Shown here piece after piece: positions 1 through 34,468 of a DNA stretch of 34,468 nucleotides. Origin of the DNA: Actinomycetota bacterium (GTDB lineage Bacteria > Actinomycetota > Acidimicrobiia > Acidimicrobiales > Ilumatobacteraceae). Each line of letters opens with the position of its first letter. Position 1 is the stretch's first letter. The translations under genes and the position numbers were made by a program. The notes below the pieces were generated by a model. It was not told the DNA's origin and ran no database searches. It saw nothing but the letters and a program-made list of their open reading frames with translations. The stretch lies in contig WLST01000011.1 of the NCBI GenBank assembly GCA_009711295.1, forward strand, positions 1 to 34,468, given 5' to 3'.

Positions 1-476
<476 letters not shown>

Positions 477-540
477 GTGTTCTCGGCGCCGTATGTATCG
501 TTTTTTGTAACGCTACGCGCCGAAAAAAGAAGGAAAGTGA

Positions 541-569
541 AAAGGCGCCACCGCAAGGTGGCGCCTTTT
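541..569 (+). terminator. Rho-independent terminator after ilvC
   Basis: A 12-bp perfect stem, AAAGGCGCCACC (541-552) with GGTGGCGCCTTT (557-568), is closed by the tetraloop GCAA and runs into a short T run. It lies 64 bases past the ilvC stop and is the only strong hairpin in the 267-base gap before metY. Confidence 0.93.
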
Positions 570-695
570 CGTTTCCCGCCTTTAGGGGTGGCGGGATGAA
601 GATTTCAGATATGAGGAAACCTTCCCCATATAGATGTTTGACAACCCCAAAAGTGGACACTTTTTTGACGAAATTTTGGAAATATTTTCTCTGAG

Positions 696-726
696 CCAAT
701 TCCCGACTTGTCAGGTCGGGAATTGG
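696..726. promoter_or_regulatory. Palindromic operator upstream of metY (CCCGAC-N7-GTCGGG type)
   Basis: CCAATTCCCGAC (696-707) and GTCGGGAATTGG (715-726) form a perfect 12-bp inverted repeat with a 7-base spacer. It ends five bases before the putative -10 (731-736) and 17 bases before the metY ATG, so it covers the -35 region and a bound protein would block transcription. The same core with the same 7-base spacing sits upstream of the peroxiredoxin gene (10396-10422). The size and symmetry resemble operators of dimeric winged-helix regulators such as the Rrf2 family (CymR, IscR); assigning that family is inference, because no such regulator is in the window. Confidence 0.7.
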
Positions 727-730
727 TCGG

Positions 731-736
731 TAGGGT
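731..736 (+). promoter_or_regulatory. -10 hexamer TAGGGT, leaderless metY promoter
   Basis: TAGGGT fits TANNNT and ends 7 bases before the ATG at 744. No Shine-Dalgarno sequence precedes that ATG, so transcription probably starts at or next to the start codon. Confidence 0.5.
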
Positions 737-743
737 CTTTCCC

Positions 744-2057
744 ATGACAAATGCATCTTGGGGTTTCGATACCCGCCAAATTCATGCCGGCCAAACTCCC
801 GACCCAACAACGGGTTCGCGCGCAGTTCCTATTTACCAAACGACGTCGTATCAATTCCGCAACTCGGAACATGCTCAGAACCTTTTCGCTCTTGCCGAAA
901 TTGGCAACATCTACACCCGCATTATGAACCCGACCCAAGGTGTGCTTGAAGCACGCGTTGCCGACCTTGAAGGTGCAACTACTACTGCTGTTGGTTTGCC
1001 TGGTGCGTTGGTTGTGAGCTCGGGTCAAGCTGCAGAAACTTTGGCCATTCTCACGCTCGCTGAAGCAGGAAGCCACATTGTTGCTTCACCATCGCTTTAC
1101 GGCGGCACATACAACTTGTTGCACTACACACTTCCCAAGATGGGCATTGAAGTGACGTTCGTGAACGACCCCGACAACTTGGAAGAGTGGAAGAGCGCAG
1201 TACGCCCCAACACCAAAGCGTTCTACGGTGAAGTTCTTGCTAACCCGAAGAACGATGTGTTTGATATTGAAGGCGTATCAAAAGTTGCTCACGATGTAGG
1301 TGTTCCCCTCATTGTTGACAACACCGTTCCTTCGCCATATGGCATTCGTCCGTTGCAGTGGGGTGCCGACATCGTTGTGCACTCACTCACAAAGTTCATG
1401 GGTGGACACGGCAACAGCATCGCTGGTGCAATTGTTGACGGCGGCAAGTTCGACTTCTCGGCAAGTGGCCGCTTCCCGAACTTCACCGAGCCAGATCCTT
1501 CGTACCACGGCCTTGCTTATTGGCCAGCACTCGGTGCAGGTAGCTACATCATCAAAGCACGCGTACAAATGTTGCGCGACCTTGGTTCAGCTGTCAGCCC
1601 ATTCAACGCATGGTCAATTTTGCAAGGTGTGGAAACACTCTCGTTGCGCATGGATCGTCACTGGGAGAACGCTGCAAAGGTTGCCGACTACCTCGGCAAA
1701 CAAGCAGGCGTGGAAAGCATTTCGTGGGCAGGTTTACCTTCAAGCCCTTGGCACGCACGTGCGAAGAAGTACTTCGAAGGCCGCGGCTTTGGCTCCATCA
1801 TTGCGTTCAACGTCAAGGGTGGCCGTGAAGCTGGTCAGAAGTTTGTTGAAGCGCTGCAGTTGCACAGCCACGTAGCCAACATCGGCGACGTGCGCAGCTT
1901 GGTCATCCACCCAGCATCTACAACACACAGCCAGCTCACCGAAACAGAGCAACTCTCGAGCGGCGTGCATCCTGGTCTCGTGCGTTTGTCAGTGGGTCTT
2001 GAATCCATCGCCGACATCTTGGCCGACCTCGACCTCGGGTTCGCAGCCATCAAATAA
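744..2057 (+). CDS. metY: O-acetylhomoserine aminocarboxypropyltransferase / sulfhydrylase (MetY-like)
   Basis: This 437-residue PLP enzyme of the Cys/Met-metabolism family makes homocysteine directly from O-acetylhomoserine and sulfide in the cytoplasm. The PLP-binding lysine is K217 in the motif SLTKFMGGHG. Upstream are the family motifs YTRIMNPTQ, the phosphate-binding SSGQAAETL, and VDNTVPSPYG with the cofactor-binding aspartate. Near the C-terminus lies the HPASTTHSQL motif seen in sulfhydrylases. Length fits MetY (about 430). The frame is open upstream to a TTG at 708, but that start would lie inside the palindrome. ATG 744 is preferred because the conserved N-terminus begins there and a -10 element lies 7 bases before it. 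The palindrome at 696-726 suggests repression in response to sulfur status. Confidence 0.93.
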   Translation: MTNASWGFDTRQIHAGQTPDPTTGSRAVPIYQTTSYQFRNSEHAQNLFALAEIGNIYTRIMNPTQGVLEARVADLEGATTTAVGLPGALVVSSGQAAETLAILTLAEAGSHIVASPSLYGGTYNLLHYTLPKMGIEVTFVNDPDNLEEWKSAVRPNTKAFYGEVLANPKNDVFDIEGVSKVAHDVGVPLIVDNTVPSPYGIRPLQWGADIVVHSLTKFMGGHGNSIAGAIVDGGKFDFSASGRFPNFTEPDPSYHGLAYWPALGAGSYIIKARVQMLRDLGSAVSPFNAWSILQGVETLSLRMDRHWENAAKVADYLGKQAGVESISWAGLPSSPWHARAKKYFEGRGFGSIIAFNVKGGREAGQKFVEALQLHSHVANIGDVRSLVIHPASTTHSQLTETEQLSSGVHPGLVRLSVGLESIADILADLDLGFAAIK

Positions 2058-2093
2058 CCGTCCGAGAACCCTTGGGTTTGGCAGGATGGTGGT

Positions 2094-2630
2094 GTGAGCG
2101 AGCAAATTGACACCAGAACAGGTTGGGTTTCGCCCGACGTCTTAAACGACATCCGCGATCGCGTGCCTTTGGTGTACGTCGATGCGGTACCAGTACGTGT
2201 CGACGAAGAAGGTCGTGTCACGCATGTGGGCATGCTTTTGCGACAAGCTGCCGACGGCACCATTAGCCGGATGGTGGTGTCGGGTCGCGTGCTCTTGAAT
2301 GAACGCATTCGTGAAGCCTTGCTGCGACATCTCGAAAAAGACTTAGGGCCTTTGGCTTTTCCGCGCATTCCACCAGAGCCATCACCATTCACTGTGGTGG
2401 AGTACTTTCAAGATCCGAACATCAGCGGGTTTCACGACCCACGGCATCATGCGGTGAGCTTGGCATTTGTTGTTCCAGTCACCGGCGAATGCAGCCCCAC
2501 CCAACAAGCGCTCGACCTGGCATGGTTCACCCCAGAGCAAGCAGTGAGCCAAGAAGTACGCCGTGAAATGACGCTCGGGCACGACCGACTCATTCGTTTG
2601 GCTCTAGCTTCCGTGGGGCAGCTCCCCTAA
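2094..2630 (+). CDS. NUDIX-like hydrolase, DUF4916 family
   Basis: A 178-residue protein starting with GTG. It resembles the actinobacterial DUF4916 group of NUDIX-fold proteins: LVYVDAVPVRVDEEGRV in the first strands, then GRVLLNERIREALLRHLE where the Nudix box would be, then a long C-terminal alpha/beta part ending in a helix. The Nudix box is degenerate: the RExxxEE metal-binding glutamate pair is not complete, so catalysis on nucleoside diphosphates is uncertain. It follows metY by 36 bases and is convergent with the next gene, four bases away. A near-match to the leaderless -10 (CAGGAT, 6 bases before GTG) precedes it, so it may have its own transcript or be read through from metY. Confidence 0.8.
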   Translation: MSEQIDTRTGWVSPDVLNDIRDRVPLVYVDAVPVRVDEEGRVTHVGMLLRQAADGTISRMVVSGRVLLNERIREALLRHLEKDLGPLAFPRIPPEPSPFTVVEYFQDPNISGFHDPRHHAVSLAFVVPVTGECSPTQQALDLAWFTPEQAVSQEVRREMTLGHDRLIRLALASVGQLP

Positions 2631-2634
2631 GGAT

Positions 2635-2952
2635 TCAACCCCGCCGGCGTTTGCGCACAATGCGCGCTGCACCAGGGCGATTGTGGGGTGCCGGAGAAAC
2701 AACCGACGTATGTTCATCGATGTCGATGGTGATTCCCTGCGAGTCGATGTCGCCAGGTTCGCCCGCAACTTCTTGAACCGCTGCAGGTTGCTCTTTTGGC
2801 TTGCGTCCGAGGACCTGGTCGAGGGCAAACATGCCGCCGGCAAGAATTGCCCCGGCCATGCCGTGTTGGCGTCGCACGCGTTGAAGATCAGATGGCAGGA
2901 CTTCGATGGGAGCAATGTCGTCGATGTCGCTGGGCTCGTTGCTCTCGCTCAT
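2635..2952 (-). CDS. Small hypothetical protein with one hydrophobic segment
   Basis: 105 residues beginning MSESNEPSDIDD. The N-terminus is acidic, followed by DLQRVRRQHGMAGAILAGGMFALDQVLG, of which residues about 36-50 form one moderately hydrophobic helix. The middle is acidic and disordered, and the tail is very basic (IVRKRRRG). The frame is open further upstream, but ATG 2952 is chosen because TACGCT sits exactly 6 bases before it, matching the leaderless pattern used elsewhere in the window. I do not recognise a named family. It is divergent from the glycosylase gene at 3011; a DNA- or membrane-associated role would be a guess. Confidence 0.7.
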   Translation of the reverse strand: MSESNEPSDIDDIAPIEVLPSDLQRVRRQHGMAGAILAGGMFALDQVLGRKPKEQPAAVQEVAGEPGDIDSQGITIDIDEHTSVVSPAPHNRPGAARIVRKRRRG

Positions 2953-2958
2953 TGTTGA

Positions 2959-2964
2959 AGCGTA
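2959..2964 (-). promoter_or_regulatory. -10 hexamer TACGCT of the small hypothetical gene
   Basis: On the minus strand TACGCT is followed by TCAACA and then the ATG at 2952. This is the TANNNT-N6-start arrangement of a leaderless transcript. Confidence 0.45.
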
Positions 2965-2998
2965 CTGCGAATGGTGAATGCGGCGTTGCGTCACCGTC

Positions 2999-3004
2999 TA
3001 TTGT
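2999..3004 (+). promoter_or_regulatory. -10 hexamer TATTGT of the Fpg/Nei gene
   Basis: TATTGT is followed by TCAGTT and the ATG at 3011, giving TANNNT-N6-start with no Shine-Dalgarno site. It supports the ATG at 3011 over the upstream in-frame start at 2978. Confidence 0.5.
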
Positions 3005-3010
3005 TCAGTT

Positions 3011-3910
3011 ATGCCAGATAAAAACGCCGTGCATCGTGCTGCTGCGGCGTTGCGCACTGCGCTGGTTGGCAAACAACTTGTTGGCTTTGAAGCAGAAAAG
3101 TTAAGTGGGCCCACACCGCGACTCGGAAGAACCGTTGAAGACGTGGTGTCTCATGGTCGGCACTTAGAAATTTGTTGGGATGACGACATTGTGTTGAACA
3201 CCAACCTCGGCTTGCGTGGAAGTTGGGAGCTGTACCGTCGTGGTGAAACTTGGCGTAAGCCTCAACGCATGGCGCGAGTTGTTGTGGAAACAATCGACTG
3301 GGTTGCCGTGTGCTTCAATGCGCGCGATGTGGAAACATATCGCCCCGATAGTTTCGTACGTCATCCAAACTTTGGTCGACTTGGTCCCGACTTGCACGAC
3401 GCCAATGCCGACATCAATGAATGTGTGCGTCGGCTCATGACATATGAGAATCCAACAATCTCTATTGCTGATGTTTTGCTCGATCAACATGTTGCAACTG
3501 GAATTGGCAATGTGTATCGCTGTGAAGTTTTGTGGTCGAGTGAAGTGCACCCACTTGCGCCAGTTGGTTTGTTGCCACAATCAACATGTGTAGAAATTGT
3601 GCGCACTGCTTCTGCAATGCTGCAACAACAAAATACAGAAGCTCCGACAGATCTGTTTGCTTACGGACGTAATGGCCAACCATGCAAGCGTTGCGGGGGA
3701 GTCATCGCCGTGCAGTATCACGGTGCGCCCGAGCGACTTTTGTATTGGTGCCCCAGCTGTCAACTCGGCTGTGCGCCCGCGCCAGAACCAGACCATTCAG
3801 ACCCCATAGCCAGGCTCACCGATTCACACCCAGCAGGCTCTATGTACATCTCTGAAATGGTGCAAAACAAGGGTTTATTCACCGATAACGGCAACCAAGC
3901 GGCTAGCTAA
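3011..3910 (+). CDS. Fpg/Nei-family DNA glycosylase with altered active-site residues
   Basis: 299 residues. Formamidopyrimidine-DNA glycosylase/endonuclease VIII proteins excise oxidised bases using the N-terminal proline. Pro2 is present, giving MPDKN, but the catalytic Glu that normally follows is Asp3. The beta-clamp lysine region (usually GKxL) reads HGRHLEI, so Arg50 replaces Lys, and the usual HTHLxM reads NTNLGL. The helix-two-turn-helix (VATGIGNVYRCEVLW, 161-175) and the zinc finger (Cys225, Cys228, Cys247, Cys250, with Arg242 in the hairpin) are intact, so DNA binding should be kept. A tail of about 48 residues after the zinc finger is extra. It may be a Nei2-like enzyme with changed chemistry, or a DNA-lesion binder. 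Its stop is four bases from the convergent PPOX gene. Confidence 0.88.
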   Translation: MPDKNAVHRAAAALRTALVGKQLVGFEAEKLSGPTPRLGRTVEDVVSHGRHLEICWDDDIVLNTNLGLRGSWELYRRGETWRKPQRMARVVVETIDWVAVCFNARDVETYRPDSFVRHPNFGRLGPDLHDANADINECVRRLMTYENPTISIADVLLDQHVATGIGNVYRCEVLWSSEVHPLAPVGLLPQSTCVEIVRTASAMLQQQNTEAPTDLFAYGRNGQPCKRCGGVIAVQYHGAPERLLYWCPSCQLGCAPAPEPDHSDPIARLTDSHPAGSMYISEMVQNKGLFTDNGNQAAS

Positions 3911-3914
3911 AGGC

Positions 3915-4298
3915 TTAGGCGCGCCCGAGTATTTTGTCGACCGCAATGATGATGGCCACACGGTCGACACGTTCTTTTGGAGCTTGGTAGCGCGCTGCAT
4001 ATCCGGCGACGGCTTGCGCAACCTCTGCTGCGTTTGTTGTAGCGCGTACGGTTCCTTCAAGCGATAGCCAACGACCTTTGTCGACTTGTGAGACAACAGC
4101 GCGGCCACCACGCTCAGCATTTTTTACTTTCTGTGAACCTGCAAAAGTAATGATGCGCACTTCATTGCACGATGCATCGAAGCTGAAGCCCACTGGCACC
4201 ACGTGAGGTGATCCGTCTTTGCGCAGTGTGGTGAGAGAAGCTAAATGGCGCTCGGTGAGGAACGCAATGATTTCTGGAGTGATGTTTTCTGGAGACAT
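3915..4298 (-). CDS. PPOX-class (pyridoxamine 5'-phosphate oxidase-fold) protein, probably F420- or flavin-dependent
   Basis: 127 residues of the split-barrel flavin/F420 reductase fold. Typical features are LASLTTLRKDGSPHVVPVGFSFD (strands 1-2), a KVKNAERGGRAVVSQVD segment resembling the cofactor phosphate-contact region, and WLSLEGTVRATTN. The length and pattern match the small actinobacterial PPOX proteins of the Rv1155 type, many of which use F420; which cofactor is used here cannot be read from sequence. Its ATG overlaps the stop of the FtsX-type permease by one base (TAATG), so it is translationally coupled as the third gene of that operon, although a functional link with export is not obvious. 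Confidence 0.85.
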   Translation of the reverse strand: MSPENITPEIIAFLTERHLASLTTLRKDGSPHVVPVGFSFDASCNEVRIITFAGSQKVKNAERGGRAVVSQVDKGRWLSLEGTVRATTNAAEVAQAVAGYAARYQAPKERVDRVAIIIAVDKILGRA

Positions 4299-6862
4299 TA
4301 GATTGCAGAAATCGCTTCAAGCACATCGAGTTTTGCTGCGCGACGCGCCGGCCCAATTGCTGCAATGATGCCAACAACAATGGATGCAAGAAGTACCACA
4401 ACAATGGTGTTGATAGGAATTTGAATTCCATTAACAAACGATTCAGGAAGTGCAATTGAAACTGCGATACCTAAGGGAACACCCACGGCAACGCCAAGTG
4501 TTGCGCCAAAGACGGAGACAATAATTGCTTCCCACCGGACTGAACGTTTGAGGTGTCGTTTGCTCATTCCTACTGCACGCAGCAAGCCAAACTCGCGAGT
4601 GCGTTCGTAAACAGAAAGTGCCATGGTGTTGGCAATACCTAAAACGGCAATGCCAATAGCGAATATGAGCAGGCAGTACACAATGAAAAGAAGCTGGTTC
4701 AGCTGGTCTTCCTGGCTCTTTTGGAACTCGGCTTGGTCTTGAACCTGGGCGCTCGGAAATTCTTCGGCAACTTTGTCGACGGCGATGCGTGCAGTCTCAA
4801 TGCTGACCCCATCAGCAATTTTGGCACCAATGAAAAAATCGACGGGTGGTGCGGTAGAGGCTTGAGAAAGAACATCGATGCTGACGAGCCAGTTGCCGGC
4901 AATAGATGAGTCGTTATAGACACCGCCAACGGTGAGATTGCTGGTGGTGCCGTTTTGCCATGTAACAGCGACTGAACTTCCCACTGACAGTGCAAGGTCG
5001 CGCGCTGGATCGCGGTGCACGAGTATTTGCCCCTTACCCAGTGCAGCAAAGCTCCCAGAGGTGAGCTTGACGTTCACTATGTCGCCCATTTCAACGTTCA
5101 CTGCACCAATTTGTTTTGATTCACCATTAATTTGCGCAGTGGAAATGCGGAAAGGTGATACTTCACCGAGTTCAGGAAGTACGGCAAGTTTCTCAGCAAA
5201 TGCTGGAGGCAAACCTTGGAACCCATCGCTCGTTACGTAATAATCGGCCGTGACCGAACCTTGTAGGCGGTCTTTAAACGACTTCTGGACTGAGGCGGCA
5301 ATGACTGCAACGGTGCTGACGAGTGCAAGACCAATCATGAGTGCTGACGCAGTAGTTGCAGTGCGGCGCGGCGTGCGTTGTGCATTACGACTTGCCAGCC
5401 TGCCTGCCACTGAACGCGTCATTGGCCAAATAGGGAAAGGCAGAATACGGCTGATTGCTGCGCTCATGGGGGCAGCAAATGAGGTAGACAAACTTGCGAC
5501 GCCAAGGAACAACAAGATGGCTCCGAGCCCGCTTGCACCAAGTATGCCGATGGCTCCGCCTGGTTGAACGAAGAGGCCAATACAGAGCAATGCGATGGCG
5601 GCTAGCAAAGTTGCTGCACCAGCAAAGAGGCGTTTGCTGCGTTGTAGGGCGGTGAAGCCCATCTCGGGGCGCATAGCGGCAACTGGAGGAATTTTGCTGG
5701 CCCGCAAGGCAGGCACCATTGCCGCAGTGACGGTCACGCCGATGCCAACAAAGAGCGAGGCAAGGATGGTGCGCGTGGAAATGGTGATGGTGGCCGATGG
5801 GAACGCGGCACCGGTGGCGTTGAAGAGCGCCGTGATGCCTTTCGATACACCGACTCCGCCCAAGATGCCAAAGGCGGTAGCAATGACGCCGATGATGAGG
5901 GCCTCACCCAAAATCATGAGTCGTATCTGACGTGAGCTTGCCCCGATGGCGCGCAGCAAGGCAAGTTCACGCAAGCGCTGGCTAATAATGATGGCGAACG
6001 TGTTGAAAATAAGAAATGCGCTGACAAAAAGTGAAATAGCTGCGAACCCTAAAAGAAGCTTCCCAAAAATATCGATGATGTCATTAATGGCGCCAGCAGT
6101 TTCCTTCGCCGATTGCTCGCCGGGAATGACTTCGTACTTGCTGGTGAGCACGGTGGCAATTCCTTTTTGCACCGTTGAGCGCGAGGCGCCTTTTTCAAGA
6201 CCCACGTAAATGGAATCGGCTAAACCTTCTGCGCCAAGAAATGTGTTGGCAGTTGCTGGGTCGAATGCGCACACGCTGGCGCCGCCGCCACCAGACGTAT
6301 CGCCGGTTCCCGTGAGGCCAACGAGCGTGAATTCACCTTTGCCAGTAGGGCCAACAACTGTGACTTTGTCGCCTAAAACGTAGCCAGCACGTTTGGCGGA
6401 AGCTTTATCGATGGCAACTTCGCCAGGGCCACGTGCTTCGCGCCCATCAAGAATAGTGCGACCGTCTAAACCATCTTGACCTAGCCATGAAATACCAAAA
6501 GCAGGGCCTGAAGTTTTGAGTGGCTTGCCGTCGGGTTTCACAATGGTGGATTCGCGAATGATATTGACTTCAACTGAACTCACGCCAGGAACTGCAGCGA
6601 TACCAGAAACAAGTGCAGCGGGAACGGGGTCACGTTTCGCGGTGGCTTCGTCGCCAAAAGCAATGGGGGTGCGTACTTCAAGTGCAATGTCGCCGCGGAG
6701 CTCTTCAAAGAGACTGTTGATTGCGGTTTTCACACTGTCGGTGAGCATGAATGCACCAGACACGAAAGCAACACCGCTCACAATGGCGAACACGGTGAGC
6801 AAGATGCGGAACTTACGAGCAAGTACGCCACGCAAAGTGAGGCGTATGACGGGGGATGACAC
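4298..6862 (-). CDS. ABC transporter permease with two FtsX-like domains (MacB/LolC type)
   Basis: 854 residues with a GTG start. Order: N-terminal membrane helix (about 15-40), a large extracytoplasmic MacB-type domain (about 45-265), three helices of the first FtsX domain (about 270-400, with FNTFAIIISQRLRELALLRAIGAS), a central pair of helices, a second extracytoplasmic domain, and a second FtsX domain at the C-terminus (containing RTREFGLLRAVGMSK). This ten-helix layout is typical of actinobacterial exporters of lipoproteins, lipids or peptides and of mechanotransmission-type ABC systems. Only two bases separate it from the ATPase gene upstream, and its stop overlaps the following PPOX start. 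The cargo cannot be inferred. Confidence 0.93.
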   Translation of the reverse strand: MSSPVIRLTLRGVLARKFRILLTVFAIVSGVAFVSGAFMLTDSVKTAINSLFEELRGDIALEVRTPIAFGDEATAKRDPVPAALVSGIAAVPGVSSVEVNIIRESTIVKPDGKPLKTSGPAFGISWLGQDGLDGRTILDGREARGPGEVAIDKASAKRAGYVLGDKVTVVGPTGKGEFTLVGLTGTGDTSGGGGASVCAFDPATANTFLGAEGLADSIYVGLEKGASRSTVQKGIATVLTSKYEVIPGEQSAKETAGAINDIIDIFGKLLLGFAAISLFVSAFLIFNTFAIIISQRLRELALLRAIGASSRQIRLMILGEALIIGVIATAFGILGGVGVSKGITALFNATGAAFPSATITISTRTILASLFVGIGVTVTAAMVPALRASKIPPVAAMRPEMGFTALQRSKRLFAGAATLLAAIALLCIGLFVQPGGAIGILGASGLGAILLFLGVASLSTSFAAPMSAAISRILPFPIWPMTRSVAGRLASRNAQRTPRRTATTASALMIGLALVSTVAVIAASVQKSFKDRLQGSVTADYYVTSDGFQGLPPAFAEKLAVLPELGEVSPFRISTAQINGESKQIGAVNVEMGDIVNVKLTSGSFAALGKGQILVHRDPARDLALSVGSSVAVTWQNGTTSNLTVGGVYNDSSIAGNWLVSIDVLSQASTAPPVDFFIGAKIADGVSIETARIAVDKVAEEFPSAQVQDQAEFQKSQEDQLNQLLFIVYCLLIFAIGIAVLGIANTMALSVYERTREFGLLRAVGMSKRHLKRSVRWEAIIVSVFGATLGVAVGVPLGIAVSIALPESFVNGIQIPINTIVVVLLASIVVGIIAAIGPARRAAKLDVLEAISAI

Positions 6863-6864
6863 TG

Positions 6865-7611
6865 TTATGACCCGAGTTTCTTCATACGGTCGAGCACTTG
6901 CTCACTTGTTGGCGAGGTGATTTCGTCAACAACTTTTCCGTCGGCGAGAAAAACAACACGGTCGGCATACGCAGCAGCAACAGGGTCGTGGGTCACCATC
7001 ACAATGGTTTGCCCAAGGTCGCTCACGGCGTGACGCATGAACGCGAGAATTTCTGCACCTGAGCGGCTATCGAGGTTGCCCGTTGGCTCGTCGGCAAAAA
7101 TAATTTTCGGGCGGCTAGCCAGTGCTCGTGCAACTGCTACGCGTTGTTGCTGCCCACCAGATAGTTCGCTCGGGCGGTGAGTAAGGCGTGATTCCATTTT
7201 CACGGCGCTGACGACTTCATTGAGCCATGCTTGGTCGACGTCGACACCACCCAGGTCGAGTGGCAACGTGATGTTCTCTAATGCGGTGAGTGTAGGGATG
7301 AGGTTGTATGCCTGGAAGATGAAGCCCACTTGCTCACGGCGCAAGACGGTGAGTTCGCGGTCGTTGAGCCCCGACAAATCGGTGCCATCAACAAACACTT
7401 TTCCCGAGGTGAGGGTGTCGAGACCGGCAAGGCAATGCATGAGCGTGCTCTTGCCCGACCCGCTGGGGCCCATGATGGCGGTGAACTGGCCTTCGGCAAA
7501 GTCGACCGTGACGTTGTCGAGGGCACGTACCTCGCTGTCATCTTTTCCGTATATTTTTGAGGCATTGAGCGCAGCAGCTGCCGCAACGAGAGTGGGGGTG
7601 GTGGAAGTCAT
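6865..7611 (-). CDS. ABC transporter ATP-binding protein (LolD/MacB type)
   Basis: 248 residues, a single nucleotide-binding domain. Walker A is GPSGSGKST (48-56), the Q-loop lies in [18 protein letters not shown], the signature is LSGGQQQR, and Walker B is [13 protein letters not shown]. The phrase GNLDSRSG after Walker B and the VTHDP switch histidine are hallmarks of the LolD/MacB/FtsE branch, which pairs with FtsX-like permeases such as the next gene. It is the first gene of a three-gene operon. Its ATG is only 13 bases from the divergent AhpD-like gene, so the two promoters must overlap. Confidence 0.94.
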
Positions 7612-7612
7612 C

Positions 7613-7618
7613 TAGGCT
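7613..7618 (+). promoter_or_regulatory. -10 hexamer TAGGCT of the AhpD-like/selenoprotein operon
   Basis: TAGGCT, then six bases, then GTG at 7625. The whole gap between two divergent start codons is 13 bases, which leaves no room for leaders or ribosome sites on either side. Reverse-strand TAGACA (7624 to 7619) is a weaker candidate -10 for the ATPase gene. Confidence 0.45.
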
Positions 7619-7624
7619 TGTCTA

Positions 7625-8041
7625 GTGGCAAATAATGAAGGTCGCAACTCATGGGTCAATGGTGCATGGAATGCTTCCGATATTGCCAGTGCCCAAACCC
7701 ATTTGGCCCCCTTCATCGATGAATTGCGCGGTCAAGCAAGCAGCACGGCACCAGGTCGTACGACACACCTCATTGAACTACAAGTTGCTCAATTGCTGGG
7801 CTTAGAGCGCGCAGAGAGTGTTTTAGGCGAAGCAATGAAGAACTGGTACTCATCTTCGGAATTCTCCGATGGAGAAAAAGCCATTTTGGAAATTGCTGAA
7901 CAGTTTGTCCTCGATGTGCACAGCGTGACCGACGAGCAATTTGAGAAGTTGAGAAAGTATTTTTCTACTCCCGATATTTTGGCAATGTTGTTTCACATTG
8001 CGCTGTGTGATGGCTTTGGAAAACTGGAAAAGGTGGCCTGA
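7625..8041 (+). CDS. AhpD/carboxymuconolactone-decarboxylase-like protein lacking the redox cysteines
   Basis: 138 residues, GTG start fixed by the leaderless -10 motif. All-helical and AhpD-like: THLIELQVAQLLGLERAES occupies the place of the redox helix but has no CxxC. The C-terminal half (FSDGEKAILEIAEQFVLDV ... MLFHIALCDGFGKLEKV) aligns by eye with the C-terminal half of the next gene (RSKLALAFADAFLG ... GIGLALFHGFSKLLIV), so the two look like ancient tandem paralogues. The only cysteine is near residue 128. Its stop overlaps the next ATG by one base, so the proteins are probably made together and may form a mixed oligomer. Catalytic activity on its own is doubtful. Confidence 0.82.
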   Translation: MANNEGRNSWVNGAWNASDIASAQTHLAPFIDELRGQASSTAPGRTTHLIELQVAQLLGLERAESVLGEAMKNWYSSSEFSDGEKAILEIAEQFVLDVHSVTDEQFEKLRKYFSTPDILAMLFHIALCDGFGKLEKVA

Positions 8042-8556
8042 TGTCGAGTACTCCACGCCTCGACCCCGTCGACCCAACAGCGCGTTCGGTATTTGGCTCT
8101 ATTCTCGGGCACCAACCGCAACTCGCCAAAGCGTTCTCCACTTTGTATGCCGAATTTTGGCAACGAGGTGCACTCGACCACATCACTAAAGAAACCACAC
8201 GTTTACGCAATGCCCGCATTACCGATTGTGGCTATTGACGCAATGTTCGCTTCACGGTCGTGAAGCAAGAAAACATGGTGGAAGATGACGTTCAGAAGGT
8301 TGACGACGACTACAACGAAACCGACCTTCCACAACGCTCAAAACTTGCCTTAGCTTTCGCCGATGCATTTCTTGGTGCACAAGGTGCTCCGAGTATTGAT
8401 GTGCAAGATGAGATGAAAAAAGAGTTCACGACAGAACAAATTGCTGAAATGGGTATTGGCTTGGCGCTCTTTCATGGCTTTAGCAAGTTGCTCATTGTGA
8501 CGGGCTGCGAGCCAGAAGAAATGGAACGCACCGTGTTGAGTGCGCCAGGCGCATAG
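8041..8556 (+). CDS. AhpD-like selenoprotein: in-frame TGA at 8236-8238 read as selenocysteine
   Basis: A single reading frame of 172 codons is interrupted only by TGA at codon 66. Upstream it reads TRLRNARITDCGY and downstream RNVRFTVVKQENMVEDD, giving C63-G-Y-U66-R-N. The stop falls exactly where AhpD-like and carboxymuconolactone-decarboxylase-like proteins carry the second cysteine of the redox CxxC. Ten bases after the TGA is a perfect 7-bp hairpin with a GGTC loop, as expected of a bacterial SECIS element. AhpD-like proteins with CxxU are a known selenoprotein family. The predicted 171-residue product would be a thiol/selenol oxidoreductase or peroxidase. It is translationally coupled to the Cys-less paralogue. 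The alternative, a nonsense mutation making a pseudogene, is less likely because frame and family similarity continue to the end. selA, selB, selC and selD are not in the window. Confidence 0.85.
8239..8266 (+). promoter_or_regulatory. Bacterial SECIS-like hairpin downstream of the UGA codon
   Basis: GCTTCAC (8249-8255), loop GGTC (8256-8259), GTGAAGC (8260-8266): a perfect 7-bp stem inside the coding sequence. The loop begins 17 bases after the TGA. SelB-recognised bacterial SECIS hairpins have a guanine in a small apical loop roughly 16-37 bases after UGA, and the E. coli fdhF loop also contains GGUC. The spacing and loop therefore fit well. Confidence 0.8.
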
Positions 8557-8560
8557 AGTT

Positions 8561-9154
8561 TTACCAGCCGTTGTAGTGAACAACCTCAGACACATCTTTG
8601 CGCGACACAGGACCTTCGGGGCCGTCGGGGTAGCCAAGAGGAATCGTGGTGCCGATGTACATTTCATCGGGAATATTCAAGATGGTGCGAATTTGTGCTT
8701 CCACCATTCCGTGCAACGTGGTGAAGGCTGCGCCCAAACCCAGTGCGCGTGCAGCAACAATAAGGTTTTGGCTTGCGGCGTATACGGCTGAATACATGAA
8801 CGGTTCACGTGGGTTGTCGGCAGGGTAAATGTTGCGACCACAAACAAAAATGATGCATGGGAAATTTCCCATGTTGGCGCCAAGATTCTGCGCGCCTTTT
8901 AATGTGCGTCGATCGGTATCGTTGCCGGGGTCGGGAAACTTAGAAACTCGTTCGGCAAATGGCAAAAAGAGTGCGCCGAGTTGCTTGCGAACTTCGGGGT
9001 CGGTGACCACAATGAAATCCCAGCCCTGTGTATTGTTTGGGCTGCTGGCGCGGGTGGCGGCCCACAACACCTTTTCTATGAGTTCACTCGGCACGGGGTC
9101 GGGCTTGAAAAAGCGCATTGCACGAGCGGTGTTCATTGCATCGAAGACGTCCAT
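8561..9154 (-). CDS. Nitroreductase-family FMN oxidoreductase
   Basis: 197 residues. The start at 9154 (MDVFDAMNTARAMRFFKPDPVP) is chosen because the nitroreductase fold begins there; upstream residues in the frame are not family-like and overlap the divergent gene. Features are the FMN-phosphate contact RAMRFF, the WAATRASSPNNTQGWDFIVV segment, and the C-terminal GLGAAFTTLHGM and PLGYPDGPEGPVSRKDVSEVV, where the late basic residues usually contact FMN. Such proteins transfer two electrons from NAD(P)H to nitro, quinone or enone substrates; the substrate here is unknown. It is convergent with the selenoprotein gene (four bases apart) and divergent from the NMN adenylyltransferase-like gene (30 bases). 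Confidence 0.9.
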   Translation of the reverse strand: MDVFDAMNTARAMRFFKPDPVPSELIEKVLWAATRASSPNNTQGWDFIVVTDPEVRKQLGALFLPFAERVSKFPDPGNDTDRRTLKGAQNLGANMGNFPCIIFVCGRNIYPADNPREPFMYSAVYAASQNLIVAARALGLGAAFTTLHGMVEAQIRTILNIPDEMYIGTTIPLGYPDGPEGPVSRKDVSEVVHYNGW

Positions 9155-9184
9155 GTGCTCTATCGTTTCAAGTGGAGCACACCT

Positions 9185-9694
9185 ATGACGTATCGGACCG
9201 ACCAACCCCGCGAACATTTCTCCACTGGGCTCATTGTGGGTCGTTTTCACCCTCCGCATTTAGGGCATTCATGGTTCATTAATGCCGCTGCAGATCAGTG
9301 CGATGCGTTGGTGGTTTTCGTCAACACTCGTGCAGGTGAACTGGTACCTGGCTCTTTACGCGCAGGCTGGCTTGCCGAATTGCACGCGAATGTCACCGTG
9401 GTAGAAGTTGCTCACGAACTCGATACCAACTGGAACGACAATGAACTGTGGGCGAAATGGATTGCGTTGTTCCGTAGCAAGTGGCCCCACAACACCGGCC
9501 CTCACGCAGTGTTTTCATCTGACTCATATGTTGCAGAGCTTGCTCGTCGCCTAGAAGCTCAAGCAGTAGTGGTTGATGAAGATCGCATCAATGTTCCTAT
9601 TAGTGCGACCCAAATACGCGAAACACCCCAGCAGTATCTCCACTTCCTTGCGCCGCAAGTGCGCGAGTGGGTAGAGAAAAACTTGCTGGGGTGA
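9185..9694 (+). CDS. Nicotinamide-nucleotide adenylyltransferase-like nucleotidyltransferase (NadM/NadR type)
   Basis: 169 residues. The nucleotidyltransferase motif GRFHPPHLGH (about residues 20-29) and the C-terminal ISATQIRETP motif (ISxTxxR) are both present, defining a cytidylyltransferase-like fold that joins NMN with ATP to make NAD. The architecture is closest to the NadM/NadR branch rather than the NadD branch, because of the FHPPHLGH and ISATQIR spelling and short length; there is no attached kinase domain. ATG 9185 is the last start before the conserved core. It is convergent with the peroxiredoxin gene, 11 bases away. Confidence 0.85.
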   Translation: MTYRTDQPREHFSTGLIVGRFHPPHLGHSWFINAAADQCDALVVFVNTRAGELVPGSLRAGWLAELHANVTVVEVAHELDTNWNDNELWAKWIALFRSKWPHNTGPHAVFSSDSYVAELARRLEAQAVVVDEDRINVPISATQIRETPQQYLHFLAPQVREWVEKNLLG

Positions 9695-9705
9695 GTTGCT
9701 GAAAA

Positions 9706-10341
9706 TTACTTCTTAGGTTGTGGCAAAACGCGCAAGTAAGGCTTGACGGTTGTCCAACCTTGTGGGAAAAGCGTCTTTGCCTCATCGTCAGACACAGCTG
9801 CACCGATGATGACGTCGCCGCCATCTTTCCAGTTGGCAGGTGTGGCCACTTTGAACTGTGCTGTCAATTGCAATGAATCGATGACGCGAAGCACTTCATC
9901 GAAGTTGCGACCGGTTGATGCTGGGTAAGTGATTGTGAGCTTCACCTTTTTGTCCGGTCCAATAACGAATACTGAACGCACGGTCATGGTGTCGCTTGCA
10001 TTGGGGTGAATCATGTCGTAGAGGTCGCTGACCTTGCGGTCTGGGTCACCGATCATGGGGAAGTTCACTGGTGTTCCTTGTGTTTCGCCAATGTCGCCTT
10101 CCCACTTCAAGTGCGACTCAACATTGTCGACCGACAAACCAATTACTTTCACATTGCGCTTGTCGAACTCAGGTTTGATTTTTGCTACGTAGCCAAGCTC
10201 TGTAGTGCACACTGGTGTGAAGTCTTTTGGGTGACTAAAAAGTACGCCCCACGAAGTGCCAAGCCATTCATGAAAGTTGATGGTGCCTTGTGTGGTTTCT
10301 GCGGTGAAGTCGGGGGCGGTATCGCCGAGTCGAAGTGCCAT
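9706..10341 (-). CDS. Peroxiredoxin, Prx6/1-Cys type
   Basis: 211 residues of the AhpC-TSA/1-Cys Prx family, which reduces peroxides using a single peroxidatic cysteine. The active-site motif PKDFTPVCTTELG places Cys45 with Pro38 and Thr42 in the conserved PxxxTxxC pattern. The long C-terminal domain (DEVLRVIDSLQLT to the end, about 60 residues) is the Prx6-type extension; no second conserved cysteine is seen. A strong ribosome site, AAGGAG, lies 7 bases before the ATG. A palindrome at 10396-10422 shares core and spacing with the metY operator, which suggests co-regulation with sulfur assimilation. The CstR-like regulator lies immediately upstream on the same strand. Confidence 0.95.
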   Translation of the reverse strand: MALRLGDTAPDFTAETTQGTINFHEWLGTSWGVLFSHPKDFTPVCTTELGYVAKIKPEFDKRNVKVIGLSVDNVESHLKWEGDIGETQGTPVNFPMIGDPDRKVSDLYDMIHPNASDTMTVRSVFVIGPDKKVKLTITYPASTGRNFDEVLRVIDSLQLTAQFKVATPANWKDGGDVIIGAAVSDDEAKTLFPQGWTTVKPYLRVLPQPKK

Positions 10342-10395
10342 GGTGTTCTCCTTTGAAGGTGACTGTTTCAGGGTCCACGATAACGCCAGATTCCA

Positions 10396-10422
10396 TAATC
10401 CCGACCAACTCGGTCGGGATTA
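10396..10422. promoter_or_regulatory. Palindromic operator upstream of peroxiredoxin, matching the metY operator
   Basis: TAATCCCGACC (10396-10406) and GGTCGGGATTA (10412-10422) are a perfect 11-bp inverted repeat. The core CCCGAC-N7-GTCGGG has the same length and spacing as the metY site at 702-720. It lies 55-81 bases upstream of the peroxiredoxin ATG, where its minus-strand half TTGGTC could serve as a -35, so binding would probably repress. Confidence 0.7.
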
Positions 10423-10430
10423 GTACATAC

Positions 10431-10700
10431 CTAAGCCAATTTCACAAACATTTTTTGTACGTCTTCGATGGAGTAGCCCTCTTTTTTTGACTGCTCTGGG
10501 TTCGATACACACCACGTGAGACCAGCTGCCACCAAGTGAAAACCTACCTGTTCCAAGGCTTTGTGGGCGGCGGAGATTTGAGTAACCACGTCGCGGCAAT
10601 CGCGTTCTTCGCTCAGCATTTGTTGAATACCACGAATTTGGCCTTCGACGCGGCGCAGTCGTTTTTGCAGATCATCGGTGGTTTCGGCGGGTATTTGCAT
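10431..10700 (-). CDS. CsoR-family repressor, CstR-like (probable persulfide sensor)
   Basis: 89 residues, DUF156/CsoR fold: DLQKRLRRVEGQIRGIQQML is the conserved N-terminal DNA-contact helix. Copper-sensing CsoR uses Cys-His-Cys, with the histidine four residues before the second cysteine. Here the two cysteines, Cys35 and Cys64, are present with the family spacing of 29, but the histidine position is Gly60. Loss of that histidine with retention of both cysteines is the pattern of CstR, which senses persulfides and reactive sulfur by forming inter-subunit sulfur bridges. The gene has a perfect operator 11 bases upstream, so it is autoregulated. Next on the strand is the peroxiredoxin gene. 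Calling it a sulfur rather than metal sensor is inference from these residues. Confidence 0.88.
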   Translation of the reverse strand: MQIPAETTDDLQKRLRRVEGQIRGIQQMLSEERDCRDVVTQISAAHKALEQVGFHLVAAGLTWCVSNPEQSKKEGYSIEDVQKMFVKLA

Positions 10701-10706
10701 GCGCTC

Positions 10707-10712
10707 ACTGTA
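10707..10712 (-). promoter_or_regulatory. -10 hexamer TACAGT of the csoR/cstR-like gene
   Basis: On the minus strand TACAGT is followed by GAGCGC and the ATG at 10700, the TANNNT-N6-start arrangement. Its upstream edge overlaps the operator, as expected for autorepression. Confidence 0.5.
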
Positions 10713-10728
10713 TACCCCTAGGGGTATA
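10711..10728. promoter_or_regulatory. CsoR/CstR-type operator TATACCCCTAGGGGTATA
   Basis: A perfect 18-bp palindrome with the ACCCC/GGGGT tracts typical of CsoR-family operators. It lies between the deacetylase stop and the repressor start and overlaps the repressor's -10 element, so it should mediate autoregulation. Confidence 0.85.
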
Positions 10729-10741
10729 GTTGCAAGCAGGG

Positions 10742-11458
10742 TTATTGGGGCAAAGTCGTCGTGGTTGTTGGAGTGGCCGCAGGGGCTGGGTCGAGGTAGT
10801 CGCGTAATGAGGCGGGGCGCAACCCAAGTCGCTTGAGCTCCGCGAGCACAAGTTTCAGACTTGATTCCAAACTGTTGAGGTAGTGCAACAAAATAATGTC
10901 GCCGCGTTGCATTGGGTTCCCACCCGACCTGATGATTTTTCCTTGGTCGGCTTCAACATTCCACAGCACAATTTTCTTGATACCGCACTTCTTCGCAGCG
11001 ATGACGGTATTGCTGTTGTGAGAACCGCCTGGAGGTCTGAAGAAGATAGGAAGCTTTTTGTAGTTTCCACGCACATGTTCATTGGCTCTGCAAATTTCAC
11101 TTGTCTGTTCTTTCAGTGACAGCGAACTCATGAGTCGATGAGTTTCTGAATGATTCTCAAACGAAGTGCCTGGACGACGGATGAGGTGAAGAGCCTTCCA
11201 ATGTGTTTTTAAGGCTTCCGACAGGACAAAGTTTGTAATAGGAATTTTCTTTGAGAGAAGAAGATTTACTAGACCATCTGTGATGACCGAGCCGTCGTCA
11301 ATGGTGATGAATACCACCGGGTCTTTTGTTTTGACGCGGTCAACAATAAAAGAATCGTTTGCCGATTGAGCCTGAACGGGTGAAATGTTGATGATTGATG
11401 GGAGGGCGAAGAGGCCGGCGCTGAGCGCAAGAACAGCTGAGAAAGAACGGCGAGCCAC
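10742..11458 (-). CDS. Secreted polysaccharide deacetylase (NodB fold)
   Basis: 238 residues. An N-terminal Sec signal peptide (RR n-region, hydrophobic 8-25, cleavage likely after Ala30 in PVQA) is followed by a NodB deacetylase domain: catalytic ITIDDGS (Asp54, Asp55), metal-ligand ENHSETH (His103, His107), RPPGGSHN (motif 3) and ILLHYLN (motif 5, catalytic His). It should remove acetyl groups from cell-wall or exopolysaccharide sugars outside the membrane. The C-terminus is a short Pro/Thr-rich tail. The GTG start at 11458 is supported by TATATT 6 bases before it. The next gene on the strand has its own operator, so they are probably transcribed separately. Confidence 0.92.
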   Translation of the reverse strand: MARRSFSAVLALSAGLFALPSIINISPVQAQSANDSFIVDRVKTKDPVVFITIDDGSVITDGLVNLLLSKKIPITNFVLSEALKTHWKALHLIRRPGTSFENHSETHRLMSSLSLKEQTSEICRANEHVRGNYKKLPIFFRPPGGSHNSNTVIAAKKCGIKKIVLWNVEADQGKIIRSGGNPMQRGDIILLHYLNSLESSLKLVLAELKRLGLRPASLRDYLDPAPAATPTTTTTLPQ

Positions 11459-11464
11459 TTCGGA

Positions 11465-11470
11465 AATATA
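11465..11470 (-). promoter_or_regulatory. -10 hexamer TATATT of the deacetylase gene
   Basis: On the minus strand TATATT is followed by TCCGAA and the GTG at 11458; no Shine-Dalgarno site is present. This fits a leaderless transcript. Confidence 0.5.
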
Positions 11471-11527
11471 CAGCCGATGGTGAGCAAAGCCCTATGAAAT
11501 AGGCAAAGCAGAGGTTCTCTTCACAAA

Positions 11528-11564
11528 ACTGGAATGAGGGGGTACTTTCCTAAGAAATTCCAGT
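11528..11564. repeat. Inverted repeat upstream of the sigma-factor gene
   Basis: ACTGGAAT (11528-11535) and ATTCCAGT (11557-11564) are an 8-bp perfect inverted repeat with a 21-base spacer, ending 17 bases before the ATG at 11582. It could be a split operator or a hairpin in the leader; nothing else supports either. Confidence 0.35.
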
Positions 11565-11581
11565 GCCATGGGGGTGTGCAT

Positions 11582-12304
11582 ATGGATCTTCAGGAACTGC
11601 AGTTGGTCAAACCCGCTAGCCATCGAGCGGTGGTCGTTGCTGCATTGCGACAACACGGTTCATTAGGACTGCAGATGTTGTACACCGACTGTGAGTATCA
11701 CGTGAGAAATGTGGTGTTGCGTCGAATGGGTGTGCAGGCCGCAAGTGACGATGTGGTGCACGAGACCTTCTTGCGTGCAAGTGAACATATTGATCAGTTG
11801 CTCGATAGCCAAAAGATTGAGTCGTGGCTGTGTGCTATTGCAAAGAATGAGTCGTACAGGTATCTGCGGCAGTGCCAGAGGATGTCTGTGGGCATTGCTG
11901 ATTTTGATGCATCAGATGCAGAAGAATTGAACGCAACAGGGGAGTGGCACGACCTTGTGGAGCGTGCAAGCAAAGGTCTTGGTGCTCGCGACCAGCGTTT
12001 CTTAGAAATGCTTGTTGGTGAAGATTTGGGCTGGCATGAAATTGCGGAGCAACTCCATATTTCACTCATCAATGTCTACAAATTCCACCATCGTGTAGAA
12101 GAGCGATTAGCGCAGTCGTGTGTGGCTTTGGAACTGGCGACATTGCATCGGTTCCAATGTGAAGAGCTCTGTGAACTTCTCCGCGAATGGACCGGAGAGT
12201 ATTCACCGCTATGGCGCAAACGTATTGTGCATCATGCGCAACAGTGCGCTGCTTGTAGTGGGGCAATAAAAAAGACCCCAGCCTTTCGACTGGGGTCTTT
12301 TTAA
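11582..12304 (+). CDS. ECF-like RNA polymerase sigma-70 factor with a C-terminal zinc-finger-like tail
   Basis: 240 residues. Region 2 is recognisable around ASDDVVHETFLRASEHIDQ and SWLCAIAKNESYRYLRQ (core binding and -10 reading). Region 4 is ARDQRFLEMLVGEDLGWHEIAEQLHIS followed by a recognition helix (VYKFHHRVEERL). After region 4 comes an extra segment of about 70 residues with CEELCELLREWTGE and HHAQQCAAC, which resembles the HxxxCxxC zinc-binding motif of anti-sigma zf-HC2 domains, as if an anti-sigma module were fused. Start ATG 11582 is chosen for the GGGGGTG ribosome site upstream; ATG 11534 is a weaker alternative. The last codons and the stop lie inside the transcription terminator. 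Target promoters are unknown. Confidence 0.82.
   Translation: MDLQELQLVKPASHRAVVVAALRQHGSLGLQMLYTDCEYHVRNVVLRRMGVQAASDDVVHETFLRASEHIDQLLDSQKIESWLCAIAKNESYRYLRQCQRMSVGIADFDASDAEELNATGEWHDLVERASKGLGARDQRFLEMLVGEDLGWHEIAEQLHISLINVYKFHHRVEERLAQSCVALELATLHRFQCEELCELLREWTGEYSPLWRKRIVHHAQQCAACSGAIKKTPAFRLGSF
12270..12301. terminator. Bidirectional terminator overlapping the end of the sigma-factor gene
   Basis: AAAAGACCCCAG (12270-12281) pairs with CTGGGGTCTTTT (12290-12301) across an 8-base loop, with A and T runs on both sides. It can stop both the sigma-factor transcript and the convergent livF transcript. The sigma-factor stop TAA lies in its T run. Confidence 0.93.
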
Positions 12305-12311
12305 AGTATTT

Positions 12312-13037
12312 CTAGTGAGCTTCGCCACCGAGGTAGCTAGCTTCGAGCAACGACTGGTTATCGCGCAATTGCTGGGCAGAACCTTCCATGGTGAGTTCAC
12401 CATGGGCAAGTACGTAGCCACGGTCGGCAACCGACAATGCCAAGCCAACGTGCTGTTCCACCATGAGTACGCCTGCGCCTGTGTCGTCGGCAATGCGACG
12501 AACGATGGGCAACATGCGCTCAACGATGATGGGAGCAAGACCAAGGCTCATTTCGTCGACCAAAAGCATCTTTGGTTCTGAAGCAAGTCCACGGGCCATT
12601 GCCAACATCTGCTGCTCGCCACCCGACAACAACCCAGCGCGACGGCTGAGGAGTGGTCGTAGTGCTGGGAACATGTCGAGTGCGTTCTCTTGAGCCTTGC
12701 TTCGGGTCTCACGGTTACCCGTGAGGCCGAGGCGTAGGTTTTCCTGCACGGTGAGGTCGAAGAACAGTGACCGGTCTTCAGCTACGTGTGCAAGCCCGCG
12801 GCGGGAAATTTTCTCGGGGCGCTCACCAATGGTGGTGCTTCCGAGAAGTTGAATGTCGCCTGCAATAGGACGCAAGATGCCCGAGATGGTGAGCAGGGTG
12901 GTGGTTTTTCCTGCGCCGTTTGGCCCAAGTAGTGCTACCACTTCGCCTGGGTTCACGTGAATGCTGAGACTACGTACAACGGGGATGCCGCCGTAGCCAG
13001 CGTTCAAGTTCGTGATTTTGAGTAGTGATTCGCTCAT
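12312..13037 (-). CDS. livF: Branched-chain amino acid-type ABC transporter ATP-binding protein LivF
   Basis: 241 residues. Walker A GPNGAGKT (38-45), signature [15 protein letters not shown], and Walker [13 protein letters not shown]: the MSLGLAP wording after Walker B is characteristic of LivF. It energises uptake of branched-chain amino acids or other small carboxylates and amides through the neighbouring permease. It is the last gene of the importer operon, five bases after livG, and it ends at the shared bidirectional terminator. A Shine-Dalgarno-like AAGGG lies before the ATG. Confidence 0.94.
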
Positions 13038-13042
13038 GTTGT

Positions 13043-13852
13043 TTACCCTTCTCCACTAAGTGAGCGTGCTGCTGCAGCGCCACCTTCTGCTTGCATTTCA
13101 CCTGCGGTCTCACCAAGGTAAGCACGCTTTACTTCTGGGTTTTTACGCACTTCTTCGGGCGTTCCTTCAGCAATAATTTTGCCGAAGTCGAGCACATAAA
13201 TGTAGTCGCACACACTGAGCACCAAGCCCATGTCGTGGTCGATGAGGAAGATGCTGATGTCTTGCTTCAAAATTTCACGTAAGTGTTTTCCAAGCTGTTG
13301 ACTTTCCACCGTGTCGAGACCAGCAGCAGGCTCATCGAGCAACAACATGCTGGGCTTGGCGGCAAGTGCGCGAGCCACGCTGACCAACTTGCGTTGACCA
13401 TGCGACAAGTCGAGTGTGAGCTTGTCGCGGTGCTCGCCTAGGCCCAACAAGTTGAGTGCCCATTCGGCTTGCTCTTCAATACCAAGTACACGATTTGGCT
13501 TCACGATGTCGGCAAGAAATGACCACCATTTGGTCTCTTCCGCCATCACAATGAGGTTGTCCCACACCGTCAGGTCTTCGAACAATTCGAGCGACTGGAA
13601 GGTACGTACTAAACCAGACTTTGCCCGCTCATCAGGTGCAACGCCAGCAAGGTCTTTGCCATTGAACTCTGCGCGACCCGACGACACGTTGGTGAAGCCA
13701 GTAATGGCGTCGATAAATGTGGTCTTGCCTGCGCCGTTCGGACCAATGAGCCCGGTGAGCTTGCCTTTTTCGGCTTTGATATTGACATTGGAGTTTGCAT
13801 GCAACCCGCCGTAGGAAACGGTGAGTTCGTTTGTTTCGAGTAGTGCACTCAT
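13043..13852 (-). CDS. livG: Branched-chain amino acid-type ABC transporter ATP-binding protein LivG
   Basis: 269 residues. Walker A GPNGAGKT (37-44), the LivG-type signature [15 protein letters not shown], and Walker [12 protein letters not shown]. LivG usually has the long insert around [19 protein letters not shown] that is seen here. It overlaps the end of the fused permease gene by four bases (ATGA), and a near-perfect ribosome site AGGAGGTG lies just before its ATG, inside that gene, so it is efficiently re-initiated. A short low-complexity tail ([14 protein letters not shown]) follows the fold. Confidence 0.94.
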
Positions 13853-16161
13853 GCTGTCACCTCCTGGAGACTGTTGGTATCGGGTAGTGCTTTAGCGGCT
13901 TTAACTGCTTTGACTTGGTTGACGATGTTGCGAACGAAGAGCACAATCAAGATGCCAAGAATAATCATCCATGTGCGGTTATAGGTGTCGGTTCGCCATG
14001 GGTTAATACCAATAGCACCCCAAATGCCACCACCAATGAGGTATGGAGCGAGGCGACGTAGAACGACTCCCCATTCTTTTCCTCGAGCGGTGAGAAGCCA
14101 TGAGCCAAAGTGGCGCATGAGCGGCTGGAAAATAGATGCCTGACCAGCTGGGTGAATAATTGCCGTCAAGATCATTCCCATTCCACCAAAAATTGGAATG
14201 TATGAGTACAGGCCAGGTGAGTGGAAGTTGCCGAATGTGGCAACCATGCCACCGCCGGCAATCATGCCGCCGAGGATTGCCCCGTTGATTGAGGTAATTC
14301 CGCCGAGGTAGCAAAAGGCAAGCGCTGAAAGACCAACGCCGTAGTCCCACATCGGGGCCGAAGTGGAGCCAGCCTGGAATGCCCCCGCGACACCAGCAAC
14401 TCCAGCCATAGCTGAGGCAATACCAAATGCAAGGAACTTTGTTTTAGCAACGTTCACACCTGCAGACGCAGCTGCCCGTTCGTTAGCACGAACTGCAAGG
14501 AATCGCCGTCCAGAACTACCGCGACGAAGGTTTGCCAAAGTCACGCTAAGACCCGCAAGTACGATGAGGCAGAACAATGCGAATTTCGGATTATCTGTCA
14601 GCCCCTGTGATCCTGTGCTGCCAAATTTTATGCCAAAAAACGTTGGTGGTTGAATGATGTACGACGAGCCACCTTGCAGTGACGTGAGCTTCGGGTTGTC
14701 GAAGTAGAATGAATACAACGAAATTGATGCTGCAATGGTGACCACGGTGAGTTGTACACCACGAATTCGCAATGCTGGCACGGCAAGAATCAAACCTACA
14801 ACTGTTGCCACAGCAACTCCGGCGACCATCGCAACAGGCCATGGCAAATGGAGGCCTCCTACAGCAAATGGATTGGAATCGGATGGTCCGTAGTGCGACA
14901 TGAGACGCGCTGTTAAAAAGGCCGCAATACCAGCCAAAGAAATTTGCACGAGTGATATTTGGCCCACGTAGCCCGAAAGCAGTACGAAACTCAAGCCAAA
15001 CATTCCTGCAATCAAACTGGTGGTGAGTGCCATTCCCCAACGCCCATTGAGACCAGCAAAGAGGAAGTCACCTGGGAATCCTGCAGAGAGTAGGAAACCC
15101 AATGGCACAAAGATGGCGACGTACTTGCCGATGCGCTTTGGATACGGGGCCAACGGCAGTCGCTTTTCTTCGATGTTCCCTCGAATAGGAAGTGACTTTC
15201 CTCTCAAGAAAAGGAGTGCCACGATCACGACGAGAGGAATGGAGTCGCGTGCTCCAGAATATAGCCACGCTGGGAACCACGACAGGCCAGAAACGTAAGT
15301 TCCCACAAAAGTTTGAAGGCTGCCGATGAGTAGACCACCGAGTACGGCTAACGGAATGGACGACATACTGCCGATGAGCGCACCACCAAGAGCCGGAACA
15401 ATGAGACCGGTGAATTTGCCCGTGCCGAGGGCACCGGTAACGGTTCCCGTCAAGATTCCCACGAGGCCAGCAAGAAAAGCTGCAAGGAGCCAGTTGAATA
15501 GCGCGAGTCGGTCGGGGGAGTAACCCAAAAGAACGGCACCTTTTTCGTTTCCAGCAGCAGCTCGAGTAGCAAGTCCAACGCGCGAATACTTATAGATAAA
15601 CCAAATAACAGCACCAACAATAACGGAAACGCCGGCGAGTGCAAGGGCTTCTGCTGAAACACCTAAACCAAGACCGAGGAAGTTTTTCAGCAACTTATCT
15701 GGGAATAGCACTCCTTCGGGCTGTGGCTGGTTGGAGCCAAAGTGCTTTGATCCAACACCTAAGAGGTAGGTCATCACTCCAATTGCGCCAATAACTTTTC
15801 CCAAGGGAGCAGCATTACGTAATGGCTTAAACACTAAGTAATGAATAGCTGCTCCGAGTATTAATGCAGTGAATAGTGAAAGCAATACCGCTATCCAAAA
15901 GTTAATGGGTTCACCATTGCTGAGAGAGAGTGTGACCGGTAAATTTAAAACTGATGTGGGAATCGGGTCGAGCCACGGAAACCGAAAGGTTCCTTCAGAT
16001 CTTAAATATGAAAATTGAAATGCGACGTACATTGCAATCGCACCGTGCGCGAAGTTAATGACACCAGAGCCTTTGTAGGCAATCACAATACCGATAGCCA
16101 TGAGGGCATAAAAGCCTCCGCTGCCGAGCCCCATGATTGCGTAAGCAATACCTTCCTTCAT
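13849..16161 (-). CDS. Fused LivH-LivM branched-chain amino acid-type ABC permease
   Basis: 770 residues. The N-terminal half (about 1-330) is LivH-like: MGLGSGGFYALMAIGIVIAYKGSGVINFAHGAIAMYV is the family's first part, and AGLVGILTGTVTGALGTGKFT lies further on. The C-terminal half (about 350-770) is LivM-like, with LLSGYVGQISLVQISLAGIAAFLTA and the GRRFLAVRANERAAASAGVNVAKTKFLAFGIAS cytoplasmic EAA-like loop. Usually these are two genes; here one chain carries both halves of the channel, with a linker around IRGNIEEKRLPLAPYPKR. ATG 16161 is chosen because GGGGGA precedes it and the first membrane helix follows at once; the frame is open to 16248. An extra C-terminal helix pair is present. Confidence 0.93.
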   Translation of the reverse strand: MKEGIAYAIMGLGSGGFYALMAIGIVIAYKGSGVINFAHGAIAMYVAFQFSYLRSEGTFRFPWLDPIPTSVLNLPVTLSLSNGEPINFWIAVLLSLFTALILGAAIHYLVFKPLRNAAPLGKVIGAIGVMTYLLGVGSKHFGSNQPQPEGVLFPDKLLKNFLGLGLGVSAEALALAGVSVIVGAVIWFIYKYSRVGLATRAAAGNEKGAVLLGYSPDRLALFNWLLAAFLAGLVGILTGTVTGALGTGKFTGLIVPALGGALIGSMSSIPLAVLGGLLIGSLQTFVGTYVSGLSWFPAWLYSGARDSIPLVVIVALLFLRGKSLPIRGNIEEKRLPLAPYPKRIGKYVAIFVPLGFLLSAGFPGDFLFAGLNGRWGMALTTSLIAGMFGLSFVLLSGYVGQISLVQISLAGIAAFLTARLMSHYGPSDSNPFAVGGLHLPWPVAMVAGVAVATVVGLILAVPALRIRGVQLTVVTIAASISLYSFYFDNPKLTSLQGGSSYIIQPPTFFGIKFGSTGSQGLTDNPKFALFCLIVLAGLSVTLANLRRGSSGRRFLAVRANERAAASAGVNVAKTKFLAFGIASAMAGVAGVAGAFQAGSTSAPMWDYGVGLSALAFCYLGGITSINGAILGGMIAGGGMVATFGNFHSPGLYSYIPIFGGMGMILTAIIHPAGQASIFQPLMRHFGSWLLTARGKEWGVVLRRLAPYLIGGGIWGAIGINPWRTDTYNRTWMIILGILIVLFVRNIVNQVKAVKAAKALPDTNSLQEVTA

Positions 16162-16201
16162 GTTCCCCCATAATCTTTGTGTGATATTGATTTTTTTTAT
16201 A

Positions 16202-16239
16202 AAAGAAAGGGGGCGACCCGAGGATCGCCCCCTTTCTTT
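16202..16239 (-). terminator. Intra-operon terminator between the binding-protein and permease genes
   Basis: AAAGAAAGGGGGCGA (16202-16216) pairs perfectly with TCGCCCCCTTTCTTT (16225-16239) over an 8-base loop: a 15-bp stem with A/T-rich ends. It sits 46 bases after the binding-protein stop and 40 bases before the permease start. It probably ends or stabilises most binding-protein messages, lowering permease expression. Confidence 0.9.
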
Positions 16240-16285
16240 ATTATTCAAAGTCGCTCTACTTGAACAACATTATTGTAATTCTTTA

Positions 16286-17776
16286 TTACTTCACTTCAGA
16301 TAAGCGCAGTTTGTCGCCTTTTCCAACCAAGCTCAGACCAGAGAAGCCCTGATGTGCCTTGTCGGCCTTCAAAGCGGTTCCGTCCCAAACACTTGCACTG
16401 ACTTCAGTTGCGCATACTCCGATGTAAGGAGCAATTGCTTTCGCACAGTTGCTGCTTTGGGCACCGAATTGACGATGACCATTGGTTCCTTTGATCTTTG
16501 ACACCATGGTTTTGACGTTCAAAACGCCCTTTGCATCAACTGCTTCGTTCATCATTTGCCAAGCAAACATGATTCCGCTGAAACCAGCAGTTGAGAAGCC
16601 TGTGCCATTCAACTTGCGTTCTTTGGAATAGGTGAAAATCTTGGTTCCGTAAGTAAGAGCATCAACCTTGTATTCACCGGTGAGTGCGTCTGGATCGAGG
16701 ATGCTCAAACCACCGAGGGTGATAGCACCTTTGATCTTGTCACCAAGTTTTGCCATGGTGACGGTATCGATGCATGAACCAGACAAAATAAGGGGATAGC
16801 TGGCATTCGTCCAGCCATTCTTCAACAACTCTCCAACGAGGTCCCAGCAGAAGTTGCCTTGGTTCGAGTAGACCAAAGCATCCGGCGCAAATTTTGTGAT
16901 TTGTGCTGCGTAGGAAGCTACGTCTGGAGCAACTGTTGGCACCTTGATCGGTAAGTAGGTCAATGTAGGAATTGTCCCCTTCAACTTTGAAGTGGTCTCA
17001 ACCGCAGCACCTGAAAGCGTTTTACCGGCAAGAATATCGAGTGGCTTTGCTTCAAGGTCGTTGAAGCAGAAAATACCAGGAGCTGAGCCAGCCCAAGGAA
17101 GGGCAATTTTCTTAGCTTTCAATATTTGAGTTGCGTAGTAAATGAGGCCAAGGTGAACACCCAAGCAACCGCCACCGCTACCGATTGCAAATACACCAGG
17201 AGTGATGAAGTCGCTCGGCATGATTGGTGTTCCCACCAATACGGGAAGCTTGGCTGCTGCGTACTTAGCAATCACGGTGTCATCAAAAGACAATGATGAG
17301 AACACGAGTGCTGGCTTTGACTCAGCCAAAGTGTTAACGCAAGCAGATTGCTCTGTAGGAACCATAATATTAAATGCGCAAGGAATGAGCTTGATGGGAA
17401 CGCCAGCTTTACCTGTTGCTGGGTCTGCTCCAACGCCGCCTAGTTCCTTGTTGATGTAATCAACTGCAGCTTGCGCTGCAACGCGGTACTCAGGGAAGTT
17501 AACAACTGGACCTTCGGGGACAGCAAAACCAATTTTGATCGCTTTTCCGGTGGCCTTCATTGGGTTGCTATTTCCGCATGCTATTGCACGTGCAAGGAAA
17601 GCTGCTCCAGCTCCCATTTTTTTGTCAAGCTCTGGCTTGAGTGCAGTTGCACACTTAGTATTTGCTTTGATTTGTCCGCTACCAGCTTTCGCTGAAGCAG
17701 CTGTTGATCCGAATGCAAGTGCTGCTGAAACAGCAAGTGCAATGGGAACCAACATTTTCCTCTTTTGGTTCTTCAA
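16286..17776 (-). CDS. Extracellular substrate-binding protein of the Liv-type importer (periplasmic-binding-protein family 6)
   Basis: 496 residues from the TTG at 17776, chosen because it follows AGGGGGA by a good spacing and gives a classical signal peptide: basic KNQKRK, hydrophobic LVPIALAVSAALAFG, cleavage near ASA. No lipobox cysteine is evident. The mature part has two alpha/beta lobes typical of LivJ/LivK proteins: KIGFAVPEGPVVNFPEYRVAAQAAVDYINKEL, then ACVNTLAESKPALVFSS, and ALVYSNQGNFCWDLVGELLKNGW. It is longer than usual (about 370 mature in LivK) and rich in cysteines (roughly ten), which suggests several disulfides. It delivers substrate to the fused permease; the ligand cannot be told from sequence, and the nearby catabolic genes make a non-amino-acid ligand possible. 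Confidence 0.92.
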   Translation of the reverse strand: MKNQKRKMLVPIALAVSAALAFGSTAASAKAGSGQIKANTKCATALKPELDKKMGAGAAFLARAIACGNSNPMKATGKAIKIGFAVPEGPVVNFPEYRVAAQAAVDYINKELGGVGADPATGKAGVPIKLIPCAFNIMVPTEQSACVNTLAESKPALVFSSLSFDDTVIAKYAAAKLPVLVGTPIMPSDFITPGVFAIGSGGGCLGVHLGLIYYATQILKAKKIALPWAGSAPGIFCFNDLEAKPLDILAGKTLSGAAVETTSKLKGTIPTLTYLPIKVPTVAPDVASYAAQITKFAPDALVYSNQGNFCWDLVGELLKNGWTNASYPLILSGSCIDTVTMAKLGDKIKGAITLGGLSILDPDALTGEYKVDALTYGTKIFTYSKERKLNGTGFSTAGFSGIMFAWQMMNEAVDAKGVLNVKTMVSKIKGTNGHRQFGAQSSNCAKAIAPYIGVCATEVSASVWDGTALKADKAHQGFSGLSLVGKGDKLRLSEVK

Positions 17777-17813
17777 TATTCCCCCTATAGGTTGAGCCGA
17801 TTGGCCCGATTGA

Positions 17814-17858
17814 TGTGACAACCGGCATGCCGGTGAACCAACTATAACCATTGTCACA
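17814..17858. promoter_or_regulatory. Promoter of the importer operon with nested palindromes
   Basis: On the minus strand TTTACT, an 18-base spacer and TATAGT (17846 to 17841) form a plausible promoter, with transcription starting near 17834. ACCGGCATGCCGGT (17821-17834), a perfect 14-bp palindrome, begins at the predicted start site. It and the -10 are enclosed by TGTGACAA (17814-17821) and TTGTCACA (17851-17858). A regulator binding either repeat could control the importer; the regulator is unknown. Confidence 0.55.
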
Positions 17859-17963
17859 GGGAAAAGTAAACGCAGAACGTCAACTGCTGACGTCGAAATG
17901 AAATGTGACTGTGTCGGGTTGCGAAACGCAAAAACTACCCGTCAGTACACAGGCCTTTTCAAC

Positions 17964-18003
17964 ACAAAACCCCCTCAAAAGCGCGCTTTTGAGGGGGTTT
18001 TGT
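17964..18003. terminator. Strong bidirectional terminator, a 40-bp perfect palindrome
   Basis: The sequence is perfectly self-complementary about 17983/17984: ACAAAACCCCCTCAAAAGCG followed by its reverse complement. It lies 35 bases after the stop of the MaoC-like gene and insulates it from the importer operon promoter. Confidence 0.92.
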
Positions 18004-18037
18004 TTGTGGACTACAAGTAGCTCACGGATAATATTTT

Positions 18038-18910
18038 TTAAGAGGCTGCTCCAACCATCGCTGTTCCTGTGACCATCAGTTCATCGCCGCGCTTCAGCCA
18101 CACATTGCAGGTGCTCACGCCGTCTGTGGTGCTCAATACTTCGCCACCAGCTACCAGTACATCGTCGTCAAATACGGGGCGATGAAAGGCAACGGTGAGT
18201 CGTCGCACAGAGCCTGGGCTTGCAAATGAATGAATGGAGTTCACGATGTAACTCAAGTTGAGTGGACCTTGGTTGATGACTCGACCTTTCAAGCCCATCT
18301 CGGTAGTTGCTTCGCGGTCCCAGTGCACGCGATACGGGTCGCGCAAAATTGCTGCCATTGTTTTCATACGTTGTGCGCTCACGCCATCAACATGAAACTC
18401 AGGGAAAGTTGCGAGTGGTTTTGCAGTTGCTTCATCTGCGGTTTTTGCTTGCAGGGCTTGCTTATATCCACCACGACGGAAACGCCATGAGTTGGTAATG
18501 CGTGCTGCAAGTGTGTTGCCGTCGCGCAGTTCAATTTGAAATTTCATTGCGTCGTAGCCAACACCATTTTCATCAACATGATTTTCCCAATGAATAATTG
18601 AGCCTTGCACGTCGTACTCAATATCGATACGTAAGTTACTGAAGTACTCCCAGTCGTATCCGTCGAGACCTACTGAACCTGGGCCTTCTGCTCCGCATAC
18701 TTCAAACAGTTTTGCGATGTTCACGCCTGAGCCCAAGATGGGCACATGAAAGAGCGCAACAGGGTGCACGAGCTTGTCGGGGAGCTGCGCCGATGTGGTG
18801 CAATCGGTGAGTAAGAAGTTTTCCCAATGGGCAATGGTGTATTTGCCGCCGGGGAACTTAAAGCCCTTGGGGTTAGCGAGTGCTCCTGATGGGGTAGCTG
18901 AGTCGTTCAA
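18038..18910 (-). CDS. MaoC-like / hotdog-fold enoyl-CoA hydratase-type protein
   Basis: 290 residues. The C-terminal half (about 190-290) has the MaoC dehydratase layout: DPYRVHWDREATTEMGLKGRVINQGPLNLSYIVN, then RRLTVAFHRPVFDDDVLVAGGEVL. The N-terminal half has a second, weaker hotdog-like repeat (WENFLLTD ... LVHPVALFHVPILGSGVN). The hydratase Asp/His pair is not clear in the usual D-x4-H form, so activity is uncertain. Start TTG 18910 is supported by a perfect AGGAGG ribosome site 7 bases upstream. It is divergent from an SDR gene (36 bases) and fits a degradation pathway acting on CoA esters, together with the P450 and SDR genes nearby. Confidence 0.8.
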   Translation of the reverse strand: MNDSATPSGALANPKGFKFPGGKYTIAHWENFLLTDCTTSAQLPDKLVHPVALFHVPILGSGVNIAKLFEVCGAEGPGSVGLDGYDWEYFSNLRIDIEYDVQGSIIHWENHVDENGVGYDAMKFQIELRDGNTLAARITNSWRFRRGGYKQALQAKTADEATAKPLATFPEFHVDGVSAQRMKTMAAILRDPYRVHWDREATTEMGLKGRVINQGPLNLSYIVNSIHSFASPGSVRRLTVAFHRPVFDDDVLVAGGEVLSTTDGVSTCNVWLKRGDELMVTGTAMVGAAS

Positions 18911-18946
18911 TTCTTTTCCTCCTCTAGTGATGTGTCAAAGTTTGCC

Positions 18947-19759
18947 ATGTCTCAAAACCTTTCCCGTACTCAGACCCCACTCGACCCTGCAGATGCCAAT
19001 GTCATGGATCTCTTTCGTCTCGATGGCACCGTTGCCGTAGTAACGGGTGCTGGCCGAGGAATTGGCCGCGGTATTGCACTTGGTCTGGCAGATGCCGGTG
19101 CCGACGTCATTATTACTGCTCGCCGCGAAAATGAACTCGATGAAGTAGCGGCTCAAATTGCCAAGCGCGGACGCAAAGCAATCAAGGTGGTTGCCGACAT
19201 CACTGCTGCAGAAACTATTCCTGCTCTCGTTGATGCAGCAATGAGTACTTTTGGCCGCATCGACACATGGGTAAGTAACGCTGGTACGTCAGATCACCCC
19301 GGCAACTTCTCGTTCGATGAATTTCCTGAATGGCACTGGGACAACCAGCATGCTCTGAACTTGCGCCCACACTTTGTGGCATCGCGCGCATGTTCATCAA
19401 TAATGAAGCCAGGCTCATGCCTCATTGGTATTTCTTCCATTGCTGCTTTGAAAGCTGCTGTGAACTTCAGTGCTTACGGTTCAGCAAAAGCTGGTATGAA
19501 CGCATTGTCGGTCACCATGGCAACAGAACTCGGACCAAAGGGAATTCGTTCCAACATCGTGTCTCCTGGAAACGTGCCAACCGAGTCGACATTCAAAATT
19601 GGTGGAATTACCGAAGAAATGTTGCCTGCCATTGCCGCACGCGTTCCCATTGGCCGCTTGGGCACACCAACCGACTGTGCTGCTGCGGTGGTATGGCTTG
19701 CTTCACCTGCAGGTTCGTGGGTAACGGGTCAGAACATCGTGGTATCGGGCGGGCAATAA
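18947..19759 (+). CDS. Short-chain dehydrogenase/reductase (SDR)
   Basis: 270 residues, classical SDR. The nucleotide-binding motif TGAGRGIG is at 33-40, VSNAG at 109-113, and the catalytic triad is Ser163/164, Tyr177 and Lys181 (SAYGSAK). The acidic-versus-basic residue after strand 2 is TARRENE, and the arginines there suggest NADPH preference. The C-terminal PGNVPTEST and WVTGQNIVVSGGQ are typical. ATG 18947 is used; a GTG at 18932 is possible. Its 3' end overlaps the convergent DUF167 gene by 31 bases. Confidence 0.92.
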   Translation: MSQNLSRTQTPLDPADANVMDLFRLDGTVAVVTGAGRGIGRGIALGLADAGADVIITARRENELDEVAAQIAKRGRKAIKVVADITAAETIPALVDAAMSTFGRIDTWVSNAGTSDHPGNFSFDEFPEWHWDNQHALNLRPHFVASRACSSIMKPGSCLIGISSIAALKAAVNFSAYGSAKAGMNALSVTMATELGPKGIRSNIVSPGNVPTESTFKIGGITEEMLPAIAARVPIGRLGTPTDCAAAVVWLASPAGSWVTGQNIVVSGGQ

Positions 19760-20022
19760 AGCCCGTCTATCGCGACTTTTTTGAGTCGTGCGTGCTCTCC
19801 GTTTACTAAAGACACTGCGCTTTTGCGAACGTTGCACCACTGTGCAATGAATCGTAAAAGTTCTGCATTTGCTTGGCCTTCTACTGCCTGAGCATGAAGC
19901 CGAATACGCACGTATTCAGCAGTAATAGCTGCAATTTCTGACTTCTTTGCCCCAGGAACAACGCGAACAAATAGGTTCATTCCTGTGGCAGTGCCCTCCC
20001 ACCACAGGTGAGGGTCGTTCAT
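19729..20022 (-). CDS. DUF167 (YggU) family protein
   Basis: 97 residues, a complete DUF167 domain: NLFVRVVPGAKKSEIA, then VRIRLHAQAVEGQANAELLRFIAQWCNVRKSAVSLVNGEHARLKKVAIDG. The family is small, basic, widespread and of unclear function. Its end overlaps the convergent SDR by 31 bases. Its start is seven bases after the stop of the P450-like gene, so it is the third gene of the P450 operon by position. Confidence 0.88.
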   Translation of the reverse strand: MNDPHLWWEGTATGMNLFVRVVPGAKKSEIAAITAEYVRIRLHAQAVEGQANAELLRFIAQWCNVRKSAVSLVNGEHARLKKVAIDGLYCPPDTTMF

Positions 20023-20029
20023 ATGGGCT

Positions 20030-21349
20030 CTATTTTGCCGCGAAGGTTACTGGCAGGTGCCAGCACGTATGAAGTTCTCCATAGCCACGTGACTTCAACA
20101 CGGGTTGTGCGCCGGGTGCCAGCTTCAAGTTGCTCGTTGCATCGAGAAGTGCGTGCGATGCAATTGTTGCTACATCGCGCGTGATGGCATAGAGCGATCG
20201 CGGCCGACCCACGGGAAGCGCGGGGAATTTCGATGGTGTGCCAAGTGCTGGTGTAATGCCTGCTGGCAAACCGTCGGCGCGGTATTGGCCGCGTGGTTCA
20301 CGTTGCACAAGGTCTTTACGCCCAACAATGAATTGGTCGGCATCGGCGAAAATTGTTTCGTCGCGGTTTGCGCCAGCTGCGGAACATATAACCAATGCGC
20401 CTTCGGGGATGAGTAACCCAAAGCGTTCTACTTCGCGCTTCGCGAATCGCTCGCCGCTTAAGACCGGAGTGGAGTGACGCAAAGTTTCGAGGTATGCGTA
20501 TTTCACTAAACGCCTCGTGTTGTTGACCATGTTGAGTTGTTCAGGATGCGTCAGCAATAAAAACCACATGTTGGCAAGTGCGCCATGAAGTGTTTCGTGA
20601 TCGCCTTCGAGCAGCGTTGCAACAACGTCGTGGGCGTCAATTGCGGGTCCGTCTATTTCCAAAGTGGCAAGCGTTGACAAAACATCGTCTTGTGGGTCGG
20701 CGCGACGTGCGGCAAGCAGTGGCGTGAAGTAGCTAACGAGTTGCAGCATTGCTTGTTTGCCGGCTTCTTGGTTTGCTGTGTTCCATCTAAAACCGCGGTG
20801 CATTCGTAGGTAACGTTCGGCGAATACAGGAAGATCTGCATCGGGGATGCCCCATGTGCGACCAAGTAGCTGCAACGGAAATACGGCAGCAAATTCGGTA
20901 GCAAGGTCTGCTGTTCCGCGCTTTGCGAACGCTTCAACTATTTCGCTCGCAACAACAGGTGCGTGTTTGTCGATACCGGCAGCTTGCGCGGTGAGGAAGG
21001 GAACGTTGTTGCGTAGGTCGCGTCCAAAAGTAGCAAGACCATAAAACCAACGCTTTGAACGAGTTGCAAAGTTTGCGCTGTCTACAAGTACTGAAGTGAC
21101 GTCGTTGTAGTGAGTAATCCAAAATGCATTGCCCTGCCAGTCGCGAAACGATGGCCCGTAGTTGCGAAGGCTCGCAAGAAGCGTGTAGGGGTCGTCAAGA
21201 TAATCTTGCGTGCGTAATTGCCCAGGTTTAACTGGCGGCGGTGAACCAACACGTTCACGTTGGTAGACCTCGTAACTGCGGTAACCAGCTTCGTCGTCAC
21301 CGGCTGCGGCTTCGTGCTCAACGGTGGGTGAGCCATAGTCAGCCGACAT
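20030..21349 (-). CDS. Cytochrome P450-like protein lacking the heme-cysteine motif
   Basis: 439 residues, a P450 fold by similarity to its neighbour. ALANMWFLLLTHPEQ matches the helix after the I-helix of the canonical gene, LLEGDHETLHG is the I-helix region (GxxET kept, but the acid-alcohol pattern changed), and YLETLRHS gives ExxR. Where the neighbour has FGVGPHLCPG, this protein has a segment ending SKFPALPVGRPRSLYAITRD, with no cysteine, so there is no thiolate ligand for heme. The reading frame is intact to the C-terminus, so this is divergence, not a frameshift. It abuts the canonical P450 gene (TAA followed directly by ATG). It may be a partner or scaffold of that P450, or an enzyme using another cofactor. 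Confidence 0.85.
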   Translation of the reverse strand: MSADYGSPTVEHEAAAGDDEAGYRSYEVYQRERVGSPPPVKPGQLRTQDYLDDPYTLLASLRNYGPSFRDWQGNAFWITHYNDVTSVLVDSANFATRSKRWFYGLATFGRDLRNNVPFLTAQAAGIDKHAPVVASEIVEAFAKRGTADLATEFAAVFPLQLLGRTWGIPDADLPVFAERYLRMHRGFRWNTANQEAGKQAMLQLVSYFTPLLAARRADPQDDVLSTLATLEIDGPAIDAHDVVATLLEGDHETLHGALANMWFLLLTHPEQLNMVNNTRRLVKYAYLETLRHSTPVLSGERFAKREVERFGLLIPEGALVICSAAGANRDETIFADADQFIVGRKDLVQREPRGQYRADGLPAGITPALGTPSKFPALPVGRPRSLYAITRDVATIASHALLDATSNLKLAPGAQPVLKSRGYGELHTCWHLPVTFAAK

Positions 21350-22792
21350 TTACATCGCCTCAAATTCAAGCCAGAGTTCGTTAATGGCACCCAAGCCAAT
21401 GGGGGCAAGTGAAACCCCATCGATATCTTTGGCCATGCGCTCGGTGGCAATACGTACGTTTTTAATGCGCTTCGACATGATGCTTGAACCAATGCTGCCT
21501 TCTTGATGCGAGATCCATGCTCCTGGGCACAGGTGCGGCCCCACACCAAAGGCCATGTGGTTAGTGCGTCCATCTTTTTTGTAGCCCGAGCGAAGAATCT
21601 TTTCGCTGTAGAGGTCGTTGCGCAAAATGTCGAACTTCTCTGGGTCGGTAAAGATGCGCTCGTCGTGGTTGGCGGAAAAGTCGACCATATGCATGAGCGA
21701 ACCAGCAGGAACCTTGACGCCTTGTAGTTCAACATCGAAGGTGTTCTGGCGTGGTTGCCCACCAATAGAAGATGAGTGTCGCAATGTCTCGTGGAATGCT
21801 GCGTCCCACAACGGGTCGTTGTTGAGAACGGCTTCCATTTGGTCGGGGTGCTGCAATAACAGGTACCACATATTCAAAATGGCACCGCGTGTGGTTTCAC
21901 CGCCGCCACCAACAATGAGTGCAATGTTTGAAGTGATTTCTTCAGTGGAAAGCACGTCACCATCGACAATTGTTTTGCACAGTTCAGAAATGATGTCTGG
22001 TGCAACTTCGTTGCCTTCATCGTCAAGCAAGAAGTTCGGCTTCAACCGGCGCTCTTCAACGATGCTCTCGACAAAATCTTCAAGATCTTGGCGAGCCATG
22101 AGGCCTTTTTGCTCATAGTCGCGGCCACCAATGCCGCCCATCATGTACTTGTACCAGTAGTAAAACTTGTCGCGAGCTTCGTCGGGAAAGCCAAGTACTT
22201 GACACACCACGCGAATGGGGAACTCGTTCGCAAATGCCTTGCCGAGTTCCATTGTGTACTTGCCAGTTGCTGGGTCGTACTCGGTCATGCCCGATTCGGG
22301 GTTAAACCACTCGTCGATCATTTCATTGGCAAGTTTGCAAATTGCGCCAATGCGTTTGGTGAGCGCGGCACCTACTAGGTGACGACCATAAAGGTTACGA
22401 CGTCGGCTGTGTTCAATTCCGCTGAGCTCGAGTTGCGTGTTTCCCAAAACATGGTTTGAGCTGCCTTTAGGAATGGTGTTGTAGCCAAGACCATCGAAAT
22501 AGCACTCGGCGATGTCGTTATAGCGCGTGACGAAATAGCAGTTGTGTAATTTGTCGTGGTACACGGGGTAGTGGTCGCGCAAGATGCGGTAGTACGGATA
22601 AGGGTTGCGTTGGAATTCGCGTGAGTCGAAAATACGTGGGTCGAAGAGGGGAACGCCATTTGCATCGCGACCCATGTCGTAGGCAGTACCCAACGGCATG
22701 AGTGGAAAGTCAAACGTTTGGGTTGATGCGGTATCGGCATCTACCTCATATGCGGCGGCAACTGTTTTGCGGAGATCTTCAGCAAGTGACAT
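21350..22792 (-). CDS. Cytochrome P450
   Basis: 480 residues. It has all P450 hallmarks: I-helix IVGGGGETTRG, ExxR in HETLRHS, and the heme-binding loop FGVGPHLCPG with Cys422 as thiolate ligand. It is soluble (no N-terminal anchor), as in bacterial class I P450s that take electrons from ferredoxin; no ferredoxin gene is in the window. ATG 22792 is chosen because AAAGGA precedes it by six bases and the protein aligns from there; the open frame continues upstream through the divergent SDR gene by chance. It heads an operon with the heme-motif-less paralogue and DUF167. Substrate unknown; the context suggests a hydrophobic carbon source. Confidence 0.95.
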   Translation of the reverse strand: MSLAEDLRKTVAAAYEVDADTASTQTFDFPLMPLGTAYDMGRDANGVPLFDPRIFDSREFQRNPYPYYRILRDHYPVYHDKLHNCYFVTRYNDIAECYFDGLGYNTIPKGSSNHVLGNTQLELSGIEHSRRRNLYGRHLVGAALTKRIGAICKLANEMIDEWFNPESGMTEYDPATGKYTMELGKAFANEFPIRVVCQVLGFPDEARDKFYYWYKYMMGGIGGRDYEQKGLMARQDLEDFVESIVEERRLKPNFLLDDEGNEVAPDIISELCKTIVDGDVLSTEEITSNIALIVGGGGETTRGAILNMWYLLLQHPDQMEAVLNNDPLWDAAFHETLRHSSSIGGQPRQNTFDVELQGVKVPAGSLMHMVDFSANHDERIFTDPEKFDILRNDLYSEKILRSGYKKDGRTNHMAFGVGPHLCPGAWISHQEGSIGSSIMSKRIKNVRIATERMAKDIDGVSLAPIGLGAINELWLEFEAM

Positions 22793-22882
22793 CGGTAGTC
22801 CTTTGTGAGAAAGGTTGGTATGCCAAACCTCTTGACATAGTGCAACTATACGTCGGCTGAACAATGCTTCTTCTAGGCGGAC

Positions 22883-22888
22883 TATGGT
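22883..22888 (+). promoter_or_regulatory. -10 hexamer TATGGT of the SDR gene at 22896
   Basis: TATGGT is followed by CGGGCTT and ATG 22896. The first ATG of this frame (22884) lies within the hexamer, so the leaderless model favours 22896 as the start. Confidence 0.45.
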
Positions 22889-22895
22889 CGGGCTT

Positions 22896-23753
22896 ATGAA
22901 CGCATCATTAAAAGGACGCCGGGCACTCGTGACCGGGGCAGCAGATGGACTCGGAAAAGCATTCGCATTGGCATTGGCCCACGCCGGGGCCGACGTAGCA
23001 GTGTGCGATATCAACAGTTCGGTCAGTGCTGTTGCTGATGAATTAAAAGCTGCCGGCGTCAAGTCGTATAGCGCAGTTGCCGACGTTGCCAATGAGAAGC
23101 AGATTAAAAAGTTTGTAGACGATGCAGCAATAGCGTTGGGTGGTCTCGACTTGGTCATCAGCAATGCGGGCGTTGTGCGCATAACGGCACCAACAAAAGA
23201 TTCATGGGAAAAAACAGTTGACGACTTCGATGCGGTCATTGGCGTGAACTATCGCGGCGTGTACCTCACTGGCCGCGCGGCAATTCCACATCTCATCAAA
23301 CAAGGTGGTGACCTCATCAACATCACCACCGATCACATTCATAACTGCGGATATCCAGTCATCACCCACGACCACACCGACGATTGCAAATGGAAAGACA
23401 TGCAGCGTTCGCCAGTTGGGGGCAACGGCTTCGATGTCTATGACTCATCGAAGTGGGCAATTAAAGGTCTCACCAATACATGGGCGCGCGGTCTTGCCGA
23501 ACATGGCGTGCGCGTGAACTCATTTGGTATGGGTGCTACTGCTACTCCGATGTATTTAGGTTTTGTTGGCGACAAGCCAACTCCTGCTGGAACAATGATG
23601 CCGGCCGATGTGGCCGCAGTTGTTGTGGAACTCATCAATGAAGGTCCGCAGGGTCGCACGGGAGACTGCATCCAAGTATGGGCTGGTCATCCCACGTTCT
23701 TGCGACCAGTTGGTCTTGAAGGGCTCCTCACTGCACGTGACCTCGGTAGGTAG
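22896..23753 (+). CDS. SDR-family oxidoreductase with a His/Cys/Asp-rich insertion
   Basis: 285 residues. Cofactor motif TGAADGLG (13-20), SNAG (89-92), Tyr182 and Lys186 in YDSSK. In classical SDRs the catalytic serine is about 13 residues before the tyrosine. Here the equivalent INITTD has Thr144/Thr145 and lies some 37 residues away, because an insertion of roughly 25 residues intervenes with His147, His149, Cys151, His158, His160, Asp162, Asp163 and Cys164. That cluster could bind a metal. The 3' end overlaps the next gene start by one base. It belongs to a three-gene run (SDR, PPOX, SDR) reading rightward, divergent from the P450 operon. Confidence 0.88.
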   Translation: MNASLKGRRALVTGAADGLGKAFALALAHAGADVAVCDINSSVSAVADELKAAGVKSYSAVADVANEKQIKKFVDDAAIALGGLDLVISNAGVVRITAPTKDSWEKTVDDFDAVIGVNYRGVYLTGRAAIPHLIKQGGDLINITTDHIHNCGYPVITHDHTDDCKWKDMQRSPVGGNGFDVYDSSKWAIKGLTNTWARGLAEHGVRVNSFGMGATATPMYLGFVGDKPTPAGTMMPADVAAVVVELINEGPQGRTGDCIQVWAGHPTFLRPVGLEGLLTARDLGR

Positions 23754-24211
23754 TGGTGTCGCAGAAAACATTTCCATACGAAAACTTAGAACTCATCAAG
23801 AATGCAGCAACCAAGCTCAGCCCGTGGGCGCACCTTGCAACGGTAGGCAAAGACAACAGGCCCGATGTGGTGCCTGTGCACCCGTGCTGGGAAGGCGATG
23901 TGTTGTGGGTGCTCGTTGGCAATACATCGGTGAAGTCAAAAAATATTGCCCACAACAATCACGTGGCTTTTCATTGGCAGGTAACGGAAAGCGGTGACGG
24001 AGTAGAGGTGTGGGGAACTGCCACTCTGCATTCCGATGTGGAAACGAAAAAGCGTTTATGGAGTGGCGTATTTGACTACGACCTCAATGCATTTGCACCA
24101 GGCGGGCCAGAGAATTCGCCCGACACGGGGTTTATGCGCATTGAGCCATACCGCGCCATTTACTTGCCGCAATATGGGATGGGTGGCCGCACCGAATGGC
24201 GCAAGGGATGA
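23753..24211 (+). CDS. PPOX-fold (pyridoxamine 5'-phosphate oxidase-like) protein
   Basis: 152 residues of the split-barrel fold: WAHLATVGKDNRPDVVPVHPCWEGDVLWVLVG opens the domain, KSKNIAHNNHVAFHWQV is the dimer/cofactor face, and VEVWGTATLHSD the next strand. Many such actinobacterial proteins use F420 or FMN; the cofactor here is not decided by sequence. The GTG at 23753 overlaps the preceding stop (TAGTG), and a second GTG follows at once. The end overlaps the next gene's ATG (ATGA), so all three genes are translationally coupled. Confidence 0.83.
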   Translation: MVSQKTFPYENLELIKNAATKLSPWAHLATVGKDNRPDVVPVHPCWEGDVLWVLVGNTSVKSKNIAHNNHVAFHWQVTESGDGVEVWGTATLHSDVETKKRLWSGVFDYDLNAFAPGGPENSPDTGFMRIEPYRAIYLPQYGMGGRTEWRKG

Positions 24212-25002
24212 CGAATAGGCTTTCTCAACTCAACAGATCTGTTACGGGTAAGGCAGTCATCGTCACTGGCGCAGCGAGCGGCATGGGCCGCGCGACCGCA
24301 CATCTCTTTGCCGATGAAGGCGCACGAGTAGTGGTTGCCGACTTAGGTGAAGAGCGTGTGGCAAAAGTAGTTGCAGAAATCACCGCGGTGCATGGTGCGA
24401 ACAACGTTGTAGGGGTGGCGGCCGACGTTACCTCTGATGCCGATCGCCGGCGAGTAGTTGACACATGCCTATCGCAATTTGGCGTGATAGATGTTCTGGT
24501 GAACAACGCGGGAATTAGCGTGAGCTCTTCGGTGTTTGCTGAAGATGATGAGTTTTTAACAGCTTGGGATAACACACTTGCGGTGAATGTAAGCGCACAA
24601 GCACATTTCATTCGACTCGTTGTTCCGCATATGCGCAGTGCAGATATTGCAGGACGCATCATCAACATTGCTTCCACCGAGGCAATAGTTGCAACACCGG
24701 GTTTAGCCGCATATACGGCAGCGAAACACGGGGTGGTGGGCCTCACGAAAAGTATGGCAACTCAACTGGGGCGTTATGGAATTACGGTCAATGCCGTGTG
24801 CCCTGGCCCTATTAACACCAACATGACTGCAGATATTCCGAAAGATGCAAAAGAAAAATATGCGCATCGCAAGGTGCCCTTGAAGCGCTACGGAGAACCA
24901 GAAGAAGTGGCACATATGACTTTGAATTTGGCGATGCCGGCTTCTTCATTTGTGAATGGTTCTGTTGTCGTTGTTGACGGCGGCATGACTATTCAGCATT
25001 AA
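24208..25002 (+). CDS. Short-chain dehydrogenase/reductase (SDR)
   Basis: 264 residues. TGAASGMG (20-27), an Asp at the end of strand 2 (VVADLGEE) indicating NAD preference, NNAG (99-102), Ser156, Tyr169 and Lys173 (YTAAK), PGPINTNM and FVNGSVVVVDGG. It is a textbook classical SDR of the FabG-like or alcohol dehydrogenase kind. Start ATG 24208 overlaps the upstream stop by four bases. Followed two bases later by a membrane protein gene. Confidence 0.93.
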   Translation: MTNRLSQLNRSVTGKAVIVTGAASGMGRATAHLFADEGARVVVADLGEERVAKVVAEITAVHGANNVVGVAADVTSDADRRRVVDTCLSQFGVIDVLVNNAGISVSSSVFAEDDEFLTAWDNTLAVNVSAQAHFIRLVVPHMRSADIAGRIINIASTEAIVATPGLAAYTAAKHGVVGLTKSMATQLGRYGITVNAVCPGPINTNMTADIPKDAKEKYAHRKVPLKRYGEPEEVAHMTLNLAMPASSFVNGSVVVVDGGMTIQH

Positions 25003-25004
25003 CA

Positions 25005-25907
25005 ATGAGAAGAGTCACCCCGTATTTGTTATCTGTGTTGCTGGTCGTTGGCGTGCTGTTGTCGTCGGTGGCGGTATGGGCAAACAAGCAAGTAACAAAT
25101 ACCGACTACTTCGTAAAAACCGTCACACCGCTAGCGGATGACCCTGCTGTGCAGGCAGAAGTGTCTGATCGACTCACCGCGGCCATAGTTGCCGTGGTGG
25201 ACATAGATGGGCGTCTTGATGCGTACTTGCCGGGACAACTTGACTTTTTAGCCGAAAAATCCAACGATGCATTTCAGAAGTTGGTGCTCGGTCAAATAGA
25301 GAAATTGGTTGACAGCGATGCGTTTCGCAAACTCTGGAGCGGCGCGGCGCGGCTAGGTCATGTTGCCATCAAGCAGGTGCTCACAGGTGACGGTGTGGCA
25401 AATACCGTTGTTGCCGGAGTGTTGAGTTTGCAGTCATTTATTCAGGCCGTCATCGATGCACTCGTTGCACGGGGTGCGACTTTTCTAGAGAAGGTTTCAT
25501 TCATTGGAAGTGACTATTCCATTGAACTCATTCATCCTGAAACACTGCACAACATTCGTGGATGGGCAGGTGTTTTGGAAAAAAGTGCAACACTGTTGCC
25601 AGTGTTTGCTTTGCTCTTATCAGCACTCATCATTTATATGAGTCGCAATAAATGGCGAGGCGCAAAGTTGGTGTCGGTGGCGTGGCTGCTGGGGGCGGCA
25701 TCGATAGTGGCAGCAGTGAAAATATGCGAAAATATCTACAGCAATGCTCTGAATGCGGGAAATGACACGCCGATACACGTATATCGTGCGCTTACCGACG
25801 GGCTGAGCAGAGCAGGGGTGCAACTCTTTTTTGTGGCATTGTTTTTACAGGTAGTTCTTGAAGTGAGTCACATGGTGAAAAGGAAATCGTATGAATCAAT
25901 CAGATAA
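25005..25907 (+). CDS. Actinobacterial integral membrane protein of unknown function
   Basis: 300 residues. One N-terminal helix (about 7-27), then a large extracytoplasmic region starting VTNTDYFVKTVTPLADDPAVQAEVSDRLTAA, which is a recognisable opening of a family of actinobacterial membrane proteins. Three further helices lie near the C-terminus (about 198-212, 222-238, 272-288). No catalytic motif is apparent. Two bases separate it from the SDR gene, and its end overlaps the LapA-like gene by 17 bases. Confidence 0.82.
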   Translation: MRRVTPYLLSVLLVVGVLLSSVAVWANKQVTNTDYFVKTVTPLADDPAVQAEVSDRLTAAIVAVVDIDGRLDAYLPGQLDFLAEKSNDAFQKLVLGQIEKLVDSDAFRKLWSGAARLGHVAIKQVLTGDGVANTVVAGVLSLQSFIQAVIDALVARGATFLEKVSFIGSDYSIELIHPETLHNIRGWAGVLEKSATLLPVFALLLSALIIYMSRNKWRGAKLVSVAWLLGAASIVAAVKICENIYSNALNAGNDTPIHVYRALTDGLSRAGVQLFFVALFLQVVLEVSHMVKRKSYESIR

Positions 25908-26121
25908 AGAAGATCACAAATCAAATATCAGTTTTCAGCAGGTCTGCTGGGGTCTCTTAGCAATGATCGCCGTGCTCTTTGTTGTACTCAACAGCGAAAA
26001 GACCGAAATGAACCTCATCTTTGCCAAGCCGAATTTGCCACTCTTCGTTCTTGTCATTACCTCGATGCTCATTGGGTTCTTGCTGGCAAAGCTCACCGGG
26101 CGTCGTAAAAAAGACGACTAA
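25891..26121 (+). CDS. Small LapA-like (DUF1049) membrane protein
   Basis: 76 residues with two membrane helices (about 16-34 and 48-66) and the family's short loop containing VLNSEKTEMNLIF, matching DUF1049/LapA-type proteins found in lipopolysaccharide-assembly contexts but also widely in actinobacteria. A strong ribosome site AAAAGGAAA lies before the ATG although the gene begins inside the preceding one. The basic tail GRRKKDD is cytoplasmic. Confidence 0.85.
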   Translation: MNQSDKEDHKSNISFQQVCWGLLAMIAVLFVVLNSEKTEMNLIFAKPNLPLFVLVITSMLIGFLLAKLTGRRKKDD

Positions 26122-26125
26122 AGGT

Positions 26126-26311
26126 TTAGTGCCCGTGTCCGCGTGAGCGGCTTGCCCCTGCTAACAGGCTTGAACCCAAAATGCCGAGTGGCAAGGTTCC
26201 CCAATACGAGACGTGGGTGCCGATATTGCCGAGGAAGAGCATGAGAAGCCACGTTGCGGGGAATGTGGCGACGAGAAAGACAACGGTGAGTGCAAGAAAT
26301 TTCTTGATCAT
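26126..26311 (-). CDS. Small two-helix membrane protein
   Basis: 61 residues with two hydrophobic helices (about 5-27 and 33-52) and a His/Arg-rich tail (SRSRGHGH). I do not recognise a family. Its reality is supported by a leaderless -10 (TAAAGT) exactly six bases before its ATG and by its tight fit between neighbours: four bases from the LapA-like stop. It is divergent from the Rieske gene. Confidence 0.65.
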   Translation of the reverse strand: MIKKFLALTVVFLVATFPATWLLMLFLGNIGTHVSYWGTLPLGILGSSLLAGASRSRGHGH

Positions 26312-26317
26312 TTTTGT

Positions 26318-26323
26318 ACTTTA
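26318..26323 (-). promoter_or_regulatory. -10 hexamer TAAAGT of the small membrane protein gene
   Basis: On the minus strand TAAAGT is followed by ACAAAA and the ATG at 26311, the TANNNT-N6-start arrangement. Confidence 0.45.
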
Positions 26324-26364
26324 GCCAAGGTTTCTGCGCCTCTCGGGCCACTTGACGCATGCGT

Positions 26365-26370
26365 TACCCT
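26365..26370 (+). promoter_or_regulatory. -10 hexamer TACCCT of the Rieske oxygenase gene
   Basis: TACCCT is followed by GTCCAT and the ATG at 26377. This supports 26377 over the in-frame ATG at 26359. Confidence 0.5.
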
Positions 26371-26376
26371 GTCCAT

Positions 26377-27774
26377 ATGGAGCAATCACTGCCAGACCCC
26401 AATGTTGCCTTCGGCGATCATCGTTGCCCAGGCCCGAGCTATCGCGACCTCGTGTTGCGCGATGAAACCGGTGTTCCCGCGCAGATGCTGGAAAGTGAAT
26501 ACCGCTACCGCGGCAGTGAGCCCATTGGCTACCACCGCTACACCTCGAAAGAATTTGCGGAACTCGAATTCGAAAAGGTTTTCATGCGTGCATGGCAATG
26601 GGCCTGCCGCGAAGAACACATTCCCAACGAAGGTGACTACCACGTATACGACGTTGGTCAACGTTCCATCATTCTCGTGCGTGACCCGCAAGGAAAAATT
26701 CGTGCATTCAATAACTTCTGTTTGCATCGCGGAACTCAGCTCAAACCATCGGGCGACCAAGGCAATGCAAACCGCTTTACGTGCCCGTACCACGGGTGGG
26801 CGTGGTCGACAACAGGAAAAATTGCTTCGTTGCCTTGCCGGTGGGACTTCCCGCACTTGTCTGACGACGACCTCGAGATGCCTGAAATTCAAGTCGACAC
26901 TTGGGGCGGATTCGTATTTGTGAACTTCGATCCAACGGCTGGCCCGCTACGCGATTACCTCGGTGTCTTGCCTGAACATTTTCAAGGTGCTTGGGATCTC
27001 TCGAAGCGCTATGTGGAACTACACATCAAAAAGCGTTTGCCGTGCAACTGGAAAGCAGGCATGGCTGCATTCCTCGAGGCATACCACGTGTACAAAACGC
27101 ATCCACAAGGTCTGCGTGCTACAGGCGATGCCAACGCGCAATACGACGTATTTGGCGAACATATTTCGCGCTTCATGCACACATCCGGAACGCAGAGTCC
27201 GCATATTGCCAACCAACAAACAGAACAGGAAATTTTAGATTTCTTGTTGGGTCGCAAATTCAGCCCAGGCATGGAAACGCCAAAAATTCCTGAAGGCAAA
27301 ACCGCACGCGACGTATACGCACAACTCTCCAAGGTGCAGCTAGGCGAGAAGTACGGAGCCGATTATTCCGACTTCAAGGTCGCCGACACCGTTGACTCCA
27401 TTGAATATTTCGTCTTCCCGAACGGGTTCTTTTTCCCAGGAGCTCGAATTCCACTCACGTACCGGTTCTTACCAAACCCCGATAATCCTGATGAGTGCAC
27501 ATTCGATTTATTGTTCTTGCGCCCACATCCTGCAGACGGAAATATTCCTGCACCTGCAAAAGTGTGTCATCTTGACTTTAAAGACAGCTATGCCAGTGCA
27601 CCGGGTATGGATCCTGGCCTTGGCGGAGTATTCGACCAAGACACCGACAACCTTGCCGCGCAAACACGTGGGTTTAAGGGAAGCATGCGCACGGCGGAAA
27701 CACTTGGCAACTACCAAGAAATTCGCACGCGTCACCTGCACGAAACCATCGACAAATACATGGCGCGGCCTTAA
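26377..27774 (+). CDS. Rieske non-heme iron oxygenase, alpha subunit
   Basis: 465 residues. The Rieske [2Fe-2S] motif is C115-x-H117 ... C136-x2-H139 (CLHRG and CPYHGW). The mononuclear-iron motif follows near NWKAGMAAFLEAYHVYKTH, with Glu234, His237 and His242 (E-x2-H-x4-H; an Asp is more usual in the first position). It should insert oxygen into or demethylate an aromatic or alicyclic substrate, with electrons from a reductase that is not in the window. The VOC-fold gene five bases downstream is probably in the same transcript. Its neighbours (P450, SDRs) fit a shared oxidative pathway. Confidence 0.93.
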   Translation: MEQSLPDPNVAFGDHRCPGPSYRDLVLRDETGVPAQMLESEYRYRGSEPIGYHRYTSKEFAELEFEKVFMRAWQWACREEHIPNEGDYHVYDVGQRSIILVRDPQGKIRAFNNFCLHRGTQLKPSGDQGNANRFTCPYHGWAWSTTGKIASLPCRWDFPHLSDDDLEMPEIQVDTWGGFVFVNFDPTAGPLRDYLGVLPEHFQGAWDLSKRYVELHIKKRLPCNWKAGMAAFLEAYHVYKTHPQGLRATGDANAQYDVFGEHISRFMHTSGTQSPHIANQQTEQEILDFLLGRKFSPGMETPKIPEGKTARDVYAQLSKVQLGEKYGADYSDFKVADTVDSIEYFVFPNGFFFPGARIPLTYRFLPNPDNPDECTFDLLFLRPHPADGNIPAPAKVCHLDFKDSYASAPGMDPGLGGVFDQDTDNLAAQTRGFKGSMRTAETLGNYQEIRTRHLHETIDKYMARP

Positions 27775-27779
27775 CGCAA

Positions 27780-28232
27780 ATGACCGTGTTCCCTCGTTGG
27801 ACACATGTTGCTCTACCGGTCCAAGACCTCGAGCGTTCACTTGCGTGGTATGAGCGCTACACCCCATTGCGACTTCTAGATGAACGCCATGAAGATGGTG
27901 CAGATGTTGCATGGCTATCTCATCCGGAAGCCGCTGAGTATCCCTTTGTATTGGTTTTAGCGAGTTTGCCTGAGCACCGCAGTGCATCTCAGCCACAACT
28001 GCGCCCATTTGGTCATCTAGGAATTCAATTAGCCACGCGAGATGAAGTTGACATCATCGCGCAGCGGGCGCGGCTCGAGGGCTGTTTGGTGTGGGAAGCG
28101 GAAGACAACCCGGCGCCCGTGGGCTATCTGTGCGCGGTGAGCGACCCCGATGGCAATGTGATTGAGTTCAGTTTTGGGCAAGTGGTGTATGAAGTTGCTC
28201 ACGCCAAATGGGGAAACGGCTCAATTTCCTAG
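27780..28232 (+). CDS. VOC-superfamily (glyoxalase/bleomycin-resistance/extradiol dioxygenase fold) protein
   Basis: 150 residues with the two beta-alpha-beta-beta-beta units of the vicinal oxygen chelate fold. Likely metal ligands are His9 (FPRWTHVALPV), His79 (PFGHLGIQL) and Glu129 (DPDGNVIEFS), the glyoxalase I-like set. It directly follows the Rieske oxygenase gene and could act on its product, for example as a lyase, isomerase or dioxygenase; which one cannot be told. Confidence 0.87.
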   Translation: MTVFPRWTHVALPVQDLERSLAWYERYTPLRLLDERHEDGADVAWLSHPEAAEYPFVLVLASLPEHRSASQPQLRPFGHLGIQLATRDEVDIIAQRARLEGCLVWEAEDNPAPVGYLCAVSDPDGNVIEFSFGQVVYEVAHAKWGNGSIS

Positions 28233-28276
28233 AGCGTTGCCCATTGTTGGCAGAGATCCTTTACTCTTTTCTTACC

Positions 28277-28301
28277 TACCTGCGACATCATGGCGCAGGT
28301 A
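28277..28301. repeat. Inverted repeat upstream of the HtrA-like gene
   Basis: TACCTGCG (28277-28284) and CGCAGGTA (28294-28301), an 8-bp perfect inverted repeat with a 9-base spacer, 20 bases before the ATG. There is no T run, so a terminator is unlikely. It may be an operator for the protease gene, or a leader hairpin. Confidence 0.4.
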
Positions 28302-28321
28302 CAACGTAAAGGCCAGCACAA

Positions 28322-29740
28322 ATGACCCTCACCCCTCCAAACTCTCCAGAATTCCCCGGCGAAGAGCCGCGCTCGCGTACATGGCGCGATATTCCACCTG
28401 CTCCACCATTGGGTTCCCCATTGCCACCGCCATCACACATCAGCGGTGCGGGGGTGCACGAGCCTGCCCCGACACAGAAGTCGCGCAAAAAGCTTGTGGG
28501 CATTATCGCCGGGGCAGTGTTTCTCATTGGTGCCGTTGCTGTTGTCGCATCACAAGGGGGAAGTGACTCCACCGATGCTGATGAAGTGACGTCAACAACC
28601 ACCGAAGTAAGTAAGAGTGCTTCAACTGTTCCAAATTCAACCGTTGCGCCGGGTAATACATCTCCTTCCGTGGGTGCTGCGGGTTCGCCGCAAGCAATTG
28701 CGCAAGCAGTTGGACCAGCAGTTGTGCAAATTGATGACAACGGCAGCATTGGCAGTGGCGTGATCTACAACAAGAGTGGCCTCATTCTTACCGCCCATCA
28801 CGTAGTTGCAAATTCATCAACGGTCACCGTGGTTTTTGCTGACGGAACAAAAGTCGAAGGGCGAGTAGTGGGGCGTCAGCCAGCACGCGACCTTGCCATT
28901 GTGGCAGTAACTTCTGAAAAGGAATTGACTGCCGCACAGTTAGCCGACACATCCAATTTGGCAATTGGCCAACCAGTTGTTGCACTGGGTAGTCCATTTG
29001 GATACCAGGCTTCAGTTACTTCAGGCATCATCAGCGGCTTGAACCGCCAGCTGAAACTCACGAATCTCACGCTCACTGGCCTCATTCAAACTGACGCGGC
29101 TATTAACCCTGGTAACTCAGGTGGCCCACTGATTGATGCATCAAACAAGGTCATCGGAATTAACACTGCAATTGCAACTGCATCGGGCGGAAGCAACGGT
29201 GTGGGGTTTGCTGTGCCAGTCAATGATGCGAAAGAGTTACAAGAAAAAGTAGAAGCAGCAGGCGGTGCAAAAGCGCCCACCATTGATGCGCCAGAATCTA
29301 GTTCTTCAGAAATCCCTGGCTTCGATTTCCAGATGCCCGACTCACTCAACGATTTATTCGGTGATTTATTCAAACAATTTAATGATCCGGGAACCGATGG
29401 AGGAACGGGGAATAATGGCGGAACAACGCAGGAAAACACGGGTTTTTTAGAGGTGAATCCATTGCCCTCAGGCTGGTCGAAAATGGGTGATTCTTCATTT
29501 TTGAATACTGCACCAACTGGAGAAGAGGGCGTGCACAGCATCACGCTCATTGGGCCAAGTGGGCAAGTGAATGTTTCCGGAACCAAAGGCTCACGCAGCT
29601 CTCAAGTTGCCGAGCAATACAAAGGCAATGGAATCATACGCAAGATAGGTAAAGACATCACTGTTGTCGTTGAGGGTTTTGGTGATGTGTCGAGTAAAGA
29701 CTTAAAGACCATTGCCGATGCCGTGAAAGAAAAGAAGTAA
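28322..29740 (+). CDS. HtrA/DegP-like membrane-anchored serine protease
   Basis: 472 residues. A Pro-rich cytoplasmic N-terminus (1-50) is followed by one membrane helix (about 57-76), a Ser/Thr-rich linker, and a trypsin-like S1C protease domain with triad His160 (TAHHVV), Asp190 (ARDLAIVAV) and Ser266 (NPGNSGGPL). No PDZ domain is recognisable. Instead come a Gly/Asn-rich linker (about 365-380) and a C-terminal domain of about 95 residues (from PLPSGWSKMGDSS) that I cannot assign. The protein should act outside the membrane in protein quality control or signalling. AAAGG serves as ribosome site. It is followed four bases later by the MoxR gene, which implies a shared transcript. Confidence 0.92.
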   Translation: MTLTPPNSPEFPGEEPRSRTWRDIPPAPPLGSPLPPPSHISGAGVHEPAPTQKSRKKLVGIIAGAVFLIGAVAVVASQGGSDSTDADEVTSTTTEVSKSASTVPNSTVAPGNTSPSVGAAGSPQAIAQAVGPAVVQIDDNGSIGSGVIYNKSGLILTAHHVVANSSTVTVVFADGTKVEGRVVGRQPARDLAIVAVTSEKELTAAQLADTSNLAIGQPVVALGSPFGYQASVTSGIISGLNRQLKLTNLTLTGLIQTDAAINPGNSGGPLIDASNKVIGINTAIATASGGSNGVGFAVPVNDAKELQEKVEAAGGAKAPTIDAPESSSSEIPGFDFQMPDSLNDLFGDLFKQFNDPGTDGGTGNNGGTTQENTGFLEVNPLPSGWSKMGDSSFLNTAPTGEEGVHSITLIGPSGQVNVSGTKGSRSSQVAEQYKGNGIIRKIGKDITVVVEGFGDVSSKDLKTIADAVKEKK

Positions 29741-29744
29741 ACAC

Positions 29745-30698
29745 GTGAGCGATCAACTTAATGTTCTAAAAAATGAATTGTCACACCATGTAGTGGGTCA
29801 AGAGCGAGTCATTGAACGACTCATCGTGTCGTTGCTTGCTAACGGTCATTGTCTTTTAGAAGGTGTTCCGGGTGTCGGAAAAACCATGATGACCTCTACC
29901 TTGGCGCAAATGGTGGGTGGAACCTTCTCGCGTATTCAGTTCACGCCAGACCTTTTGCCCTCCGACATTGTGGGCACACGTATTTATCGGGCATCGAAAG
30001 AATCTTTCGATATTGAACTCGGTCCTATATTCGCCAACTTTGTATTGGCCGATGAAATCAACCGAGCACCAGCAAAAGTGCAGTCAGCTTTGCTCGAAGT
30101 AATGGCAGAACGCCAAGTAACTATTGGTGGTGTCAGTACAAAACTTGCGTTGCCATTCATGGTGCTTGCAACACAGAACCCCATTGAGCAAGAGGGCGTG
30201 TATTTGCTTCCTGAAGCACAGCGTGACCGCTTCCTCATGCGCGTTCCTGTTGATTACCCAACGCTTGCTGAAGAGCATGAAATTGCGCGACGGAGTTCCA
30301 TGCCAGCGCGCGCACCGCAACAAGTGCTGTCGATCGATGAATTGGTGTCGTTGCAATTACAAGCAAATGCGCTACCGGTTCCCGATGCGGTGCAAGATTA
30401 TGCAGTGCGTTTGGTGATGGCCACACGTAATCCACGCGAATTTGGGTTTGACTCACTCGATGGTTGGCTGTCTTTCGGGGCAAGTCCTCGTGCAACAATC
30501 GGCTTACTTGCTGCCGGCCGCGGTTTGGCATTAATGCGCAAACACAGTGTGGTGCAGGTGCAAGACATTTACGACATCGCTTACGACGTGCTCAATCATC
30601 GTCTTGTGTTGTCGTGGGATGCAGTAACGCGTGGAGCATCGGTAGACGAATTCATTGTTGCGTTGCTCGAGCGAGTGCTCGCACCTGTGGGTTGGTGA
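29745..30698 (+). CDS. MoxR-family AAA+ ATPase
   Basis: 317 residues with a GTG start. Walker A GVPGVGKT (40-47), Walker B VLADEINRAP, sensor 1 MVLATQNPIEQEG, then RDRFLMRVPVDYP (arginine finger region) and a lid domain. MoxR proteins act as chaperones that load metals or assemble complexes with VWA-domain partners, here the DUF58 and VWA proteins encoded next. One base separates the stop from the DUF58 start. Confidence 0.95.
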   Translation: MSDQLNVLKNELSHHVVGQERVIERLIVSLLANGHCLLEGVPGVGKTMMTSTLAQMVGGTFSRIQFTPDLLPSDIVGTRIYRASKESFDIELGPIFANFVLADEINRAPAKVQSALLEVMAERQVTIGGVSTKLALPFMVLATQNPIEQEGVYLLPEAQRDRFLMRVPVDYPTLAEEHEIARRSSMPARAPQQVLSIDELVSLQLQANALPVPDAVQDYAVRLVMATRNPREFGFDSLDGWLSFGASPRATIGLLAAGRGLALMRKHSVVQVQDIYDIAYDVLNHRLVLSWDAVTRGASVDEFIVALLERVLAPVGW

Positions 30699-30699
30699 C

Positions 30700-31584
30700 A
30701 TGGCGCTTTCTGCCCCACCTCGGTTGCCGCCCTCACTTCTTCCAGTTAGCCGAAGAATCTCGGGGCTTTTGCATGGCGACTATTCGGGTCTTTTGCATCG
30801 TGCCGGTTCTGAAATTGGTGACACACGTCGGTATATGGAAGGCGATGACGTGCGCCGTATTGATTGGCCTGCAACTGCTCGCACCAATGAAACACAAGTA
30901 CACGACACCATCGCCGACCACGAATTGGAAGCTTGGCTTGTAGTCGACACTTCAGCCAGCATGAATTTTGGTACAGGAAAAATAACAAAAGCACAGATGG
31001 CTAGTGATGTAGCAGGTGCATTTGGCTATCTCATTTCCCACACAGGAAATCGCCTGGGTTGTGTTACTACTGCGCGTTCTGCTGAATCACTCATGCCGCG
31101 AAGTGGTACACATCAACTGGCCCAGGTGTTGGGAAAACTGGCAAAGAACAATGACGATGCTGGAACCTTGGCGCAAGCACTAGAAAAATGTTTGTCGGCA
31201 AGCACGCGACGTGGTCTTGTAGTTGTGGTCTCTGATTTCTTTGATGAGTCACCTTGGCAAAATGCGATGTCGCAACTTGCGCAAAAACACGATGTCATCG
31301 CAGTCGCAGTTTCCGACCGCCGTGAACATGAGTTTCAAGATGTTGGAATTGTTGAGTTTCGCGATGTGGAATCGGGAAAAACACTCCGCATCGATACCTC
31401 ACAAACAGGGTGGCGAGATAATTTCGCTACCTCCGCGCAGCAGCGTCATCAAAAAATCGCCAACGACATTCGCCTGGCGCGTGCCGACGGTTTGTCGCTA
31501 TGTGCCGATGAAGATTGGGTCGCACAACTTGCTACTTTCTTACGCACACGAAAGCGCCGATTAGCAATGGGGCATCGTCGATGA
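30700..31584 (+). CDS. DUF58 protein (VWA-like partner of MoxR)
   Basis: 294 residues. The DUF58 core motif GDTRRYMEGDDVRRIDWPATART is near the N-terminus, followed by a VWA-like fold with a MIDAS-type DTSASM segment (AWLVVDTSASMNFG) and VVVVSDFFDESPW. It is usually encoded beside moxR, as here. No membrane helix is present, so it is cytoplasmic, unlike the next protein. The stop overlaps the following ATG by four bases (ATGA). Confidence 0.92.
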   Translation: MALSAPPRLPPSLLPVSRRISGLLHGDYSGLLHRAGSEIGDTRRYMEGDDVRRIDWPATARTNETQVHDTIADHELEAWLVVDTSASMNFGTGKITKAQMASDVAGAFGYLISHTGNRLGCVTTARSAESLMPRSGTHQLAQVLGKLAKNNDDAGTLAQALEKCLSASTRRGLVVVVSDFFDESPWQNAMSQLAQKHDVIAVAVSDRREHEFQDVGIVEFRDVESGKTLRIDTSQTGWRDNFATSAQQRHQKIANDIRLARADGLSLCADEDWVAQLATFLRTRKRRLAMGHRR

Positions 31585-32540
31585 TTGCGCTCTATTTGCT
31601 TGAGCCTTGGAGACTTTTGCTCCTGGTCGTTCCTGGGTTGCTCCTTGTGTTCATCTACCTGTCAGGCAAGAAACGATCTGAATCTGCGGTTTCGTTCAGT
31701 GCGCTCGGCATGTTGGAGGGCTTGGTTGAAAAGCCACGGAGGTGGAAAAGCAGTACACCAGTAGGGCTTGTTGTGGTGGCGCTCGTCCTTGGCGTGTTCG
31801 GTTTTGCTCGTCCGGCAACTAATGGTGTTGATGCCGGTAGTAAAGCGGTAGTGGTGTTGGCCATCGACGTGTCGTTGTCGATGAGCGCCATAGACGTAGA
31901 GCCATCACGTATTGAAGTGGCAAAAGATGCAGCACTTCGCTTTGTGGCAAAAGCACCAAGCAACACACTCATTGGTGTTGTGGCTTTCGACAGCAATGCA
32001 CGGCAAATCATTGCTGCGACCGACAACAAAGCAGCGATTTCGCGAGTAGTGACTGCGCTTCAGCCCGGAACGGGTACAGCAATTGGTGAAGCCATTTATG
32101 CGGCGCTCGACACCATTTCATCGGCCGTCGACCCAAGCGGTGGCACTAAAAATGCGGGCACTATTATTTTGTTGTCAGATGGAACCACAACAACAGGTCG
32201 CCCCGACACAGAAGCAGCTGCTGAAGCCCAATCGCTCGGCGTCAAAATCAATACCATTGCATTTGGTACGCAAGATGGAACGGTGACAACTCCCGATGGC
32301 CAGGTGGTGCCGGTACCGCCCGATGAACAAGCACTCAGCAACATTGCCGATGTTGCTCGTGGCAAGTCGTTTACTGCAGCAACTGCGAAAGACCTGCAGG
32401 CAATTTACGATTCGCTCAGCGAAGCCGTTGTGCGCAAAACAAATGTGCACGAACACGGCGATGTTCTCACCATGCTCAGCTTGTTGGCGATGTTTGCCGC
32501 ATCTGTTTTGTCGTTGCGATGGTTCCGCCGCATTATTTGA
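31581..32540 (+). CDS. BatA-like membrane protein with VWA domain
   Basis: 319 residues. Two N-terminal membrane helices (about 9-27 and 61-77), an extracytoplasmic or cytoplasmic VWA domain with a perfect MIDAS motif DVSLSMS and later TGTAIGEAIYAAL (MIDAS threonine) and ILLSDGTTTTGRPD (MIDAS aspartate), and one C-terminal helix (about 297-313). The layout is that of BatA/BatB aerotolerance-type proteins, which work with MoxR and DUF58 partners in envelope stress or metal-dependent assembly. ATG 31581 is chosen by the ATGA overlap; an upstream in-frame stretch belongs to the DUF58 gene. Confidence 0.92.
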   Translation: MIALYLLEPWRLLLLVVPGLLLVFIYLSGKKRSESAVSFSALGMLEGLVEKPRRWKSSTPVGLVVVALVLGVFGFARPATNGVDAGSKAVVVLAIDVSLSMSAIDVEPSRIEVAKDAALRFVAKAPSNTLIGVVAFDSNARQIIAATDNKAAISRVVTALQPGTGTAIGEAIYAALDTISSAVDPSGGTKNAGTIILLSDGTTTTGRPDTEAAAEAQSLGVKINTIAFGTQDGTVTTPDGQVVPVPPDEQALSNIADVARGKSFTAATAKDLQAIYDSLSEAVVRKTNVHEHGDVLTMLSLLAMFAASVLSLRWFRRII

Positions 32541-32544
32541 GCAC

Positions 32545-32550
32545 TAATCT
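32545..32550 (+). promoter_or_regulatory. -10 hexamer TAATCT of the methyltransferase gene
   Basis: TAATCT is followed by TCAGTA and the ATG at 32557, four bases after the VWA gene's stop. It suggests a separate leaderless transcript although the genes are close. Confidence 0.45.
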
Positions 32551-32556
32551 TCAGTA

Positions 32557-33705
32557 ATGAGCATCACTGAATTTCTTGACAGTGTCGAGATAGCTCATTT
32601 CACATCTGCAGAAGAGTTCTGGGAACGCCTTCACGGGCTACCCAATAAAGATATTGCAGTCATTGCGAGAACTATTTTTGAAGAGCGTCAGTCTGGTCGG
32701 GTGAACCCGGTGCACTCGGCATTCTTTTTTGAATCGCTGGAAAATAGTCAGTTCTTCCACAGTGTGGTATCGCCCTACCTCAATGTTTTATTGCAAGAAC
32801 TAGATGCAATTGATCTTCCACCTGGTGACATTTTGGAATTGGGAAGTGGTGCTGGCGTTGTCGCGTGCTTCTTGGCACAGAAGTATCCAGAAAAAAAAGT
32901 TGTAGGAATTGACCTTCTTCCCGCTGTCGTGGCGACGGCACAAAAACTCGCACAGTTGCTGGGACTTTCCAATGTTGAATTCCATCAGCAAGAAATTGCG
33001 GGTCTCCGGTTAGGGAAAACGTTTGGTTGCGTTCTTTCGGTTGCGCTTCGCGAAGAGATGTCATCAGGTCGGCAGGGGTCGTTTGGTTATTTTTCGGCTA
33101 TCTCTGAACTTCCGAATGCAATCGTTGCATCTGCGTCACCACTGTCGCAGTGTGTTGCGCAGCATCTGGCAGATGGTGGGTTATATGTATCACTTGAGCG
33201 GTGCCACGATGTCGCGTCTATTGCTACATGGGTAGGCGAGATGCAATCAGTGGGTATTGCCCCAATGCTTGAGAACAGCACGATGCTCATGTTCACTGGC
33301 GTGCTTACGGGGGCAGAAAAGATGCCGCTGTTGTTATCTACTCATGCCGATACCAGGGTTGATGCAGAGTCATTACTGCAGTGGCGGATGAATGGAAGTA
33401 ATGAGATGCAAAGCGATGAACTCGCCATTGAATCTCGCATTTATTCACAACGGGCTTGGCGAGTGGTGAAGGCAACCGAATTTGGCATTCGTGACGAATT
33501 GGGCGATGCCGCAGCACGCGTCTACTTATTAGAGTGCGACCGCGAAGGGCTCGTGTATTTCACAACAAATCGCGGGGCGCGCGAAATCATTTTTGAAACA
33601 TCTTTTGGTGGTGCACAAATATTGACCAATAAGTTTGAACACTTGCTGGGTGAACTCACCTACAACCCGAGTGTTGTAGACGTGCGCAGTATTACTTCGT
33701 TGTAA
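32557..33705 (+). CDS. SAM-dependent methyltransferase-like protein with unknown C-terminal region
   Basis: 382 residues. The Rossmann methyltransferase motif I is ILELGSGAG (92-100) and motif II the acidic KVVGIDL (114-120), followed by SNVEFHQQEIAGL. Before the fold is a helical N-terminus of about 85 residues. After it lies a stretch of about 150 residues (from about 230) with no recognised family, ending with LLGELTYNPSVVDVRSITSL. The target is unknown. The 3' end overlaps the convergent universal stress gene by 14 bases. A leaderless -10 sits six bases before the ATG. Confidence 0.75.
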   Translation: MSITEFLDSVEIAHFTSAEEFWERLHGLPNKDIAVIARTIFEERQSGRVNPVHSAFFFESLENSQFFHSVVSPYLNVLLQELDAIDLPPGDILELGSGAGVVACFLAQKYPEKKVVGIDLLPAVVATAQKLAQLLGLSNVEFHQQEIAGLRLGKTFGCVLSVALREEMSSGRQGSFGYFSAISELPNAIVASASPLSQCVAQHLADGGLYVSLERCHDVASIATWVGEMQSVGIAPMLENSTMLMFTGVLTGAEKMPLLLSTHADTRVDAESLLQWRMNGSNEMQSDELAIESRIYSQRAWRVVKATEFGIRDELGDAAARVYLLECDREGLVYFTTNRGAREIIFETSFGGAQILTNKFEHLLGELTYNPSVVDVRSITSL

Positions 33706-34135
33706 CGCGGTTGTCGGGTGGAATAACCACCACAGGAACCGTGGCATGTCGAGTGACGTAGTCGGCAACTGAACCCAGCAAAATGCCAGCGATCCCACTA
33801 TGACCGCGTGCCCCAATGACCAGCATGTCAATGTTTGGAATATTTAAAGTGTCGCGAGCATCGCCTTCAATGAGGTCACGCTTCAACATCACCTCGTGTT
33901 CTTTGGCCAATGGAACGAAGCGAACGAACTCTGCTTCCAGCAACTCGGTGGCAGCAGTGTCGTCAATGGTGAATGCCGTCGCAAGTTCCGTGCCATATAC
34001 ATAGGGGTGCCAAACATGAACCAAAATAACGGTGTCGCTTTGGCGAGCATGTTCAATTGCCCATTTCACCGCTGCATGAGAGTTTTCTGAGCCGTCTATT
34101 CCTACTGCAATGCGTTGTTTTGGGTGCTTCGACAT
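33692..34135 (-). CDS. Universal stress protein (UspA family)
   Basis: 147 residues. The family begins IAVGIDGSENSHAAVKWAIEHA and ends with the ATP-binding motif GARGHSGIAGILLGS, which fits G-x2-G-x9-G-S, followed by VPVVVIPP. It is likely an ATP-binding single-domain Usp acting in stress or starvation. The start ATG 34135 has TACCCT six bases upstream, and an inverted repeat at 34158-34172 covers the place of its -35, so it may be regulated there. Confidence 0.93.
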   Translation of the reverse strand: MSKHPKQRIAVGIDGSENSHAAVKWAIEHARQSDTVILVHVWHPYVYGTELATAFTIDDTAATELLEAEFVRFVPLAKEHEVMLKRDLIEGDARDTLNIPNIDMLVIGARGHSGIAGILLGSVADYVTRHATVPVVVIPPDNRVTTK

Positions 34136-34141
34136 AAGGGA

Positions 34142-34147
34142 AGGGTA
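34142..34147 (-). promoter_or_regulatory. -10 hexamer TACCCT of the universal stress gene
   Basis: On the minus strand TACCCT is followed by TCCCTT and the ATG at 34135, the TANNNT-N6-start arrangement. Confidence 0.5.
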
Positions 34148-34157
34148 TGACAGCCCA

Positions 34158-34172
34158 TCTCGTTATACGAGA
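34158..34172. repeat. Short inverted repeat TCTCGT-TAT-ACGAGA
   Basis: A perfect 6-bp inverted repeat with a 3-base spacer, between the end of the release-factor gene and the usp promoter. It has no T run in either direction, so it is more likely an operator for the usp gene than a terminator. Confidence 0.4.
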
Positions 34173-34183
34173 GGAAAAAGTAC

Positions 34184-34468
34184 CTATTTTGTTGAATCGG
34201 TATCGGCCAAAATAGGGGTGAGGGTGAGCTCTGGTTCGTCGGCTTCTAGGCGCTGCAGGCGATATTTGTTTTCGAAAAGTGCAACGAGAGCATTGTCGCC
34301 CCGCTTCAAAATGCGAATGCCGCCAATGCGACGCAAACGGTCGACGCTCTTCTCATCAGTGATGCGTATGGCCTGGTAAACAGCGGGGTTGACTTCAACA
34401 GGTGAATTGAATTCACTAGCGAGTCGGTAAGCAAATACTTCGATTTGCAGTGCGCCAACAGCAGCCAA
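34184..34468 (-). CDS. prfC: Peptide chain release factor 3, C-terminal end (partial, 5' end outside window)
   Basis: The frame is open from the right edge of the window to TAG at 34186-34184. The visible 95 residues match the C-terminal domain of RF3: LAAVGALQIEVFAYRLASEFNSPVEV, then a stretch ending IRILKRGDNALVALFENKYRLQRLEADEPELTLTPI. RF3 is the GTPase that recycles release factors RF1/RF2 from the ribosome after termination. The G domain lies outside the window. Other translational GTPases are less likely because the AVGxLQxEVxxYRL motif is specific to RF3. Confidence 0.86.
   Translation of the reverse strand: MAAVGALQIEVFAYRLASEFNSPVEVNPAVYQAIRITDEKSVDRLRRIGGIRILKRGDNALVALFENKYRLQRLEADEPELTLTPILADTDSTK

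Follow-up and report, generated by a model that had tools for sequence, protein, structure and literature searches.

The window, by which we mean the whole 34,468-nucleotide stretch of DNA analysed here, almost certainly encodes a selenoprotein of the AhpD-like (CMD) family, in which SelB and tRNA-Sec are predicted, from comparative evidence, to insert selenocysteine at the UGA at 8236-8238 under the direction of a hairpin at 8249-8266. The combined reading of selenoprotein, hairpin and upstream partner gene, leaving aside any electron-transfer step, is very likely correct. Taken alone, the selenoprotein is a new representative of a type of protein already known; what is new here, judging from the sequences compared, is its fixed pairing with a paralogue from which the active site has been deleted, and the link of this pair to a 1-Cys peroxiredoxin. 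The features concerned are the following.

7625-8041, plus strand: degenerate AhpD-like paralogue of 138 aa, without CxxC or CxxU (profile comparison, locus count)
8041-8556, plus strand: predicted AhpD-like (CMD family) selenoprotein gene with a CxxU active site (171 aa when TGA is translated as U)
8227-8229, plus strand: codon of Cys63, the likely resolving residue (present in all 25 aligned sequences)
8236-8238, plus strand: TGA, predicted to be read as Sec66, where CxxC has its second Cys (comparative alignment, Sec machinery)
8249-8266, plus strand: putative SECIS hairpin GCTTCAC-GGTC-GTGAAGC (7-bp stem, GGUC loop at 8256-8259, UGA-loop distance 17 nt)
8561-9259, minus strand: gene of the nitroreductase family, separating the pair from the peroxiredoxin (Pfam Nitroreductase)
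9706-10341, minus strand: 1-Cys Prx6-type peroxiredoxin, the proposed electron acceptor (Pfam AhpC-TSA and 1-cysPrx_C), convergent to the Sec gene

The frame from 8041 to 8556 comprises 171 residues and a stop codon, and its sole interruption is the TGA at 8236-8238, which lies within ITDCGY-U-RNVRF at the AhpD-type motif C63-G-Y-U66; in these respects the preliminary description of the locus was accurate. On its own, a lone TGA in a long frame would be unremarkable: of the 130 frames in the window that are bounded by TAA or TAG and run to 150 codons or more, 17 contain exactly one. With the standard code, the list of open reading frames shows just the downstream half of the gene (8260-8556, 98 aa), and gene calling is therefore likely to truncate or drop it, much as had been expected of standard gene finders. 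Within the genus, 9 of 12 further genomes have at least one TGA-interrupted match, either a close copy or a paralogue, so that genus-wide loss in gene calling would be systematic.

The preliminary description had reasoned that the lineage should possess the selenocysteine machinery, and selA, selB, selD and tRNA-Sec were all found in the window's own genome (1.87 Mb in 127 contigs, 79% complete). The tRNA-Sec scores 65.8 bits and has the anticodon TCA; SelB (288 bits), SelA (404.5 bits) and SelD (316.7 bits) each exceed their curated cut-offs, and selA adjoins selB on one contig.

We searched for relatives of the selenoprotein in 199 genomes, its own included, and obtained matches in 79. The 25 best matches reaching position 66 (L018-L042, with the window copy among them) made up the alignment set, while a 26th match, L043, is cut before this site and falls outside the count. 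Homologues had been expected to carry either Cys or Sec at position 66, and all 25 do so (window copy counted): the codon is TGA in 24 and TGC in one, the sole Cys form being L036 from genome G018. Among the 24 genomes whose copy has the TGA, 20 gave a tRNA-Sec match of at least 60 bits; none was found, despite a deeper scan, in G034, G050, G107 and G188, which are drafts of 80-97% completeness. Over the entire search set, tRNA-Sec passed the cut-off in 143 of 199 genomes, some hits reaching only 47-53 bits and perhaps representing other tRNAs, and G018, with its Cys form, also has one. Because tRNA-Sec is so widespread and is present in G018, we treat its co-occurrence with the TGA form as necessary, not specific, evidence.

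To judge from substitution rates, selection is purifying on both sides of the TGA. Among the four closest sequences, dN amounts to 0.014-0.024 upstream of the TGA and 0.014-0.057 downstream of it, with dS at 0.5-1.2; for more distant pairs, the downstream dN rises to as much as 0.33, with dS high or undefined. A phylum-wide search yielded matches at E ≤ 1e-15 in 24 of 396 genomes, own included; scores above 200 bits were confined to the window's genome and G023, the others being distant and mostly lacking the TGA. No relative was found in the plasmid collection. A search of contigs returned five named loci with the closest copies, mostly titled as actinobacterial metagenome assemblies. The record of locus L049 is titled Bifidobacterium breve, yet its protein is 92% identical to that of the window and its neighbourhood matches Acidimicrobiales assemblies; the name of this record is probably wrong. 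A second AhpD-like gene with a TGA was observed in the window's own genome (L057; contig C2, 300-659, minus strand). It is 33% identical to the first and has a degenerate partner of its own upstream (770-1180), as well as a SECIS-like hairpin with an AGTT loop and compensatory changes.

Ten bases past the TGA begins the perfect 7-bp hairpin with a GGTC loop that the preliminary description had pointed out, with 7 of 7 pairs formed at 8249-8266. Its suggested identity as a bacterial SECIS was upheld when its values, a 4-nt loop, 7 bp, a distance of 17 nt and -12.9 kcal/mol for a 42-nt stretch, were compared by hand with the published bSECIS constraints as given in a figure legend of PMC13188914, with which they agree. 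All seven pairs recur in the same register in 21 of 27 TGA sequences. Six of the 27 (L037-L040, L042 and L047) fold differently, without a GGUC-type hairpin in that register, and no such hairpin occurs in the three Cys homologues compared (L036, L044 and L045). Hairpin energy alone is weak evidence, being unremarkable in most sequences: the stability of the window stretch was equalled by 13 of 400 synonymous recodings, and among 26 TGA sequences put through this energy test only 6 reach 20 or fewer of 400.

Covariation was counted in two sets of sequences, one consisting of the 21 of 27 that were picked for the shared hairpin (15 of them distinct) and the other of all 27 TGA sequences (21 distinct). 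In the 21-sequence set, 100% of cells are paired, compared with 32-56% when the pairing partner is slid; three pairs are changed on both sides, a number reached by 15 of 500 shuffles, and the covariation score was reached by 0 of 500. With all 27 sequences, 82.3% of cells are paired against 31-52% when slid, and none of the 500 shuffles run attained the covariation score. Doubly changed pairs in the full set were no better than in shuffles (151 of 500 as high), nor were further pair types in either set (432 of 500 as high for the 21 sequences and 92 of 500 for all 27). One compensatory change, from A-U to G-C, coincides with the replacement of Thr72 and Val74 by two Ala residues; here, therefore, RNA pairing and protein change together. 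Scanning the window with Rfam produced no hit above threshold, a result that we do not count against the hairpin.

That the TGA column is kept in 24 of 25 sequences and that the stem shows compensatory changes argues for a real signal and not chance. Were the TGA a genuine stop or a sequencing error, the locus would be a pseudogene, or would give rise to a 65-residue product followed by an unrelated downstream reading frame. The chance frequency of single TGAs in long frames here (17 of 130, as above) speaks for such an explanation, but we consider it extremely unlikely given that the same TGA recurs in 24 genomes of different species, own included, that purifying selection persists past it and that the hairpin covaries. 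Genome-wide reassignment of TGA, for example to Trp or Gly, in place of selenocysteine at a single site, is scarcely conceivable. A frame that stays open under another code does not exclude reassignment, but TGA terminates 2 of the 19 window genes checked, among them the partner gene directly before the Sec gene, the non-TGA relative L036 has Cys at the site, and the Sec machinery is present in the genome. Sequencing error, pseudogene and genome-wide recoding were thus rejected on the conserved TGA, selection, covariation and machinery.

Selenocysteine decoding being the preferred reading, we turn to the protein family. The window protein on its own falls just short of Pfam CMD (21.6 bits against a cut-off of 23). 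The 25-sequence profile matches the AhpD-like structures 7xw1, 2ijc and 2o4d (PA0269) at 5e-13 to 7e-13, and in the alignment CGYU lies on the CAYC of solved AhpD-like structures. Glu51, located 12 residues before the motif, Cys63 and Sec/Cys66 do not vary across the 25 sequences, and Arg70 is likewise found in all 25 where PA0269 has His, four residues past the second Cys. In mycobacterial AhpD, a Glu 12 residues before the CxxC has a role and a His four residues past the second Cys serves as a proton relay. The window protein remains below the cut-off of every NCBIfam model, scoring 14.9-23.4 bits against cut-offs of 81.8-310 for TIGR01926, NF053654, NF041238 and NF041047, and 17.2 bits against 27.8 for the general AhpD domain, TIGR00778. 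There is a likeness, in the form of weak matches, to NF053654 (YciW-related (seleno)protein), NF041047 (GSU3128), NF041238 (CFYUT) and TIGR01926, and of the aligned sequences 24 of 25 hit NF053654 with E ≤ 0.01, but by score the window protein is not a member of any of these four. Structure models of the Sec protein and the partner, made from five closely related rows each, have mean pLDDT values of 47.1 and 53.6, and with these low-confidence models Foldseek gave no meaningful fold match for either protein.

The locus had been put forward as a probable new AhpD-like selenoprotein. Novelty stands insofar as the protein is below every NCBIfam cut-off, but not as regards its type: CxxU selenoproteins that are AhpD-like or CMD-like were reported in 2005 from the Sargasso Sea (PMC1088965) and in 2008 from the GOS survey (PMC2398784), and AhpD-like selenoproteins are listed in reviews of 2022 and 2026 (PMC9312934, PMC13188914), according to the text available for each. 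The accessible portion of the GOS survey distinguishes AhpD-like 1 and 2, the latter corresponding to pfam02627 and being commoner in non-marine samples. It is possible that the window protein is GOS AhpD-like 2, the two being likened by description, not by sequence. With the Sargasso and GOS proteins, as described in the available parts of these reports, it shares the AhpD/CMD family, the CxxU motif and a bacterial SECIS past the TGA; it differs in its degenerate partner, of which those parts make no mention.

The preliminary description was confined to the Sec gene and overlooked both its degenerate partner and the peroxiredoxin close by. The stop codon of the partner gene overlaps the start of the Sec gene (TGATG). 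A partner homologue or fused domain was found in all 27 loci counted, namely the 25 aligned ones and the Cys forms L044 and L045. In 24 loci the partner is a separate gene immediately upstream on the same strand, its stop lying between 82 nt before and 16 nt past the Sec start, and in three fusions (L037, L039 and L040) the partner domain is at the C-terminus of the Sec domain. Three loci were left out of the count: L043, in which the Sec gene is cut by the contig end and the upstream reading frame is a partner; L046, which is at a contig edge and has a partial partner-like reading frame; and L047, with no clear partner among the reading frames listed. When the partner set was compared with the Sec family using hhalign, they aligned over 135 columns (Prob 98.5, E 1.9e-15; fusion sequences overlap by ~25 residues between the sets, outside the aligned part), and the CGYU active-site segment is missing from the partner. 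No CxxC is present in any of the 27 partners.

It is very unlikely that the upstream gene encodes an unrelated helical protein and overlaps the Sec gene by chance only. Such an explanation would suit the window copy taken alone, which has no Pfam match and for which the low-confidence predicted model gave no meaningful fold match, but it is opposed by the profile comparison just described and by the presence of the partner in 27 of 27 loci, with fusion in three. Furthermore, 5 of the 27 partners match Pfam CMD at E ≤ 0.01, and of the nine PDB entries matched by the partner profile, the top four are AhpD-like, albeit weak (E 0.005-0.05), the other five being unrelated (E 0.18-0.79). A degenerate AhpD-like paralogue is thus the preferred identity of the partner. 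We consider it likely, on gene arrangement and alignment, that translation of the Sec gene is coupled to that of the paralogue and that the two products would assemble into a mixed oligomer, with one catalytic subunit and one of structural or regulatory function. A literature search, which subscription journals and supplements largely escaped, revealed no AhpD pair with a degenerate partner apart from the fused dimers described in the available text of PMC11429811.

A large cyclase-AAA-TPR protein was observed near the pair in the two loci scanned (L077, 1441-5076; L079, 6437-9865), and related large regulator reading frames are near the pair in 7 of 19 neighbourhoods. In L077 this large reading frame overlaps the start of the partner gene, which suggests one operon.

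The window peroxiredoxin has a single Cys, Cys45, in HPKDFTPVC. The 11 homologues covering this position (10 of them full length) likewise carry Cys45 as the sole Cys of the part covered. His37 is found eight residues before the Cys and, by this spacing, is presumably equivalent to His39 of human PrxVI. The latter residue is named for the human enzyme in the portion of PMC12697902 available. A peroxiredoxin match was found in 34 of 38 genomes searched, with one each in 32. Of 18 same-family genomes (the window's own among them) whose TGA form reaches 42% identity or more, 16 have the peroxiredoxin linked to the Sec gene, convergent with it and 0.5-4.1 kb away; in the two unlinked cases, G029 and G047, the contig runs no further than about 1.4 kb downstream. 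Among seven more divergent genomes, including G194 (another family, 44% identity), the peroxiredoxin is unlinked or absent. Across 19 other neighbourhoods, the upstream ABC gene is kept in 8, FtsX in 6, the nitroreductase in 6 and both Fpg and the PNPOx-like gene in 5, the nitroreductase being less widely conserved than the peroxiredoxin; the ABC gene is also present in 3 of 5 further neighbourhoods.

Several other genes were observed in the window. A CsoR-type metal-sensitive repressor (Pfam Trns_repr_metal; 10431-10700, minus strand) adjoins the peroxiredoxin. Two adjacent cytochrome P450-family reading frames (20030-23239, minus strand) and a Rieske ring-hydroxylating oxygenase (26359-27774, plus strand) perhaps constitute a catabolic region.

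In the mechanism that we propose, Sec66 would replace the second Cys of the AhpD CxxC as the attacking residue, and Cys63, from its place in the alignment, would be the likely resolving thiol. The pair would most likely act in peroxide defence, either regenerating the neighbouring Prx6-type peroxiredoxin or reducing peroxides itself, and its electrons may come from a lipoyl protein, by analogy with mycobacterial AhpD. As described in the available text of PMC8945050, AhpD is reduced by lipoyl proteins and in turn reduces AhpC. For Prx6-type enzymes there is no agreed universal reductant, hydrosulfide having been proposed in 2025 (PMC12697902, available part).

That the neighbouring peroxiredoxin is the direct substrate of the pair is a tentative and rather doubtful step, marked down because the ABC gene too is often kept nearby. 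The protein may instead be a peroxidase itself, or a reductase for other substrates, with the linkage to the peroxiredoxin reflecting inherited gene order, and this we regard as somewhat favoured. The peroxiredoxin gene is convergent and hence not co-transcribed with the Sec gene; of 13 genomes searched that have no close copy of the pair, 10 contain a peroxiredoxin as well; conservation of gene order is broader, taking in the ABC, FtsX, nitroreductase, Fpg, PNPOx-like and large regulator genes; and possible direct peroxidase activity has been reported for AhpD in the accessible text of PMC8945050. Set against inherited order, only the partner and the peroxiredoxin, of all these neighbours, are present in all 12 linked neighbourhoods (of the 19 compared), and the divergent genome G026 has, directly upstream of the pair, a Redoxin-family gene interrupted in frame by a TGA. 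The G026 gene (L089, 4395) is of the Redoxin/AhpC family with a PYUGC motif and by that motif resembles the Prx-like selenoproteins with UGC described in the GOS survey. Returning to electron transfer to the peroxiredoxin, the stronger proposal that a Sec-containing, sestrin-like hetero-oligomer is the dedicated electron donor of the Prx6-type 1-Cys peroxiredoxin is unlikely, the frequent retention of the ABC gene weighing against it too. The locus would provide a specific candidate reductant for Prx6-type peroxiredoxins that is testable in vitro, and we consider the constant degenerate paralogue and the clade-limited link to a 1-Cys peroxiredoxin to be the more important aspect of these findings.

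In its proposed role the system resembles mycobacterial AhpD with AhpC, where AhpD reduces a peroxiredoxin (PMC8945050, in the text available). It differs from mycobacterial AhpD in having Sec for Cys, Arg for His past the motif and a degenerate partner, and from the mycobacterial system in that a 1-Cys Prx6-type peroxiredoxin takes the place of AhpC. Sestrins, according to PMC11429811, have an active AhpD-like domain together with an altered one, and the same paper describes bacterial fused AhpD dimers in which one domain has no cysteine. Membership of the Sestrin family was rejected, as Pfam returned CMD alone for the three fusions (E up to 1), with no Sestrin match; the comparison of layout was retained. 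Unlike sestrins, the proteins here are encoded by two genes in 24 of 27 loci and are predicted to have selenocysteine in the active half, and the two systems are likened by layout, not by structure. The three fusions place the catalytic domain before the degenerate one, in the same order as SESN-A and SESN-C in the available text of PMC11429811. The locus thus offers a bacterial parallel to the catalytic and degenerate domain layout of sestrins.
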